Assembly (NCBI GenBank): GCA_011390165.1
Contig: JAABSV010000003.1
Coordinates: forward strand, 1 to 64,000
Length of the DNA: 64,000 bases
Source of the DNA: Desulfobulbaceae bacterium
GTDB taxonomy: Bacteria; Desulfobacterota; Desulfobulbia; Desulfobulbales; Desulfocapsaceae
Direction of reading: 5' to 3'
Part shown: positions 1 to 64,000 of the stretch, piece by piece
Layout: each line of letters starts with the position of its first letter
How positions within the stretch are numbered: position 1 is the stretch's first letter
Translations under genes and position numbers: made by a program
The notes under the pieces: model-generated
The model's input: the letters and a program-made list of their open reading frames with translations, nothing else
Database searches by the model: none
What the model was told of the DNA's origin: nothing

Positions 1-78
1 GGTGCCGCCGGAGGCGCTTATGAGCAGGCCGGCGAAGCGGTAGCGGAAAGCTGTTCGTTTGGTCGGCCTTTCACTCAT
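1..78 (-). CDS. Start of an unidentified gene, cut by the window edge
   Basis: An ATG at 78 on the minus strand opens a reading frame that runs off the window after 26 codons. It lies 2 bp beyond the hslO stop codon, and a purine-rich AGGGGGG ribosome-binding site sits about 7 nt upstream inside the end of hslO, so translational coupling is likely. The visible residues start MSERPTKRTAFRYRF and continue into a small hydrophobic stretch, which might begin a membrane segment. Too little is present to name a family. It is probably the last member seen of the lutC-lutB-hslO gene run. Confidence 0.5.
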   Translation of the reverse strand, partial: MSERPTKRTAFRYRFAGLLISASGGT

Positions 79-80
79 GT

Positions 81-986
81 TCAGGCCCCCCTGGCAGACG
101 ATGAAGCGAGGCTCTCCGCCTGCCGGCGGAGAGCCTCCAGTTCCGTCGCTGAAAAGCGGTATTGCTGACGACAGAACTCGCAGTGGGCCTCCGCTCCCCC
201 CTGACTGGCGAGGAGGTCGGCCAGTTCTTCGGCCCCCAGGGTGAGCAGGGCCGTCTCCATCTTTGCCTGGCTGCAGCTGCAGCCGTAGTGGAGCGGGCGG
301 ACACCGGTGGGGTGGTGGGGAACGTCGGCAAAGAGCTGGGCGAGAATTTCCGCCGGGGCGGTTCCGGCCCGGAGCAGGGTTGAAAGGGGGGGCATATGGC
401 CAATTGCCTGCTCTAGCCGTCCGAGCAGGGTCTCGTCGGCGGGGGGCAGGGACTGGACGAGAAAGCCGCCGGCGGCGGCGACCCGGCCATCTTTTTCCAG
501 GTGAACGGCGAGGGCGATGGTGGCCGGGGTTTGCTCCGAGTGGGCAAGATAATAGGCGATGTCCGCACCGATTTCGCTCGTCACCAGCTGGATGGTGCCG
601 GGGTAGCGCTGGTTCTCGGCAATGGTCTTTGTGACGGTGAGAAAACCGGCCCGGCCAAGACCGGCGGCGACATCGATCTGCCCGTTGTCGAGCGGCACCT
701 CGGCATGGGGGTTGGCTATCGCACCGCGAACCCAGCCATCGTAGCCCGCTTCCCCCACCACCTTGCGAAGTGGTCCGTTCCCTTCGAAACGGAGCAGTAC
801 GCTCTGGCCGTCTTTGAGCAGAGCGGCGAGCAGGGCCGCGCCGGTGAGTACCCGGCCAAGGGCTGCTGCCGCAGTGGGGCCGGCATCGTGCCGCCGGCAG
901 GCTTCGGCCACCAGCCCGGTGGTGGTGCAGGCCACCCCGAAGAAGCGGCCGGAGGTGGCAATAACCCTTTCTACGGTGTCAGCCAT
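81..986 (-). CDS. hslO: Redox-regulated holdase chaperone Hsp33
   Basis: Hsp33 is a cytosolic holdase that is activated by disulfide formation under oxidative stress and prevents aggregation of unfolding proteins. The 301-residue product has the usual family length. The C-terminal zinc site is clear: Cys236-x-Cys238, then 30 residues, then Cys269-x-x-Cys272, the CxC-X(27-32)-CxxC switch that defines the family. The N-terminal part carries the expected ATSGRFFGVACTTTGLV-type opening. It starts 9 bp after the LutB-like gene, so it is probably co-transcribed with that oxygen-sensitive Fe-S protein. Assignment is secure. Confidence 0.96.
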   Translation of the reverse strand: MADTVERVIATSGRFFGVACTTTGLVAEACRRHDAGPTAAAALGRVLTGAALLAALLKDGQSVLLRFEGNGPLRKVVGEAGYDGWVRGAIANPHAEVPLDNGQIDVAAGLGRAGFLTVTKTIAENQRYPGTIQLVTSEIGADIAYYLAHSEQTPATIALAVHLEKDGRVAAAGGFLVQSLPPADETLLGRLEQAIGHMPPLSTLLRAGTAPAEILAQLFADVPHHPTGVRPLHYGCSCSQAKMETALLTLGAEELADLLASQGGAEAHCEFCRQQYRFSATELEALRRQAESLASSSARGA

Positions 987-995
987 CGGCGCTTC

Positions 996-3179
996 TCACC
1001 GCCCTTCGCCCAGGGCCTCGGCGAGGAGTTCCATGGTGTGGCGGCAGCGGATCCCCTCGTCCGCCTTGCCGATCGCCCCTTTCAGCATGATCATGCAGCC
1101 GGGGCAGTCGGTGGCCACGGTTGCCGCCCCGGTTGCCTGGATGGTCGCCACCTTGTCGGCGGTGATCTGCCGGGAAATCTGCGGGTGGCTGAGGAAGGAG
1201 TAGGTGCCGCCAAAGCCGCAGCAGCGGTCGGAGTTCTTCATCTCTTCGATCCGATAGCCGGCCTTGCCGAGCAGGGCCCGGGGTTCCCTCCAGACATTGG
1301 CGCCACGCTTGAGGTGGCAGGAGTCGTGGTAGGTGACCGTCTGCCCGGCAAGGGTGCCGGCGACCAGGGCGGGCAACCTGGCGGAGGCGCCGAGAACATT
1401 TTCCAGAAAGGCCGAGGCATCCATGGTCTTTGCGGAGAGGGCGACCGCCTTGGCCGACCATTGCGGCTGGTCGGCGAGGCGGTCGACGAAGTCCCGTTTC
1501 ACCGCCATGGTGCAGGTCGGGCAGATGGCCAGAATGTAGTCGACATTGGCCTCGGTGAAGGCCTCGACGCTCTGCTGGGCCAGGTATACCCCGGTCTCGG
1601 TATCCCCCGAGTAGAGAGCGGGGATGCCGCAGCAGCTCTGCTTTTCCGGGAAGACCACGGTGACCCCGAGGTGGTTGAGCACCTTGATCAGGCTGATTCC
1701 CACCTCGGGGTAGACGAAGTCGGCCCCGCAGCCGACAAAGAAGCCGACCCGGTAAAGAGGGTCGGCCACCTGCTGGTCGACGGTGCGGAAAAGATCGCGA
1801 AACGAGCGCGGGGCGATGGCCGGCAGATCGCGCCACTCGGTGAGGTCTCTGGCCATGAAATGGAGGGGCAGGTGGCGGATCACCTGCCGCCCCTCCCCGG
1901 GTTGCTTGCGGGTGACCGGGGCCTGCAGTTTCGAGGCGGCCCGGATCATGTTGTGGAAGAGGCCGCGGTTTTTCATTACCGCCTTGAAGGCGACATTCTT
2001 CACCACCCCCATGCCGAATTCCCGGGTCACCTCGTTGCGCAGGTGGAGGATGATCTCCTCCAGGTCGATCTTCGCCGGGCAGACGGCGACACAGGAGCGG
2101 CAGCCGATGCAGGCCCGGGTAATCTCCTTGGCCTGTTCCAGCCCTTCGTAGAAGGCGGTGAGGATGATGCCGATCGCCGAGATGTAGATCGAGCCGAAGA
2201 CGTGGCCGCCGACGGTCTGGTAGACCGGGCAGACGTTGGCGCAGGCGCCGCACTGGATGCAGCGCAGGGCGTCTCGGCAGGCGGTGGACTCGTACAGGGC
2301 CTCGCGGCCGCCGTCGATGAGAACGATGTGCTGTTCCTTGGCCACCCCGTTGCTGGGGACAGCCCCCCGGATCCAGGTTACGTAGGAGGTGAGCAGCTGG
2401 CCGGTGGCATTGCGCGGCAGCAGCCGGGTGATCTTGATCGCCTCTTCAATGCCGGGGACCAGTTTGTGGATGCCGGCGAAGACGACGTGGATCTTCGGCA
2501 GGGTGGCGCACAGACGGGCGTTGCCTTCGTTGGTGATCAGGCCGATGCCGCCGGTTTCGGCGATCAGGAAGTTGGCCCCGGTGAGACCGATATCGGCATC
2601 GAAGTATTCGCGGCGCAGCCGCTGCCGGGCATGGTCGACCAGGGACTTGATCTCCGGGGAGATGGTTTTGCCGGCCTCCCGGCTGAACAACTCGGCAACC
2701 TCCTCCTTGAACATGTGGATCGCCGGCATCACCATATGGCTCGGGCGCTGCCCGGCCAATTGGATGATCCACTCCCCCAGGTCGGTCTCGGCAGCCCGGA
2801 TCCCTTCCTCGGCCAAGGCGCGGTTGAGGTGGGCCTCCTCGGAGACCATCGATTTCGACTTGGCGATCAGCTTTGCCCCCCGCTCCTTAGCGAGGCGGAT
2901 CACATAGTCGTTGGCTTCCCTGGTGTCTTTGGCGACGAAGACCGTCGAGCCGGCTGCCTCGGCATTTTTGATGAACTGGGCAAGCAGCTCCTTGCGGCGG
3001 ATGCGGACATCTTCCTTGATTGCCGCCAGTTCGCTGCGCATCGCCTCGAAGTCGAGGCCGCGGAAGGCGTTTTCCCGGGCGATCAGGTAGGCGTCGCCGA
3101 AAAGGTGGAGGGCCTGGCTGAGTTTGGGGCTGGCAATGGCCGCCGCCACCTTCTTCTTGAAATCGCTGTCCGTTGCCAT
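996..3179 (-). CDS. Fused LutB/LutA-type Fe-S oxidoreductase (LUD, 4Fe-4S, CCG domains)
   Basis: The 727-residue protein joins three modules. Residues about 60-290 form a LUD domain (LutB type). Residues 307-367 hold two 4Fe-4S ferredoxin motifs (Cys307/310/313/317 and Cys357/360/363/367). The C-terminal third has paired cysteine-rich CCG domains, with CCGIPALYSG, a YHDSCHLK segment, CCGFGG and DCPGC. In Bacillus, LutA and LutB are separate; here they are one chain, as in many Desulfobacterota. The family oxidises L- or D-lactate to pyruvate together with LutC or a flavoprotein partner. A strong AGGAGG site precedes the ATG, 15 bp after the LutC-like gene. Lactate as substrate is inferred from family and the TRAP context. 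Confidence 0.88.
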   Translation of the reverse strand: MATDSDFKKKVAAAIASPKLSQALHLFGDAYLIARENAFRGLDFEAMRSELAAIKEDVRIRRKELLAQFIKNAEAAGSTVFVAKDTREANDYVIRLAKERGAKLIAKSKSMVSEEAHLNRALAEEGIRAAETDLGEWIIQLAGQRPSHMVMPAIHMFKEEVAELFSREAGKTISPEIKSLVDHARQRLRREYFDADIGLTGANFLIAETGGIGLITNEGNARLCATLPKIHVVFAGIHKLVPGIEEAIKITRLLPRNATGQLLTSYVTWIRGAVPSNGVAKEQHIVLIDGGREALYESTACRDALRCIQCGACANVCPVYQTVGGHVFGSIYISAIGIILTAFYEGLEQAKEITRACIGCRSCVAVCPAKIDLEEIILHLRNEVTREFGMGVVKNVAFKAVMKNRGLFHNMIRAASKLQAPVTRKQPGEGRQVIRHLPLHFMARDLTEWRDLPAIAPRSFRDLFRTVDQQVADPLYRVGFFVGCGADFVYPEVGISLIKVLNHLGVTVVFPEKQSCCGIPALYSGDTETGVYLAQQSVEAFTEANVDYILAICPTCTMAVKRDFVDRLADQPQWSAKAVALSAKTMDASAFLENVLGASARLPALVAGTLAGQTVTYHDSCHLKRGANVWREPRALLGKAGYRIEEMKNSDRCCGFGGTYSFLSHPQISRQITADKVATIQATGAATVATDCPGCMIMLKGAIGKADEGIRCRHTMELLAEALGEGR

Positions 3180-3194
3180 CTCGCCACCTCCTTG

Positions 3195-3755
3195 TCAGTT
3201 TTCCAGCAGATTATTGGAGAGAAAGGCAACCAGGAGGATGTGCAGCTCCCGTGGGCCATGGCAGCCGATGGTGAGAACCCGTTCAATGTCGGCGGTACGG
3301 CTTGGCCCGGTGATATAGGCGACGAAGCAGCCCCGGCCGCCCTGGTGCAGGTCGCGCAGGGGGGCGGCGGCGGCAAGATTGTCGGCCAGGATGGTGGCCG
3401 GGTCGACCAGGACGAAATGCTTTTCCGGCAGGGTGGTGGCCAGGCGGATATCCTCGGCGGTGCTCTCCAGAACCACCGTGCCGCTGTCGGCCAGGCAGAA
3501 GTTGGCGAAGGTCACGCCGGCGGCGACCATCTGTCCGGCCTGGCGGAAGGGGCCGGTGTAGACCGCTACTCCGGCCTCGGCCAGCCGCCGGTGCAGACTG
3601 TGCCGGTCGCTCAACGGCGTCGACGGCACCAGGGTGGTCCCGGTTGCCTGCGCCCCGATATAGTTGAGGGCCTCGTCCAGGTCGCCCATCCGGTGGACCT
3701 GGGCGCCGACCCGGGTGGCGGAGTCGATAAACTGGGCGAGCAATCTTTCGGGCAT
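3195..3755 (-). CDS. LUD-domain protein, LutC-like
   Basis: This 186-residue protein is a single LUD domain, the small subunit type that accompanies LutA/LutB in lactate utilisation. The ATG at 3755 is chosen because GAGGAG lies about 7 nt upstream and homology begins there; the frame stays open far upstream, antisense to the DUF401 gene, but that extension has no coding character. The sequence contains the LUD hallmarks TLVPSTPLSD, an ADSGTVVLES segment and THLPEKHF-like TTLPEKHFVLVDP. It is first in a minus-strand run with the fused LutB/LutA protein and hslO, and about 160 bp separate it from the divergent permease gene, leaving room for a shared promoter region. Confidence 0.85.
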   Translation of the reverse strand: MPERLLAQFIDSATRVGAQVHRMGDLDEALNYIGAQATGTTLVPSTPLSDRHSLHRRLAEAGVAVYTGPFRQAGQMVAAGVTFANFCLADSGTVVLESTAEDIRLATTLPEKHFVLVDPATILADNLAAAAPLRDLHQGGRGCFVAYITGPSRTADIERVLTIGCHGPRELHILLVAFLSNNLLEN

Positions 3756-3917
3756 GGCAGGTCTCCTCGGCAAAGGGCTGGTGGGTCGGCTGTTCCGGGC
3801 AGCTGTCCGGGTACGCACGACGCCGCCTGAGTATACACCGCCGCCGGGGGAAGGGCAATCGTTGTATGGTCTGGAAAAGGTCTGGCAAAACGGGAGAAAA
3901 GGGGCTATCAGGGGCGT

Positions 3918-5204
3918 ATGGATTTTTTTGCCTCGACACTGCCCTTTCTTAAGGTTTTTGCCGCCTTTGCCATCATATTGGCAGGGATCAAGAACCGGCT
4001 CGGCCTGGCCCGCTCCATTTTCCTCGGCGGCTGGTTTCTCGGTCTGATCTTCGGTCTGTCGCTCCTCGACTGCCTGGTCACCAGCGGCAGGGCCCTTCTG
4101 GAGAGCCGTTTTCATCTGCTGCTGGCCGTCGTCAGCTCGATCCTCCTCCTCTCCGATGCCCTGGAAAAATCCGGCCAGTCGACCCGGCTGATGGCCGCCC
4201 TTTCCGGCTATCTGGTCGGTTCGCGGTTGCGTCTGGTCTTTTTTCCAGCCCTGATCGGTCTCTTGCCGATGCCCGGTGGCGCAGTCTTTTCCGCCCCGAT
4301 GGTCAAGGCGGTGAGCAGTCGGATGAAGCTGGGCCAGGAGGAGCGGGTGGTGATCAACTACTGGTACCGCCACGTCTGGGAGGTCGGCTGGCCCCTCTAT
4401 CCGGGGATTATCCTCACCGTTGCCCTGGCTGGAATTCCGGTCACCGCCTTTTTGGCCAAGTCGTGGCCGGGAGTGGTGGTGATGTTTGCCATCGGTTGGT
4501 TTTTCTTTCTTCGTCCCGGGGTGTTCGACCCCGGAGAAGAGGGCGGGCCGAAGCCGGGCGGCAGCGACCGGGATGGGCGACGGGTGGTTCGGGAGGGTCT
4601 GCCGCTCTTCATTGCCATCGCCGGGGCGATAGCCATGGAGACGCTGATCAGCCACCTCGCCCCGTCGATCCCCTTCGAGTTCGGGGTAATCGCCGCTCTG
4701 CTGGCGGCTATCGTCTGCATCGTCGCCCAGAACCGCCTTGGCTGGGCCTATTTTCGCGAGGTGTTGCGGAAAAAGAGCATGTGGGGGATGCTGCTGGTTA
4801 TTGCCGCCATCTTTGTGTTCAAGGATCTGATGCAGGCGGCCGAGGTGGTTACGGCGATATCAGCTGCCGCCGGCAGCGGCATCGCCCTCTTTGCAGCGGC
4901 TGTCTTTCTTCCCTTCCTGGTAGGCGCGGTTGCCGGGGTCAATGTCGCCTTCGTCGGCGCCACCTTTCCCCTGCTCATCGGTCTGCTCCAGTCCCTGGAG
5001 ATGGAGGCGCAGATTCTCCCCTATCTGGTACTGGGCTACTTCTCCGGCACCACCGGGGTGCTGGTTTCACCAATCCATATCTGTTTTGTTCTCACCTGCG
5101 ACTACTTTGGCACCGATCTCTTCCGCACCTGGCGGCGTATCGTAATTCCCTGCCTCTGCTTCGGCGCCTTCGGCGGGGCGCTGTTCTGGCTCCACCTCCA
5201 GTGA
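3918..5204 (+). CDS. DUF401 family integral membrane permease
   Basis: The 428-residue product is highly hydrophobic, with roughly ten membrane segments. It contains the signature features of the DUF401 family, including GLLPMPGGAVFSAPM near residue 120 and INYWYRHVWEVGWP soon after. The family resembles anion/carboxylate permeases of the ion-transporter superfamily, but its substrate is not established. An AGGGGCG purine run precedes the ATG. It diverges from the lutC-like gene, so a role in carboxylate uptake linked to lactate metabolism is possible but unproven. Confidence 0.82.
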   Translation: MDFFASTLPFLKVFAAFAIILAGIKNRLGLARSIFLGGWFLGLIFGLSLLDCLVTSGRALLESRFHLLLAVVSSILLLSDALEKSGQSTRLMAALSGYLVGSRLRLVFFPALIGLLPMPGGAVFSAPMVKAVSSRMKLGQEERVVINYWYRHVWEVGWPLYPGIILTVALAGIPVTAFLAKSWPGVVVMFAIGWFFFLRPGVFDPGEEGGPKPGGSDRDGRRVVREGLPLFIAIAGAIAMETLISHLAPSIPFEFGVIAALLAAIVCIVAQNRLGWAYFREVLRKKSMWGMLLVIAAIFVFKDLMQAAEVVTAISAAAGSGIALFAAAVFLPFLVGAVAGVNVAFVGATFPLLIGLLQSLEMEAQILPYLVLGYFSGTTGVLVSPIHICFVLTCDYFGTDLFRTWRRIVIPCLCFGAFGGALFWLHLQ

Positions 5205-5224
5205 GGCAGCCCGGTCAGCAGCCT

Positions 5225-5575
5225 TTAGAGTTCCGCGACGCCGGTGGGAATCACACAGATAAAGACAAAATCCTCACCGCCGCCGTTCATCAGTTGGTGC
5301 TCTTCACCGCCGGGGACAAATATCGCCGTGCCGCTTGCCACCTGCTGCCATTCCCCCTTGACGTAGACCTTGCCGATACCTGAGTGGATAAAAATCTCAT
5401 GTTCCCAGGCGTGCTGGTGGCGCGGGGTGAAGCCGCCGGGGGCCAGGGTAAAGACCCGCATGCAGAAATTTTCCGCCTGATCCGCTTTGCCGATCACCAC
5501 TCTGCCGGTCACCCCTTTGGCTGTTTCGGTCTCGAATCTGGTGGCTGGACAATCCTGATAGCTGGTTATTTTCAT
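5225..5575 (-). CDS. Small cupin-domain protein
   Basis: A 116-residue single-domain cupin. Motif 1 is seen as TPRHQHAWEHEIFIHSG, giving the His-x-His...Glu metal ligands, and motif 2 as VPGGEEHQLMN, giving the last His. The metal-binding core is therefore intact. Such small cupins may be sensors, isomerases or dioxygenase-like proteins, and the specific role cannot be told from sequence. A good AAGGAAG ribosome-binding site precedes the ATG at 5575. It converges with the DUF401 gene, and a partial copy of the dispersed repeat lies just upstream of its start. Confidence 0.82.
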   Translation of the reverse strand: MKITSYQDCPATRFETETAKGVTGRVVIGKADQAENFCMRVFTLAPGGFTPRHQHAWEHEIFIHSGIGKVYVKGEWQQVASGTAIFVPGGEEHQLMNGGGEDFVFICVIPTGVAEL

Positions 5576-5608
5576 GGTCTGCTTCCTTGTTGTGAAGATG
5601 GTTTGTGG

Positions 5609-5735
5609 TCGCCCGGTCAGGCCACCTGAGAGAGCAAGCCCTGGCTCGGCCTCCTGACTGAAAGAACCTGGAGCACTGGCTGAACGGGTACAGTCCGGGT
5701 TCTGCGACCTTTTGCTGCATACCGGTAAACGATTC
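5609..5735 (+). repeat. Dispersed repeat, copy 1 (left end missing)
   Basis: This 127-bp stretch matches the right three quarters of the repeat seen complete at 18259, 36754 and 40804. It shares the CGCCCGGTCAGGCC block, the GAACCTGGAGCACTGG block and the end CTTTTGCTGCATACCGG followed by TAAACGATT. The first about 28 bases, including the left inverted-repeat arm, are absent. It occupies the space between the cupin gene and the EamA gene. No open frame across it has a ribosome-binding site. Confidence 0.75.
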
Positions 5736-5849
5736 CATTTGTGGGCAACTTCCCTTCAGCCCCGCAGGACAGTTCCCGGGAAAAGGGGAGGGCCTGCATC
5801 AAGCCAGTTTGCACAATAGCGCCACCAGCCGAAAATGCAAGTTGGCAAC

Positions 5850-6737
5850 TCAGCGTCGGGGTCGGTTGCCGGTGGTGCCGAGGTAGATTGCCACCAGGGT
5901 CAGGCAGACCCCGGCCCAGTTACTCAGGTCGGTTGGTCGATCAAAGAAGAGGACGTCCCAGAGAAAGGAGAGGGCTGGTTGCAGGAGAAGGATCAGCCCG
6001 ACCAGGGAGGCACGGATGCGGTGGATGGCGCCGGCGATACTCACCCAGCCGATGCACTGGCTGAACAGACCAAGGGCGAGCAGGGCGAAGAATGCCCGTA
6101 GATCGGGGAGAAGAAACGACTCGCCGTCGGCGACGAGTGTGCCACCGAGGAGGATGGCGCTGCCGAGGCTGACCAGCATCAGGGTGGCAAAGATGGTCTG
6201 CTGCCCGTCACTCCTCGCCTGGCGCAGGCCGAGGAGAAAGGCACCGTAGCAGAGGGCGGTGAGCAGCCCGTAGACGACGCCGGCCCGGTCGTCGGCGGCC
6301 ATCGCCCCCCAGCCGGCGCCGACAATCAGAAAGAGCCCGGCAAAGGCGAGGGGAACGGCGACCAGAAAGCGGGGGCGGATCTTCTCGCCAAAGATGAGCA
6401 CACCACTGGCGGCCAGGATGAAGACCTGGAAGTTGCTTATTATGGTTGCCAGGCCAGGGCCGATAAAGAGGATACTCCGGTGCCAGAAGAAGAGATCAAG
6501 GGCGAAGGTGACGATGCAGAAGAGTACCAGCATGGTCTGCCGCCTGGTCAGCCGGTGCAGTTCCCGCCTCTGCAGGGTGGCCAGGAGCAGGAAGAAGAAG
6601 CCAAAAAAAACCCGGTAAAAGGCCGAAACGGTGGGGGGAACCTCGGCCAGCTTGACGAATACTGCGGAAAAACTGATCATCACCGCGCCGGCAAGGACCA
6701 GGACGATCGGTGGCAGAGGCAGGGGGCCTGGCAGCAT
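5850..6737 (-). CDS. EamA-family (DMT) membrane transporter
   Basis: The 295-residue protein has ten predicted membrane segments arranged as two EamA repeats, typical in length for drug/metabolite exporters. The first repeat has the characteristic AVFVKLAEVPPTVSAFYRV region, and the second ends with an LQPALSFLWDVLFF segment. These proteins usually export amino acids, metabolites or drugs; the substrate cannot be predicted. No convincing ribosome-binding site precedes the ATG at 6737, so translation might start at a later Met near residue 20. It diverges from the flavoprotein gene at 7154. Confidence 0.85.
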   Translation of the reverse strand: MLPGPLPLPPIVLVLAGAVMISFSAVFVKLAEVPPTVSAFYRVFFGFFFLLLATLQRRELHRLTRRQTMLVLFCIVTFALDLFFWHRSILFIGPGLATIISNFQVFILAASGVLIFGEKIRPRFLVAVPLAFAGLFLIVGAGWGAMAADDRAGVVYGLLTALCYGAFLLGLRQARSDGQQTIFATLMLVSLGSAILLGGTLVADGESFLLPDLRAFFALLALGLFSQCIGWVSIAGAIHRIRASLVGLILLLQPALSFLWDVLFFDRPTDLSNWAGVCLTLVAIYLGTTGNRPRR

Positions 6738-7153
6738 GATGAGAGGGTGGAGGGAGGGCGGCAGAAGGGGGGGCTGGATCGGGGTCGCTGCCGGCAGGCG
6801 GCACCCGACAGCGTGGCAGTGGATGCCACCTGTTGCACAGTACGTCCAGACAAGGCTGTGACGAGGACTCTATATAAATGAAATCCACCTGCTTGCGCAA
6901 GGTAAAATTATAAATACTGAAAACAAACAATTAGCTTGAGTTATTCATCAGTTGAACAGAATCCTGTTGATTTTCCGGCAATTCCCTGGTTGATACAATT
7001 TCTGGTTTTTTATTCATTTAGAAGGTTCTTTGTTTTTTGTTGAGCAAATTGTGCATGGACATGTGCGAAGCTGTAGGATAGGTGTCCCGGTGTGACGTGC
7101 ACGCAAGCTGTCTCGGGAGTCCCCCCGAGTACCCGGAGAAGGCAACAGGCGCT
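6738..7153. promoter_or_regulatory. AT-rich divergent intergenic region
   Basis: This 416-bp gap separates the EamA gene from the flavoprotein that leads the rnf cluster. Its middle (about 6870-7050) is much richer in A and T than the surroundings. A palindrome CTTGCGCAAG lies at 6892-6901, followed on the minus strand about 16 bp later by a TTTATA box, giving a possible promoter for the EamA gene. No convincing -10/-35 pair was found for the plus-strand gene, although several T-rich boxes are present. No open frame with a ribosome-binding site was seen. Confidence 0.35.
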
Positions 7154-8137
7154 ATGAAAGATCTCACCACGAAATACCTCGGCTTGAAACTGAACACCCC
7201 ATTGATCGTCGGCAGTTGCGGATTCACCAGTTCCGTTGACAAAATCCGTGAACTGGCTGAACAGGGGGCCGGTGCGGTGGTGCTGAAATCGTTGTTCGAG
7301 GAGCAGATTCAGGCGGAACTGGCCAGCAACCTGGAGAGCTATACCGCCGACTACCCCGGGGCCACCGACTACATCCGCGAGTACACTCGCGGCAACGAGG
7401 TTGACGCCTACCTCAAGTTGATCGCCGGGGCCAAAGAGGCGGTGTCGATTCCGGTGATCGCCAGCATCAACTGCGTCTCGGCCAGCGAATGGGTCTCCTT
7501 TGCCAAATCGGTGCAGCAGCATGGCGCCGATGCCCTGGAGTTGAATATCTCCCTTCTTCCCTCCAACCCCAGGGTGAGTGGCGAGCAGAGCGAGAAAATG
7601 TATCTCGAGATCATCGCCACGGTCGGCGAAATGGTCTCCATCCCCATCGTCCTGAAGATGAGCCAGTATTCGGCCGGGCTCGCCAACCTCATCCAGCGGC
7701 TCAGCTGGCACCAGCAGGTGGCCGGCTTCGTCCTCTTCAATCGCTATTACACCCCGGACATCGACATCCACAAGCAGGTGGTCAAGTCCGCCGATCTCCT
7801 CAGCACCCCGGCGGAGGGCTGTGGTACGTTGCGCTGGATCGCTCTCCTCTCCGGTCTGATTGAAAAGGATCTGGTTGCCTCAACCGGCGTGCACGACAGC
7901 GAGGGGGTGATCAAGCAGCTCCTCGCCGGTGCCACCGCCGTGCAGCTGGTATCGACCATCTACCGCAACGGTATCGGCCAGCTTGGCACCATTCTCCGGG
8001 GCGTGGAGGAGTGGATGGAGAGCAATTCCTACGGTTCTCTGGCCGAGTTCCGTGGCCGGCTGAGCTACGAAAAGGCTAAAGACCCGGCCATTTTCGAACG
8101 AACCCAGTTCATGAAGTACTATGGCGGTCTCTCCTGA
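7154..8137 (+). CDS. Dihydroorotate dehydrogenase-like FMN protein
   Basis: The 327-residue protein is a TIM-barrel flavoprotein of the dihydroorotate dehydrogenase fold, seen from the opening LTTKYLGLKLNTPLIVGSCG and the phosphate-binding end GATAVQLVSTIYRNG. In true PyrD1 enzymes the motif NxSCPN supplies the catalytic Cys; here the same position reads NISLLPSNP, so the nucleophile is missing and pyrimidine synthesis is unlikely. The ATG at 7154 follows GGAGAAGG. It lies 90 bp ahead of rnfC in the same direction, suggesting a redox role connected to Rnf, but its substrate is unknown. Confidence 0.85.
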   Translation: MKDLTTKYLGLKLNTPLIVGSCGFTSSVDKIRELAEQGAGAVVLKSLFEEQIQAELASNLESYTADYPGATDYIREYTRGNEVDAYLKLIAGAKEAVSIPVIASINCVSASEWVSFAKSVQQHGADALELNISLLPSNPRVSGEQSEKMYLEIIATVGEMVSIPIVLKMSQYSAGLANLIQRLSWHQQVAGFVLFNRYYTPDIDIHKQVVKSADLLSTPAEGCGTLRWIALLSGLIEKDLVASTGVHDSEGVIKQLLAGATAVQLVSTIYRNGIGQLGTILRGVEEWMESNSYGSLAEFRGRLSYEKAKDPAIFERTQFMKYYGGLS

Positions 8138-8227
8138 TACGGAGCGGTAAGGCCGAGGCGGCCTGCCGCGACCCTGCCCTGGTAAGGCCTATTTACGGTT
8201 GTCCATTCTATTCCCGAAAGTGTGTGT

Positions 8228-9541
8228 ATGAATTCCTTGCTGACGTTTCCCAAAGGCGGTGTCCACCCGCCGGAGAGTAAAGAGCAGACTCAGGGTCTCG
8301 CCATAGAGGTGATGCCCCTGCCGGACGAACTGGAGCTGATCCTCAGCCAGCATATCGGTGCCCCTTGTACACCGACGGTGGCCAAGCGTGATGTGGTTGC
8401 CGAAGGGGCGGTGATCGGCACGGTGAGCAAGGGACTGGGCGTTCCTCTTCATGCCCCGGCCGCCGGTAAGATCAAGGATATCGGCATGTCGGCGCACCCG
8501 GTGCGGGTGAGTGCCCCCTCCATCACCCTGACGGTGGACCGGGAGGCCACCCCTGCCGCCTATCCCGCCCGCGACTGGCAGAATCTGCCCACCGACGAGC
8601 TGCTGGCCAGGGTGGCTGCCGCCGGTATCGTCGGCATCGGCGGCGCCGGTTTCCCGACCCATGTCAAGCTCCGGCCACCGGCCGATTCGCCGGTCGATAC
8701 CCTGGTTCTAAACGGCGCCGAGTGCGAGCCGTATATCACCGCCGACCACCGGCAGATGCTGGAAAGCCCTGCCGAGATCCTTACCGGGGCGAGAATCATC
8801 CTCAAGATACTGGGGATAGACAGCTGCCACATCGGCATCGAGAGGAACAAGCCGGACGCGATCACCGAGATGTCCCGGGTGGTGGCCGAGGCCGACCAGG
8901 CAGGGATCGTTGTCCGGCCGCTGCAGGTGAAATACCCGCAGGGTTCGGAAAAACAGCTTATCCAGGCAATCACCGGCCGCAAGGTACCGGCCATGGCCCT
9001 GCCCTCGTCGGTGGGGGTGGTGGTGCACAATGTCGGGACTGCCAAGGCGGTGTACGATGCCGTGGCCCTGGGCAAGCCACTCTACGAGAAGGTGGTGACC
9101 ATCGCCGGCCAGGGTATTGCCAGGCCGGCCAACCTGCTGGTCAAGGTGGGAACCAGGGTCGGCGATATCGTCAACTATCTTGGCGGGCTCCGACCGGGGC
9201 TGGCCAAGGTGGTGATGGGCGGGCCGATGATGGGCTTTGCCGTCTCCACCCTCGACGTGCCGATCACCAAGACCACCTCCGCCGTGCTCTTTCTCGGTGA
9301 AGAGGAGATCGACAGCAACCCCCATTCCCAGTGCATCCGCTGCGGCTGGTGTCTGGATGCCTGCCCGATGGGGCTGGAACCAAAGGAGATCGGCCTCTAC
9401 GTCGAGGCCAACCGGCCGGCAGAGACCGCCCAGTTCGGGGTCTTCGACTGTTTCGAATGTGGCTCCTGCGCCTATGTCTGTCCGGCCAAGCGGCCGCTGG
9501 TGCAGTTCGTCCGGCTGGCCAAGATGAAGGCCAAACGCTAG
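8228..9541 (+). CDS. rnfC: Rnf complex subunit RnfC
   Basis: RnfC is the peripheral Fe-S/flavin subunit of the Rnf complex that exchanges electrons with NAD(H) at the cytoplasmic face. The 437-residue protein shows the N-terminal TFPKGGVHPPESK opening, the nucleotide-binding GIGGAGFPTHVK region near residue 140, NGAECEPY, and two C-terminal 4Fe-4S motifs, CIRCGWCLDACP and CFECGSCAYVCP. The ATG at 8228 is preferred over an in-frame GTG six bases earlier; the ribosome-binding site is weak (GAAAG). It is first of the rnfCDGEAB order used by many anaerobes. Confidence 0.96.
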   Translation: MNSLLTFPKGGVHPPESKEQTQGLAIEVMPLPDELELILSQHIGAPCTPTVAKRDVVAEGAVIGTVSKGLGVPLHAPAAGKIKDIGMSAHPVRVSAPSITLTVDREATPAAYPARDWQNLPTDELLARVAAAGIVGIGGAGFPTHVKLRPPADSPVDTLVLNGAECEPYITADHRQMLESPAEILTGARIILKILGIDSCHIGIERNKPDAITEMSRVVAEADQAGIVVRPLQVKYPQGSEKQLIQAITGRKVPAMALPSSVGVVVHNVGTAKAVYDAVALGKPLYEKVVTIAGQGIARPANLLVKVGTRVGDIVNYLGGLRPGLAKVVMGGPMMGFAVSTLDVPITKTTSAVLFLGEEEIDSNPHSQCIRCGWCLDACPMGLEPKEIGLYVEANRPAETAQFGVFDCFECGSCAYVCPAKRPLVQFVRLAKMKAKR

Positions 9542-9629
9542 GGTGGCGCGGCGCAGATGCTGAGACAAAGGGTTTGCCCCGGCCTGGTCGCGGGGCAAGA
9601 GTGACAAACAGGAAGTTTTGAGGAGCGTC

Positions 9630-10685
9630 GTGAGCAAAGAGCAAGTGTCAGGTGAGCAGATCACTGCCCCGGCGGCATTGTGGAAGGTTTCCGTCTCGCC
9701 GCATCTGAAGAGCAGGGAATCGGTCGAAAGAATCATGTGGACGGTGGTGGCCTGCCTGGTGCCGCCATTGATCCTGTCGGTGTTTATCTTCGGCATCCAG
9801 ACTCTCCTGATCACCGCAGTTTCGGTGCTCAGTTGCGTGCTGGTGGAGGCGGCGAGCCAGAAGGCGCTGGGCCGGCCGGTAACTGTCCGGGACGGCAGTG
9901 CCGTGCTCACCGGCATGCTGCTCGCCTTTGTCATTCCACCCGGGGTATCGCCATTGCTGCCGATTCTGGCGGCCGTCTTCGCCATCTACATCGGCAAACA
10001 TCTGCTCGGCGGTATCGGCTACAACTTTTTCAACCCCGCCCTGCTCGGCCGGGCCTTCCTACTTGCCTCCTTCCCGGTGGCGATGACCTCCGCCTGGTTG
10101 CCGCCGGTGGAAGGGTTCGGCATCTTCGCCTACTTCGGTGCCTCGGTTGATGCGGTCAGCACTGCCACACCACTGGCGGTACTCAAGGAGCAGGGGCTGG
10201 CCGCGTTCACCGAGGCCTTCGGCAGCGGCGCCAGTCTGTACGGTAGCTTCTTCCTTGGCTGGCGGCCGGGCTGCATCGGTGAAACCTCCGGTTTTTTGCT
10301 CGTGCTCGGTGGCTTGTATCTGCTCTATCGCGGCTATATCACCTGGCATATCCCGGTCTCGGTTGTGGCCACGGTGGCCCTTCTTACCTGGATATTCGGC
10401 GGCGAGGGCTACTTTGCCGGTGATCCGCTGCTGGCCGTCCTTTCCGGTGGGGTGCTGCTCGGCGCGATCTTCATGGCCACTGATTACGTGACTAGCCCGA
10501 CCACCAGAACCGCCCAACTTGTCTATGGCTTTGGCATCGGCGCCCTCACCGTCCTCATTCGCCTGAAGGGCGGCTATCCGGAAGGAATCTGTTACGCCAT
10601 ACTGCTTATGAACCCACTGAGCACCGTTCTTGATGGCTGGTTCAAGCCACACCGTTTTGCGCCGCCGGCAGGAGGTGGACGATGA
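9630..10685 (+). CDS. rnfD: Rnf complex subunit RnfD
   Basis: RnfD is an integral membrane subunit that carries covalently bound FMN. The 351-residue protein has about nine membrane segments. The flavinylation motif is visible as AVSTATPLAVLK, in which the second Thr of STAT would hold FMN through a phosphoester bond made by ApbE. A GTG at 9630 is chosen as start because GAGGAG lies just upstream at 9620-9625. The stop overlaps the rnfG start by four bases (ATGA type), showing translational coupling. Confidence 0.95.
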   Translation: MSKEQVSGEQITAPAALWKVSVSPHLKSRESVERIMWTVVACLVPPLILSVFIFGIQTLLITAVSVLSCVLVEAASQKALGRPVTVRDGSAVLTGMLLAFVIPPGVSPLLPILAAVFAIYIGKHLLGGIGYNFFNPALLGRAFLLASFPVAMTSAWLPPVEGFGIFAYFGASVDAVSTATPLAVLKEQGLAAFTEAFGSGASLYGSFFLGWRPGCIGETSGFLLVLGGLYLLYRGYITWHIPVSVVATVALLTWIFGGEGYFAGDPLLAVLSGGVLLGAIFMATDYVTSPTTRTAQLVYGFGIGALTVLIRLKGGYPEGICYAILLMNPLSTVLDGWFKPHRFAPPAGGGR

Positions 10686-11578
10686 GAGATATGATCACCA
10701 TTGTCGTCCGACTGACCATCTCCTGCCTGCTGGCCGCCAGCGTCATGGGGCTCTGCTTCATCTTCACCAGTAATGCCAAGAAGCACAACGAGCACGTCAA
10801 GGAACAGCAGGTGATGTACGAGCTGCTCGGCTATTCCGGAGCCGCCGAGAGACCGGCCAGCCTGGCAATGCACGAGTTGTACCGCTATGTGGTGAGCAGC
10901 GGCGGCCGGCAGTCGATCGGCTATCTGTTGCCCGGCGCCGAGGGGGAGGAGGCCGGCTTCCTCTTTGTCAATATCGATCTTGACGGCCGTCTCATCGCCA
11001 GTACGCCGGTAGCCCTTTCCGCCGGCGACGCCCTGGAAGCGGAGCCGCGCAACCGGGCGATACAGGCGGCGGCCGGGCCTGGGGCCAGTGTCACCTTTGC
11101 CGACCAGACCATAGTGGTGACCGATGGTGGCGAGCGGATCGCCTACCTGATGGGGGGGAAGTTTCAGGGCTTCAAAACCTTCATCCACCTGATGCTGGCG
11201 GTTGACCCGGACTTTGCGCTGATCGGTTTCGAGGTTCTCGAGCACGAGGAGGACCCCGGACTTGGCGCCGAGATTGTCGAGGGCTATTTCAAAAATCAGT
11301 TCAAGGGGAAACCCTTTACCGCAATCAAGACCATTGATGTGGTGAAGGCGCCGATTCCCGACGACTACTATAAGGCCTTGACCGGCAAGGTTGGCGAAGA
11401 GGAGATCCTTCGTTTCCGCGAGCAGTACAAGGAGAAGGATATCTATGCCCTGACCGGGGCGACCATCTCCGCCAAGGCGGTGGCCATGGGGGTGAAGGGG
11501 ATTGTCACCAAGTTTGCCTACCGGATCGATGTGTTGGACAGGGTCCTGCAGGAACAGCAGCTCGCCACCTCGTTTTAA
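10682..11578 (+). CDS. rnfG: Rnf complex subunit RnfG
   Basis: RnfG is a mostly periplasmic, membrane-anchored flavoprotein of the Rnf complex. The 298-residue protein has one N-terminal membrane segment (residues about 8-28) and a C-terminal FMN-binding domain. The flavinylation motif LTGATISAKAV is present, with Thr261 as the expected FMN-bearing residue. It overlaps rnfD by four bases. It is longer than many RnfG proteins (about 200 residues), the additional length lying between the anchor and the FMN domain. Confidence 0.94.
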   Translation: MRDMITIVVRLTISCLLAASVMGLCFIFTSNAKKHNEHVKEQQVMYELLGYSGAAERPASLAMHELYRYVVSSGGRQSIGYLLPGAEGEEAGFLFVNIDLDGRLIASTPVALSAGDALEAEPRNRAIQAAAGPGASVTFADQTIVVTDGGERIAYLMGGKFQGFKTFIHLMLAVDPDFALIGFEVLEHEEDPGLGAEIVEGYFKNQFKGKPFTAIKTIDVVKAPIPDDYYKALTGKVGEEEILRFREQYKEKDIYALTGATISAKAVAMGVKGIVTKFAYRIDVLDRVLQEQQLATSF

Positions 11579-11601
11579 CTTTTTTCCCTGAGGATATCGC
11601 C

Positions 11602-12219
11602 GTGACCAACGATAAATCCCCTCTGCAACTGATCAGCAGGGGTATTCTGAGCGAAAACCCGATCTTCAAGCTGGCCCTTTCCATGTGCCCCGCCGTCGGT
11701 ATCTCGACAACGGTGATGAACGGCATTCTGCTTGGTACTGCGGTTCTATTCGTCCAAGTCTTCTCCAGCGTGACCATTTCGGTCTTCAAGAACTATATCC
11801 ACCCCCGGATCCGCATCCCCACCTACACCCTCACCATCGCCACCTGGGTGACGGTGATCGATTTGGTCCTGGCCGCCTACATGCCTGAGGCCTACGCCAA
11901 GATGGGGATCTTCGTCAAGCTGATCGTCGCCTTTGCCATCATCACCATGCGTCTGGAGATGTTTGCCTGCAAGGAGTCGGTCAACGACTCCTTCTGGGAC
12001 GGCCTTGGCATGGGCCTCGGCTTCATGGTCGGCATGGTGGCCATCGGGCTGGTCCGCGAGCTTCTCGGCTCCGGCGCCATTCTCGGTTACGATGTACTTG
12101 GTTTCAAACCGCTGCTCTTCTTCATCCTGCCCAGTGCCGGGTTCTTCGTGGTCGGCTTGATGATGGCCTTTTTCAACTGGATAGAGATCTACTATAAACG
12201 CCGAAGAGGGGTGCAGTGA
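11602..12219 (+). CDS. rnfE: Rnf complex subunit RnfE
   Basis: RnfE is a six-helix membrane subunit homologous to RnfA and NqrD. The 205-residue protein has the family's N-terminal ISRGILSENPIFKLALSMCPA segment, with the conserved Cys that helps to bind an Fe-S centre in the membrane between RnfA and RnfE. It begins at a GTG preceded by TGAGGA. Its stop codon overlaps the ATG of rnfA (TGATG). Confidence 0.95.
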   Translation: MTNDKSPLQLISRGILSENPIFKLALSMCPAVGISTTVMNGILLGTAVLFVQVFSSVTISVFKNYIHPRIRIPTYTLTIATWVTVIDLVLAAYMPEAYAKMGIFVKLIVAFAIITMRLEMFACKESVNDSFWDGLGMGLGFMVGMVAIGLVRELLGSGAILGYDVLGFKPLLFFILPSAGFFVVGLMMAFFNWIEIYYKRRRGVQ

Positions 12220-13157
12220 TGATTCTTGATATGAGCAAACGGCTGATCCTGGCCGCCCTTTTTGTCTGGCTGGCCCCCTCCTTTGCCCTGGCGGAGGGGA
12301 TCATCGCCGACCAGACCTTCAAGGCGGCCAACGAAATAGTTGTCACCTTCGCGGCACCGGTTGACCGGGCAGTGGTTGAGGAGGTGAACAACTACACCGT
12401 ATTTGAAGAACCGGATCCCGACATCCGCCTTGTTCTGCAGCAGGTGGCGCTGGCTGGAGATGGCCGCACCGCCTCGCTTTTCTTCACCGAGCCGCTCAAC
12501 ACCGCGACCACCCATGTCGTGCGGATTCGCGGCCTGGTCGGCGGAGAGACTACCTTCAAGGTGAGCAAGTCCTATTTTGGCTACCTGTTCGGGATCCTCA
12601 TTTCCGCCCTTTTGATCAACAACTTCGTCTTCACCAAGTACCTGGGCCTGTGCGTCTTTTTCGGAACCTCGAAGAAGAAGACTACCGCCAAGGGGATGGG
12701 GGTGGTCTTTACCATTGTTGCCGTGGTATCGGCATCGATGAGCTGGTTTCTCTATAACTTTGTCCTCATCCCCTTCGATCTCAACTTCCTGCAGATTGTC
12801 GTCTTTATCGGCCTCACCTCCTTGACCGTGCAGGCGGTGGACACGATTCTCCGTAAGGTCAACCCGGTCCTGTTCAACTCCTTTGGGGTGTTCCTGGTCC
12901 TGGTGATCGCCAACTGCGTCATCATCGCCATCCCGCTGATCATGGCGGGGAACGGGTATAACTTTTTTGAAACCTTCATGCTGGCCATCGGCGCCGGTGG
13001 TGGCTTTCTGCTCGCCCTTTACCTGATGAGTTCGGTGAGTGAGAGGTTGCAGCTGGCAAAGATTCCCCCGACCTATAAAGGACTGCCCATCGCCTTTATC
13101 GTCGCCGGCCAGTTTGCCATGGCCTTTCTAGGCTTTTCCGGGTTGCAACTTTTTTAG
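12219..13157 (+). CDS. rnfA: Rnf complex subunit RnfA with secreted N-terminal domain
   Basis: Residues from about 117 to the end form a normal RnfA: six membrane segments with the NNFVFTKYLGLC motif. RnfA is normally about 190 residues; this product is 312. The additional N-terminus starts with a signal-peptide-like segment (ending near ALAEG, residue about 27) and continues with about 90 residues rich in beta strands whose pattern (VTFAAPVDRAVVEEVNNYTV ... FTEPLNTATTHVVRI) resembles SbsA/Big_5 Ig-like domains. RnfA homologues are reported to place their N-terminus outside, which would put this domain in the periplasm. The start overlaps rnfE, so the extension is part of the operon frame. 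Confidence 0.92.
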   Translation: MILDMSKRLILAALFVWLAPSFALAEGIIADQTFKAANEIVVTFAAPVDRAVVEEVNNYTVFEEPDPDIRLVLQQVALAGDGRTASLFFTEPLNTATTHVVRIRGLVGGETTFKVSKSYFGYLFGILISALLINNFVFTKYLGLCVFFGTSKKKTTAKGMGVVFTIVAVVSASMSWFLYNFVLIPFDLNFLQIVVFIGLTSLTVQAVDTILRKVNPVLFNSFGVFLVLVIANCVIIAIPLIMAGNGYNFFETFMLAIGAGGGFLLALYLMSSVSERLQLAKIPPTYKGLPIAFIVAGQFAMAFLGFSGLQLF

Positions 13158-13167
13158 AATTCCCGGT

Positions 13168-13204
13168 GCTGCAGCCTTTTGCTGCCTACCGGTGAACGAT
13201 TACC
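13168..13204 (+). repeat. Dispersed repeat, right-end fragment inside the rnf operon
   Basis: These 37 bases between rnfA and rnfB match only the right terminus of the dispersed repeat: the CCTTTTGCTGC box followed by TACCGGTGAACGATTACC, which contains the right inverted-repeat arm. The rest of the element is absent. It begins 10 bp after the rnfA stop. The rnfB start is 46 bp beyond it, so the fragment makes up most of the rnfA-rnfB spacer. Confidence 0.7.
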
Positions 13205-13249
13205 AATTTTTCAAGACAAAAATCAGCGCAGACAAGAGAGTGGACAAAG

Positions 13250-14125
13250 ATGGATTTGACCTTAGTACAATTGGCTCTGGGTGGCCTGGTTCTGCTGGGC
13301 TGTATCGGCCTCTTCTTCGGTATTGGCCTGGCCATCGCCGCCCATAAGTTTCAGGTGGAGGTCAACCCGCTGATCGAGGAGGTGGTGGAGTCCCTGCCCC
13401 TTGCCCAGTGCGGCGGCTGCGGCTATCCCGGCTGTGAGGGTTATGCCATTGCCGTGGTCAGCGACCCGACAGTGCCGCCCAACCTCTGTTTCCCCGGCAA
13501 GGAGAAGGTGGCGAAAAGGGTGGCGGAGCTGACCGGCAAAAAGATGACCGTGGTCGAGGACCAGATCGCCCTGGTTCGCTGCTCGCGGGTGGAGGGCCGG
13601 GTCAGCCATAAGCACGAGTACTATGGTTTTGCCTCCTGCACCGCCGCCAATCTGAGCTTTGGCGGGCCATCCGCCTGCCAGTACGCCTGCATTGGCCTCG
13701 GCGAATGCGCCGAGGCCTGCCCCTTTGATGCCATCACCATGGTCGAGAATTTCCCCCTGGTGGATCCCGATAAGTGCGTCAGCTGCGGGGTGTGCGTGAA
13801 GACCTGCCCGAAGAATATCATCGAACTGCAGACCCTCAAGGCGCGGGTCTACGTTCCCTGCTCGACCAAAGATCTCGGCAAAAATGTCAAGGCGGTCTGC
13901 GAGGTGGGCTGTATCGGCTGCAAGATGTGCGTCAAGGCCTGCCCGGCCGGGGCGGTCAGCTACGAGGGGTCGCTGGTGAAAATCGACCACAAGGCCTGCA
14001 TCGCCTACGGCCCGAGCTGTGAGACGGCCTGTGTGAGCAAATGTCCTCGGGGCATATTCAGGCCGTACCAGGGCCGACAGGTCGTGAAGAAAGCCGGCAC
14101 CGACGGCCTGAAAATGGCAGGTTGA
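13250..14125 (+). CDS. rnfB: Rnf complex subunit RnfB
   Basis: RnfB is the electron-entry subunit that accepts electrons from reduced ferredoxin. The 291-residue protein has an N-terminal membrane helix (residues about 6-30), then the CGGCGYPGC...C cluster motif, followed by three or four ferredoxin-type motifs: CIGLGECAEACP, CVSCGVCVKTCP, CIGCKMCVKACP and a final CIAYGPSCETACVSKCP. All cysteine positions needed for the clusters appear intact. It is last of the rnf genes; the 92-bp gap from rnfA is the largest within the rnf set and holds a repeat fragment. Confidence 0.95.
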   Translation: MDLTLVQLALGGLVLLGCIGLFFGIGLAIAAHKFQVEVNPLIEEVVESLPLAQCGGCGYPGCEGYAIAVVSDPTVPPNLCFPGKEKVAKRVAELTGKKMTVVEDQIALVRCSRVEGRVSHKHEYYGFASCTAANLSFGGPSACQYACIGLGECAEACPFDAITMVENFPLVDPDKCVSCGVCVKTCPKNIIELQTLKARVYVPCSTKDLGKNVKAVCEVGCIGCKMCVKACPAGAVSYEGSLVKIDHKACIAYGPSCETACVSKCPRGIFRPYQGRQVVKKAGTDGLKMAG

Positions 14126-14171
14126 GATTTTTTGCCGGAGTCGGTACAATCGAGTTTTTATAATCCTTTCC

Positions 14172-15251
14172 ATGGACGCTATCATGAAGACGACACCAGA
14201 GACCGCCCCAAAGACCAACGCACCAGAGACCAATTGTGATTTGCAAAGAAGATCCTTTCTGAAACTCTCCGGCCTGTTGGGGCTGGGCGCTGCCTCGGCC
14301 GCCCTCCTGCCGGCGGAAAGGGCCGAGGCCTTCCTCTTCGGCAAGAAAGAGTTCAAGGTAACGAAAACCCGGCTGGCCATGGGGACCTTTGTGGCGATGA
14401 CCGCCATCCACCCCTCCCGTGACCAGGCCGAAGAGGCAATCGGCCGGGCCTTTGTCGAGATTGATCGGCTGAGTGCGATGCTGACCCACTACGAAGAGGG
14501 ATCAGCTGTCGGCAGGCTGAACGCCACCGGCAGTCTCGCCGAGGTTCCGGTGGAGGTGCAGGAGCTGGTCGGCCGCTCCCTCTACTACCATCGGGCAACC
14601 GGAGGTGCCTTCGATATCACCGTCAAGCCCTTGATCGATCTCTACAAAATGAGCTTCGCCGACAACCGGCAGCCCAGTGAGTCAGCCATCGCCGCTGCCT
14701 TGAAACTGGTCGGCACTGAGAATCTCCGCAGCCAGGGCAGTGGGCTGGTCTTCACCGGCAGTGGCATGGGGATTACCCTCGACGGCATTGCCAAGGGATA
14801 TATCGTCGACCGGGCCTCGGCGGTGCTGCTTGCCGGTGGGGTCACCAACCACCTGATCAACGCCGGTGGCGATATCCGCACCAGCGGCACGGCTGCCCGG
14901 GGCAAGGCCTGGACCGTGGCGGTGCAGGACCCGCAGAAGGGGCGGGAGTACCCCGATATCATCACCATGCAGGACGGGGCGATAGCCACCTCCGGCAACT
15001 ACGAGATTTTTTACGACCGGGAAAAGTTGTTCCACCACATCATCAACAGCCGTACCGGCCATTCGCCGCAACTGGCCAGCAGTGTCACCGTCCAGGCGGC
15101 AACAGTGATGGATGCCGATGCTCTGGCGACCAGCGTCTTTGTCATGGAGCCGGTGGCCGGGGTCAACTTCATCAATGGCCAGCCCGACTGCGAGTGTTTA
15201 GTCATCGGCAGAGAGGGTGAAGTGAGCCGCTCACGCGGCTGGCAGGCTTGA
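14172..15251 (+). CDS. apbE: FAD:protein FMN transferase ApbE, Tat-exported
   Basis: ApbE transfers FMN from FAD to a Thr of target proteins and is needed to flavinylate RnfD and RnfG. The 359-residue protein has a twin-arginine signal (QRRSFLKLSG near residue 30) followed by a hydrophobic stretch. The catalytic fold is marked by RLAMGTFVAMTA, TGGAFDITVKPL, GITLDGIAKGYIVDRA, NAGGDIR and the late ADALATSVFVM segment with the conserved Asp and Thr. No clear ribosome-binding site precedes the ATG at 14172; an in-frame ATG four codons later is possible. A TATAAT box lies at 14159-14164, but no good -35 box accompanies it. Confidence 0.95.
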   Translation: MDAIMKTTPETAPKTNAPETNCDLQRRSFLKLSGLLGLGAASAALLPAERAEAFLFGKKEFKVTKTRLAMGTFVAMTAIHPSRDQAEEAIGRAFVEIDRLSAMLTHYEEGSAVGRLNATGSLAEVPVEVQELVGRSLYYHRATGGAFDITVKPLIDLYKMSFADNRQPSESAIAAALKLVGTENLRSQGSGLVFTGSGMGITLDGIAKGYIVDRASAVLLAGGVTNHLINAGGDIRTSGTAARGKAWTVAVQDPQKGREYPDIITMQDGAIATSGNYEIFYDREKLFHHIINSRTGHSPQLASSVTVQAATVMDADALATSVFVMEPVAGVNFINGQPDCECLVIGREGEVSRSRGWQA

Positions 15252-15575
15252 TGGCGCTCTAGGCGGCGAATGAGGGCCGGTTGCAGTTCCTTGCCCCACT
15301 GCTGGTAGATGTGGTGGGGCAAGTCGGTTTTGAAGGGGCGTGTACCTGTTCCCAGGGTACGCGCCCTTGCTGCGTCAGGGCAATGCAGGTAATGTAGAAC
15401 ATGGCGGCAATGCAGGTAAACCTTAAGCAATGCGTCAAGGCACGGCTGGCGGGCGCACTGTTGGCAGTGGAAAGGGCTTGCACCGGGGCAGGGAAGGGGC
15501 TACGCTTTTCCCTTCCGCCTGCCGGCAGGGCAAAAGGGGTGCAACTGGCTCAGTATCAACGGAGTACGGGGAAAG
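15252..15575. other. Intergenic region with stem-loop and short direct repeat
   Basis: This 324-bp gap follows apbE. GGGCGTGTACC at 15336-15346 pairs with GGTACGCGCCC at 15356-15366 (11 bp, one G-U, 9-base loop); no T-run follows, so it is not a classic terminator. A 14-base direct repeat, GGCAATGCAGGTAA, occurs at 15379-15392 and 15406-15419. A minus-strand open frame of 60-odd codons crosses the region but has no ribosome-binding site and no recognised match. No supported gene is present. Confidence 0.45.
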
Positions 15576-16625
15576 ATGATTCGTTATCTGCGTAGCTGGT
15601 TTGAGAGGCATTTTTCCGATCCCCAGGTGGTGATTCTGGCCCTGGTCCTGCTGATCGGCCTGGCAGTTCTGGTGGTCGCCGGCCACCTGCTCGCCCCCTT
15701 ACTGGCCAGTATCGTCATTGCCTACCTCCTGGAAGAGGGGGTCATTCGACTCCAGGCCCGCAAGGCACCGAGGCTGCTGGCAGTGCTCCTCGTCTACACG
15801 CTCTTCCTCTCCTTTTTCATCAGTATGCTGCTGCTCCTCGTTCCCCTGCTTGCCAGCCAGCTCAGCCAGCTCGCCCGGGAATTGCCGGATATCGTCGGCA
15901 AGACCCAGGCGCTTCTCCTGCAGCTGCCGGAAAATTATCCGCAGATTTTTTCCGAAGAGCAGATCACCGAACTGCTCAGCTCAATCCGCCAGAACCTCAC
16001 CGCCCTTGGCCAGCAGCTGGTGGTCCTCTCCATCTCCTCGGCTGTTCAGTTGGTTACCCTGCTTGTTTATCTGGTGCTGGTGCCCCTCCTGGTCTTCTTC
16101 ATGCTGAAGGATAAAAATGATATCCTGGCCTGGTTCCTCTCCTTTCTTCCCCGGGAGAGGAGCCTGGTCAACAGTGTCTGGCGCGATGTCGACGCCGGCA
16201 TCGGCAACTATGTACGGGGGAAATTTATCGAAATTCTCATCGTCTGGGTCGTCAGTTATGCGGTTTTTACCCTGCTCTCCCTGCCCTACGCTCTCCTTCT
16301 GTCCCTCGTCACCGGACTGTCGGTGATTGTCCCCTATGTCGGCGCTGCCATCGTCACCATCCCGGTGGCGGCGGTGGCCTCGTTCCAATTCGGCTTTGCG
16401 CCCAACTTCTGGTACATCCTCGCCGCCTACGGCATCATCCAGTTCCTCGACGGCAACCTGCTGGCGCCGCTCCTCTTTTCCGAGGTGGTCAACCTGCACC
16501 CGGTGGCGGTGATCTCCGCTATCCTGATCTTTGGCGGAGTCTGGGGCTTGTGGGGGGTGTTCTTTGCCATCCCCCTGGCCACCCTTACCGCTGCCGTGCT
16601 CAAGGCCTGGCCCAATAAGGAATAG
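15576..16625 (+). CDS. AI-2E family (PerM/YdiK-like) membrane protein
   Basis: The 349-residue protein has the layout of the AI-2E transporter family: an N-terminal pair of helices, a central soluble region (about residues 100-150) and a cluster of C-terminal helices. Typical family residues include VFFMLKDKNDI near the middle and SVIVPYVGAAIVTIPVA plus DGNLLAPLLFSEVVNLHPVAV near the end. Members have been linked to export of autoinducer-2 or to sodium/proton exchange, so a specific role cannot be assigned. It converges with the ModF-like gene at a distance of 19 bp. Confidence 0.87.
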   Translation: MIRYLRSWFERHFSDPQVVILALVLLIGLAVLVVAGHLLAPLLASIVIAYLLEEGVIRLQARKAPRLLAVLLVYTLFLSFFISMLLLLVPLLASQLSQLARELPDIVGKTQALLLQLPENYPQIFSEEQITELLSSIRQNLTALGQQLVVLSISSAVQLVTLLVYLVLVPLLVFFMLKDKNDILAWFLSFLPRERSLVNSVWRDVDAGIGNYVRGKFIEILIVWVVSYAVFTLLSLPYALLLSLVTGLSVIVPYVGAAIVTIPVAAVASFQFGFAPNFWYILAAYGIIQFLDGNLLAPLLFSEVVNLHPVAVISAILIFGGVWGLWGVFFAIPLATLTAAVLKAWPNKE

Positions 16626-16644
16626 GAAAGAGTATCGCCCTCCC

Positions 16645-18024
16645 TTAAGCCTGGTTGGCCGGGAGATGCAGGTGGTGGCGGAAGAAGGGGCGGTGCTCGT
16701 CCTGGCGATGGCTGACGAAGATGATGGTGGTCAGCTCCTCCCGGGCGGCCTTTTCCAGCAGGGTGAGCAGGGCGGCCCGGTTGCTGCCGTCCAGCCCCTG
16801 GGTCGGTTCGTCGAGGATGAGCAGTTTCGGTCCTTTGATCAGGGCTCGGGCGATGAGCAGCAGGCGCTGTTCGGCAAAGCTGAGACGCCGGAATGAGGTC
16901 CTGGCCAGGTCGGCCAGCCCGAGCCAGTCCAGCCAGGTGGTGGCCGTCCGGACCTCGGCCGGGGAAGGCTGGCGGTACAGGCCGATACTGTCATAAAGTC
17001 CGGAGAGAATGACCGACAGGGCGCTGCCAGCGACCCGGTAGTCGCGGTGCAGGGCCGGTGAGACGATGCCCAACTGGCGTTTCACCTCCCAGATCGATTC
17101 GCCGCTGCCTCGTTGGCGGCCAAAGAGGCGGAGGGTATTGCGGTAGCAGTTGTGGTTGTCGCCGGTGAGCATGGCCAAGAGGGTCGACTTACCGCAGCCG
17201 TTGGGGCCGGTGATCAGGGTGTGGTCACCGGTGCGGATGGTGAGGTTGATGCCGCGAAAAATGGTTCGCTCTCCATAGGCGGCCCAGCCATCGCTGAGAA
17301 AGACGAGTTCCTCCACCTCCTTCTCCCCGGCTTGCCAGGCCAGGGGCTGGTCGAAGTGGTGCTGTGTGGCCGGCGCCGGTTCGCTGTGCAGATCGGCAAG
17401 TACCGCTGCCCGGGGGCCGGCGGCGACCAGCCGCCCCTGCCGGCATAGGGCCAGGTGGCTGCACCATGCCGGGATATCCTGGCGATCGGTGACGGTCAGC
17501 AGCACTTCGATACCACTTGCCACCACCTGCTGGAGAACCCGGTCGAGTTCCCGGCAACTGGCGCTATCGAGTCCGTCGTAGGGGTTTTGCAGCAGCAAGC
17601 CGGTGACGCCGTTGCTCAGTTCGCGCAGAAGAAGGAGCTTACGGGTCTGGCCGGAGCTGAGTTGGCGGTAGCCGAGGTGGAGGCACTCCTCCATGGCAAA
17701 GTTTCGCAGTAGCTGGCGGTGGCGCTCCGGCTCGTTGATCAACTCCCTGGCCAGGGTACCGGGGTCGGGGTGGTCGAGAAAGTCACTGTCATCGTTACGC
17801 AGTTCCTCCTCGAAGCGCTCCTGCTCCTGGCGAAAAGAGAGGACCCCGAGACGTTCCGGCAGTTGGAGCAGGTGGGCGGAGCAGTCGCTCAACCGGCCGG
17901 AGAGGATCTCAATGAGGTCGTCAAGGCCGGAGCGGTTGTCGCCGTAGAGGCACCAGGTCTGGCCGGGGGTGGTGGTAAGTGCGTCGACGCTGATTTTCGG
18001 GTGGTGCAGTTTTTCAATGCGCAT
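16645..18024 (-). CDS. ModF-like twin ABC ATPase with degenerate first half
   Basis: The 459-residue protein consists of two ABC ATPase domains in one chain, as in ModF, a soluble protein linked to molybdate handling. The second domain is complete: Walker A GPNGCGKST near residue 272, signature LSFAEQRLLLIARAL and Walker B LLILDEPTQGLD. The first domain is degenerate: its P-loop reads GDNRSGLD (residues 28-35) without the Lys, and its Walker B reads LLLQNPYDGLD without Asp-Glu, while LSSGQ is kept. The first half is thus probably unable to hydrolyse ATP. A GAGAGG site precedes the ATG. No molybdate permease genes lie nearby, so the molybdate link is tentative. Confidence 0.8.
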   Translation of the reverse strand: MRIEKLHHPKISVDALTTTPGQTWCLYGDNRSGLDDLIEILSGRLSDCSAHLLQLPERLGVLSFRQEQERFEEELRNDDSDFLDHPDPGTLARELINEPERHRQLLRNFAMEECLHLGYRQLSSGQTRKLLLLRELSNGVTGLLLQNPYDGLDSASCRELDRVLQQVVASGIEVLLTVTDRQDIPAWCSHLALCRQGRLVAAGPRAAVLADLHSEPAPATQHHFDQPLAWQAGEKEVEELVFLSDGWAAYGERTIFRGINLTIRTGDHTLITGPNGCGKSTLLAMLTGDNHNCYRNTLRLFGRQRGSGESIWEVKRQLGIVSPALHRDYRVAGSALSVILSGLYDSIGLYRQPSPAEVRTATTWLDWLGLADLARTSFRRLSFAEQRLLLIARALIKGPKLLILDEPTQGLDGSNRAALLTLLEKAAREELTTIIFVSHRQDEHRPFFRHHLHLPANQA

Positions 18025-18258
18025 CGCGCCTCTCTACCATAAATCTCGGCGAATGCAACCGCTTTGCCGCCGCGCACCTGCCCGGGAAAATGGTACCGCA
18101 CCGCTCCGACACCGCCATGGCTGGCCTAGGCCGGCAGCCAGGGGAGGCGGTAGCGGATTGCGCCGCGGTGGTCGTCAGGTGGTTGGACAAATTGTGGATT
18201 TTTGCCGTGGTTTGTATTATTTTGCCGCTAATCTGCTGCTGGTGACCTGCTTCCAGGA

Positions 18259-18426
18259 GGTACCCGTTCACCAGCACCCCATTTTCGCCCGGGTCAGGCC
18301 ACCACATAGGGCAAATTCATAGAGCCAACTCTATCTCTGCGGCCTGTCTGAACCAATTTCAAGCACTGGATGAACGGGTACCGTCTGGATGTTGCTGCGT
18401 TTTGCTGCATACCGGTGAACGATTAC
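18259..18426 (+). repeat. Dispersed repeat, complete copy 2
   Basis: A 168-bp element bounded by imperfect inverted repeats. The left end reads GGTACCCGTTCACCAGCA, and the right end, read on the other strand, GTAATCGTTCACC followed by GGTATGCAGCA. Between them lie the shared blocks CCCATTTTCGCCCGGGTCAGGCC and ACTGGATGAACGGGTAC. It sits in the 518-bp gap between the ModF-like gene and the CheB/CheR gene. The remainder of that gap (18025-18258 and 18427-18542) shows no supported gene. Confidence 0.82.
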
Positions 18427-18542
18427 GCCAGAGAAAAACTGTCCGTGCCGGGGTAAAAAAGGAGGCTGCTCTGGCGGCACGAGGTTCCCGTCCAGGTGAT
18501 AACGACACTGCAAAAAGCGGTTTTGTAAAAGGAAAATATGCG

Positions 18543-21944
<3,402 letters not shown>

Positions 21945-22048
21945 CCAGAGAGGATAGAGCTAAACCCTGGCGCAGCGCTGAGCAGCCTTTAGGCGATTGT
22001 CGCGGGGCAGAGCAATTTCTAACCAGGCAGAGGTGGCAGGTCAGAGCG

Positions 22049-23740
22049 ATGGACGAAAAGACCCCGGGAAAAATTGTCGGCCTGCGGGCCAGGGCGGAGG
22101 CAGCGCTGCAGGCAGCCCCTGACACCCCCGATTCACTTTCCTCCGCCGATATGCGGCAACTGCTGCACGAGCTGCAGGTCCACCAGATTGAACTGGAACT
22201 GCAGAACGAGGAGCTGCGCCACTCTCAAGATGCCCTGGAGGAGAGCCGGAAACGCTACATGCAGCTCTACCATCGGGCCCCGGTGGGCTATATCGTCCTC
22301 AACCGGGTGGGGATCATCAAACAGGCCAACGCCACCTTCGCGGTCATGACCGGGATGGCCGATGCTGTCAACAACGTCTCCGGCCGGCCGTTTGCCGACT
22401 TTCTGGTCCCCGATGACCGGAGAATTTTCCTGGCCCGGTTAAAATCATTTTTCAAGCACCCCGGCGAAAAGCAGATGCAGGTGCGCTTTGGCGACAGCCG
22501 GCAAACCCGCCTGATTGTCAGTCTGGAGGCTGCCCCCCTGACGGAGATACCTGCAGCGCAGGACTACGCTGATGGGGAGTTTTTTGTCGTTGTCAGTGAC
22601 ATTACCGAGCGGGCTCAGGCCCAGGCCGCCCTGCAGGAGAGCGAAGAGCGCTGGCGGGACTATGTCCTCTACGCACCAATTGGCGTCATCGTCGCCGATG
22701 GCGAGGGGCTTGTCCAGGAGGTCAATCCGGCCTTGAGCCGTCTTGCCGGCCTCGATTCGGCGGCGCTGCTTGGCAAAAAGGTCATCGATCTCTACCCCGA
22801 CCAGGAACGGGGGGCGGTGATGGCCATCTACCAGCTGCTCAAGCTGGAGGGGGAGGCCCATGGCCAACTGAGCTACCGCCATCCCCGCGGCGAAGAGCGC
22901 CGATGGGCCATTGCCGCCGCCAGGATATCGGAGGAGAGCAGCATCAGCTTTGTCGAGGATATCACTGAGCGGTTGCAGCTCGAGGCACAGCGGCAGACCC
23001 TGCAGAAGCAGGTCAATCAACTGGCCAAGGCCGACAGTCTGGGGCGGATGGCCGCGGCGATCGCCCACAATTTCAACAATATGCTGACCGTGGTTGTCGG
23101 CAACCTGGAGATCGGCATCGATCAGCTGGCTGGTGGCCCCGGGACCAACACTCTCCGCAATTCGCTGCAGGCGGCCTGGAAGGCCTCGGAACTGAGCCGG
23201 GCGATGCTCACCTACCTCGGCCAGTCAAGTGAAAACAGAGAGGAATTCGCCCTTGGCCGCTTCTGTGCCGCCCAGTTGCTCCGTCTGGCCCGGGCCAAGC
23301 CGGTGGCGGTGCGGATGGTGGAGGAGATTGCCACCGAGGGACCGATCGTCCTGGCCAGTATCCGGGAGATGGAGCAGGTCGTGTCGCACCTGCTCGCCAA
23401 TGCCTGGGAGGCCTGCGCCGATCGTCCTGGGAAGGTGACGGTGCGGGTCGGTTCGGTGGAACCTGGCGGCATCATCGGCAGCCACCGCCAGCCGCTCAAC
23501 TGGCAACCGGGGGCCTCTCTTTATGCCTTTCTTGAGGTCGGCGACAGCGGTGGTGGCATTGCCCCGGCAGACCAGGAACGGCTCTTTGATCCCTTTTTCT
23601 CCACCAAGTTCACCGGTCGGGGAATGGGTCTGCCGGTGGTGCTGGGGATAGTCCGTGCCCACGGTGGGGTGATAACCGTTACCAGCCGGCTCGGGGTGGG
23701 AACGACCATCCGGGTCTACCTGCCGGCAGAGCGCCGCTGA
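22049..23740 (+). CDS. PAS-domain sensor histidine kinase
   Basis: A 563-residue soluble kinase. After an N-terminal helical region (residues about 30-70, HQIELELQNEELR) come two PAS domains, each ending in a DITER motif (near residues 184 and 304). The phospho-accepting His340 lies in AAAIAHNFNNML, a variant of the H box typical of NtrB-like kinases. The ATPase part has an N box (HLLANAWEA), G1 (GDSGGGI), F box (FDPFFSTK) and G2 (GRGMGL). It follows the CheB-CheR-PAS gene by 104 bp in the same direction and may supply the kinase that protein lacks. No response regulator is adjacent. Confidence 0.9.
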   Translation: MDEKTPGKIVGLRARAEAALQAAPDTPDSLSSADMRQLLHELQVHQIELELQNEELRHSQDALEESRKRYMQLYHRAPVGYIVLNRVGIIKQANATFAVMTGMADAVNNVSGRPFADFLVPDDRRIFLARLKSFFKHPGEKQMQVRFGDSRQTRLIVSLEAAPLTEIPAAQDYADGEFFVVVSDITERAQAQAALQESEERWRDYVLYAPIGVIVADGEGLVQEVNPALSRLAGLDSAALLGKKVIDLYPDQERGAVMAIYQLLKLEGEAHGQLSYRHPRGEERRWAIAAARISEESSISFVEDITERLQLEAQRQTLQKQVNQLAKADSLGRMAAAIAHNFNNMLTVVVGNLEIGIDQLAGGPGTNTLRNSLQAAWKASELSRAMLTYLGQSSENREEFALGRFCAAQLLRLARAKPVAVRMVEEIATEGPIVLASIREMEQVVSHLLANAWEACADRPGKVTVRVGSVEPGGIIGSHRQPLNWQPGASLYAFLEVGDSGGGIAPADQERLFDPFFSTKFTGRGMGLPVVLGIVRAHGGVITVTSRLGVGTTIRVYLPAERR

Positions 23741-23845
23741 GCCGCCATTCCTCTCCGCCGGGTGCCCACCCCTCCCCCTCCATCTCCCGTCGGCACAGCC
23801 GGTGCCGCCTGCTTACCTGCCGTTTTCCCTTGCAGTTTCTGTCTG

Positions 23846-25261
23846 TCAGAGATTGTGCTTGTGGATTTTCTTGTACAGCAGGGTGCGATGGATGCCAAGC
23901 ATCCGGGCGGCCTTGGCCTTGTTCTGGCCGCTTTCCTGCAGGGCGAGGACAATGGCCTCCTTTTCCGCCTGCTCCTGAATCTGCCGGATGGGGGCGGTGG
24001 TGCCGCCCTTGCCGCCGCCCTCCTTGGGGTGGAGGTAGAAGGGGAGATCCTGGACTCTCACCCAGTTCCCCTCCAGGGAAGAGAGGGTCCGTTCCACCAC
24101 GTTGGCCAGTTCCCTGACATTGCCGGGCCAGTCGTAGCCCTCCAGGGCAGAGGCGGCAGCCTGGCTGAAGTCAACTTCGCTCAGGTGGGCCTCACTGCGC
24201 AACTGCTGCAGGAGGTGGCGACCGATGGGGAGGATGTCCTCGGGGCGTTCACGCAAGGGGGGAATGGTCATCGAGAAGACGTTCAGGCGGTAAAAGAGGT
24301 CCTTGCGGAAGCGGTTTCCGGCCAGGAGCCGTTCTAAATTCTGGTTGGTGGCGGCGATCAGGCGAAAGTCGGAGCGGATCAGCTGGGTTCCCCCCACCCG
24401 TTCGAACTCCTTTTCCTCGAGGACCCGGAGGAGCTTCGGCTGCATCTCCAGGGGCAGGTCACCGATCTCATCGAGAAAGATGGTGCCCCGGTGGGCCAGC
24501 TCAAATTTTCCCGGTTTGCCCTGCGGGGCGGCGCCGCTGAAGGCCCCCCGTTCGTAGCCGAACAGCTCTGATTCGAACAGATCCCTGGGAATGGCGGCGC
24601 AGTTGATCCGGACGAAGGGGTGCAGCTTCCGTTCGCTGGCATGGTGGATCGCCTGCACGAAGAGCTCCTTGCCGGTGCCGCTCTCGCCGCAGATCAATAC
24701 CGGAAAATTGCTGGCGGCCGCCCGCAGGGCCTCGTTTTTCAAGGTGGCGAGGGTCTGGCTCACCCCGACAATGCTGTCGATGGTGTAGCGGATCGAGCGG
24801 AGGGCCAGCAGTTCCGCCTCGTACACCTCCAGTTTTGACTCGAGCAGGGAGAGCTGCTTGGCCAGGCGGCCGAGGTCGCGAACATCCTTGAAGAGTACCA
24901 GCCCGAACACCGCAATCACCGTACCCCCCTTTTTGATCGGGATGCGGTGGACCACCATGTTCTGTCCCATGATCCGCTGGCTGTGGCTGAATTCGGGGAT
25001 TCCAGTACGGGCGACGATGTGCATCCGGCTGTTTTCGATCACCTCGGTACAGTGTCTGCCGATTTGTGCGGCCGGGTCGAGGCCGAGAAAGCGGCCGTAG
25101 GGTTGGTTGAAATGGGTGATGTAGCCGTCACGATCGGTGACGAGAGCACCGTAATGGATGTGCTCGAAGATGAGGGTGTAGATCTCGAGCTCTTCCCGGA
25201 GGCGGTCCTGTTCTTCCAGCCTTTCGGGTGAGTCCGGTAATGGTCCAGGCAGGGTATCCAT
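23846..25261 (-). CDS. Sigma-54-dependent activator with N-terminal PAS domain
   Basis: The 471-residue protein has a PAS sensor (residues about 25-130), a coiled linker, an AAA+ domain (Walker A GESGTGKE at 192-199) and a C-terminal Fis-type helix-turn-helix (NKAKAARMLGIHRTLLYKKI). The sigma-54 contact loop reads GAFSGA (239-244) instead of the usual GAFTGA, a conservative Thr-to-Ser change. There is no receiver domain, so it probably senses a ligand. It diverges from the CoA-transferase gene, which has a -24/-12 promoter, making that gene the likely target. A palindrome lies just upstream of its start at 25274-25286. Confidence 0.92.
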   Translation of the reverse strand: MDTLPGPLPDSPERLEEQDRLREELEIYTLIFEHIHYGALVTDRDGYITHFNQPYGRFLGLDPAAQIGRHCTEVIENSRMHIVARTGIPEFSHSQRIMGQNMVVHRIPIKKGGTVIAVFGLVLFKDVRDLGRLAKQLSLLESKLEVYEAELLALRSIRYTIDSIVGVSQTLATLKNEALRAAASNFPVLICGESGTGKELFVQAIHHASERKLHPFVRINCAAIPRDLFESELFGYERGAFSGAAPQGKPGKFELAHRGTIFLDEIGDLPLEMQPKLLRVLEEKEFERVGGTQLIRSDFRLIAATNQNLERLLAGNRFRKDLFYRLNVFSMTIPPLRERPEDILPIGRHLLQQLRSEAHLSEVDFSQAAASALEGYDWPGNVRELANVVERTLSSLEGNWVRVQDLPFYLHPKEGGGKGGTTAPIRQIQEQAEKEAIVLALQESGQNKAKAARMLGIHRTLLYKKIHKHNL

Positions 25262-25273
25262 GAATGACCTGTA

Positions 25274-25286
25274 GTAGAAATTCTAC
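25274..25286. promoter_or_regulatory. Palindrome upstream of the sigma-54 activator gene
   Basis: GTAGAA-A-TTCTAC is a perfect 6-bp inverted repeat with one central base, 13 bp before the activator's ATG and about 140-150 bp upstream of the candidate sigma-54 promoter of the CoA-transferase. The position suits either an upstream activating site or autoregulation. This is inferred from symmetry and position only. Confidence 0.4.
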
Positions 25287-25426
25287 ATGTATACCATGTG
25301 CTGCACTTTTTCGTCAACACCCTCTTCCCTGACGGCGGCAAGGGACCGGCTTCAGGTGGCTGGAAGGCCACGCGGCAGCGGCTTTCGGCGCGGAGCGCCT
25401 CCAGCCGGTTGAAAGTGGCACTGTCC

Positions 25427-25442
25427 TGGTCCGGATTTTGCT
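25427..25442 (+). promoter_or_regulatory. Candidate sigma-54 (-24/-12) promoter
   Basis: TGGTCCGGATTTTGCT fits the consensus TGGCACG-N4-TTGCW at 10 of the 12 defined positions. The essential GG and GC pairs are separated by exactly 10 bases. It lies 96 bp before the CoA-transferase ATG, opposite a divergently transcribed sigma-54 activator gene. Confidence 0.65.
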
Positions 25443-25538
25443 GATTCTTCGTTGATCAACCCACTGTCGTCGCCGGCCGTCGCCGGTCGTAGCATCGACC
25501 GGCAGCAACTGCCATAAAAATTTGCCCGGGAAAAAGGT

Positions 25539-27185
25539 ATGCAGAGCACAGCAGCATCCGCCCCCCCCTCAGAGTGCAGACGGCCGGTCGCAGCCGGCAA
25601 GGTTGTCAGCGCCGCCACTGCCGCAGCGGCAATTGCTGATGGCAGCACCATTGCCACCGGCGGTTTTGTCGGCACCGGTTTTCCCGAGGAGATTGCCATT
25701 GCCCTGGAAAAACATTTTCTTGCCCACCAGCGGCCACGAAACCTGACCATGGTCTATGCCGCCGGGCAGGGTGACGGCAAGGAGCGTGGGCTCAACCACT
25801 TCGGCCATGACGGCATGGTCCGGCGGGTGATCGGCGGCCACTGGGGGCTGGTGCCGAAACTGCAGCAACTGGCAATTGACAACCGGATCGAGGCCTACAA
25901 CCTCCCCCAGGGGGTGATCTCCCACCTCTACCGCGATATTGCCGCCAAAAAACCGCGCACCATCACCTCGGTGGGGCTGGGAACCTTTGTCGACCCGCGC
26001 CTGGGCGGGGGGCGGATCAACAGTGCCACCACAGAGAATATTGTCGAACTGATCAACTTCGACGGTGTCGAGTACCTTGCCTATCGAACCTTTCCCATCC
26101 ATGTCGCCATCCTGCGGGGAACCACCGCCGACGAAAGCGGCAATGTCACCATGGAAAAGGAGGCCCTGACCCTCGATTCCCTGGCCATGGCGATGGCGGC
26201 AAAAAATTCCGGTGGCATGGTTATCGTCCAGGTGGAGCGGATCGCCGACCGCGGTACTCTCCATGCCAGACAGGTTAAGATTCCAGGTATTCTGGTCGAT
26301 TACGTGGTTGTCTCGGAACCTGCCAACCACTGGCAGACCTTCGGCGACTGCTACCACCCGGCTCGCAGTTGTGAGATTCGTATCCCTCTCCAGTCGTTGC
26401 CGATCATGGCGATGAGCGCCAGGAAAATCATCGCCCGGCGGGCGGCCTTCGAACTACGGGCCGGCAGTATCGTCAATCTCGGTATAGGCATGCCGGAGGG
26501 GGTAGCCAATGTTGCCAACGAGGAGGGGGTTCTCGACCAGCTCACCCTCACCACGGAACCGGGAGTGATCGGCGGTCTCCCCGAAGGGGGGCTCAATTTC
26601 GGTTCGGCCATCAATACCGAGGTGCTCATCGACCAGAACGCCCAGTTTGATTTTTATGACGGTGGCGGCCTGGACCTCGCCTTTCTCGGGCTGGCCCAGG
26701 CCGATCGCCAGGGCAATCTCAACGTCAGCAAGTTCGGCCCCCGTCTGGCCGGTGCCGGTGGTTTTATCAATATCAGCCAGAACGCCCGCAAGGTGGTGTT
26801 TGTCGGCACCTTCACCGCCGGCAGGCTGGAGGTGGTGACTGCCGAAGGGAAGCTGCAGATCATCAGTGATGGCGACAGCGTAAAGTTCGTCGACCAGGTG
26901 GAACATGTCACCTTCAGCGGCCTCTATGCGATGCGCAAGGGGCAGCAGGTGCTCTATATCACCGAGCGCTGTCTCTTTCAGCTGACCCCGGCCGGCATGG
27001 AACTGATCGAAATTGCCCCGGGAGTCGACCTGCAGCGGGACATCCTCGCCAAAATGGCCTTCACCCCGCTGATCCGGGAACCGCTACTAGAGATGGATGG
27101 GCGAATTTTCAGGCAGGAGCCGATGGGTCTGCGGAAGGGTGAATCGTTCACCGGTATGCAAAGGCTGTCGAAGCCGGATCTGTAA
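25539..27185 (+). CDS. Acyl-CoA:carboxylate CoA-transferase (propionate/acetate type)
   Basis: Class I CoA-transferase in which both halves are fused in one 548-residue chain, as in propionate CoA-transferase (Pct) and YdiF. The catalytic Glu is Glu340 in TTEPGVIGG; GLGTFVDPRLGGGR and GSIVNLGIGMPEGV mark the two halves. It would move CoA between acyl-CoA and short-chain acids such as acetate, propionate or lactate. A sigma-54 promoter and divergent activator point to substrate-induced control. The last 14-15 residues, after GLRKGE, are encoded by a copy of the dispersed repeat and match no family feature. The ATG is weakly supported; homology starts near residue 20. Confidence 0.9.
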   Translation: MQSTAASAPPSECRRPVAAGKVVSAATAAAAIADGSTIATGGFVGTGFPEEIAIALEKHFLAHQRPRNLTMVYAAGQGDGKERGLNHFGHDGMVRRVIGGHWGLVPKLQQLAIDNRIEAYNLPQGVISHLYRDIAAKKPRTITSVGLGTFVDPRLGGGRINSATTENIVELINFDGVEYLAYRTFPIHVAILRGTTADESGNVTMEKEALTLDSLAMAMAAKNSGGMVIVQVERIADRGTLHARQVKIPGILVDYVVVSEPANHWQTFGDCYHPARSCEIRIPLQSLPIMAMSARKIIARRAAFELRAGSIVNLGIGMPEGVANVANEEGVLDQLTLTTEPGVIGGLPEGGLNFGSAINTEVLIDQNAQFDFYDGGGLDLAFLGLAQADRQGNLNVSKFGPRLAGAGGFINISQNARKVVFVGTFTAGRLEVVTAEGKLQIISDGDSVKFVDQVEHVTFSGLYAMRKGQQVLYITERCLFQLTPAGMELIEIAPGVDLQRDILAKMAFTPLIREPLLEMDGRIFRQEPMGLRKGESFTGMQRLSKPDL

Positions 27186-27200
27186 CGTTCTTCCTGGTCG
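27139..27200 (-). repeat. Dispersed repeat fragment forming the end of a gene
   Basis: From 27139 the sequence aligns with the start of the minus-strand copy at 52607: GAATCGTTCACCGG, ATGCA, AAGG, a GCCGGAT block and TGTA-n-CGTTC. There is a short gap and a few substitutions. The CoA-transferase stop codon (27183-27185) falls inside it. Similarity fades after about 27200, so this is a partial copy. Confidence 0.65.
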
Positions 27201-27241
27201 ACTAGCAAGGGCGGCGATAATCGATAGATGGAGCAGAGTTG

Positions 27242-27270
27242 TTGCAATAACAGGTAGGACCAATTATATT
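27242..27270 (+). promoter_or_regulatory. Candidate sigma-70 promoter of the first TRAP operon
   Basis: A -35 box TTGCAA (27242-27247) and a -10 box TATATT (27265-27270) are separated by exactly 17 bp. They match the consensus at 4 of 6 and 5 of 6 positions. An operator-like GGTAGGACCAAT (27253-27264) fills most of the spacer. The first gene downstream begins at 27425. Confidence 0.6.
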
Positions 27271-27336
27271 TCTGCGCTTGGTCCTACCGTGATTGGTCCT
27301 ACCGCGATTGGTCCTACCTCTATTAGTACGACCAAT
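27253..27336. promoter_or_regulatory. Array of five GntR/FadR-like operator sites
   Basis: Four copies of a 15-bp unit start at 27277, 27292, 27307 and 27322. The first three read CTTGGTCCTACC or ATTGGTCCTACC plus three variable bases; the fourth reads ATTAGTACGACCAAT and is nearly palindromic. A fifth copy in the opposite orientation lies at 27253-27264, inside the promoter spacer. The core TNGTnnnACNA is the known pattern for FadR-subfamily GntR regulators (for example PdhR and LldR). No such regulator gene is in the window. The exact period and the promoter overlap suggest cooperative repression. Confidence 0.6.
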
Positions 27337-27424
27337 AAGAGAATTCCGACAATACAGTGCGGATACGTGATGCGGCCGGGTGTGCCGGCCGCGTTGCCGA
27401 ATGCCACAACCAAGGAGGAAAGAG

Positions 27425-28585
27425 ATGGGAAAAGGAAAAATGATCGCAGGTCTGGCCTTGAGTCTCACCATGGCGTTGTCGTCGGCAGCCGTTGCCGCCG
27501 AAAAGCGGGAAAAATTTGGTGCCGACAAGAGGAGTGAACAGATCAAGAAGGAGTTGCGGACCATCAAGCCATCCACCGAGACCTTTCGCTGGAAGATGGT
27601 CATGCCCTGGTCGAAGGGTCTGCTCTTCTTCGATATGGCGCAGCATTTCGCCGACTCGGTGAAGCTGGCCTCCGGCGGGCGGCTGGATATCAAACTCTTT
27701 TCCGCCGGCGAACTGGTCGGCGCCATGGAGTCCTTTGACGCGGTGAGCAAGGGGTCCGCCGAAATCGGTCACGACTGGCCCGGCTACTGGATGGGCAAGA
27801 ACGACAACTTCAACTCCTTTGCCTCCGTTCCCTTCGGTTTGGATGCCGAGGGCTACAACATCTGGCTCTATGAGCGCGGTGGTCTCGAGCAGATGCAGGA
27901 ACTGTACGGCCGGTACAACCTCTACGCCCTGCCCGGCGGCAACGGTGGTCAGGAGATGGGCTTCTTCTCCAACAAGCGTGCCACCACCATGGCCGACTAC
28001 AAGGGAATGCGGCTGCGCACCCCTGGCTGGTACATGGATATCATGAACCGTCTGGGCGCCTCGGTCACTCCGCTGCCCGGCGGTGAGATCTACCTGGCCC
28101 TGGAGCGCGGGGTTATCGACGGCGCCGAGTTCAGTACCCCGGCGATCAACTATCCCATGGGGTTTGACGAGATCACCAAGTACGTGCTCACCCCCGGTGT
28201 GCACCAGCCCTCGGTGCAGTGCGCCTTCTTCATCAACATGGATGCCTGGAACAAGCTGCCGGCCGACCTGAAGTGGATCGTCGATATCGCCGCCAAGGAG
28301 ACCCAGCTCTGGTCCAACGCCTGGCAGGAGAACCTCAACATCGAGGCGATCAAGCTGTTCAAGGAGAAGGTTGAATTTGTGAAGATGGACGACGAGGCAA
28401 TCACCGAGTTCGCCAAGGTGACCAAGGAGTACCTGGAAGAGGTGAAGGCGAAGAACCCCGATGCCAAGAAGACCCTCGATTCCCAGGAGCAGTTCAAGCG
28501 TGACTTCGCCGACTGGCGGGAGATCCGCAGCGGCATCACCCCCTGGCCCATTGATGACTTCATCAATGGGAAGAGAATGCAGTAG
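27425..28585 (+). CDS. dctP: TRAP transporter substrate-binding protein, TakP-like
   Basis: The 386-residue periplasmic protein has a cleavable signal peptide (to about residue 25, ending AVAAEK) and a DctP-type fold. The segment ASGGRLDIKLFSAGELVGAMESFDAVSKGSAEIGHDWPGYWMGK closely follows the TakP/TTHA0766 branch that binds 2-oxo acids or lactate, although exact ligands cannot be confirmed. A strong AAGGAGG ribosome-binding site precedes the ATG at 27425. It is first in a dctP-dctQ-dctM operon behind the operator array. A stem-loop follows it, which may raise its mRNA level relative to the membrane subunits. Confidence 0.93.
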   Translation: MGKGKMIAGLALSLTMALSSAAVAAEKREKFGADKRSEQIKKELRTIKPSTETFRWKMVMPWSKGLLFFDMAQHFADSVKLASGGRLDIKLFSAGELVGAMESFDAVSKGSAEIGHDWPGYWMGKNDNFNSFASVPFGLDAEGYNIWLYERGGLEQMQELYGRYNLYALPGGNGGQEMGFFSNKRATTMADYKGMRLRTPGWYMDIMNRLGASVTPLPGGEIYLALERGVIDGAEFSTPAINYPMGFDEITKYVLTPGVHQPSVQCAFFINMDAWNKLPADLKWIVDIAAKETQLWSNAWQENLNIEAIKLFKEKVEFVKMDDEAITEFAKVTKEYLEEVKAKNPDAKKTLDSQEQFKRDFADWREIRSGITPWPIDDFINGKRMQ

Positions 28586-28608
28586 TCTCTCCCGGGTCCT
28601 GCCGGCAG

Positions 28609-28635
28609 GGGCGGGGGCGGCAGTCGCCCCCGCCC
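28609..28635 (+). terminator. Intercistronic GC-rich stem-loop after dctP
   Basis: GGGCGGGGGCG (28609-28619) pairs perfectly with CGCCCCCGCCC (28625-28635), leaving a 5-base loop. A pyrimidine-rich, T-containing stretch follows within about 20 bases. Between dctP and dctQ it would act as a partial terminator or an mRNA-stabilising hairpin, giving more binding protein than permease. Confidence 0.65.
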
Positions 28636-28679
28636 TCTTCTTCTTTCTTTTTTCGGTTTCCCAGTCAGGTGAGGCGCTC

Positions 28680-29195
28680 ATGCAGTCGATCATTCGTGCA
28701 ATAGACACCCTTACCGAGTTCATCGGCCACTATTCCGCCTATCTGGTCCTCCCCCTGATCGGGGTGGTCAGCTATGAGGTGATGATGCGCTACGGTTTCA
28801 ACGCCCCGACCGTCTGGGCCTTCGAAATGACGGTCTTCCTCTATGGGGTCCATTACATGCTGGCCCTCGGCTATGCCCACAAACACGACAGCCATGTCGC
28901 CATTGATGTCTTCGAGTCGAGACTGCCGCGCAGGATACGGACCATTCTGCGGATCATCGTCAACCTGGTGCTCTTTGTCCCGACCATCGGCCTGCTCACC
29001 GTCTGGTCCTTTATCTACGCCAACACCTCATGGGGCTTCACTGAAAGGGCTTCTTCCTCGTGGGGGCCGCTGATCTATCCCTACAAGTTTATCATGGCGG
29101 TCGGTTTTCTCCTCTTTTTCCTGCAGGGGGTGGTGAAACTCCTTGAGGATTTCCGCTCGCTGCGTTCCGCTGCAGAGTCTCCCAAAGAGTCATAG
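28680..29195 (+). CDS. dctQ: TRAP transporter small membrane subunit
   Basis: The 171-residue protein has four membrane helices, the layout of DctQ subunits, with the conserved EVMMRYGFNAPTVWAFEM region near residues 33-50 and a GYAHKHDSHVAIDVF segment. It links the binding protein to the DctM permease at the inner membrane. The ATG at 28680 is preceded by GGTGAGG. It lies 94 bp after dctP, a gap containing the stem-loop, and 20 bp before dctM. Confidence 0.92.
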   Translation: MQSIIRAIDTLTEFIGHYSAYLVLPLIGVVSYEVMMRYGFNAPTVWAFEMTVFLYGVHYMLALGYAHKHDSHVAIDVFESRLPRRIRTILRIIVNLVLFVPTIGLLTVWSFIYANTSWGFTERASSSWGPLIYPYKFIMAVGFLLFFLQGVVKLLEDFRSLRSAAESPKES

Positions 29196-29215
29196 ACTGT
29201 ACCGAAGAGGATGAT

Positions 29216-30556
29216 ATGACCCCTGAAATCATGACAGTTCTGATGTTCACCACCCTGGTGGCGGCGATAGTCGTCGGCCACCCGCTGGCGGTGACCCTGG
29301 CCGCGGTCGCCACCCTGTTCGGTCTGATCGACAACGGTTTCAATGTTCCCGGTCTGCTCGACCTGTTCGTCAACAACGCCTGGGGGATCTTCCTCAACTA
29401 CACCCTGGTCGCCATTCCACTGTTTATCTTCATGGCGCAGATCCTCGACCGCTCCAAGGTCTCGGAAGGGTTGTTCGACGCCCTCTATATCGTTCTTGGC
29501 GGTTTGCGCGGCGGCCTCGGCCTGGCGGTAATCGTGGTGTCGACGGTTTTTGCCGCCACCACCGGCATCATCGGCGCCTCGGTGGTGGCCATGGGGCTGA
29601 TGGCCAGTCCGGCCCTGCTCCGCCGCGGCTATGACCGTTCCCTTTCCGCAGGGATCATCTGTTCCTCCGGCACCCTGGGGATTCTCATCCCCCCCAGCAT
29701 CATGCTGGTGGTGTACGGTGGCCTCACCGGCCTCAAGGAGACCTCGGTGGGCAACCTCTTCGCGGCGGCGATTCTTCCCGGCCTGGTGCTCTCCGGCCTC
29801 TATCTGGCCTATGTCTTTCTCCGCTGCAGCATCAACCCGAAGCTGGGCCCGCCGATTCCAAGGGAGGAGCGTACCGCCACCCCCGGCCAGAAGTTGATGA
29901 TGGTGGTCAAAAATTTCGTCCCCCCCTTCGGCCTGATTCTGGTGGTGATGGGGACCATTCTCGCCGGCATGGCGACCCCCACCGAGGCGGCGGCCCTTGG
30001 GGCGGTCGGTGCGGTTCTTCTGGCCCTGGTCTCCGGCAAGCTCTCCCGGGAGGTGATCACTCAGGCGTCGATCTCCACCGCCCGCACCACCGCCATGATC
30101 ATGGCTCTCTTCATCGGCGGCAAGCTGTTCAGTGTGGTCTTTCTCAGCATGGGCGGCGGGGATGTCGTTGCCGATGCCCTGCTGGGCATGGATGTCAGCC
30201 CGTATGTGGTGCTGGTGATCATGATGGCGGTGGTCTTCTTTCTCGGCATGTTCATCGACTGGGCCGCCATCCTCCTGGTGGTGGTGCCGATCTTCACCCC
30301 CATCGCCATGGATCTCGGCTTCAACCCGCTGTGGTTCGCCATGCTGATCTGTATCAACCTGCAGACCTCCTTCCTCACCCCCCCCTTCGGTTATGCCCTC
30401 TTCTATTTCAAGGGGGTGGCGCCGCCGGAGTTCACCATGGGCGACGTCTATCGGGGAATTCTCCCCTTCGTGGCGATCCAGTTGGTCGGCCTGGCCCTGA
30501 TGGTGATCTATCCGCAGATCATCACCTGGCTGCCCGATCTGGTTTTCGGCCGCTGA
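29216..30556 (+). CDS. dctM: TRAP transporter large permease subunit
   Basis: DctM subunits carry out sodium-coupled import of the bound carboxylate. The 446-residue protein has about twelve membrane segments and conserved family stretches, including AGIICSSGTLGILIPPSIMLVVYGGLTG, the glycine-rich AATTGIIGASVVAMG and a late LQTSFLTPPFGYALFYFKG. A GAGGATGAT site precedes the ATG. With the upstream dctP and dctQ it makes a complete TRAP system. Confidence 0.94.
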   Translation: MTPEIMTVLMFTTLVAAIVVGHPLAVTLAAVATLFGLIDNGFNVPGLLDLFVNNAWGIFLNYTLVAIPLFIFMAQILDRSKVSEGLFDALYIVLGGLRGGLGLAVIVVSTVFAATTGIIGASVVAMGLMASPALLRRGYDRSLSAGIICSSGTLGILIPPSIMLVVYGGLTGLKETSVGNLFAAAILPGLVLSGLYLAYVFLRCSINPKLGPPIPREERTATPGQKLMMVVKNFVPPFGLILVVMGTILAGMATPTEAAALGAVGAVLLALVSGKLSREVITQASISTARTTAMIMALFIGGKLFSVVFLSMGGGDVVADALLGMDVSPYVVLVIMMAVVFFLGMFIDWAAILLVVVPIFTPIAMDLGFNPLWFAMLICINLQTSFLTPPFGYALFYFKGVAPPEFTMGDVYRGILPFVAIQLVGLALMVIYPQIITWLPDLVFGR

Positions 30557-30632
30557 GGCGGAGCCGGGTCTCCGTTTACCGGCGCTTTGTACCGGCCGCT
30601 GCCGCCCGGTTCGCAAAAAGAGTGCGCTCCTC

Positions 30633-30665
30633 TCTCCGGAAGGGTATATTCACCCCGTCCGGAGA
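30633..30665 (+). other. Stem-loop between the two TRAP operons
   Basis: TCTCCGGA (30633-30640) pairs with TCCGGAGA (30658-30665), and an inner GGGT/ACCC pair extends the stem around an ATATTC loop. No T-run follows, so it may be an mRNA processing site or an operator and not a simple terminator. It lies in the 242-bp gap between the two transporter gene sets. Confidence 0.45.
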
Positions 30666-30798
30666 CGGGAGCGGTGGCCTTTCCCCCCTTCTCTTCTCTC
30701 CAAGACCATCCATCCGGTAAACCGTTCCCGGTTGCCGGTGCTGGCGACGGTGCCTTCCGGTACCAGCCCTTTCTCACCATCACAGAGGAGACCAACCG

Positions 30799-31773
30799 AT
30801 GCGCGTCCGAACCACGATTTTTGCTTTCGCCACTTTTTTCCTGCTCTTCTGCCCCTCCCTGCAGGCCAAAACTACGGTCAATATTGCCGCCGTAACCAAC
30901 CCCGCCCTGGTACACGTCATGGCGGCGAACTGGTTCAAGGAGGAGGTGGAAAAGGCCCTGCCGGACAGCTATGAGGTGGTGGTGCACCATTCCGGCGCCC
31001 TCGGCAGCGAGACCCAGGTCCTCCAGCAGATCCAGCTGGGCACCACCCAGATGTCGGTCTGCACCACCGGCCCCATCGAGGCCTTTGTGCCCGAGGTCAA
31101 GGCGCTGGAAATGCCCTTTATCTTCCCCTCCTATGCCGCCGCCGACAGTGTTCTTGACGGCCCCATCGGCCAGGAACTGGCGGAACGGTTTGCGGCCCAG
31201 GGCTTTGTCGCCCTCCATTTTCTTGATAACGGCTTCCGCAACGTCACCAACGCCAAGCGGCCGGTGAAGAGCCCCGCCGACCTGGCCGGGCTGAAGATTC
31301 GTACCATGGAGGCACCCACCCATCTGGCCATCTGGCGAGCCATCGGTGCCAACCCGACACCGATGGCCTGGCCGATCTTCACTGCCCTGCAGCAGGGGGT
31401 TATCGATGGTCAGGAAAACCCGGTGGCGGTGATCCATGCGGCAAAACTGATCGAGGCCGGCCAGAAGTATCTTACCCTCTCCCGCCACGTCTACTCCGCG
31501 CTGGTGATCGTTGCCAATAAAACCTTTATCGATACCCTGCCGGAGGCGGATCGTGAGGTGTTCTACCAGGCCGCCCGCACCGCCTCGCTTAAAGGGCGGG
31601 AGTTTATCCGCGGCAATGAGGAACAGCAACTGGCCGAACTGGCCGCCGCCGGCATGGAGATCGAAACCGCCCCGGACACCGAGGCCTTTCGGGCGGCCAC
31701 CGCCTCGGTGCTGGCCGGGTTGAGCGGCGACACCAAAAAACTTGTCGAAAAGATCAACCAGGCGGTGAAGTGA
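30799..31773 (+). CDS. dctP: TRAP transporter substrate-binding protein, second system
   Basis: A 324-residue periplasmic binding protein of the classical DctP branch, quite different from the one at 27425. A signal peptide ends near LQAKT (residue about 24). The ligand-binding Arg is expected in GLKIRTMEAPTHLAIWRAIGANPTPM, and the segment TALQQGVIDGQENP is a strong family signature. The ligand is likely a C4-dicarboxylate or another organic acid, but is not determined. The stop codon overlaps the GTG start of the next gene, so the three genes are translationally coupled. Ribosome-binding site: GAGGAGA before the ATG. Confidence 0.93.
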   Translation: MRVRTTIFAFATFFLLFCPSLQAKTTVNIAAVTNPALVHVMAANWFKEEVEKALPDSYEVVVHHSGALGSETQVLQQIQLGTTQMSVCTTGPIEAFVPEVKALEMPFIFPSYAAADSVLDGPIGQELAERFAAQGFVALHFLDNGFRNVTNAKRPVKSPADLAGLKIRTMEAPTHLAIWRAIGANPTPMAWPIFTALQQGVIDGQENPVAVIHAAKLIEAGQKYLTLSRHVYSALVIVANKTFIDTLPEADREVFYQAARTASLKGREFIRGNEEQQLAELAAAGMEIETAPDTEAFRAATASVLAGLSGDTKKLVEKINQAVK

Positions 31774-32285
31774 AGCAAAAGGAGTCGCAGAAAGGGCAGG
31801 GCGGACTTGCCGCCCTGCTGGAACGGGCCAGCCTGGCCACCAACGCGGTGGTCGAGAAGCTGCTGATCCTGATCGGCTCGGCCATCTGCCTGATCCTCTT
31901 TGCCCAGGTGCTCATGCGCTATGCCGGCTCCTCGCTGGGCTGGTCGGAGGAGGTGAGCCGCCATCTTCTGGTGGCCATCACCTTCCTGGGCAGTACCGCT
32001 GCCTACCGACGGAGCGGATTCATCGGGCTGCGCGGTGTCGGCCAGTGGTTCGGCCCCCGGATGGAGCGGCTGATTCTGCTCCTCCTGCAGCTGCTCACCC
32101 TGGCCTGCTTTGCACTGATCAGCTGGTTCGGGGTCGTCTACACCGGTAAGGCCTGGGGGCACACCTCCACCTCCCTGCAGATTCCCATGGCCTTTCCCTT
32201 TGCGGTGATTCCCGCCGCCGCCCTGATCCTGATGCTGCATGTGGGCAGTGATATGGCCAGAACCGTGCAGAGGGAAACACCGTGA
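31770..32285 (+). CDS. dctQ: TRAP transporter small membrane subunit, second system
   Basis: The 171-residue protein has four membrane helices after a charged N-terminus, with the DctQ motif VLMRYAGSSLGWSEEVSRHLLV near residues 48-70. It starts at a GTG overlapping the dctP stop (GTGA) and its own stop overlaps the GTG of dctM, so expression of all three is tightly coupled. No stem-loop separates it from dctP, in contrast to the first TRAP operon. Confidence 0.91.
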   Translation: MKQKESQKGQGGLAALLERASLATNAVVEKLLILIGSAICLILFAQVLMRYAGSSLGWSEEVSRHLLVAITFLGSTAAYRRSGFIGLRGVGQWFGPRMERLILLLLQLLTLACFALISWFGVVYTGKAWGHTSTSLQIPMAFPFAVIPAAALILMLHVGSDMARTVQRETP

Positions 32286-33586
32286 CCGTCCTTCTCCTCT
32301 TTGCCCTGCTCTTTCTCCTTATTGCCCTGGGGATGCCGATTGCCCTGGCCATCGGTGTCCCGGCCATTGGCCTGATCCTCACCCCAGGGGTCTTCCCTCC
32401 CGGGGTATCTCTGGCCGGACTTGGCCAGACCATCGTCCAGCTGCTTTTTGCCGGGGTCGATTCCTTCGATCTGCTGGCCGTTCCCCTCTTCATGCTGGCC
32501 GGGACGATCATGGAGCGGGGCGGGATCTCCCGCCAGATCATCGATTTTTCCGACAACCTGGTGGGCTGGCTGCCGGGTGGTCTGGCCTGTGCCTGCATCG
32601 TCGCCTCAATGTTTTTTGCCGGTATCTCCGGTTCGGCGGCGGCGGACACGGCTGCCATCGGTGCCGTGGCCATTCCGGCGATGGTCCGCCAGGGGTACCC
32701 GCCGGCCTTTGCCGCCGCGGTGGTGGCGGCCGGCGGCGCCATCGGGGTGATTATTCCGCCGTCAATCCCGATGGTGATCTTCGGCTTTCTGACCAACGTC
32801 TCCATTGCCCAACTGTTTGCCGGCGGCATGCTGGTGGGGGGGCTGTTCGGCCTGGTGCTGATGCTGGTCACCGTCGCCATCTCCTGGTACTATGGCTATG
32901 GCAGTCGTCGTCCCTTCTCGGGGCGGCGTCTGGTGCAGGCCTTTGGCGAGGCCGGCTGGGCCCTGGGGGCGCCGGTGATCGTTCTCGGCGGCATTCTCAG
33001 CGGTCTGGTTACTGTCACCGAAGCGGCTGCTTTGGCGGTCTTCTACGCCCTCTTCGTCAGCATGGCGATCAATCGCGAACTGAGCTGGCGGGATATGCCC
33101 GACCAGCTGGTCCGCTCGCAGCTCACCGCCGCCAGCGTCCTGCTGATTATCGCCATGGCCAAGGTATTCACCTGGCTGGTGGCGATGCAGCAGACCAGCC
33201 AGTATCTGGGGACAATGATGAGCGGCCTTGCCCTGCCCCCCTGGGGCTTACTGCTGCTGCTGATGGCTGGGCTGCTGGTGGTGGGCTGTGTGATGGAGAC
33301 CACTGCCGCGTTGATTCTGCTGGTGCCTGTTCTGGTAGTCCTTACCCCGCAGATGGGAGTCGACCCGATCCAGTTCGGGGTGCTGGTGGTGCTCAATCTG
33401 GCTGTTGGGATGCTTACCCCGCCGGTGGGCATCTGTCTCTTTGTCAGCTGCGGTATCTCCGGGGTTCCCCTGGCCAAAGTCTCACGGGCCGCCCTGCCGC
33501 TGGTGGGAGCCGCCCTGGCCGTTCTTCTTCTCGCCAGCTTCTGGCCACCCCTTACCCTCTGGCTGCCCGCCCTGCTCTACCCCTGA
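32282..33586 (+). CDS. dctM: TRAP transporter large permease subunit, second system
   Basis: The 434-residue permease has about twelve membrane segments. Family features include FAGISGSAAADTAAIGAVAIPAMVRQGYPPAFAAAVVAAGGAIGVIIPPSIPMVIFG in the first half and LNLAVGMLTPPVGICLFVSCGISG near the end. It starts at a GTG inside the dctQ stop. The strong divergence from the dctM at 29216 shows that the two TRAP systems are not a recent duplication but separate transporters placed side by side. Confidence 0.93.
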   Translation: MTVLLLFALLFLLIALGMPIALAIGVPAIGLILTPGVFPPGVSLAGLGQTIVQLLFAGVDSFDLLAVPLFMLAGTIMERGGISRQIIDFSDNLVGWLPGGLACACIVASMFFAGISGSAAADTAAIGAVAIPAMVRQGYPPAFAAAVVAAGGAIGVIIPPSIPMVIFGFLTNVSIAQLFAGGMLVGGLFGLVLMLVTVAISWYYGYGSRRPFSGRRLVQAFGEAGWALGAPVIVLGGILSGLVTVTEAAALAVFYALFVSMAINRELSWRDMPDQLVRSQLTAASVLLIIAMAKVFTWLVAMQQTSQYLGTMMSGLALPPWGLLLLLMAGLLVVGCVMETTAALILLVPVLVVLTPQMGVDPIQFGVLVVLNLAVGMLTPPVGICLFVSCGISGVPLAKVSRAALPLVGAALAVLLLASFWPPLTLWLPALLYP

Positions 33587-33769
33587 TCTTCCTGATCCAG
33601 CCGGCGCTGTGCTTTCCTCAACGCTGATTGCCCGGGCAACCTGGCTGCTGCCGTTTTATCCCCATGACCGGTGTTGCGGTTCGGCAGCGTCTGCCAAGGG
33701 TGGTGCCAGGAGCAGAACCGCTGCGGCCCCTTCAGGGTGGTCAGCGGCGGGGAAGGACCTTTGCCGCGT

Positions 33770-34213
33770 TCAAGCCATTTTTCCCCCCACTGCCCGGCCG
33801 TACTCCTGACAGGCCTTCAACCCGTCAGTGCTGCCGACCTGGGCCTCGGTGAGATTGAGTGCCCCGAGGTCGGTCATGTCCATTTTGAAGACGTGGAGCA
33901 TGGTGTCGTAGATCATCGGTGCGCTCTCACCACTGTGGGTGTGGGAACCGAAGGCACCGCCGATCTTGCCGACCAAATTGGCCAGTTCCGCCTTGAAGAG
34001 GAACTGTTTCATTCCGGCGGTCATGTCCTTGTGGTAGGTCGGACAGCCGAACAGATAGCCGTCGTAGCCGACGATGTCCTCCTCGTTGTCGATTTCGGAG
34101 ATTTTTTTCACCGTCACCTCGCAGGCGGCAAAGCGCAGGCCCTCGGCGAGGTAGTTGGCCATGGTCTCGGTTTTTCCGGTTCGGCTGGAATAGACAATCA
34201 GTACCTTTTTCAT
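33770..34213 (-). CDS. Flavodoxin-like protein
   Basis: The 147-residue protein has the flavodoxin fold. The FMN phosphate-binding loop is SSRTGKTETMA (residues about 9-19), followed by IDNEEDIVGYDGYLFGCPTYHKDM and GKIGGAFGSHTHSGESAP, which bind the isoalloxazine ring. It would carry one or two electrons at low potential in the cytosol as an alternative to ferredoxin. The ATG at 34213 is chosen for its AAGGAGG site; the frame remains open upstream without coding character. It is a single gene, convergent with the second TRAP operon. Confidence 0.88.
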   Translation of the reverse strand: MKKVLIVYSSRTGKTETMANYLAEGLRFAACEVTVKKISEIDNEEDIVGYDGYLFGCPTYHKDMTAGMKQFLFKAELANLVGKIGGAFGSHTHSGESAPMIYDTMLHVFKMDMTDLGALNLTEAQVGSTDGLKACQEYGRAVGGKMA

Positions 34214-34573
34214 GCAACCTCCTTGAAGTGGTGAAGAAAGTTTATCTGCCAGGGTGGCTGTGGAGCTTGCCGCGGTGGTGGAGAGGGCTGTTGGTAAGTG
34301 TTGCTGTCGCTCCGCGTCAGGGATCCTGTCGACCAGTCCTGACAACAATAGAATGGATCAGATGGTCGGTCAAGGATTCCTTTCCAGCAGCGGAGTGGCC
34401 GGATGGGCAGGTGGCCGAAAGGAGACGGCCCGGGGGGCTGGTTGCCACTGGAAATGGTCGTGGTGGTCGGTTGCGGCACCGGCCGATGACAAAAATATTT
34501 GCGGCAGAAGGCGGGGTGAGCTAGGGTAGGGGCTAGGAGTCCACCGACAAGAATCTAGCAAAGAGAAGGGACC
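34214..34573. other. Divergent intergenic region, no gene seen
   Basis: The 360 bp between the flavodoxin and sucrose-phosphate synthase genes contain only their ribosome-binding sites. Short open frames cross the region but lack ribosome-binding sites and family matches. No convincing promoter boxes, palindrome or repeat copy was found, although promoters for both flanking genes must lie here or nearby. Confidence 0.5.
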
Positions 34574-36751
34574 ATGGATAAGCAGGGTATCTATATCATG
34601 AGTATCAGTCTGCACGGGCTGATTCGAACCAATTCCCCCGAGCTTGGGCGTGACGCCGATACCGGCGGCCAGGTGAAATATGTTCTCGAGATGGCCAAAG
34701 TTCTCGGCGAGCTGCCGGAGGTGGCCAAGGTTGATCTGTTGACCAGGTACATCGACGACGAAACGGTCGGCAGCGATTACGCCCGCAACCTTGAAACCAT
34801 CTCCGCCAGGGCCCGCCTGGTCAGACTCCGCTGTGGCGGCCGGAAGTATCTGCGCAAGGAGCTGCTCTGGCCCCATCTCGAGGAGTATATCGACCAGGTG
34901 ATGCGCTTTATCAAACAGCAGGGTCGTACCCCCGACCTGGTCCACGGCCACTACGCCGATGCCGGCTATGTGGCTCGGGAACTGGCAGCCGCTTTCGATG
35001 TCCCCTTTGTCTTCACCGGGCATTCCATGGGGCGCAACAAACGGAAAAAACTGCTCGCCGATGGCCTTGCTCCCAGCAAAATGGAGCAGCAGTACAAGAT
35101 GAAGACCAGAATCGCCACCGAGGAGGAGATTATCGGCAGCGCCGATCTGATCGTCACCTCCACCAGCCAGGAGATTGAGCGTCAGTACGGCCTCTACAGC
35201 AGCCAACCGGCTGGTGTCTTCCGGGTGATCCCACCGGGTCTTGATCTGGAGACCTTTTACCCCTATTACGATGTGCAGCTTGATCCGGAACTGCTGAACG
35301 AGGAGGTCAAACAGACCAGGGTCGCCCTCCTTAAAGAGTTGCACAGGTTCTGGACGGTGCCGGAAAAGCCCTTTATCCTAGCACTCTGTCGACCCGACCA
35401 GCGCAAGAATATCAGCGGCCTGATCCAGGCATACGGCAACAGTCGGGAACTGCAGGCCGCCGCCAACCTGGCGGTCTTTGCCGGCATCCGTTCGGATATC
35501 GCCGCCATGGAGGAGAACGAGCGGGCGGTGCTCACCGACATGCTCCTCGATATGGACCGCTATGACCTCTACGGTCGCCTGGCCATCCCCAAGAAGCACA
35601 ACTTCTCCATCGAAGTGCCGGAACTCTATCGGCTCTGCGCGGAAAGCGGCGGCGTCTTCGTCAATCCCGCCCTGGTTGAGCCCTTTGGCCTGACCCTGAT
35701 CGAGGCCGCCGCCTGCGGCCTGCCCATCGTCGCCACCGACGATGGCGGTCCGGTGGAGATCGTCGGCAAATGCCAAAATGGGCTGCTGGTGGATGTGGCC
35801 GACCCGAAGGCCATTGCCCTGGCCATCGGCCGGATCATCTACGACCACGAACAGTGGCAGAACTACTCCAATAGCGGTATCAACGGGGTGCGCAGCCACT
35901 ATTCCTGGCAGGCCCACGGCAAGAGCTATCTGCAGGCGGTACAGGAGCTGCTGCCGGCCGGGCCCCACCCTTCCGCCCCAGCCGAAACTCCTGCCGAACG
36001 GCAGCGGCCCTCATTCGGTCGCCGTCTCCTGCAGGTTGGCCGGCTGCTGCTCACCGATATCGACAACACCCTGGTTGGTGCCCAGGGACCCATGCGCCAG
36101 CTCTTTGAACTGCTCACCGAAAAGAGAGAGGATCTGGCCTGGGGGGTGGCCACCGGTCGAAGCCTGGAGCTGACCATCGAGGTGATGACCGAACACGACT
36201 TCCCGATGCCGGACATCCTGGTCTGCTCGGTGGGGACGGAAATCTATTACGGTCCCGACCTGCGCATCGACAAGGGGTGGCAGAAGCACATCTCCTACCA
36301 CTGGAAGCCGGAGGCGATCAAGGACCTGCTGGACCGAGTGTCCTGCCTTCGTTCCCAGGAGGCGGAGGGACAGCGCAGCCACAAGATCAGTTACTATCTG
36401 GAGGAGGCCGGGCAGCTCGATACGGTCCGTGACCTGCTGCGTCGGGAAAAACTGGGCTGCCAGGTGATCTATTCCCACGGCCAGTTTCTTGACATCCTGC
36501 CGCTGCGGGCTTCGAAAGGGCGGGCTGCCGAGTATCTGCGCTACAAATACCAGTTTTCACCGCGTCAACTGCTGGTCGCCGGTGACTCCGGCAACGATGA
36601 GGACATGCTCAACACCGCCGCCAGGGCGGTGGTGGTCGGCAACCACAGCGACGAACTGCTGTGGCTGAAGAACCGCCCCAATGTCTACTTCAGCCCGCAC
36701 AACTGTGCCGCCGGAATCCTGGACGGGTTGCGCCATTACGGCTTTGTCTGA
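34574..36751 (+). CDS. Sucrose-phosphate synthase with C-terminal phosphatase-like domain
   Basis: The 725-residue protein has a GT4 glycosyltransferase part (residues 1-470) and a HAD phosphatase part. The first begins MSISLHGLIRTNSPELGRDADTGGQ, the donor-binding opening of sucrose-phosphate synthases, and later has FTGHSMGRNKRKKL, RPDQRKNISGLI and the EPFGLTLIEAAACGLPIVAT site. The second starts with LLLTDIDNTLVG near residue 495, whose Asp-x-Asp-x-Thr is the phosphatase signature, and ends with GDSGNDEDML. It should make sucrose-6-phosphate from an NDP-glucose and fructose-6-phosphate, and may dephosphorylate it. It converges with the sucrose synthase gene. Confidence 0.9.
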   Translation: MDKQGIYIMSISLHGLIRTNSPELGRDADTGGQVKYVLEMAKVLGELPEVAKVDLLTRYIDDETVGSDYARNLETISARARLVRLRCGGRKYLRKELLWPHLEEYIDQVMRFIKQQGRTPDLVHGHYADAGYVARELAAAFDVPFVFTGHSMGRNKRKKLLADGLAPSKMEQQYKMKTRIATEEEIIGSADLIVTSTSQEIERQYGLYSSQPAGVFRVIPPGLDLETFYPYYDVQLDPELLNEEVKQTRVALLKELHRFWTVPEKPFILALCRPDQRKNISGLIQAYGNSRELQAAANLAVFAGIRSDIAAMEENERAVLTDMLLDMDRYDLYGRLAIPKKHNFSIEVPELYRLCAESGGVFVNPALVEPFGLTLIEAAACGLPIVATDDGGPVEIVGKCQNGLLVDVADPKAIALAIGRIIYDHEQWQNYSNSGINGVRSHYSWQAHGKSYLQAVQELLPAGPHPSAPAETPAERQRPSFGRRLLQVGRLLLTDIDNTLVGAQGPMRQLFELLTEKREDLAWGVATGRSLELTIEVMTEHDFPMPDILVCSVGTEIYYGPDLRIDKGWQKHISYHWKPEAIKDLLDRVSCLRSQEAEGQRSHKISYYLEEAGQLDTVRDLLRREKLGCQVIYSHGQFLDILPLRASKGRAAEYLRYKYQFSPRQLLVAGDSGNDEDMLNTAARAVVVGNHSDELLWLKNRPNVYFSPHNCAAGILDGLRHYGFV

Positions 36752-36753
36752 GC

Positions 36754-36919
36754 GTACCCGTTCACCAGCAGCCCATTTTCGCCCGGTCAGGCCCTCGCAT
36801 TGAGCAAACTGATAGAGCCAACTCCAGTCCGGCGCCTGCCTGAACGAACCTGGAGCGCTGGCCGAACGGCTACAGTCTCAGGGGTCTGCGGCCTTTTGCT
36901 GCTTACCGGTGAACAAGTA
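36754..36919 (+). repeat. Dispersed repeat, complete copy 3
   Basis: A 166-bp copy that begins 2 bp after the stop codon of the sucrose-phosphate synthase gene and ends 15 bp before the stop codon of the convergent sucrose synthase gene. Left arm: GTACCCGTTCACCAGCAG; right arm read on the other strand: GTTCACCGGTAAGCAGCA. It fills the space between the two gene ends, where a bidirectional terminator might otherwise be expected. Confidence 0.82.
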
Positions 36920-36934
36920 GGTCTGCGCCACCGC

Positions 36935-39304
36935 TTACCGTTGCGGCACCAGGGCCGCCCGCTGTTTGAACTGGAGATGGTAGAACATCTCCAGGTAGCG
37001 GCTGGTTTCCTGCCGTTCGAGGTTGGTGGCAAATTTCCAGAAGCCGTAGAGACAGGTGAGGCTGAGAAGACGTTTGGCGTACCTGCTCCAGGTGTAGCGG
37101 GCCTGGATACGGGCCACGGCGCCGGTTGAGAGCTGCTGCCAGAGGTCCGGGTCTTCATGGCAGCGGTGGAAGAAGTCGGCGATCCGGTCGGCGGCGACTA
37201 TCCCCTGGTTGGGGTTGATGTGAAAGCCGGAGACCCCATCTTCAATAATCTCCAAGGGGCCACCGTAACAGGTAGCGAAGGTCGGCAGACCGCTGGCCAT
37301 CGCCTCGACCACGGTGAGACCGAAGGCCTCGAAAAAGGCGGGCTGGACGAAGGCCCCCCGGCTGTCGGCAATGGCCCGGTACAGTTCGCCGCTCAACCGT
37401 TTATCCAGCCGCCGGCCGATCCAGCGGACCTCTCCGTCCAGCTGATACTGGTCAAAGAGATGGTGGATCAGCTCGATCTGCGCCCGTTCCTCGCTGTCGG
37501 CGGAGTCGTGGGGGTGGATGGTGCCGCCGATGATCAGCAGATTGGCCAGCTTGCGCAGTTCCGGGTGCTCCCCGTACCAGCGGATCAGGCCGCTGAGGTT
37601 CTTGATATGGTCGAGACGGGCCATGGAAAAGAGGAGAGGCCGTTCCGGTTCAGTGTAGCTTCCCCGGCTGGTACCGCCCAGGTCACCGTAAAAAAGCTCC
37701 TCAATCGTCCCGGCCAGGTCGCCGAAGCGGCGTTTCTCTTCGCTGTAGGGAAAGTAGATATCGGCGTCGGCACCGGGGGAGACGATATTGAACTTTGGAT
37801 CAAAGACGTCGATACCGTGGAGCACCCGCTGCAGGCCGGGCATGGTAAAGGTGTGGTAGCTTTCGTACTGGCCGATCACGTCCGCCGAGCCGGCGATCTC
37901 CTGAAAGGTGGAGGAGATGATGAAGTCGGAGGAGTTCATGGCGATCAGGTCGGCGGTGAACTGACAGGAAAAGTGGTACTGCTCCTCCATATCCTGCCAG
38001 TAGAGACTGGAGTAGAGGTATTTGGTCTTCTCCAGGGCGTGGGCGATGGTGCACTGGGTCACCCCGAGGCTCTGGGCGATCAGGTAGGCGGCGAGATTGC
38101 CGTCGGAATAGTTGCCGATCACCAGGTCCGGGCGGCGGCCAAGGCGGGCGACAATTGCCTCTTCCGCCTCACGGCTGAACCCTTCCAGGTAGGGCCAGAC
38201 TTCGAAGCGGGAGATCCATTGGTCGATCACCGTGCCATCGGCACGGCGGAAGGGGATTCTGACGATGGTCACATTGTCGGTACCGGCCACCGCCTCCTCC
38301 GGCTGGTCGCAGCTGGTCCCGCCGGCCTCCGGGATCAGCCGGGTGAGGATGATGATTCTCGGGGTGATGGCCAGGCCCTGACGGTGCAGCCGCTGCTGCA
38401 TTTCCCTCTCCAGGGCCCGCACCTGGTCGAGGATGTAGACTACCTGGCCACCGGTATCGGGCAAACCGAGGACCCCCTCCTGGCCGAAATAGCCGTGTGG
38501 CGAGAGAATGGCGATGTTGAAGATCATCGGCACCCGCTCGAGGAACTCCTCCAGGGTGCTGTGGTCGGGGGCCTCGAGGAGGTTGGCGAGCAGGCTCATG
38601 GTGCTGCGGATATCGGTGGTGGTCCGTCCCCACCCCGGTGCAAAGCCGAGAGACTGCAGGTGGCCGGCAAGGTCCGGCCACTCCAGTTTCGGCCCCTGCC
38701 GGGCGAGCCACTCCATCCCCTGGAGCAGGGCCTGGCGCAAACGCTCCACCGAGTTGATCTGCGGATTGATCATGAAGGTCTCGGCGCCGTAGCCGTGCAG
38801 GCTCAGAAAGGAGAGGAGCAGTTCACCGGCGCGGTCGTGGGCGAGACGGCTGGAGAAGTGGCGGTTGAGGAATTCGACGCCGCTGCCGATGCTTCGGCTC
38901 TGGCTCATCTTGGGAAAGGACCGCTCGAAGGGGCCGAAATCAATTTCCAGTTGCCGTCGGCCCGGATCGTGGTTGATGATGCTCTCCTTGTGGGCGAGAA
39001 AGGTGCTGGCGTTGATCTGCCGCAGTTTCTGGCTGGGAAAGTCGTAGTGGTAGTAGAGCCACTGCGCCACCCGTGGGCGGACGACCAGGAAGAGGCCGGC
39101 CTCGGTTATCGCCGCTTCCTGGCACTTTTGGATTGCCTCGGTCAGAGGCTGAGTGCCAAGTTCGTGGCGGGTAGCAAACTCCTGCCAGGTGTCCCATAGC
39201 TCGCTGCCGAGGAAGAGGGACTTGCCGGTGTCACGGAAATGGCAGAAGAGGCGGTCGAGCAGATCCTGGTCCGTTGTCCGGAAAAATTCGTTGGTTGCAG
39301 GCAT
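36935..39304 (-). CDS. Sucrose synthase
   Basis: Sucrose synthase reversibly converts sucrose and NDP to NDP-glucose and fructose. The 789-residue length and two-part structure fit the family: an N-terminal regulatory region (residues 1-260) and a GT4 catalytic region with [63 protein letters not shown] and [25 protein letters not shown]. All nucleotide-sugar contact motifs seem present. The ATG at 39304 is chosen because GGAG precedes it and homology begins there; the upstream open frame lacks coding character. Together with the convergent synthase it allows both formation and use of sucrose, for osmoprotection or carbon storage. Confidence 0.93.
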
Positions 39305-39473
39305 GATATTCTCCAAGTTTGGTGAAAATGTTTCCGGCCAGTATACTTGTTCTTGGCTCTTCTGGCAAATCGATGGGATTTTCCTTCTCTCTCCCCTTTT
39401 CCCGAGGGGGATGTAATGCGCCCTCCCGGCTCGGGGCAAAAGGGGCGATAAAAGGTAGCCTAAAAGATAGCCT

Positions 39474-40280
39474 ATGACCTCAACTGTGCAGTTTTTCCTG
39501 CTCGCTCTTCTTCTCTATCTCTTGCTGCTCCTGGTGCTCTACTGGCGGCAGGAATCTCTGCTCTTTTTTCCGCCGGCGGCCCGGCATGAGGGAGAGGGTG
39601 GCCCTGGGGTGGTAGAGTACCGGCTGGACCGCGGTGATGCGGTGTTGCGCGGCTGGTTGGTCAATCCGGCCTATGCCCGGGAGAAACTGCTGGTCTACTA
39701 TGGAGGGAATGCCGAGGACATCTTTTTCAACATCGACGAGTTCAGCGACATTCAGGCGGCCTCGCTCTTTGTGCCCTACCGGGGGTATGGACCGAGCAGC
39801 GGCCGGCCCGGCGAGGCGGCACTGATTGCCGATGCGCTGGCGGTTCTGGACGAGGTGCGGGGGCGCTACCAACCCCGGCAGACCTTCCTCTTCGGCCGAA
39901 GCCTCGGTTCCGGGGTGGCCTGTGCGGTTGCCGCGGCCCGGGAGGTGAGCGGCGCGGTGCTGATAACCCCCTTTGATTCGGTGGAAAACCTGGCCAGGCG
40001 CAGCTACCCGTGGCTGCCGGTGCGATTGCTGCTCCGGCACCGTTTCGCCTCCATTGAACGTCTCCCCCACATCACCTGTCCACTGCTGGTGGTGTATGGC
40101 GGCCAGGACCGGGTCGTCCCCCCCCGGTACAGCGAAAACCTGCTCCGCCACATCGTCGGCGACCGGGAGGTGCTCTTTCTCCCCCGGGCCGACCATGCTA
40201 CCATCGATCTCTTTCCGGAGTACTGGCAGACGGTTCTGGCCTTTATCAACCGGCAGTCCGATGCTGCCGAATCGCCCTGA
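39474..40280 (+). CDS. Membrane-anchored alpha/beta hydrolase (ABHD13/Bem46-like)
   Basis: The 268-residue protein has one N-terminal membrane helix (residues about 5-22) followed by an alpha/beta hydrolase domain. The catalytic triad is visible: Ser in FGRSLGSG, Asp in [12 protein letters not shown] and His in [12 protein letters not shown]. It matches the ABHD13/Bem46 group of serine hydrolases, whose bacterial substrates are unknown. It lies 169 bp from the divergent sucrose synthase gene. Confidence 0.85.
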
Positions 40281-40298
40281 ACGGTTCCAGGTGGGGGA

Positions 40299-40709
40299 TC
40301 AGCAGTGGCAGTCGCGGTTGATCTTCTTTTTTTGCCCCTCGCTGTCCACCGCCACATAGGTAAAGGCGGCGGTGGTTACCTGACATTCGCCGGAGGGCTG
40401 TCCGGAATGGTCCAGGGCCGGTTTCACCCACACCTCGAGGTTGATCCGTAGAGAGGTGGTGCCGATCCGCACCACTTCGCCGTAGCAGCAGACCACATCG
40501 CCGACATGGACCGGTTTGATGAACTTAAAAGAGTCGACGGCGACGGTCACCACCCGGCTGCAGGTACTTTCCCGGGCGAGAATACCGCCGGCGATGTCCA
40601 TCTGGGACATGATCCAGCCGCCAAAAATATCACCGGTCGGGTTGGTGTCGGCCGGCATGGCCAGGGTGCGGAGAACAAGTCGGCCCCGTGGTTGCCCGCT
40701 TTCCTGCAT
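40299..40709 (-). CDS. Acyl-CoA thioesterase, YciA-like hotdog protein
   Basis: The 136-residue protein has the hotdog fold of YciA-type acyl-CoA thioesterases, with the signature PADTNPTGDIFGGWIMSQMDIAGG (residues about 20-43), in which the Asp following the Gly-rich turn is catalytic. It would hydrolyse short to medium acyl-CoAs and release free CoA. The ATG at 40709 follows a GGGAG site; a longer open frame upstream is not supported. It converges with the hydrolase gene at 18 bp. A complete repeat copy lies about 100 bp upstream. Confidence 0.88.
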   Translation of the reverse strand: MQESGQPRGRLVLRTLAMPADTNPTGDIFGGWIMSQMDIAGGILARESTCSRVVTVAVDSFKFIKPVHVGDVVCCYGEVVRIGTTSLRINLEVWVKPALDHSGQPSGECQVTTAAFTYVAVDSEGQKKKINRDCHC

Positions 40710-40803
40710 TGTAGTCTCTCCCTTGGGTCTTCCATATTTGACCGGCAGCCCTTCCCCTCGACCTTTGTCTATACCGGCAGGGTGCACATATTTCAAATAA
40801 AAA

Positions 40804-40973
40804 GGTACCTGTTCACCAACACCCCATTTTCACCCGGTGAGGCCACCGCACAGAGCATACTCAAAAAGCCAACTTGAGCTCGCTGGCCAGCCTGAACGAA
40901 CCTGGAGCACTGGCTGAACGGCTACAGGTCACGGGTTCCGTAATCTTTTGCTGCCTGCTGGTGAACGATTACC
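40804..40973 (+). repeat. Dispersed repeat, complete copy 4
   Basis: A 170-bp copy with the clearest ends: GGTACCTGTTCACCAACA at the left and GGTGAACGATTACC at the right, forming imperfect terminal inverted repeats. Internal blocks shared with the other copies include CACCCCATTTTCACCCGG, GAACCTGGAGCACTGG and TCTTTTGCTGCC. It occupies much of the 390-bp gap between the thioesterase and PilZ genes. Confidence 0.83.
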
Positions 40974-40997
40974 TTAAAGGGAGGCTCCGGAGAGTGC

Positions 40998-41025
40998 TTG
41001 AATTTTCATCCGATCCGGCTATAGT
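40998..41025 (+). promoter_or_regulatory. Candidate sigma-70 promoter of the PilZ gene
   Basis: TTGAAT (40998-41003) and TATAGT (41020-41025) are separated by 16 bp, matching the consensus at 4 and 5 of 6 positions. They are located 75 bp before the PilZ gene start and directly beyond a complete repeat copy. Confidence 0.5.
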
Positions 41026-41099
41026 TGGGTTGGTCGGGCAGTGGCGGTGCGGCGGCTGGCGAGGGGTGCTGGTGGTGGTGGCGAATCTGGAGGGTGGAG

Positions 41100-41459
41100 A
41101 TGGAGAAGAGACGGTTCAGTCGGGTGAGCTTTTCGGTGCGGGCGAAACTGCTTGTCGACGGCAAAGAGTACGCCGTCGACTGTCTGGTCAATCTCAGTGT
41201 CGGCGGTTGTCTGCTCGAGGTTGCTGCCCCTGGCATCGTTGCCGACACTGACTGCACCTTGACCCTGCTGCTTCCCTGGATGGCCCCGGGAGTGGAGATT
41301 TTCGGCCGGGTGCGGCGAGTCGGCGAGGGTGAGCTGAGCATCCAGTTTACCAGGATTGAACCGGAAAATCTCTTTCACCTGCAAAACATCGTCCGCTATA
41401 ACGCGCCCGACCCGGATCAGATCGAAGAGGAGATTCAGGCCCGACGAGGCCTGCTCTGA
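41100..41459 (+). CDS. PilZ-domain c-di-GMP-binding protein
   Basis: The 119-residue protein is a lone PilZ domain. The N-terminal EKRRFSRV supplies the RxxxR motif and VNLSVGGCLLE the (D/N)xSxxG motif, both needed to bind c-di-GMP. Such small proteins are effectors that change motility, exopolysaccharide or envelope functions. A GGAGGGTGGAG stretch precedes the ATG at 41100. The next gene, a membrane protein with a cytochrome-b-like fold, follows 28 bp later and is probably in the same operon. Confidence 0.87.
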   Translation: MEKRRFSRVSFSVRAKLLVDGKEYAVDCLVNLSVGGCLLEVAAPGIVADTDCTLTLLLPWMAPGVEIFGRVRRVGEGELSIQFTRIEPENLFHLQNIVRYNAPDPDQIEEEIQARRGLL

Positions 41460-41487
41460 AGGGAAGCTCCAGCCGAGGAGGATCTGT

Positions 41488-42147
41488 ATGGCAAAAGGGG
41501 ATACAAGGGGTAAGGGGAGCGCGGCCGGCCTTGTCCGCCTGCTTCCCCTGCTCGTGCCGGCAGGGCTGCTGGTCGCCACGCTTGCCGTCCCCTTTGTCTA
41601 CGAAACCCAGACCCTCTGGTACAAGAGCGGCAGCGACAAAACCCTCCTCCGCCTCGGCCAGTTGGTCGGCCTGCTTGCTGTATATTTGCTCTTTCTCCAG
41701 CTTCTCCTCGGCGCCAGGGTGCCGCCTCTGGCCAGTCTTTACGGGACCGCCACGCTGCTCCGTCTGCACCAGCGCAACGGCCTTTTCCTTGCCCTTCTGG
41801 CCATCAGCCACGCCACCCTGATCCTCCTTGCCGAGGGGCTTCTCCCCCCCTTGGCGTGGAAATTCTGGCCGGAACTGGTCGGTGTCTTCCTGCTGGCAAT
41901 CCTGCTGCTGACCGTTCTCCTCTCCCGCTTTCGCGAACAGCTCCGCCTGCCCTATCGTCCCTGGCGAGTTTTTCATCGCGGCGTGGGTTGGCTGGCTCTG
42001 CCGCTGGCGACGGTGCATGTGCTCTTTGTCAGCGAGTCCTTTGCCGCCGGCCTGCCCCGGTACCTTCTCCTGCTCCTGGCGGCGGGGGTGGCCGTTTGGC
42101 TGCTTGCCGCTCGCCTGACCCTCCGCAGGGGTGGCACCGCAAGCTAG
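41488..42147 (+). CDS. Ferric-reductase-like heme membrane protein
   Basis: The 219-residue protein has six membrane helices of the ferric-reductase-like (MsrQ/cytochrome b561-like) type. Candidate heme ligands are His residues in LHQRNGLFLALLAISHA, FHRGVGWLALPL and TVHVLFV. It would pass electrons across the inner membrane, possibly to a periplasmic partner. MsrQ itself works with MsrP, which is not present here. GAGGAG lies 7 bases before the ATG. It follows the PilZ gene closely and precedes the YceI gene by 122 bp. Confidence 0.78.
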   Translation: MAKGDTRGKGSAAGLVRLLPLLVPAGLLVATLAVPFVYETQTLWYKSGSDKTLLRLGQLVGLLAVYLLFLQLLLGARVPPLASLYGTATLLRLHQRNGLFLALLAISHATLILLAEGLLPPLAWKFWPELVGVFLLAILLLTVLLSRFREQLRLPYRPWRVFHRGVGWLALPLATVHVLFVSESFAAGLPRYLLLLLAAGVAVWLLAARLTLRRGGTAS

Positions 42148-42269
42148 CCCTGCTTGCTTTTTCCTCAGGCCGTACCCATTGTCTTCCCAGCCCCTTGCGG
42201 CGGGAGGGATCTTTCACCCGCCCTGTCCATCCATCAACCGTTGTTACCGGTTTTATTCAGGAGGCCGAA

Positions 42270-42866
42270 ATGAAACGAACAGCAGTAACGCTGACTATCC
42301 TGCTGGTGTTGTGCTCCGCCAGCAGTGCCCTGTCTGCGGAGGTTCGCAGCTGGGAACTGGACAAGGCCCACACCAACTTCTACTTCACTATCGACCATAT
42401 CTTCTCCAAGGTCCGTGGTCAGTTCAACGACTATTCCGGAGAGGTTCTCTTTGATCCGGAGAACCTGGCGGCAAGCAGATTCTCGTTTGCCATCAAGACC
42501 GCCTCGGTGGATACGGGTATCGCCAAGCGCGACAAGCACCTGCAGTCCGCCGACTTTTTTGATGCCGGTGCCTATCCCCTGATGACCTTTGTCTCCGAGA
42601 AGATCATCCCTCTCGGAGAAAACCGCTACCAGGTGGCGGGCAAATTCACCGTCAAGGGAGTCGCTTACGACCTGCAGCTGCCCATGACCCTGGTGGGGAT
42701 CAAGGCCCACCCGGCGGTGCAGGGGCAGGATGTGATCGGCTTCAACGGGACACTGACCATCGACCGGCTTGCCTACAAGGTCGGTGGCGGCAAGTTTTTT
42801 GACATGGGTGTAGTCGGCCGGGAGGTGGAGATTCTGGTCAGCCTGGAGGCCCTGACGGAGAAGTAG
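42270..42866 (+). CDS. YceI-family periplasmic lipid-binding protein
   Basis: The 198-residue protein has a signal peptide (cleavage near LSAEV, residue about 24) and a YceI lipocalin-like domain: WELDKAHTNFYFTIDHIFSKVRGQF, VDTGIAKRDKHLQSADFFDAGAYPLMTFVSE and the GFNGTLTIDRLAYKVG end. YceI proteins bind isoprenoids such as polyprenyl quinone-like lipids. The pairing with a heme membrane protein resembles the YceI-YceJ (cytochrome b561) pairing of other bacteria. An AGGAGG site precedes the ATG at 42270. Confidence 0.92.
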   Translation: MKRTAVTLTILLVLCSASSALSAEVRSWELDKAHTNFYFTIDHIFSKVRGQFNDYSGEVLFDPENLAASRFSFAIKTASVDTGIAKRDKHLQSADFFDAGAYPLMTFVSEKIIPLGENRYQVAGKFTVKGVAYDLQLPMTLVGIKAHPAVQGQDVIGFNGTLTIDRLAYKVGGGKFFDMGVVGREVEILVSLEALTEK

Positions 42867-43136
42867 TCCTTTCCACGCACATAATGCCGTTGAATGTCCT
42901 GGATATCTCCGAGTGTCCGGGAGGGGGCGGGAGTGCCCAGAGAAGAAGCGTCTGGAATGACCGGGAAGAGCCCGGGAAGAGCCTGGAACAGCACGGAACG
43001 GCCCGATGCGGGATGTCGGGCGGCCGGGATGGCCAGATTGGCGGCCGGCTAACAGTTGATGAGCAACACTGGACAACACTTACGGCCGGCAACGTGTAAA
43101 CCAGTAATTCAGTAACCTGATAAAGGAGGTTTTGTC

Positions 43137-43358
43137 ATGGCATATACCTGTTCAACCTGTGGGGTTGTCGCCGAAGATCCCGGACATCTCTGTAACCCGA
43201 GTCTGGAAAAAATGAGTTGTTCGCACTGCGGTGACGCGGATGTGCCGGTTCATCACGTCTGCCGGGGGATGCTCGCCGAGGCCAAATATTCCTGCGGTTC
43301 CTGCGGTCGGGTGGCCGACGATGAAGGCTCCCTTTGCCGGCCGCTGAAAATTGACTGA
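43137..43358 (+). CDS. Small zinc-ribbon protein with internal duplication
   Basis: A 73-residue protein with ten cysteines. Two similar units, at residues 3-21 and 51-69, both follow the pattern C-x-x-C-G-x-V-A-x-D-x-G-x-L-C-x-P. Between them lies a third CxxC (28 and 31) followed by His39, His40 and Cys42. It could bind two or three zinc ions or Fe-S centres. An excellent AAAGGAGG site precedes the ATG, so it is certainly translated. It has no neighbour in its operon and no recognised function. Confidence 0.75.
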   Translation: MAYTCSTCGVVAEDPGHLCNPSLEKMSCSHCGDADVPVHHVCRGMLAEAKYSCGSCGRVADDEGSLCRPLKID

Positions 43359-43393
43359 GGCGGCCGGCCTCTCTCCCCAAGCCACGCTCTGCC

Positions 43394-43410
43394 GGGAGTG
43401 GTCCACTCCC
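43394..43410. other. Perfect 17-bp palindrome
   Basis: GGGAGTGG-T-CCACTCCC is a perfect 8-bp inverted repeat around one base, 35 bp after the zinc-ribbon gene. No T-run follows, so a protein-binding site or mRNA hairpin is as likely as a terminator. Confidence 0.4.
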
Positions 43411-43478
43411 CCCGGGATCAATAATCGATCCTGGGCTGCGCTTCGATACCGCGGTGGCAGGCGTGTTTTACGTACCCC

Positions 43479-43613
43479 CCCCTTCATAAACTGGGCAATA
43501 GTGGTTCGCAGGCCGTGGCCGCAGCCGCTCAGGGTAATGCCGAGGGCGGCGGTGGTTTTTCCCTTGCCGTCACCGGTTATGACCACCACCAGGCCCTGAC
43601 GTTTTTCCGGCAG
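43479..43613 (-). pseudogene. Remnant of a cob(I)yrinic acid adenosyltransferase (CobO/BtuR) gene
   Basis: The minus-strand frame reads LPEKRQGL and then MVVITGDGKGKTTAALG and CGHGLRTTIAQFMKG. This is the N-terminal P-loop region of CobO/BtuR, which adenosylates corrinoids. The match stops abruptly after MKGG, and the frame continues into sequence without CobO features. The normal protein is about 170-200 residues, so only about a quarter is left. Upstream the frame has no ATG and soon meets a stop. It lies on the same strand as folA and downstream of it. Confidence 0.65.
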
Positions 43614-43744
43614 ATAGCAGGAGATGGGGATCTGCTCAGAAAAGGGCTCCGAGGGGTGGCCGGAGGCATTTTTAGCGGCCGGCTTTGCAGTGGGCGTGGG
43701 CCTGCAGAGTGTTCGATGCGGTGCTGTTCAGCGACTATGCTGTT

Positions 43745-44233
43745 CTACGGTTGCTGCTCCCCGCGCCGCTGGTACGTGACAACGGTGAACGGTTGCTCTC
43801 CCTCGTGGTGCACCCGGGAAACCTCGGCAAAGATCTCCGTGGAAAATTCGGGAAAGAAGACATCACCGGCCACCTCCCCATCAATAAGGGTGAGGATAAT
43901 GCCGGTGGCGATTGTCATGGTCTGGGCAAAAATCTGCGCACCACCGATGATGAATACCTTGTTGCTGCCGGCGCAGAGTTGCAGCGCCTCGCTGAGGGAG
44001 TGTACCCTTTCTCCCCCCCGGGGGGTGAAGTCGGGGTTGCGGCTGAGGACGATATGTCGCCGGCCGGGCAGGAGCCCGGGCAGGGCCTCGAAGGTTCGCC
44101 GTCCCATCACCATCGGGTAGCCCATGGTGGTTTCTTTGAACAGGCGTAACTCGGCCGGGATATGCCAGGGCAGGCGGTTTTCCCGGCCAATCACCCGGTT
44201 TGCGGCCATGGCCGCGATGAGGAGTATTTCCAT
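43745..44233 (-). CDS. folA: Dihydrofolate reductase
   Basis: The 162-residue protein matches dihydrofolate reductase, which makes tetrahydrofolate with NADPH. Visible features are IAAMAANRVIGRENRLPWHIPAELRLFKETT, with the active-site Trp, Pro and acidic region, MVMGRRTFEALPG for NADPH binding, VLSRN and the FIIGGAQIFAQTM glycine-pair region. Length is as expected. It is transcribed alone on the minus strand, with the cobO remnant downstream. Confidence 0.96.
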   Translation of the reverse strand: MEILLIAAMAANRVIGRENRLPWHIPAELRLFKETTMGYPMVMGRRTFEALPGLLPGRRHIVLSRNPDFTPRGGERVHSLSEALQLCAGSNKVFIIGGAQIFAQTMTIATGIILTLIDGEVAGDVFFPEFSTEIFAEVSRVHHEGEQPFTVVTYQRRGEQQP

Positions 44234-44534
44234 GGCGTCCTCCGCCCTTTTCTGTGTGGTCTCTTTTCCCTCTGGGGTCGCCTCAGATGGTATTTTCGGT
44301 TGTTTTTCGTTGAAGTTGCATTTAATACTAGGGCCTCATGGCGGCAGGTCGAGGGTATAATACGGGAGTTCGTCGCTTTCTACAAACCTTTTCCTTCCCC
44401 CCTCTCAGTTGTCCGACCCCCGCGGCGGTGGCTGCCGCGATGTGCTGCCCGCCGTCTATGGGCGGGTGTCCACCGGCCGAAAGCGGGGAGGAAGGTGTCT
44501 CTCCGGGTGAGGCAAAACCAGTTGGGAGTAGAGG
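44234..44534. other. Divergent intergenic region
   Basis: The 301-bp gap between folA and the zinc-ribbon membrane protein gene contains an A/T-richer part (about 44290-44365) with a TATAAT box at 44356-44361 on the plus strand, but no matching -35 box was found. No repeat copy, RNA gene or supported open frame is seen. Confidence 0.4.
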
Positions 44535-45545
44535 ATGAAAATAGCGTGTCAGCTCTGTGGGGTGGAAGGGTCGGTGGCCGACGCTTATCTTGGCCGCAGG
44601 GTTCGTTGTCCGAAGTGCGGTGGGATGTTTGTCGCCCAGCCGGTGGTCGAGTCTGTCGATGCCGGCCCTCAAGAACCGGATGAGAGCCGGCCGCTGGAAG
44701 GGGAGGGGCAAATACATACGGCGGTGGTGGATTTGCCGCCGGCAATACCGGCGGCAGCCATAGCTGACGAGGCCGGGGCGGCAGAACAACCACCGGCAGT
44801 GCCGGACCGGCCAGCCGGCGAAGGAAGGCCTGCCGGCGAGGAAGCGGCGGACCCGGCCGGTTTGGAGATTGGCCGACTCCTGGGTGAGGCGTGGCGGCGG
44901 ACCAGTGGCAGCAAGGGGGCGATCTGGGCGGGCAGCGCCATCTTCTATCTGGCCGTTCTTGTCCTGATGCTTTTCGGGGCCATCCTTCTGCCCACCGAGC
45001 TGCAACTGAAAGGGACGGCCGCCTTTTTGCTCAACACCGGTTGGCAGACTGCGGTGCAGGTGGTGGTCATGGTCTTTCTCGCCGGCCTGCTGCAGATCGG
45101 AGTGCGGCGGGCAGCCGGTCTGCCGGCCAGCTGGCGGCTGGTTTTTTCCGCCCTGCCCCAGTTCTGGCGGATTGCCGTGGCCACCGTGCTGCAGACGGTG
45201 CTGATCAGCGTCGGCTTTCTTCTCCTTGTCTTGCCGGGGATTTACCTCTCGGTCGGCTACGCCCTCACCCTGCCGCTGATCGTTGACCGCGGGCTCTCAC
45301 CCTGGCAAGCCATGGAGGCGTCGAGAAAGGCGATCCACCGGGTGTGGTGGCGGGTGGCCGGCCTGTTTCTTCTCGCCGGCCTCATCCTGACTCTTTCCAT
45401 GCTCCCTCTCGGACTCGGCTTGATCTGGACCTGGCCAATGGTTATCCTCCTCGCTGGTGTACTCTACCACCGGCTCTTCGGCACTCGGCCATCGGCCGGG
45501 CCATCGGCCGGTGACGGAGACCCCTCCGCATCTCCCTTATCCTGA
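44535..45545 (+). CDS. Zinc-ribbon membrane protein of unknown function
   Basis: The 336-residue protein starts with an MJ0042-like zinc ribbon (CQLCG at 5-9 and CPKCGGMF near 25), followed by an acidic Pro/Ala-rich linker (residues 40-115) and about six membrane helices. The membrane part resembles the DUF975/glycerophosphoryl-diester-membrane type domain found in many proteins of unknown role. It could bind protein or nucleic acid through the ribbon at the cytoplasmic face. It is upstream of nfeD and the SPFH gene in the same direction. Confidence 0.75.
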   Translation: MKIACQLCGVEGSVADAYLGRRVRCPKCGGMFVAQPVVESVDAGPQEPDESRPLEGEGQIHTAVVDLPPAIPAAAIADEAGAAEQPPAVPDRPAGEGRPAGEEAADPAGLEIGRLLGEAWRRTSGSKGAIWAGSAIFYLAVLVLMLFGAILLPTELQLKGTAAFLLNTGWQTAVQVVVMVFLAGLLQIGVRRAAGLPASWRLVFSALPQFWRIAVATVLQTVLISVGFLLLVLPGIYLSVGYALTLPLIVDRGLSPWQAMEASRKAIHRVWWRVAGLFLLAGLILTLSMLPLGLGLIWTWPMVILLAGVLYHRLFGTRPSAGPSAGDGDPSASPLS

Positions 45546-45604
45546 GAGAAGGGAGAAATCGATGAGGGGTATGCCAGTCTATCACACTTTCTGGAGAGAA
45601 GCAG

Positions 45605-46054
45605 ATGGGATTTGTTCATCCGGCCCTGTACTGGCTGATTATCGGTGTCCTCCTTTTTTTTCTCGAGTTGGCACTGCCCGGTTTCATCCTCTTCTTTTTT
45701 GCCCTGGGGGCCCTGGCCACCGCCCTGGTTGCCTGGCTGACCCCGATCTCCATCGCCTGGCAGCTGGCGATCTTCATGATCGGCTCCCTGCTCTCCCTGC
45801 TTGCTCTGCGCAACCTCATCCAGCGGCGCCTCTTCTCTGCGCCGCCGGCCGGTGAAGTGGCCGATGAAGATGTTGCCACGGCGGTTGCCGGAGATCGGGG
45901 GGTGGTCTCTCAAGCCATCCACCCACCGGCCGAGGGGCGGATCAGGTACGCCGGCAGCAGTTGGCGGGCCACCGCCGGCGAGCCGATTGAAGAAGGGGAG
46001 ATAATTGCTGTGGTCAGTCAGAAGGGGCTGGTGATAGAGGTGGAGAAGGTCTGA
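45605..46054 (+). CDS. NfeD-family short membrane protein
   Basis: A 149-residue protein with three to four N-terminal membrane helices and a C-terminal OB-fold (from about residue 85: AVAGDRGVVSQAIHPPAEGRIRYAGSSWRATAGEPIEEGE...VVSQKGLVIEVEKV), the layout of the short NfeD group. NfeD proteins are encoded next to SPFH/stomatin proteins and act with them in membrane microdomains; here the SPFH gene follows 137 bp later. The GAGAGAAGC upstream serves as a modest ribosome-binding site. Confidence 0.9.
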   Translation: MGFVHPALYWLIIGVLLFFLELALPGFILFFFALGALATALVAWLTPISIAWQLAIFMIGSLLSLLALRNLIQRRLFSAPPAGEVADEDVATAVAGDRGVVSQAIHPPAEGRIRYAGSSWRATAGEPIEEGEIIAVVSQKGLVIEVEKV

Positions 46055-46191
46055 ACCGAGAAAACCATTAACACCTTGCTCTATTGCCGCCGCCGACAGC
46101 AGAAAAGGCCAAAAGAGCTGACTCGAACCGCCAGGTATCGCGTGCAGGGTGCTCTCAAGCAGTCGGCGGTGCTACAAAAAGGAGTTCTGCC

Positions 46192-47157
46192 ATGGAAGAA
46201 AATCTGATAGCCCTCGGAGTGATCCTGCTGTTGCTGGTGGTGGTGCTGGTGAAGACCGCCGTGGTTGTGCCCCAGCGATCCGAGTTCGTTGTGGAGCGGT
46301 TGGGGAAGTACCGGACCACCATCAGTGCCGGTTTCCATATCCTCATTCCCTTTCTCGACAAGGTCGCCTATCGGCGGAATCTGAAGGAAGAGCCCATCGA
46401 TATTCCGGCGCAGACCTGTATCACCGCCGACAACGTCACCCTGGAGGTGGATGGCATACTCTATTTGCAGGTGGTCGATGCGAAGATGACCGCCTACGGT
46501 ATCGAAGACTACCGCTACGCCGCCTCACAACTGGCCCAGACCAGTCTGCGCTCGGCAATCGGCAAGATCACCCTCGACAGCACCTTCGAGGCCCGGGAAA
46601 CCTTGAACGGACAGGTGGTTTTGGCCCTTGACGAGGCGGCGACCAACTGGGGGGTGAAGGTGCTCCGCTACGAGATCAAGGATATCAAGCCACCGCGGAC
46701 CGTTCTCGAGGCCATGGAAAAGCAGATGAAGGCGGAGCGGGAGAAACGGGCCGAGATCGCCCGCTCGGAGGGGGAAAAGCAGGCGACCCTCAACCGGGCG
46801 GAGGGTGATCGCGGTGAGGCGATCTTCCTCTCGGAAGGGGAGAAGATCAAACGGATCAACGAGGCGGAAGGGCGGGCGATGGAGATTCTCAAGGTTGCCG
46901 AGGCCACCGCCGAGGGGATCCGCCGGGTGGCGGAGGCGATCTCCGGCCCCGGCGGCCGCGACGCCGCCAACCTGGAGGTCGCTAAACAGTATCTCACCGA
47001 GTTTGGCAAGCTGGCCAAGACCAACAACACCATGATCATCCCCGGCAACCTCTCCGACCTGAGCAGCATGGTTGCTGCCGCGATGACCACCCTGGAACAT
47101 TTCAAACAGGGTAGTGCCGGCGAGAAGGAACCGGTCGAATTCCGGGCCGTGAGTTGA
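46192..47157 (+). CDS. SPFH/stomatin-like membrane protein (QmcA-like)
   Basis: The 321-residue protein has an N-terminal membrane anchor (residues 5-25), an SPFH domain (VPQRSEFVVERLGKYRTTISAGFHILIPFLDKV to about residue 190) and a coiled-coil part with repeated Glu/Ala/Arg units (EKQMKAEREKRAEIARSEGEKQATLNRAEGD). The C-terminal MIIPGNLSDLSSMVAAAMT is common in this group. It forms large membrane assemblies with NfeD and is thought to control membrane proteases. The ATG at 46192 follows AAGGAG. Confidence 0.93.
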   Translation: MEENLIALGVILLLLVVVLVKTAVVVPQRSEFVVERLGKYRTTISAGFHILIPFLDKVAYRRNLKEEPIDIPAQTCITADNVTLEVDGILYLQVVDAKMTAYGIEDYRYAASQLAQTSLRSAIGKITLDSTFEARETLNGQVVLALDEAATNWGVKVLRYEIKDIKPPRTVLEAMEKQMKAEREKRAEIARSEGEKQATLNRAEGDRGEAIFLSEGEKIKRINEAEGRAMEILKVAEATAEGIRRVAEAISGPGGRDAANLEVAKQYLTEFGKLAKTNNTMIIPGNLSDLSSMVAAAMTTLEHFKQGSAGEKEPVEFRAVS

Positions 47158-48110
47158 AGGGCGCAGGAAAGGGGGAGTCCCGGCCGGGTGGAGCACCGCC
47201 ATCCGGCGGGACCGGCCGTCCCCCCCTGATCCTGGTCCACCTGCTCATGCTCCTTGCCGCCTTCCTGGTCTCCACCTCCTTTGTGGTTGGCCGGGCCATT
47301 ACCCATGATCTTGATCCGGCGGTGCTCACCCTGCTTCGCTTTCTCCTTGCCGCCGCCCTCTTTGCCCCCTGGGTCGCGCACCGGCACGGACTCGCCTGCT
47401 CTTTTTCCCTCTTCGCCCGTTGCGCGGTGATCAGCCTCTGTCTGGTGCTCTTCTTCATCGCCATGTTTCTTTCCCTGCGCTATACCACCGCCCTGCACAC
47501 CAGCGTGATATTCGCCCTGGTCCCCTCCATGGCCGGGGGGTATGCCCTGCTCCTCCTTGGTGAACGTCTGGGCAGGGGTGAGTTGCTGGCCCTGTTGTGC
47601 GGTCTCTGCGGGGTGGTCTGGGTGGTGTTTCGGGGGGATATCGGCCAACTGCTGGCGATGGAGTGGAATCGGGGTGACCAGATTTTTTTTCTCGGCTGCT
47701 GCGCCATGGGGCTCTATACGCCGCTGGTCAAGCTTCTCCACCGTGGCGAGCCGATGGTCCGGATGACCTTCTGGGTGCTGGTCACCGGCGGGCTGTGGCT
47801 GCTGCTCCTTACCGGCTACCGGCTGCCGGCGGTGGCCTGGCAGGAGGTGCCGGGGCTGGTCTGGGCCGGCATCCTCTATCTGGCCATCTTCACCACCATC
47901 GTCACCTTTTTTCTCACCCAGTTCGCCGTCCCCCACCTCGGCCCCACCAGGGTGATGGCCTACTCCTACCTCTATCCGGCCCTGGTCCTCCTCCTCGACT
48001 TGGCCCTCGGCCACGGCCTGCCCCCCTTGCGGGTTCTTCCCGGAGTCGTGGTGGTACTGGCGGCGATGCTGGTGCTGATGCGCCAACCCCGTCTGCTTGC
48101 CGGACGTTGA
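47154..48110 (+). CDS. EamA-family (DMT) membrane transporter
   Basis: The 318-residue protein has ten membrane helices in two EamA repeats, with SFVVGRAITHDLDPAVLTLLRFLLAAALFAPW near the start and LGPTRVMAYSYLYPALVLLLD near the end. It is not closely similar to the EamA protein at 5850. A TTG overlapping the SPFH stop codon (TTGA) is used as start because the next in-frame ATG lies inside the first membrane helix; this is uncertain. Substrate unknown. It converges with the J-domain gene. Confidence 0.82.
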   Translation: MKGAGKGESRPGGAPPSGGTGRPPLILVHLLMLLAAFLVSTSFVVGRAITHDLDPAVLTLLRFLLAAALFAPWVAHRHGLACSFSLFARCAVISLCLVLFFIAMFLSLRYTTALHTSVIFALVPSMAGGYALLLLGERLGRGELLALLCGLCGVVWVVFRGDIGQLLAMEWNRGDQIFFLGCCAMGLYTPLVKLLHRGEPMVRMTFWVLVTGGLWLLLLTGYRLPAVAWQEVPGLVWAGILYLAIFTTIVTFFLTQFAVPHLGPTRVMAYSYLYPALVLLLDLALGHGLPPLRVLPGVVVVLAAMLVLMRQPRLLAGR

Positions 48111-48123
48111 CCCCCTTTGCCGC

Positions 48124-48250
48124 TCAGTCGGGCGGCACCGGTGTCTGGTCGTCCAGGGCGGTGCGGATTTTGGCGGTGAGGTTGGCGATGGAAAAGGGCT
48201 TGTCGCTCAACCCTGCCGGGCCTTCGCTGCGGTGCCAAGGATGCTCACTC
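48124..48250 (-). pseudogene. C-terminal remnant of a response-regulator receiver domain
   Basis: A minus-strand frame ends at 48124 and reads GLSDKPFSIANLTAKIRTALDD before its stop. The KPF motif and following helix are the typical end of a CheY-like receiver domain. Upstream the frame merges with the end of the J-domain gene and has no start codon, so about 80% of the domain is missing. The remnant overlaps the J-domain stop by a few bases. Confidence 0.5.
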
Positions 48251-49078
48251 CACCTGCCCCTCCTTCTCCTCCCCCTTGTTGACCAGCCGGAGGTAGAGGT
48301 CGCCCCGGCCGAGGGGACCGGGTCGACCCCGGCCGCGCAGGCGGAGTTGCTGCCCCCCCCTGCTCCCGGGGGGGATCTTCACCTGCAGGGTCTCTTCACC
48401 CTCTTCGGCGTAGACGAGAATCCGCAGGCTTTTGCCCCGATCCAGCTCCTCGCTGGTCAGGGGGGTGTGGTAGGTGATATCCAGCTCCTCCGGGGGGATC
48501 GGTGGCGGCGGGGTGCTGCCGGTTCTTTGCCGGACCTGGCCGAGCAGTTTGCCCACCTGTCGCCCCAGGGAGTGGAGCAGGGGTCCCCCCTGCCTGGCGG
48601 CAATGCCGGCCCGTTTACCGGCCACCCGGGAGAGCAGGGGAGCGGCCAGGGAGCCGACCAGAAAAATGCCGCCGAGGAGGATGCCTGCCTTGCCCCGGAA
48701 AAAGCTGCTCTTGACGAACTGGGCGCTGTAGCGGAAACCGGAGCGCTGAAACTCGCGCAGTAGTCCGGAGAAGAGGGCCTGAAAGCGGGGATCCTGGAAG
48801 AGGTCGCGGAGGATCTCCTCCTGGCTGTAGGAGAAGGGGGTCTCGGGGCCGTCGCCGTAGTTGTTGCCGCGGGTCCGGCAACGTTCGTAGGCCCGCCGTT
48901 TCACCGGGTCGGTGAGCACCCCGTAGGCCTCGGCGATCTCTTTGAACCGCTCCTCTGCCGCCGGGTCATCCGGGTTGCGGTCGGGATGGTAGCGCATTGC
49001 CAGCCGGCGGTAGCTTCTGCGCAGTTCCTCCTCGTCACTGTTCGGGGTGATGCCGAGAATCTGGTAGTAGTCTTTCAT
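48245..49078 (-). CDS. DnaJ-like J-domain protein
   Basis: The 277-residue protein has an N-terminal J domain (residues 3-68, with the HPD motif at 31-33), which stimulates DnaK-type ATPases. It lacks the zinc-finger region of DnaJ. A hydrophobic segment around residues 130-155 ([20 protein letters not shown]) may be a membrane helix. The C-terminal part (from about residue 195) resembles the DnaJ substrate-binding domain: [37 protein letters not shown]. It may thus recruit DnaK to a membrane site. Confidence 0.86.
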
Positions 49079-49233
49079 CGTCTGGTCGATGCCTGGGAGG
49101 GAGTGGTCCCCATCCTCCTGGCCGGAAGGAATGGGTGGGTACCAGCCTGACCAATTGTAAATCGGTTTCGGTCAAATAACAATACAATCCGAACGGATCT
49201 CTATCCGGGCAGGCCGCTCCGTGGGTATCGCTC

Positions 49234-49375
49234 GTACTCGTTTACCGGTATGCGGCAAAAGGATGCCGAACCCGAATCTGTACCCCTATGTCCAGAATTC
49301 CTGGTTCGTTCAGGCAGAACACCGAGCTGGAATTGGCCTTAAAAGGTGGCTTGAGCCGGCGAAAAAGAGGGCCAG
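49234..49375 (-). repeat. Dispersed repeat, degraded copy 5 (reverse orientation)
   Basis: Read on the minus strand this is a degraded copy of the element. The GTACTCGTTTACCGG, ATGCGGCAAAAGG and CCTGGTTCGTTCAGG blocks are clear, but the far terminus is degenerate and the left inverted-repeat arm is not recognisable. It lies in the 412-bp gap between the J-domain gene and the YrbL-like genes. The rest of the gap holds no supported gene. Confidence 0.65.
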
Positions 49376-49490
49376 ACCCGGCGAAAATAAAGGAACTGAA
49401 GAACGGCTGCCATCGCACCAGCCGGCCCGGGGAAGGGCGGAGGCTGGGGCCCTGGTCGGAGGGTGGTTGAAGTCCCCCCGGGGAGGGCGG

Positions 49491-50126
49491 TCAAGGGGCA
49501 GGTGGCGGGTGGCGGAGGGCGTGGAAATGACGGATGCGGCTCAACAACTGGCGGGCCCGCCGCCGCCGTTTGCGTCTCGCCAGACAGGGGATGTAGCTCG
49601 AGAAGGGGATGAACTCGTTGTTGTCGTAGCGCCCCTTGAGGTCGAGGAACACTGGTCGGTACACCCCGTCCGCCTGCCGCTGCAGGGCGATGTTTTTCAG
49701 GTTGAGGTCAAAGAGCCAGATATCTTTTTCCTCCAGGTAGCGGCAGAACTGCCCGGCGATGGCCAGGAGGAAGGAGAGATCGGGCTCTTCAGGGGAATGG
49801 ATATGGTCCCAGATGGTCCGGGAAATGGTGCCGTCGACATCCCGGATACAGTCGCAGACAAGGCCCTCGCCGAGGGTGGTGGCGACCAGCCCGTGGCAGT
49901 GGCTGACCCACTCCAGGCGGCCATGCCGGCGGAGCAGGAAGCGGTACCCCTTCAGCTCCTTGTGGTTGGCCTGAAGTTGGACTTTGGCCTGGCCGGCGGC
50001 GACCTTGACGACCAGCTCGGGGCTATCAGGGTGGTGGTAGCAGGCGCGGAGTTGTCCCCGGCCGAGGAGCAGCCTCTCATCGAGGTGCAGCGGAGGGCCG
50101 CTCGGCGCTCCCTTTTTCGGCCCCAT
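49491..50126 (-). CDS. YrbL-like kinase-fold protein, copy 1
   Basis: The 211-residue protein matches the YrbL (PhoP regulatory network protein) family, which has a protein-kinase-like fold. The N-terminal LLLGRGQLRACYHHPDSPELVVKV resembles a glycine loop followed by the ATP-binding Lys, and WLFDLNLKNIALQ resembles a catalytic loop. Such proteins may phosphorylate LPS or envelope sugars, but this is not proven. It is 7 bp downstream of a paralogue on the same strand, both behind msbA. Confidence 0.75.
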   Translation of the reverse strand: MGPKKGAPSGPPLHLDERLLLGRGQLRACYHHPDSPELVVKVAAGQAKVQLQANHKELKGYRFLLRRHGRLEWVSHCHGLVATTLGEGLVCDCIRDVDGTISRTIWDHIHSPEEPDLSFLLAIAGQFCRYLEEKDIWLFDLNLKNIALQRQADGVYRPVFLDLKGRYDNNEFIPFSSYIPCLARRKRRRRARQLLSRIRHFHALRHPPPAP

Positions 50127-50133
50127 TGCGCGT

Positions 50134-50772
50134 CTACCCCCGGTTCATGGTTGTGCGGCCGGCGGCGGCAAAGACCCCCTGGAGAAGGGGGCTGACCTCG
50201 ATGTAGCGCCGCCATTTCCGGTTGATGTCCCGTCTGGCCCAGTAGCCGAACCAGTCGGCCATCTTGATGAAACTGGAGTTGCCGATGCCGTCGATGATCA
50301 CCAGCCTCGCCTTTGCCGGTTCCGGGTAGTGGACCACCAGGTTGTGCAGGGCCGGGTCGGAGACGATGATCCGGTGTCGCAGCAGATGCTGGTGCAGTTC
50401 GCTGAGCAGTTCGACGATCGCCAGCGGTTGCAGTTGCCGCCGGCAGCTGTCGGCCGGCGCGCCCGGCAGAGAACTGGCCAGGCTCCTGGAGCAGTGGCCA
50501 TCATGGTCGCGAACCAGGGTAAAGAGGGCCCCGGGGCCGAGGTTGGTCGGGCACCAGCCGAAAAAACGGGTCATCCGGGTGAAGGGCTTGCCCTGGCGAT
50601 GGTAGCGGCGCAGGTAACGGCACTCGCGGTTGACCGAGCGCCACCGCCGTGGGTCGTGGACGATCTTCACACAGCGCCCCGGGTCCTCGGGGTGTTGGAA
50701 CACCTCCCGGACCCCGCCCCTGCCGATGCGCAGGCTGCTGTCGAGATGGAGTATCGGCTGCCGCTTGACCAT
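50134..50772 (-). CDS. YrbL-like kinase-fold protein, copy 2
   Basis: The 212-residue protein is a diverged paralogue of the downstream gene. It shares the glycine-loop region SLRIGRGGVREVFQHPEDPGRCVKI and a catalytic-loop-like segment RHRIIVSDPALHNLVV followed by VIIDGIGN (possible DFG equivalent). The two proteins align over their whole length, showing an old tandem duplication. It lies 61 bp after msbA, so a single transcript for lipid A export and envelope modification is likely. Confidence 0.76.
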   Translation of the reverse strand: MVKRQPILHLDSSLRIGRGGVREVFQHPEDPGRCVKIVHDPRRWRSVNRECRYLRRYHRQGKPFTRMTRFFGWCPTNLGPGALFTLVRDHDGHCSRSLASSLPGAPADSCRRQLQPLAIVELLSELHQHLLRHRIIVSDPALHNLVVHYPEPAKARLVIIDGIGNSSFIKMADWFGYWARRDINRKWRRYIEVSPLLQGVFAAAGRTTMNRG

Positions 50773-50833
50773 ATCCGCCCGCTGCTCCTTGGTTCCCCGC
50801 TGCTGCTGCCGGCATCAATGGCCGGCGGCCTTT

Positions 50834-52555
50834 TCACTGCATGGTATAGAGATTTCTGTATTCGCCCGCCAAGGCCATCAGGCTGTCGTGGTTGCCCTGC
50901 TCAACGATCTCACCCTCCTTGATGACGATGATTCTCGAGGCATTCTTGATGGTGGAGAGGCGGTGGGCGATCACCAGGGTGGTCCGGTCCTTCATCAGAT
51001 TTTCCAGGGCCTTCTGGACCTCCCGCTCCGATTCGGTGTCGAGGGCGGAGGTGGCCTCGTCGAGGATGAGGATCGGGGCGTTCTTCAGAATGGCCCGGGC
51101 GATGGAGAGCCGCTGCTGCTGGCCGCCGGACAGTCTGGCGCCACTTTCGCCGATAACGGTATCAAAGCCCTGCGGCAGGGCCTCTATGAAGTCGTAGGCG
51201 TGGGCCGCCCGGGCCGCTTCATGTATTGCAGCCAGGGGGGCCAGTCGGTCACCGTAGGCGATGTTGTTGCGCACCGTGTCGTTGAAGAGGATGGTCTGCT
51301 GGGTGACCATGGCGATCTGGGCCCGCAGGGAGGAGACGGTGACCTCACGGATATCGGTGCCGTCGATGAGGATGCTCCCCTCGCTCAAATCGAGGAAGCG
51401 GGGAATGAGGTTGGTGAGGGTGGTCTTGCCGCCGCCACTGGGGCCGACGATGGCCAGGGCCTCGCCGCAGGCAACGGTGAGGGAGATGTTCTTCAGTACC
51501 GCTTTCTCGTTATTGTAGCGATAGCTGATGTCCCGCAATTCGATCGTCTTGCGAAACGGTGGCAGGGGCAGAGCCCCCGGTTTATCGGCGATTTCCGGTT
51601 CGATGTCGAGAATGGCGTAGATGCGGGTGGCGGCGGCGAGCCCGCGTTGGATCATCGAATTGATCCGGGTGACCCCCTTCACCGGTTCGTAGGCGGCGAT
51701 CAGGGCGGTAAGGAAGGCGAAAAAGGTTCCCGGGGTGGCGGTGCCATTGATCACCTCCAGGCCGCCGAACCAGATGATCACGGCAATGGCCACACCGCCG
51801 ATGAACTCCATCAGCGGGTGCTGGATGCAGCGGTAGCGGGCATCGTTCATGGTCAACCCGTACAGCCTCTCCACCTGCCGGGAGAAGCGGTTGCCCTCGT
51901 ACTCCTCGTTGGTGAAGGCCTTGACGATCCGGCTGCCGGTGATCGTCTCGTGGAGGATGTTGGAGGTGTTGGCGGTCTCCTCCTGGGTCCTGGTGCTTAA
52001 CTTCCGGAACAGCTGCCCGAACTTGATGATCGGGTAGGCGGCCACCGGCAGGACAACGAAGGAGATCATCGCCAGCCGCCAGTTCATATAGAAGACTACC
52101 CCGAGGAGGATGATTACCTGGAAGAAATCGCGCACCAGCCCGACCAGGGCATTGGAGACAGCTTGCTGAAGCAGCGACACATCGGAGATGATCCGGCTCA
52201 TCAGGGTGCCGGTGGGCATGGTGTTGAAAAAGGAGAGGGACTGGCGGTGGATGTGGTTGAAGATGGCCAGGCGGAAATCGCGGATCACCGACTGGCCGAC
52301 CTGTTCGAGGAGGATGGTATAGAGGTAGTAGGCGACCCCCTTCAGGCAGAAGATTGCTACCACCACGATGGGTAGCAGCTTGAGAAAAAAGGTGTCCTTG
52401 GCGATGAAAATCTTGTCGAGAAGGTCTTTGACCAGCCAGGCCTGAGCCCCGGTGAAGGCGGCGACCAGAATCATCGCCAGCATCGCCACCAGCAGCTTTC
52501 CCCGGTATGGTGCAACCACCTTCAGCAGGCGGCTGACAAGTTCTTTATTGTCCAT
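50834..52555 (-). CDS. msbA: Lipid A export ABC transporter MsbA
   Basis: MsbA flips lipid A-core across the inner membrane. The 573-residue protein has a six-helix ABC exporter domain (residues 1-310) and an ATPase domain with Walker A GPSGGGKTT, signature ARLSGGQQQRLSIARAI, Walker B ILILDEATSALD and the H-loop VIAHRLST. Length and layout fit the homodimeric half-transporter. Lipid A as substrate is supported by the adjacent YrbL-like and glycosyltransferase genes, though other exporters of the same class cannot be excluded. Confidence 0.9.
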   Translation of the reverse strand: MDNKELVSRLLKVVAPYRGKLLVAMLAMILVAAFTGAQAWLVKDLLDKIFIAKDTFFLKLLPIVVVAIFCLKGVAYYLYTILLEQVGQSVIRDFRLAIFNHIHRQSLSFFNTMPTGTLMSRIISDVSLLQQAVSNALVGLVRDFFQVIILLGVVFYMNWRLAMISFVVLPVAAYPIIKFGQLFRKLSTRTQEETANTSNILHETITGSRIVKAFTNEEYEGNRFSRQVERLYGLTMNDARYRCIQHPLMEFIGGVAIAVIIWFGGLEVINGTATPGTFFAFLTALIAAYEPVKGVTRINSMIQRGLAAATRIYAILDIEPEIADKPGALPLPPFRKTIELRDISYRYNNEKAVLKNISLTVACGEALAIVGPSGGGKTTLTNLIPRFLDLSEGSILIDGTDIREVTVSSLRAQIAMVTQQTILFNDTVRNNIAYGDRLAPLAAIHEAARAAHAYDFIEALPQGFDTVIGESGARLSGGQQQRLSIARAILKNAPILILDEATSALDTESEREVQKALENLMKDRTTLVIAHRLSTIKNASRIIVIKEGEIVEQGNHDSLMALAGEYRNLYTMQ

Positions 52556-52606
52556 AGTTGTTTGTAGGTGTCCAGAAGGGGCAAAAACCCTGATTGTTGG
52601 AAAAAA

Positions 52607-52766
52607 GGGAATCGTTCACCGGAATGCAGCAAAAGGTTGCGAAACCCGGATTTGTACCCGTTCATCCAGTGCTCCAGGTTCGTTCAGGCCGCCAAGCTAG
52701 AGTTGGTTCTGTTGGCTCTGTGAGGTGGCCTGAGCGGTTGAAAATGGGGTGCTGGTGAACCGGTAC
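52607..52766 (-). repeat. Dispersed repeat, complete copy 6 (reverse orientation)
   Basis: A 160-bp copy in reverse orientation. It starts GGGAATCGTTCACCGGAATG and finishes GGTGCTGGTGAACCGGTACG, giving both inverted-repeat arms. Internal blocks CCGTTCATCCAGTGCTCCAGG and GGCCTGAGCGGTTGAAAATGGGG match the plus-strand copies. It lies directly upstream of msbA on the divergent side. Confidence 0.82.
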
Positions 52767-53004
52767 GAAAAAAGGTTGTCGGCCGGAGGGTGGGGTGGTC
52801 GGTGTGCCAGCCCCGGCCACGACCCAGCCAACTTCTCAAGGAGAGCATGGCACAGAGCAACCGACTACCAGTAAGGCTTTTACCCTAAGGGTTGTCCTGC
52901 TGCAAAGAGTGTTTTTTCGAAAACTTCTCGCCAGACCGGTCCCGGTATGGAATAGTCAGACCGCTGCCTGTCGAGAAACCACTCTTTTTACCGAAAATAT
53001 CGCC
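52767..53004 (+). other. Leader region of the glycosyltransferase gene
   Basis: This 238-bp stretch between the repeat copy and the GTG start has no normal-sized gene. An ATG at 52847 with a strong AAGGAG site opens a 13-codon frame (MAQSNRLPVRLLP) ending at 52888. Imperfect inverted segments follow, TCTCGCCAGACCGGTC near 52926 against AGACCGCTGCCTGTCGAGA near 52958, with outer AAAGAGTG (52904) and CACTCTTT (52980). It may be a structured leader, but could also be decayed sequence. Confidence 0.3.
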
Positions 53005-54102
53005 GTGACCACAACAGTGCCGGGAAAAACAATACTCTGCTGGGGGAGGTTTGACCGCCACTACTCCCGCAACCGGATTCTCCGCCAGCTGCTCACCGAG
53101 GCCGGCTGGACCGTACAGGAGTTTCTGCCCCGGGTCTCGGAACTCGGCGGTCTGGAGGCGATGCTGCGTGGGGTGGCCCGGCCGGATGCGCTCTGGGTGC
53201 CGGCCTTTCGTCAGCGGGATTTCCCCGCCGCCCGCCGCTTCGCCAGCCGCCACCGTATTCCTCTGCTCTTCGATCCGCTGATCAGTGCCTGGGACAAGGC
53301 GGTGCATGAGCGGCAAAAATTTTCCGAAGAGAGTTTTCGGGCCGGCCGCCTGCTGCGGGCTGAGAGGCAACTTTTTTCCCGGGCCGACCTGCTTCTGGCC
53401 GATACCGCCCCCCATGCCCGCTTTTTCGTGGAAAAACTCCATGCCCCGGCAGCGAGCACCTTCGTGGTACCGGTGGGGGCGGAGGAGGGCATCTTCACCT
53501 GCCAGCCGCCCGCCGGGTCGGCCACCCGGGCCGGCGGGCGGCCGGAGATTCTCTTTTACGGCAGCTTCATCGGCCTGCAGGGGAGCAGAACCATTGCCGC
53601 CGCCGCCAGGTTGGTGCCGGAGGCCTCTTGGGTGCTGCTGGGCGACGGGCCGGAGCGTCAGGCCTGCACCGAGTTGGCGGCCGGCCACCCCCAGATCCGT
53701 TTCGAGCCGCCCATTCCCTACCGGGATCTTCCCGGGCGGATCGCCCGCGCCGATCTTCTCCTGGGGGTCTTTGGCCCTTCGGCGAAGGCCGCCCGGGTGA
53801 TCCCCAACAAGGTCTATCAAGCCCTGGCCTGCGGCCGGCCGGTGCTGACCAGAGAGTCCCCCGCCTACCCGGAAGAGCTGGTGCAGGACCCGGAGAGTGG
53901 TATCGCCTTTGTCCCAGCCGCCGACCCCGAGGCCCTGGCGACGGCGGCAAGAGAGCTCATCGCCGACCCGAACCGCCTTGCCCGGGCGGCCGGCTGGGCA
54001 AGAGGAAGCTATGAGAAATGGTTCTCCACCGAGCAGCTTCGCCGGGCCCTGGCGGTGGTTCTCGCCCGCCTCGATTGTCTGGTGGTGGCCGATCATGCCT
54101 AA
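53005..54102 (+). CDS. Family 4-like glycosyltransferase
   Basis: A 365-residue GT-B protein. The first half has an N-terminal CWGRFDRHYSRNRIL segment, and the second half the sugar-nucleotide domain ILFYGSFIGLQGSRTIAAAARLVPEASWVLLGDGPE, then ARADLLLGVFG and IPNKVYQALACGRPVLTRESPAYPEEL, with the donor-binding acidic residue near the end. It would add a sugar to an LPS core or exopolysaccharide. A GTG at 53005 is taken as start because homology begins there, but its ribosome-binding site is poor; the frame is open upstream without coding character. Confidence 0.8.
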   Translation: MTTTVPGKTILCWGRFDRHYSRNRILRQLLTEAGWTVQEFLPRVSELGGLEAMLRGVARPDALWVPAFRQRDFPAARRFASRHRIPLLFDPLISAWDKAVHERQKFSEESFRAGRLLRAERQLFSRADLLLADTAPHARFFVEKLHAPAASTFVVPVGAEEGIFTCQPPAGSATRAGGRPEILFYGSFIGLQGSRTIAAAARLVPEASWVLLGDGPERQACTELAAGHPQIRFEPPIPYRDLPGRIARADLLLGVFGPSAKAARVIPNKVYQALACGRPVLTRESPAYPEELVQDPESGIAFVPAADPEALATAARELIADPNRLARAAGWARGSYEKWFSTEQLRRALAVVLARLDCLVVADHA

Positions 54103-54120
54103 TGTTCAGCACGGTGGCAA

Positions 54121-54262
54121 GCTGGTCGGCTTTGCCTTCGGCTGTATCGCCAAGGCCCGGCCGAGTGGTGAACAAGGCCCTCAGAATTACCGACATGGCT
54201 GCCGGCCTCGCCGGCTGGCCGATCAGCCCGAAGAGCAACAGTCGAAGGCAAGGCCGACCAGC
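54121..54262. repeat. 142-bp element with 24-bp inverted ends
   Basis: GCTGGTCGGCTTTGCCTTCGGCTG at 54121-54144 is repeated in inverse orientation at 54239-54262 with 22 of 24 bases matching. The 94 bases between are not symmetric. It lies between two glycosyltransferase genes. It is unrelated in sequence to the other dispersed repeat and may be a small non-autonomous element or a long mRNA hairpin. Confidence 0.5.
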
Positions 54263-54345
54263 CGTAACTGAGCAAGGTTCATTAAAAACAAGGAGAACGG
54301 GGCCGGAGGTGCCATTCGGGCGCCCTGGCCCCTGAAAAGACTGCG

Positions 54346-55173
54346 ATGATCGATCTGCCATCTCTGGCGGCAACCATCCGGCGGCGCCTGCGAGCAGGCG
54401 CTGGCAGCCAGCCCCCCCCACCGGCGGGTTCCACGCCGGCGCTCAGCTATGTGGTGCCCATCTACTTCAACCAGCAACGCACCGACACCCTGCCCGCTCT
54501 GCTGGCCAGGTACGCAGCCTATGGGCCGGAACTCACCGCCGCCATCGAGTTTGTCCTGGTGGATGACGGCTCGCCGCTGCCGGTGGTGCTCCCGCCTGAA
54601 CTGAACCTCAACATCTCTCTCTATCGGGTGTGCACCGATATCACCTGGAACCAGTGCGGCGCCCGCAATCTCGGGGCGACGCTGGCCAGAGGCCCACGGC
54701 TGATTCTGAGCGATCTCGACCACTACTTCCCGGAGGAGCTGCTGCGAGCCATCCTCGGCAGTCCGGTGCCGAGAGGGGTGGTCTACAAGTTCAAGCGGGC
54801 CGACCACCAGGGTCGGCCCATCAACAAGGCGATGAATATCTTCTACACCTCGAAGGGGGTGTTCTTTCAGGCCCTCGGCTACGACGAGGAGTTCTGCGGC
54901 AACTACGGCTACGAGGATCTCCACTTTCTCGCCCTGCAGCGGCGGATCGGCAACCCGATCCGCTATTTCACCAGATGGAAGCGGATCGTCGCCACCAATG
55001 TCGACCGGGGCGAGGCCTACCACTCTCTGGTTCGGGATACCTCGGTCAATTACGCCCTCTACCTGCACAAGAAGGCCCTTCTCGAAGGGGCCGACCCCTA
55101 CCTCTCCCACAGCCGCAGTTTCCTCCGCTTCCCTTGGGAGGTGGTGGCAGAGCGGCGCCAGCAGCCCGGTTGA
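54346..55173 (+). CDS. Family 2-like glycosyltransferase
   Basis: The 275-residue GT-A protein has a proline-rich N-terminus (residues 15-30) and then the catalytic region: LSYVVPIYFNQQRTD, FVLVDDGSPLP for nucleotide binding, QCGARNLGATLARGPRLILSDLDHYFPE with the metal-binding Asp-x-Asp, and a GNYGYEDLHFL segment that resembles the catalytic ED motif. It probably adds a sugar to envelope glycan. It is 243 bp after the first glycosyltransferase, separated by the inverted-end element, and converges with the response-regulator gene. Confidence 0.82.
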   Translation: MIDLPSLAATIRRRLRAGAGSQPPPPAGSTPALSYVVPIYFNQQRTDTLPALLARYAAYGPELTAAIEFVLVDDGSPLPVVLPPELNLNISLYRVCTDITWNQCGARNLGATLARGPRLILSDLDHYFPEELLRAILGSPVPRGVVYKFKRADHQGRPINKAMNIFYTSKGVFFQALGYDEEFCGNYGYEDLHFLALQRRIGNPIRYFTRWKRIVATNVDRGEAYHSLVRDTSVNYALYLHKKALLEGADPYLSHSRSFLRFPWEVVAERRQQPG

Positions 55174-55188
55174 GCCGCAGGTTGCCCT

Positions 55189-56552
<1,364 letters not shown>

Positions 56553-56556
<4 letters not shown>

Positions 56557-58439
56557 TGTCCGGCCTCCCGCAGGATACAGGGGAAAAAGAGGTAAAAGGT
56601 GGTCCCCTCTCCAGGGCGGCTGCTGATCTGGATGTGGCCGCGGTGGAGGCGGACCAGTTGAGAGACGATGGAGAGGCCAAGGCCGACGCCATCGTCGCGG
56701 AAGCTGACGAAGGGTTCCATGATCTTTCCCTGGTGTTCGGGGGCGATGCCGCAGCCATGGTCGCTGATACTGATGATCAGCCACTCCCGGGCGACGGTGA
56801 AGGGGTTGCGGATGGAAATGAAGCGCTTGTTGGCCTGGAGCATTTCCGGTTCCATCTCCGCCCGCACCCGGAGGGTGACCGTCCCCCCCTCCGGCATCGC
56901 CTTGAAGCTGTTGAGCAGAATGTTGACCACCACCTGGCGGATCTGCGACGGGTCGGCCTCGACCAGCGGCACGGAGGGAGGAAAGTCGCAAACGATCCGG
57001 TAGCCCTCCTCCAGGTAGCGTTCTTCGGTGGCGGAAAGGGTCTCTTCCAGCAGGCGGATGATATCCACCTCGCTGAACACCGGCGTAGAGGGTTTGGCGA
57101 AGGCGAGAAAGGCCTTCAACGTGGTGTCCAGACGGACCACCTCGTCCATGATGAAGCTGGCCGCCTTCTCCCGCATCTCCGGGGGGCGCTGGCGGTCGAG
57201 GACCACCTGGGTGGCGCCGAGGATGATGCCGAGGGGGTTCTTGATCTCATGGGCGATGCCGGCGGTCATCTTGCCCACCGCCGCCAGTTTCTGCTTTTCC
57301 TGCAGTTCGGCGTAGGTCCCCTTCAGGGCGACCAGGCTGTTGCGCAGGGAGAGGGCCATGCGGTTGAAGGCCCGGGCCAGGTCGCGGGCGATATCCGGGT
57401 CCTTGATCGCCACCCGGTGGGTGAGGTCGCCGCGGGCGATCCGCTCGATCCCCTGTTTGAGGCGGAGAAGCGGGCTGATAATGGTCTTGGCGAGGAGATA
57501 GCTGAGCAGGCTGGAGAGGAGGATACCGGCAATCACCAGGCTGATGGTGGTCTTCTTGATCACCTGAATCTGCTCCAGATAGTCGGAGATCGACATGGTT
57601 ACCCCAACCGTCCAGTCCTGGCCGGGGTATTCGGAGTAGGCGGTGAAGTACTGCTGGTCGCCGAAGGTGGAGATGCCGAAGGTGGCGCCGCGGGCGGCAA
57701 GGTCGTTGCGGCTGGCCCGAAGAAGGGCGAGCCGGCTCCCCTCTTCCGGCAGTTCGGAGAGCCAGGGGTGGGCGATGATGTTGCCACTGCTGTTCTCAAA
57801 AATGTAGGCTACCCCCTGCCGGCCTATATCGATCCCCTGGAGAAATTTGGAGAACTCGACCAGATCGATGTCAATCCCGCACACCCCGCGGAGGGCGCCG
57901 TCCGGGCCGTGTACCGGCGCCGAGACGGTGATTCCCGGCTGCTGGGTGGAGGCGAAGAGGTAGACGGCGGTCCAGTGGCTGGCGGGGGCGGTCAGTGCCC
58001 CGCGGTACCAGGGGCGGACCCTGGGGTCGAAGACCCCCTGCAACTCCGGCCGCTGCGGCGGCACCATGATGAAGCGGCCCGACTCGTCGCCGAAATAGAT
58101 ATTGACGAATTCCGGCCGATCCTGCTTGAAGAGCTGGAAGGCGTGGCGCAGCTCCTGGTCGCTGGTGACGTCGATCAGTCCTTTTTCAAAGAGGGAGGCG
58201 AGCAGGACGACGTTGTGGGTATGCTGAGAAAGAAAGGAGGTAACCCGTTTGCTTATCTGGGCGGCGGTGCTGATGGTGTACTGCTCCATCTGGTTTTCCG
58301 CCACCCGCAGGGCCTGCAGATAACCGACATAGCCGGTGCCGGGGATGAAAATGACGATCACCAGGACCAGGGCGAGGAAGACCCGCAGGTGGAAGGACTG
58401 GATAAACTTCCGCAGCTTGTATTGGTGGCGCAGTTTCAT
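56553..58439 (-). CDS. dCache-domain sensor histidine kinase
   Basis: A 628-residue membrane kinase. Residues about 18-40 are a membrane helix, followed by a periplasmic dCache-type sensor (VRPWYRGALTAPASHWTAVYLFASTQQPGITVSAPVHGPDGALRGVCGIDIDL), a second helix, a HAMP domain and a kinase core with GIAHEIKNPLGIILG (phospho-accepting His), VVVNILLNSFKAMPEGG, SDHGCGI and DGVGLGLSIV. The sensor probably binds a small organic acid or amino acid. The ATG at 58439 fits the usual short cytoplasmic start; an ATG at 58511 would add 24 residues. Neither has a good ribosome-binding site. Confidence 0.9.
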
Positions 58440-58605
58440 GGCCGGCTCGGTGCGCGGGTTGAGGATTGGGTTGAGGGTTGTAAATCGAAGCCACCGCTCG
58501 GTATAGTCCATAGCGGGGTATTCTGCAAATGGAACCGGCCGCCGGCCCCGATAGCCCCGGGCTGTGCCCGCCGGTAAATCAAGATATCCTGGGAAAAAAG
58601 GGGAT

Positions 58606-58621
58606 TGGCACCATTTTTACT
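58606..58621 (+). promoter_or_regulatory. Candidate sigma-54-like promoter of the TAXI gene
   Basis: TGGCACCATTTTTACT matches TGGCACG-N4-TTGCW at 10 of the 12 defined positions. The -24 half is perfect, but the -12 GC is AC, which weakens the call. It lies 124 bp upstream of the TAXI gene start, opposite a sigma-54 two-component system. A sigma-70-like TTTACT-N18-TACAAT (58616-58645) overlaps it and is an alternative. Confidence 0.4.
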
Positions 58622-58744
58622 TTGTATTGGGCGGCCAGATACAATAGTATGAATACTTATGTAAAGGGAAAATGAAGGGGCTCTCGTCGCCGATTCTGTC
58701 CGGTTCGGACATCCACCGCAACCCAGAAAAGAAGGAGAATGCGT

Positions 58745-59719
58745 ATGAAAATGAACAAAAAACTGTCGCTGACCATGCTGTCCTGCTTTGTCCTGGCCTT
58801 GACTTCGGCACCGGGTTCTCTCCGGGCCGAGCAGACCTTTGTCACCATTGGCACCGGCGGGGTCACCGGAGTCTACTACCCCACCGGCGGGGCGATCTGC
58901 CGCCTGGTCAACAAGGACCGTAAAGAGCACGGTATCCGCTGTACGGTGGAGAGCACCGGCGGGTCCGTGTACAACGTCAATGCCATTGCCGGCGGCGAAC
59001 TTGATCTCGGGGTCGTCCAGTCCGACGTCCAGTACAACGCCTACAACGGCAGCGCCAATTTTAACGAGGCGATCAAGGATCTCCGGGCGGTCTTCTCGAT
59101 CCACCCGGAACCGTTCACCGTAGTGGCCAGGCAGGATTCCGGCATCACCAAGATTCAGGATTTCAAGGGGAAGCGGGTCAATATCGGCAACCCCGGCTCC
59201 GGCCAGCGGGCCACCATGGAGGTGGTGATGGAACGGTTCGGCTGGTCCACCGCCGACCTGAAACTGGCCTCCGAACTGAAGGCTGCCGAGCAGTCAGCCG
59301 CCCTCTGTGACAACAAGGTCGACGCCATCGTCTATGTGGTTGGCCACCCCAACGGGTCGATTCAAGAGGCCACCACCGCCTGTGACTCGAAGGTGATTTC
59401 GGTTGCCGGCCCGGAGATTGACGGGCTGATCGCCGATCGCGCCTATTACCGGAAGGCCACCATCCCTGGCGGCATGTATCGCGGCAGCGACCAAGATGTG
59501 TCCACCTTCGGGGTGGGCGCCACCTTTGTCTCCTCTGCCAAGGTTTCTGAAGAGGTGATCTACAATGTGGTGAAGGCGGTGTTCGAAAACTTTGACGAGT
59601 TCAAGAAACTCCACCCGGCCTTTGAAAACCTGAAGAAGGAAGAGATGGTCAAGGATGGCCTCTCCGCGCCGCTCCATGACGGTGCGATGAAGTACTACAA
59701 GGAAGCCGGGCTGCTCTAG
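58745..59719 (+). CDS. TAXI-family TRAP substrate-binding protein
   Basis: The 324-residue periplasmic protein has a signal peptide (ending near LRAEQ, residue about 28) and the TAXI family core: [51 protein letters not shown] and [21 protein letters not shown]. Many TAXI proteins bind glutamate, glutamine or other amino and organic acids. The ATG at 58745 is chosen because GGAG lies at the proper distance; an ATG six bases earlier is too close. No TRAP membrane subunit follows, so its permease must be encoded elsewhere. A terminator follows the gene. Confidence 0.92.
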
Positions 59720-59771
59720 CCCGTTGCCGGTCCACCGCCTCGCCGCCCCTTTACTCTATCTTGCGGCGACT

Positions 59772-59811
59772 GGGGCGGTGGACCATCTCACTCCCGCCGC
59801 CCCCTTTTTTT
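59772..59811 (+). terminator. Rho-independent terminator after the TAXI gene
   Basis: GGGGCGGTGG (59772-59781) pairs with a CCGCCGCCCC arm ending near 59803 (10 bp, one G-U), with a loop of about 12 bases, and is followed by a run of seven T. It ends transcription of the TAXI gene as a single-gene unit. The convergent glutamate dehydrogenase gene ends 55 bp further on. Confidence 0.8.
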
Positions 59812-59865
59812 CTCCCCCCCCCATGACTGGAAGGTAAACTCAGCACGGCTTTCAGGCTGGCCGGC

Positions 59866-62800
59866 TCACTCCTGCTTGTCGGCGACGATTTGCCGGAGGG
59901 CCGGGCCAAGTCCCTTTGTCAGCTGCGTGCGGAAGGTCTGCCACTGGTGGCCGAAGCGGTAGAAGGCCATGGCCGCCAGCTTCTTGCTGAGAATCGAGTT
60001 GCGATAGGGCTGCAGGCCGGGGCTCTCGAGGGTGTCGAGAATCGACCCGAGTCCCAGTTTCTCCACCAGCACCGCCGGAACGTAGCTGGTCAGCACCCGC
60101 TCGGTCAGTTCCCGGTCGGCGAGAATCTGGTCGATCTTCTCTTCGAGTTCGGCCTGCAGGGCGAAGATCTCTTCGCTGGACTGTTCGGAGAGAGTGAACA
60201 GGGGAATTTCGGGGTTGGCCTCGTGCAGGCGGAGGAGGGTCGTGGTTTCCGCCTCGGCACACTCCTTTACCAGCTGCATGATGTCGGCGATCAGTGCCCA
60301 GCGGGTCGCCCGGTCGTTGAGCAGCTTCTCCTCGTAGCTGTCCCCGAGGAGAAAGGCGGTGAGCACCTCGGCGATGGAACTGCTGAATACCCCCCCCTTG
60401 TTGGCGGTGGTATCCTTGATCTGCTTGATCTGGCTGGTGGTGGCGATGTGCCGTCTGGCCCCGTCGTCAAAGTAGACGTTGGCCCCCTCGACGATAAAGC
60501 GCAGTTCGGCAAAGTTGGCCAGGAACTGGCGGACGTTGCCGCGGTTGATGGTATCCTTGAAGCCGCCGCAGGGTATGAAGGCGCGGATGTCGGCCTGTTC
60601 CAGACAGCGTCGGTTGTCCGGGTTGGTGAGGAAGGTGCGGTGGAACAATGCCCCATCCTCGACTATCCGGCCGTCCGGCAGGGGGATATCCCGGCCGTTG
60701 ATCGGCACCATGAACCCCTCCTTGCTCAACTTCTCGACGGGATAGCCAAGGGAGTTGGGGCGGGGAGTAACATTTCGCTGGAAGGCGAGCTGGCACAGTT
60801 CCTTTTTGTCCAGACCGTGGGGGTCGAAAAGAACCGAACCGCCGTCCAGGATCAGGCAGATTTTTCCCCGGTAGCACTGGATCTGGTTGCCGCCAAGGTC
60901 ACCGTCCGGGCCGCCGGAGAGCATCAGGTTGAGTTCCTCCTCCCGGGCGCCGTAATGGCCGATGAGGGTGCGAAAGGCGCTCATGATCGAGGTGGTGGTC
61001 ATGCCGCTCAGGGTGATCCGGCCACCGATTTCGGCGTAGATCTCGGCCATATCCCTGGTGATGGTGCGGGAGACCCCGTCCACCTGCAGCTCGACCCCGG
61101 CCTCTTCCCGGCTGTAGAGGGCGAAGGTCTCGCCGCTGCTGAGCAGGCCGTAGGTGTCGTGGGGAATGCCAAAGCTCTTGCCGGTGGTGAGGGTGCGCCA
61201 GTGCGGGTAGCCCCGCTCTCTGGCCCGCAGGGCAATGGCGTCCATGAAGTGGGCGGTCCCCTCATCCGGGCCGAAAAAGATCATCTCCGGTCGGTCGTAG
61301 AGGTCGACGATACAGGGGTCCTGGAGCAGGATCAGGTCCATTATCCCTTCGGTGTAGTCGTAGAGCGCCTCCAGGCCGTAGCCGGCGTAGGGCGGGTGGG
61401 GGATGACCACTCCCTTCGAGCCGCTCTCGCAGATATCCTTGTGCTTGATCCGCTGGGCCTTGGGGCCGAGGGCATAGTTGAGCAGAACCGCGTTGTCCAG
61501 CTCGCTTTCGTGGTTGGCGCGGGAGACGCGGATCAGCCGCAGGCCACCCCGGGCGATATCGCCGGCACGGAGGTGGGTGCCGCAGGAGTAGTGGCCGTTG
61601 ACGAAGAAGATCCCGTAGACAAACTGGCTGAACACCAGGGGGTCGAGGATACGGTTGTCGAAGCGGAAGGAGAAGGAACGTTTCTCCTCGCAGTAGAAAT
61701 TAGTCTTCAGGGTGCAGGAGACGATCTTGAACATGAAGCGGAAGATGTCGCCGCCAAGGGGGAAGTCGATGAAGCGGCTGCTCACCTTCTTGTCAAAATC
61801 CTGCCAGTGTCCGGCCAGTTCCTGGTCGGAGAGGGGCGTCTGCCGCAACCCCGGCCTGAACCGGCGGGCAAAGAGCTGGTAGAGGAGGCGGAGCAGGTCG
61901 GGGTTGCGGCGGACCGTCTCGGTGATCAGGGCCGCCCCGTAGGTCGATTTGTTCGAGTCCTGAACCCGTTTGGCGAAGGCCTCCTGGTGGTCCTTGTTGA
62001 CCAGATTCTGGAGGATCTCCCGGTCGGTGGCGTTCTCGCTCTCCTTGAAAATGAAGAGGTGGGTGAAATCGATGGCGTTGCCGGCAAAGAGAAACTCCTG
62101 AAAATCGATGGCGCCGTTGATGTAGAGATCCTTGATCGGGCTCAGGGCGCAGGCGAGGAAGTTGCGCAGATCACTGACCAGCGCCGCCTCGTCCCGGCGG
62201 GTCAGTTCGCCGCGGATGTAGAGGGAGCAGATGGAGGATGAGACGGTGGCCTTGGCCAGATAGGGCTCCCAGTAGGCCCGGGTGAGGATGTAGCCCCGGT
62301 CGGCGAGGATCTTGCGGAGGATCGGCAGCTGCGGCGACTCGAAGTCGGAGCCAAACATCAGCCTGGTCTCGCCGCTCTGCGGCAGATTGAACACCTCGAT
62401 CAGCGGGGTGACCGCCGCCTCGCTCTGCTGGAGAAATTTTTCGTAGCGTTTCCGGGTCGGCTCCGGGGTGACCGTGAAGTCACCGGCCAGGGCGAAGAGG
62501 AAGCGGGAGCCGGAGAAGGCCTCGGCGGGGAAATCCCGGACCATCTCCGGGCGGATGATGTAGGTGTAGTAGTGGCTCTCCGGGCTGTAGTAGTATTCAC
62601 GGCGGTGGCCGGAGATCAAATCCTCGAGGATGCTCTCCATGCTGTCGCGGGTCTCCTCGGTGGCGATCCGCACTCGTTGCCCCTCGCTGCCGTAGCTGAG
62701 ATCAAAATCGATGTGGGCGACCCGGCCGAAGAGGTCGGCCCGGCCCTCCACCACCCGGATATTGGAGGCGATGGATTGGAGCAGTTGGACCAGGGCCGGC

Positions 62801-63039
62801 TTCTGGATATGGGCGAAAAAATAGGGGGGGAGACCGAGATCCTTGAGGAGAATGCCGGCGGCGAAGTTGATGCAGTTGGCGGTGAGCAGGCCGTCTCTGG
62901 AAAGGTCGATCACCGCCTCATAGAGTAGGCGTGGATCGAGGCCAACTGTCTCGGCATTGCTGATGATGTCGGCGCCGCTGGTGGTCACCGGGGAGTGTGT
63001 TGACTTTTTGTTTGGTTCGCTTGCGCAAAGGGCATCCAT
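59866..63039 (-). CDS. Large NAD-dependent glutamate dehydrogenase
   Basis: The 1057-residue protein belongs to the large NAD-glutamate dehydrogenases, which oxidise glutamate to 2-oxoglutarate and ammonia. The catalytic core lies in the second half: HLRAGDIARGGLRL, a SGSKGVVIPH segment with the catalytic Lys region, FFGPDEGTAHFMDAIALRARERGYPHWRTLTTGKSFGIPHDTYG and later NRRCLEQADIRAFIPCGGFKDTIN. The N-terminal 450 residues form the regulatory part typical of the 115-kDa class. It follows the ferredoxin oxidoreductase genes, so 2-oxoglutarate could be passed to that enzyme. The start ATG has only a weak ribosome-binding site. Confidence 0.9.
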   Translation of the reverse strand: MDALCASEPNKKSTHSPVTTSGADIISNAETVGLDPRLLYEAVIDLSRDGLLTANCINFAAGILLKDLGLPPYFFAHIQKPALVQLLQSIASNIRVVEGRADLFGRVAHIDFDLSYGSEGQRVRIATEETRDSMESILEDLISGHRREYYYSPESHYYTYIIRPEMVRDFPAEAFSGSRFLFALAGDFTVTPEPTRKRYEKFLQQSEAAVTPLIEVFNLPQSGETRLMFGSDFESPQLPILRKILADRGYILTRAYWEPYLAKATVSSSICSLYIRGELTRRDEAALVSDLRNFLACALSPIKDLYINGAIDFQEFLFAGNAIDFTHLFIFKESENATDREILQNLVNKDHQEAFAKRVQDSNKSTYGAALITETVRRNPDLLRLLYQLFARRFRPGLRQTPLSDQELAGHWQDFDKKVSSRFIDFPLGGDIFRFMFKIVSCTLKTNFYCEEKRSFSFRFDNRILDPLVFSQFVYGIFFVNGHYSCGTHLRAGDIARGGLRLIRVSRANHESELDNAVLLNYALGPKAQRIKHKDICESGSKGVVIPHPPYAGYGLEALYDYTEGIMDLILLQDPCIVDLYDRPEMIFFGPDEGTAHFMDAIALRARERGYPHWRTLTTGKSFGIPHDTYGLLSSGETFALYSREEAGVELQVDGVSRTITRDMAEIYAEIGGRITLSGMTTTSIMSAFRTLIGHYGAREEELNLMLSGGPDGDLGGNQIQCYRGKICLILDGGSVLFDPHGLDKKELCQLAFQRNVTPRPNSLGYPVEKLSKEGFMVPINGRDIPLPDGRIVEDGALFHRTFLTNPDNRRCLEQADIRAFIPCGGFKDTINRGNVRQFLANFAELRFIVEGANVYFDDGARRHIATTSQIKQIKDTTANKGGVFSSSIAEVLTAFLLGDSYEEKLLNDRATRWALIADIMQLVKECAEAETTTLLRLHEANPEIPLFTLSEQSSEEIFALQAELEEKIDQILADRELTERVLTSYVPAVLVEKLGLGSILDTLESPGLQPYRNSILSKKLAAMAFYRFGHQWQTFRTQLTKGLGPALRQIVADKQE

Positions 63040-63130
63040 GGCATCACCCGTATCACCGCCTCCGTTGCCGGGGCGGCTGTGTTGTGTACTCTCTGCCGAG
63101 GGGAATGATCGGCAGAGAGGCTGTGCCCGG

Positions 63131-63685
63131 TCAGGCCAGGGCCAGGCAGTGCTCCCGGCCCAGATTCAGGCCAAGCTCGAAGGCGTCGCTGTTCAGACTG
63201 ACAAAGTCGGCCGGCACCCGATTGCGGATCACCGCCTGCAGCGACTCCTCGCGGACCAGCGGTTTTATGCCGAGCAGGGCCCCGAGGACGGAGATGTTGA
63301 AGACGATCGGCTTGCCGATCTCGGCCATGACCGTGTCGTAGATGGGGAGTTCGATCTGCCTGGCGTCCACCTTCCTGGTGGTTTCGACGAAGCGGGAGTC
63401 GGTGAGCAGGATTCCCCCCGGTCGGATGATCGAGGCGTAGGCGGCATAGGCCTGCTGGGTGAGGCAGACGAGGATGTTGGGCTGCTGCACCTCGGGAAAG
63501 TTGATTTCGTTCTCCGAGATGATGATATCGCTGCGGGTGGCCCCGCCACGGGCGGCCGCCCCATAGCTCTGTGACTGGGTGGCGTTCAACCCTTCATGGA
63601 TCACCGCCGCCTCGGCAAGGATAATTGCCGCGGTGATCACCCCCTGCCCCCCTGAGCCGGAGAAGACGATACGTACTCTGTTCAT
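63131..63685 (-). CDS. korC: 2-oxoacid:ferredoxin oxidoreductase gamma subunit
   Basis: The 184-residue protein is the gamma subunit/domain of 2-oxoacid:acceptor oxidoreductases. Its signature is VFSGSGGQGVITAAIILAEAAVIHEGLNATQSQSYGAAARGGATRSDIIIS, followed by a KPIVFNISVLGALLG segment. It is 16 bp downstream of the beta subunit gene and 91 bp upstream of glutamate dehydrogenase. The subunit order (alpha-beta-gamma, with alpha outside the window) and context suggest 2-oxoglutarate as substrate and succinyl-CoA as product, but other 2-oxo acids are possible. Confidence 0.88.
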   Translation of the reverse strand: MNRVRIVFSGSGGQGVITAAIILAEAAVIHEGLNATQSQSYGAAARGGATRSDIIISENEINFPEVQQPNILVCLTQQAYAAYASIIRPGGILLTDSRFVETTRKVDARQIELPIYDTVMAEIGKPIVFNISVLGALLGIKPLVREESLQAVIRNRVPADFVSLNSDAFELGLNLGREHCLALA

Positions 63686-63701
63686 GCTGGCTTCCTGGTG
63701 G

Positions 63702-64000
63702 TTATGCCGCCCTGTTCCGGCTGGCTTTGGCGATGATGTTGTCGTATTCCTGGCAGTATTCCGGGCGGGCCTGATCGACGAAGATTCCCCGGGGAATGAG
63801 CGACGGGTTGTCGGCCAGGGCCTTGCTGCCCAGTTTGGCGGTGTTGTCCCTGTAGCCGGTCATCATCTGCACGGCATCACCTTCCCGGTTCTTGCGGCCG
63901 TAGTGGGTCGGGCACTGAGAGAGGATCTCGACCACCGAGAAGCCCTTGTGGCTGATCGCCTTCTTCAGCATCTCGGTGGCTTCCTTGACATGGTAGGTGG
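63702..64000 (-). CDS. korB: 2-oxoacid:ferredoxin oxidoreductase beta subunit, partial
   Basis: The last 98 or so residues of a beta subunit run off the window edge. They contain the AISHKGFSVVEILSQCPTHYGRKN region, a standard C-terminal feature of KorB-type subunits in which the Cys-Pro pair follows the thiamine-diphosphate-binding domain. The thiamine-binding GDGD region and Fe-S ligands lie outside the window. It precedes korC, with 16 bp between. Confidence 0.87.
   Translation of the reverse strand, partial: TYHVKEATEMLKKAISHKGFSVVEILSQCPTHYGRKNREGDAVQMMTGYRDNTAKLGSKALADNPSLIPRGIFVDQARPEYCQEYDNIIAKASRNRAA

Follow-up and report, generated by a model that had tools for sequence, protein, structure and literature searches.

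A miniature transposable element family with a third, internal end and IS66-type termini in the Desulfobulbales

Results

The repeats dispersed through the window, by which we mean the whole stretch of 64,000 nucleotides analysed here, belong to a MITE family, that is, to a gene-less DNA transposon of about 150-170 bp. The reading we favour, at a probability of about 0.7, is that this MITE is mobilised by a DDE transposase acting in trans, which recognises ends of the IS66 type (GTAANCGTTCACC) and leaves an 8-bp target duplication. What is new is a layout with three ends, together with a hairpin whose arms covary between mobile lineages and not among dead copies.

Copies in the window and in the genome

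A sequence-only reading of this DNA had counted at least eight related stretches in the window, four complete and four partial, and all eight places were recovered both by BLASTN with the consensus and by a covariance model; the places were right, while their edges shift by about one base. The complete copies lie on the plus strand at 18260-18426, 36754-36920 and 40805-40972, and on the minus strand at 52608-52766. In the first, the left end occupies 18260-18272, an internal inverted end extends to 18381, and the right end follows at 18414-18426; in the other three, the hairpin formed between left and internal ends spans 36754-36873, 40805-40925 and 52654-52766, respectively. All four are matched at E values of 1e-33 to 1e-36 by the covariance model, which was built from 22 copies of the same genome, so that some of them are training members. 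Two degenerate copies reach about 1e-12, one on the plus strand at 5583-5736, where the left end is gone and the best match covers 5609-5734, and one on the minus strand at 49234-49387, with decay in its left half and a best match at 49234-49337. A plus-strand remnant at 13128-13203, consisting of the right tail alone (13161-13203), is found at 5e-8. The weakest place, on the minus strand at 27140-27245, overlaps with its right tail (27142-27184) the 3' end of a CoA-transferase ORF (25539-27185), and scores 0.004 with the covariance model and 7e-10 with BLASTN over 27142-27184. As a control, shuffling the window 50 times produced matches of at least 30 bits only twice. The genome-wide search that had been proposed as a check returned many copies: at least 40 in this genome (3.59 Mb, 108 contigs), corresponding to 40 places scored from 112 first-look candidates and constituting a lower bound, as they were counted by search only.

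Two further repeats were seen in the window. A 15-bp tandem repeat with three GATTGGTCCTACC-like units at 27274-27333 adjoins the weak remnant, and a 148-nt direct repeat of 74% identity, located within ORFs at 24386-24533 and 55750-55897, is probably paralogous coding sequence.

Target duplications and an empty site

The inverted-repeat ends that the sequence-only reading had proposed are real, although their outermost sequences are GTACCCGTTCACC on the left and GGTGAACGATTAC on the right rather than GGTAATCGTTCACC. Two features had escaped that reading: target duplications of 8 bp, and a third end motif, TGAACGGGTAC, which repeats the left end in inverted orientation some 120 bp within the element. 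Among 177 complete elements, drawn from about 25 genomes across the order, the 8-bp duplications are exact in 103, where shuffled pairing expects 0.6, and match in at least six of eight positions in 140, where 3.1 are expected. The elements of the genome studied here include 5 of 22 with an exact 8-bp duplication and another 5 at 7/8. Within the window, the copy at 52608-52766 is flanked by exact GAAAAAAG at 52600-52607 and 52767-52774, the copy at 36754-36920 by a 7/8 match (GTCTGAGC at 36746-36753, GTCTGCGC at 36921-36928), and that at 40805-40972 by a 5/8 match, while flank comparison shows the duplication of the copy at 18260-18426 to have decayed to 4/8.

The copy at 36754-36920 is inserted between convergent genes for sucrose-phosphate synthase and sucrose synthase, and its empty orthologous site is found in three related genomes (G019, G003 and G026), in which the joined flanks align contiguously over the junction; a match in a further genome, G008, was not reproduced across the junction and was discarded. 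As the exact target duplications and the empty site show mobility, they support the assignment as a MITE, which is further described by the length of 150-170 bp, well under the bound of about 600 bp for MITEs, the lack of genes, the many copies, and the terminal inverted repeats GTAANCGTTCACC ... GGTGAACGNTTAC. Copy number, 8-bp duplications, empty site and the IS66 ends found in the genus all agree with the non-autonomous mobile element that had been suspected from the architecture of the repeats. At several insertions flank-joined ORFs were seen; spurious ORFs are frequent in GC-rich DNA.

The family is not confined to one genome. Of the 258 genomes of the order, 84 carry its left-end signature, and they represent 35 of 69 genera; the reversed-pattern control has no match. 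The signature is most numerous in G039, a one-contig genome with 121 left ends. G038 has 74, and G003, from the same genus as the genome studied here, has 37, many of them belonging to young copies with exact duplications. The ends begin with GTAAGCG in G038 and in part of G039, and with GTAACCG in G003, whereas the variant GTACCCG is carried mostly by the decayed copies of the genome studied here. One locus with a left end alone (L115), considered as an autonomous element, proved to be a truncated copy.

Three ends and a covarying hairpin

An intact element carries, in this order, the left end, the inverted internal copy of the left end, and the right end. Left and internal ends are spaced by about 107 bp in most genomes and by about 120 bp in the genome studied here, and pair to form a hairpin about 105-125 nt long; the right end sits in a following tail of some 45 nt and lies about 150-170 bp from the left one. 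In one case (L087 of G003), an element extending from the left to the internal end only has an exact 8-bp duplication; judging from this single instance, the internal end is able to function as a true terminus. The count of hairpin-only elements takes in L087 alone; the other candidates listed were mostly right ends mistaken for the internal motif, or opposite-strand readings of the same element. In a G003 subfamily (L079, L081, L085, L087 and L089), an extra small palindrome, CGGAGTCTCCCGATGG..., is located close to the main hairpin's loop.

The left and internal arms covary between lineages, and the right end does not. At the variable base of the end motif, left and internal ends agree in 164 of 175 elements, compared to a mean of 127.9 and a maximum of 143 in within-genome permutations, while left and right ends agree in 21 of 175; these elements are related by descent, such that the agreements are not independent events. 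Among 44 diverse elements, 93.1% of cells pair on the minus strand, against 79.8% after shuffling and 34-43% for slid structures, 26 of 38 hairpin pairs have changed on both sides, and double-change cells number 197 against 57 in shuffled alignments, with the reservation that the structure was predicted from this same alignment, which favours it somewhat. Moreover, on the minus strand there are 268 G.U cells to 32 A.C cells, single transitions lead to G.U rather than A.C at 120:20, and in 171 of 175 elements the hairpin is more stable on the minus strand than on the plus strand. As a double-stranded cruciform would give no strand preference, such a bias suggests that the minus strand folds as RNA or as single-stranded DNA.

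Could the arms match without any selection for pairing? The correction of quasi-palindromes by template switching is a known process, and acting on imperfect palindromes during replication it would leave left and internal ends with shared changes that are missing from the right end. This is what is seen in 8 elements, in which AA replaces TT at bases 8-9 of both the left and the internal end, while TT is kept in the right one. However, identical mismatches between the arms recur from genus to genus, among them those at arm positions 16, 17, 23 and 24. The mismatches that remain are skewed towards G.U on one strand (120 vs 20), which correction alone would not produce, and the decaying copies described below are without compensation, though their age may be insufficient for any to have arisen. 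We regard template switching as the main rival, albeit a rather unlikely one, and a role of the hairpin in mobility as the reading that fits best. In its full form, in which the spread of this DDE-type MITE depends on the strand-specific hairpin between left and internal ends and the internal copy is also usable as a real end, it is put forward tentatively, as a possibility that falls short of even odds.

Decay of the resident copies

In the genome studied here, the copies behave like fossils that decay neutrally. Their divergence from the consensus is about 12% per column; in the 22 copies aligned, paired columns diverge by 12.1% and all columns by 12.7%, and compensated changes are about as many as in shuffles (10 vs 9.2). 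In line with this decay, RNAalifold did not recover the full hairpin from these copies. The orientation of flanking genes around 81 elements of many genomes is without clear bias (28 ++, 24 -+, 17 --, 12 +-).

These results bear on the alternative that the repeats encode a conserved RNA, regulatory or structural, or are intergenic repeats which the host has domesticated, and that individual copies are kept for their service to it. A stable, covarying hairpin in which G.U is favoured on one strand speaks for this alternative, and the elements do carry this conserved hairpin; an RNA gene devoid of terminal symmetry, the outcome named beforehand as fatal to a mobile element, is nonetheless not what emerged. 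Against a host function stand the mobility evident from exact duplications and the empty site, the equal divergence of paired and other columns with no excess of compensation, the lack of a clear gene-orientation bias, and the absence from the window of any Rfam family at gathering score. A search with Rfam 15 for known structured RNAs gave only sub-threshold matches in the window, to eukaryotic microRNA models. We therefore consider a host function highly improbable, and the regulatory option left open by the sequence-only reading finds no support in this genome. Rather, the neutral decay of resident copies suggests that the hairpin matters to the mobile lineage and, as it seems, not to the host. 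In a search of nine loci, the only Rfam match to reach gathering score was a c-di-GMP riboswitch beside a MITE copy (c-di-GMP-I-GGC, L246 of G069, positions 127-201, 75.4 bits at a gathering score of 59).

A probable IS66 connection

What, then, moves these elements? Members of the IS66 family have ends starting with GTAAGCG and make 8-bp repeats (PMC11946415; PMC3281130). The MITE shares both features, having GTAAGCG or a near variant at its ends and an 8-bp target duplication, yet at about 150 bp and with no transposase gene encoded it does not qualify as an IS66 element; judged by sequence, its ends and duplication are of the IS66 type. For the transposase gene with the same terminal repeats that was sought by the earlier reading, candidates with the same outermost bases exist within the genus, where IS66 elements end in GTAACCGTTCACC or GTAATCGTTCACC. 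Two of them, of 2440 bp in G005 (L057/L177) and of 2458 bp with GTAACCGTTCACCGGG at both ends in G012 (L101/L178), have their outer 11-16 bases in common with the MITE, and three more IS66 loci (L061, L063 and L106) have one MITE-like end each, making five IS66 loci in the genus that end in the MITE motif. Inside the outer 11-16 bases, no sequence common to the MITE and any IS66 element was found.

In the genome studied here, the IS66 transposase (PF03050) is present only as broken pieces on contigs C18 and C72. The earlier statement that the window holds no transposase stands for PF03050, which is absent from the window's contig, C31; other transposase families were screened in part.

Some IS66 insertion sequences of these genomes have two genes, as in L178 (621-1496 and 1489-2922, G012), L172 (G078) and L177 (G005); L178 encodes a protein with a DruA domain (PF14236) besides the IS66 transposase. 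This domain takes its name from the Druantia defence system. These DruA+IS66 insertion sequences have GTAACCGTTCACCGGG ends, and at the three with both ends visible an 8-bp duplication is absent.

A locus with the hairpin just upstream of an IS66 transposase gene (L165) was considered as the autonomous parent and rejected: compared with the protein of its relatives, the point of fusion is a few codons past the start, and the first bases of the contig already belong to the MITE, such that L165 is better taken as a MITE inserted near the IS66 start codon. At this place (L165/L171, G080:C156), the right end of the IS66 element interrupts a TonB-type receptor gene, and the contig start inside the MITE illustrates how such repeats break assemblies.

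The same MITE could also be served by a mobiliser outside the IS66 family that has similar ends and makes the same 8-bp duplication. In its favour, G038, one of the genomes in which young copies are most abundant, with 74 left ends and many exact duplications, has no PF03050 match, as is the case for several other rich genomes; in the family of G038, such a match occurs in one of 12 genomes, and the inspected IS66 elements are without target duplications. Draft assemblies, however, easily lose multi-copy elements, and the mobiliser of G038 could be absent from its draft for this reason. Further, end motif and duplication length are both hallmarks of IS66 (PMC11946415), and five IS66 loci of the genus end in the MITE motif. 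On balance, we judge a mobiliser from outside the family to be unlikely.

Discussion

Our favoured scenario is one in which an IS66-family transposase would move the MITE in trans, and in which the mobile lineage may need the hairpin for its spread, as minus-strand RNA or as single-stranded DNA. In the genome studied here, the family could have become extinct because its IS66 genes are broken. The analysis adds an IS66-ended MITE family that spans a bacterial order, with more than 100 left ends in some genomes, and in the three-end MITE it offers a testable case of a DDE transposon whose hairpin would serve mobility rather than the host. If only the ordinary part of the scenario holds, the result still helps annotation, as the repeats are neither genes nor RNAs nor regulators of the host.

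In the open literature, we found no description of this family and no MITE tied to IS66; subscription papers and ISfinder were outside the scope, such that an earlier description is possible. REP/REPIN sequences with RAYT and palindromes derived from IS200/IS605 make no target duplication on insertion, which sets this class apart from the present family with its 8-bp duplications. IS66 insertion sequences (PF03050; L177, L178) are alike in their GTAANCGTTCACC ends and in the 8-bp duplication that is a hallmark of their family (PMC11946415, PMC3281130), but differ in their size of about 2.4-2.8 kb and their transposase genes, and no third internal end or long hairpin was seen in them. The Chunjie MITE of Geobacter uraniireducens, from a genus formerly counted as deltaproteobacterial, is similar by description, with 178-235 bp, conserved ends and direct repeats (cited in PMC10969869).

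Closest in style are QMITE2 and the Correia/ERIC elements. Correia (NEMIS) and ERIC are likewise small interspersed elements with hairpin transcripts, which can affect mRNA processing (PMC10969869). Their hairpins act on host transcripts, whereas the resident copies of the MITE described here are without constraint. The ends and target duplications of Correia/ERIC differ from those of our family as well. QMITE2 of Coxiella burnetii, as far as its description goes, differs in its unrelated ends, in a REP core that is the target of IS1111, and in that a three-end layout does not feature there, yet it resembles our family in its length of about 150-190 bp, its strong RNA hairpin, its direct repeats, variable at 7-11 nt, and its small forms which are without part of the element (PMC5896051).

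Follow-up and report, generated by a model that had tools for sequence, protein, structure and literature searches.

Five putative LldR/PdhR/GlcC-like operators clustered at the promoter of a TRAP transporter operon in a Desulfobulbaceae bacterium

The operators of GlcC, LldR, and PdhR are described as TKGT-N3-ACMA palindromes with 3 bp between GT and AC (PMC4494728). The same source describes weaker half-sites located 7 to 12 nt from the site centre in GntR-family sites (PMC4494728). For the Escherichia coli GntR/FCD repressor NanR, several dimers are described as assembling cooperatively on the direct-repeat operator (GGTATA)3 (PMC8012715). Here, we analyzed a 64,000-nucleotide stretch of a Desulfobulbaceae genome (the window), in which five operator-like sites, four direct and one inverted, lie between a CoA-transferase gene and dctP1, the first gene of a TRAP transporter operon. 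Neither this operon nor FadR-subfamily sites arrayed at 15 bp were described in the open-access literature that we searched. Sequence comparison gives good support for reading the sites at this TRAP transporter operon as FadR-subfamily (LldR/PdhR/GlcC-like) operators. We propose, with a probability of roughly 0.7, that they are the operators of an LldR/PdhR/GlcC-like repressor (GntR HTH plus FCD), most likely the product of C60:7636-8388, that would control dctP1-dctQ1-dctM1 for small 2-hydroxy/2-oxo acids.

The four direct sites start at 27277, 27292, 27307, and 27322, a step of 15 bp, and the site in the opposite orientation lies between the predicted −35 and −10 boxes (Table 1); the coordinates thereby bear out the layout given in an initial annotation of this DNA. 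The 11-bp core TTGGTCCTACC is identical in the inverted site (27253 to 27263, minus strand) and in three direct sites (27278 to 27288, 27293 to 27303, and 27308 to 27318, plus strand), in register with the starts at 27277, 27292, and 27307, and the fifth copy, ATTAGTACGACCAAT at 27322, is degenerate. With TGGT and ACCA boxes and 3 bp between GT and AC, the array follows the palindrome, though at the three middle sites the right box is ACCG, ACCG, and ACCT, without the outer A, and the right arm is incomplete. The core TNGTnnnACNA that the annotation had ascribed to the array as a whole is present in full only at 27250 and 27322. Sites were scored with a matrix made from 74 sites from relatives, the window's own sites being excluded, and were ranked over all positions of the window; two of the five array sites score low.

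Table 1. Positions of the array, its predicted promoter, and the surrounding genes in the window
Feature	Position	Strand	Basis or remark
Sigma-54 activator gene	23846-25261	-	
CoA-transferase gene	25539-27185	+	
Predicted −35 box TTGCAA	27242..27247	+	Consensus scan, weak; distance to operator agrees with relatives' TTGACA
Operator 1, inverted, ACAGGTAGGACCAAT on plus strand, between −35 and −10	27250..27264	-	Rank 1 in window; relatives' matrix score 22.6
Predicted −10 box TATATT	27265..27270	+	Consensus scan
Operator 2, CTTGGTCCTACCGTG, right arm incomplete, at predicted transcription start	27277..27291	+	Matrix rank 16 in window
Operator 3, ATTGGTCCTACCGCG, right arm incomplete	27292..27306	+	Matrix rank 6 in window
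Operator 4, ATTGGTCCTACCTCT, right arm incomplete	27307..27321	+	Matrix rank 3 in window
Operator 5, ATTAGTACGACCAAT, palindrome nearly complete (11/12)	27322..27336	+	Matrix rank 2 in window
Ribosome-binding site AGGAGG	27413..27418	+	Sequence
TRAP operon dctP1-dctQ1-dctM1	27425-30556	+	
dctP1, TRAP solute-binding protein	27425..28585	+	Related to 2hzk and lactate-binding TTHA0766
dctQ1, TRAP small permease, start approximate	28635..29195	+	Position and homologs in relatives; no NCBIfam match
dctM1, TRAP large permease	29216..30556	+	Profile match
Second TRAP operon	30799-33586		

The pattern TTGGTNNNACC has five matches in the window, against a shuffle mean of 1.58, and 2 of 100 shuffles also reach five, so that the clustering, rather than the count, is the nonrandom part. 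In 200 simulated windows scored with the relatives' matrix (tandem duplication was not modelled), 90 bp contained at most two matches, versus five in the array. Repeat detection with TRF gave a 15-bp unit in 3.0 copies with 90% matches, and the linkers GTGATT and GCGATT are alike. This repeat structure favors the possibility that working operators are confined to the inverted site and the final one or two copies, with the middle copies being role-less slippage by-products of the 15-bp unit, as do the modest ranks of sites 27277 and 27292 (just 16 and 6) and the absence of a three-copy array from all other genomes searched. However, TTGGTCCTACC is identical in three copies, unlike the linkers and outer arms, a pattern consistent with selection on the core; a recent duplication could give the same picture. 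We consider such a division into working and idle copies conceivable, though on the improbable side.

The −35/−10 pair (17-bp spacer; 9 of 12 consensus matches) is a weak prediction, as one pair was found where 0.3 was expected; TTGCAA begins 35 bp before site 27277. An open reading frame at 27097 to 27537 would give IGPTA-like pentapeptides across the array, a coding-repeat reading that we set aside because this frame differs from that of the CoA-transferase gene with which it overlaps and because the palindrome is what is conserved. Alternatively, if transcripts read through from the CoA-transferase gene upstream, the inverted and direct copies could act as an RNA hairpin, and positions 27250 to 27345 do fold at −34.8 kcal/mol (z = −4.97), a stability reached by 0 of 200 shuffles. 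We judge this highly improbable: a palindromic inverted repeat folds by construction, the part from the predicted start at 27277 to 27345 gives a z of only −1.88, relatives conserve a single palindrome with a fixed 3-bp spacing, and no U-run terminator was found in 27000 to 27500.

The reading as operators is supported by conservation upstream of dctP1 orthologs. Within 450 bp upstream of the gene, ATTGGTnnnACCAAT is matched at 10 or more of its 12 positions at 53 of 78 ortholog loci and at 11 or more at 34; the other 25 have no site at 10/12 or better. The first 450 bp of the gene itself, taken as a control, contain such a site in 1 of the 78, and 59 permuted half-site motifs gave a mean of 1.8 loci and a maximum of 20, the latter with the near-identical half-site TATGGT. 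The spacing is specific too, with 2 to 9 loci for spacers of other lengths and 53 for the 3-bp spacer alone. The 78 loci are 80 dctP1 relatives minus L196 and L212, which begin within the gene and so have no upstream DNA. They include near relatives (e.g., Desulfotignum rows), and one of them, L146, is the same genome as G005 (below); the start codons are extrapolations from the alignment, and the upstream DNA is shorter than 450 bp at three loci.

The position of the operator relative to the −35 box was also determined in relatives. Where a promoter was found (42 sites), the box precedes the operator by 32 to 40 bp in 23 cases and by 26 to 29 bp in 14. The former class has a TTGACA box, belongs to relatives of the Desulfuromonadales type, and would place the operator over the transcription start; in the latter, the operator would overlap the −10 box or follow it closely. 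Relatives carry a single start-site operator or two operators ∼145 or 200 bp apart, and in the tree, the window's DctP1 falls in a 25-row clade (99/99) with Desulfuromonadales loci that have the single start-site operator. Ortholog conservation, the GntR gene linked in relatives, and the sites at a dehydrogenase operon (both described below) agree with the initial annotation, which had placed FadR-subfamily operators at a transporter operon. Free variation between close relatives, which it had named as counterevidence, is seen for the array and not for the motif.

To identify the regulator, we examined GntR genes. The window's genome has nine FCD-type GntR genes and 13 GntR HTH matches in all. 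In two genomes of the same genus (G005 and G012), a GntR/FCD gene stands divergently beside dctP1, and the region between the two genes contains sites at 12/12 and 11/12 in G005 and at 12/12 and 12/12 in G012. By its identical match coordinates and score, the G005 contig is the Desulfopila sp. IMCC35006 contig of the dctP1-relative set. The ortholog of this GntR gene in the window's genome, C60:7636-8388, lies on another contig, unlinked to the array; the FadR-family gene that one would look for is thus linked in G005 and G012 and not in the window's own genome. C60 shares neighbours with G005, and the dctPQM cassette is absent from C60 and present in the window. Among 30 loci with this GntR gene or a homolog (two of them near-duplicates), 12 have a site at 10/12 or better, and 10 have two or more sites, 143 to 149 bp apart in nine and 94 bp apart in one. 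The promoter of the C60 gene itself contains no site at 9/12 or better that could serve autoregulation. This absence weighs against the proposal, as do the missing linkage, the two low-scoring array sites, the 25 orthologs without a site, and the similar sites at two other FadR-type regulators of the genome.

The C60 protein exceeds the Pfam cut-offs for the GntR HTH (PF00392; 67.5 bits) and FCD (PF07729; 84.8 bits) domains and has ∼10 residues ahead of the HTH profile, assuming a start at MQLKP like that of its homologs. One Asp and three His of the FCD domain are conserved in C60 and in ten aligned homologs, and we take this Asp-His-His-His set to be the metal/carboxylate site of the pocket. 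Its NCBIfam scores are 160 for LldR (cut-off, 311), 150.5 for PdhR (cut-off, 330), and 117.7 for GlcC (cut-off, 301); as all three are below the equivalog cut-offs, we call the protein LldR/PdhR-like and do not file it as LldR. The array could also consist of FadR-subfamily operators read by another regulator, namely, C25 (C25:24561-25322), C57 (C57:793-1545), or a protein in the missing tenth of the genome (completeness, 90.9%). TGGTnnnACC-type sites precede the gene or operon of both C25 and C57, and the two proteins keep, like C60, the PER/SER motif and two recognition-helix arginines in the HTH. Yet only C60, of the three, has orthologs beside a dctP1 operon with these sites, the C25 sites are overlapping pairs with a common ACCGGT centre, and the last conserved His is missing in C25, as are several conserved FCD residues in C57. 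We regard control by one of these other proteins as unlikely and retain C60 as the candidate regulator.

Further sites in the same genome bear on the effector. A GlcD-like gene and the GlcF/LdhH-like gene after it are preceded by a pair of sites 123 bp apart, and this lactate/glycolate-dehydrogenase-like operon (L074:5955-8689, on C22) is likely a second member of the putative regulon. At three homolog loci of the Desulfuromonadales type (L254, L258, and L259), a site lies at the start of the GntR gene itself, and the neighbouring gene is a convergent iron-sulfur gene, which in L254 is LdhH/GlcF-like by best score. The relatives of DctP1 among solved structures include 2hzk/2hzl, which we take to be TakP (the structure is titled otherwise), and the lactate-binding TTHA0766 group. 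Together, these structural relatives and the dehydrogenase-linked sites point to lactate, glycolate, or pyruvate as the effector. Other genomic matches to TGGTnnnACCA were excluded as regulon members because seven of the eight places examined lie inside predicted reading frames and none of the eight clearly precedes a lactate-type gene. On C25 (L066:3270-3453), ATTGGTAATACCGGTCTGACCAAT and ACTGGTAATACCGGTAAGACCAAT are two overlapping operator pairs separated by 160 bp; the operon that they precede includes another FadR-type GntR gene and an apparent tripartite tricarboxylate-type transporter. On C57, identical AATGGTACTACCAAA sites at L072:1563 and L072:1694, 131 bp apart, stand before a third FadR-type GntR gene.

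The unusual feature of the array is its copy number; related bacteria carry one or two sites. Three tandem copies were found in the window's genome only, among 257 genomes of the class. A loose tandem pattern matched 24 of the 257, but the reversed pattern, used as a control, did so no less frequently, and most of these matches are therefore attributable to chance; under the strict pattern, the second genome is G061. The locus is a known kind of operator in a new arrangement, and the multicopy array itself is not conserved.

Relatives of the same genus differ even in the type of control. Several of them, such as G003, G007, G010, and G013, have no operator site upstream of dctP1; a TGGCAC-N5-TTGCT-like sequence, found by eye, occurs there, with a sigma-54 activator adjoining. 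In L021, L022, L025, and L026, such a sigma-54-like sequence replaces the GntR-type operator at about −150 to −170 from dctP1. Several same-genus relatives seem, from their promoter motifs, to use sigma-54 promoters at the orthologous dctP1, so that this one transporter has apparently moved between GntR and sigma-54 regulator types. We considered and rejected an element through which the neighbouring sigma-54 activator would exert control: the relatives have TGGCAC-N5-TTGCT-like promoters upstream of dctP1, but a sigma-54 pattern scan of 22000 to 34000 returned no match between 25261 and 25539 and none directly upstream of dctP1. In several relatives (L118, L127, L050, L051, and L057), the CoA-transferase gene travels with the sigma-54 activator, the GntR gene, or dctP1.

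To evaluate the 15-bp step, we collected weaker second sites (8/12 or better) around 96 sites from relatives. These lie at offsets of 14 (n = 1), 15 to 17 (n = 10), 25 to 26 (n = 11), and 31 to 36 bp (n = 10), with none at 18 to 24. None of 300 flank shuffles reached 10 at 15 to 17 or 11 at 25 to 26 (means, 2.1 and 1.5), in bins that were set post hoc, after the histogram was seen, and on sequences that are related. The total of 40 second sites was reached in 16 of the 300 shuffles, so the spacing stands out more than the number. A Rayleigh test gave R = 0.58 at a period of 10 and R = 0.53 at 10.5 (0 of 20,000 uniform draws) on 36 offsets pruned by hand: a mutual pair at 26 had been reduced to one member, and four similar rows at 34 had likewise been reduced to one. 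Steps of ∼16 and ∼25.5 bp correspond to ∼1.5 and ∼2.4 helical turns, and the window's 15 bp falls in the first class. As accessory offsets are near half-integral turns, neighbouring dimers on nearly opposite helix faces look like the rule for this group rather than an exception. The 15-bp period had been deemed unusual in the initial annotation, a view that finds no support in the relatives, with their preference for accessory sites at 14 to 17 and 25 to 26 bp.

In the working that we propose, repressor dimers would, when the acid is absent, occupy the inverted site within the promoter as well as those between the predicted start and approximately +60, and the bound dimers would block RNA polymerase; acid entering the FCD pocket would release them. 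The start-site operator would have been multiplied at a 15-bp step, with abutting dimers on nearly opposite helix faces, and the simplest history would be one start-site operator, its downstream multiplication in 15-bp steps, and an added inverted site inside the promoter. A more tentative extension, which we hold to be rather doubtful, is that four or five LldR/PdhR-like dimers form a cooperative antiphase chain on the 15-bp lattice, each about half a turn from the next, which might convert a graded acid-uptake promoter into a steep switch. If so, half-turn accessory sites (14 to 17 and 25 to 26 bp) would be general for this regulator group in Desulfobacterota.

With one, two, or five operators before the same orthologous operon in different genomes, the locus would provide a natural operator multimer in which to compare the effects of copy number and helical phase inside a single regulator group. 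The findings further suggest that sulfate reducers and Desulfuromonadales may have an LldR/PdhR-like regulon for lactate-type acids and that, among close relatives, the same transporter may have switched between control by GntR and control by sigma-54.

Among described systems, the array resembles that of NanR in its tandem direct-repeat operator and its GntR/FCD-type candidate regulator, with cooperative binding at the array being a prediction by analogy. However, NanR, as described, reads short direct repeats of another sequence, whereas the array sites are palindromic at 15 bp, and its cooperativity is described as requiring a 32-residue N-terminal extension (PMC8012715), where the C60 candidate has ∼10 residues before the HTH profile. 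The described flanking half-sites of GntR-family operators are matched arithmetically, as a 15-bp step centres the next TGGT box ∼11 nt away; unlike those single, weak half-sites, the array copies repeat four times, with the core identical in three. The LldR, PdhR, and GlcC systems of Proteobacteria share with the present locus the TKGT-N3-ACMA palindrome (PMC4494728), lactate, glycolate, or pyruvate genes, and a regulator with GntR plus FCD domains. From these, the present locus differs in that C60 scores far below the equivalog cut-offs (160 versus 311 for LldR) and in that five sites are clustered at one promoter.
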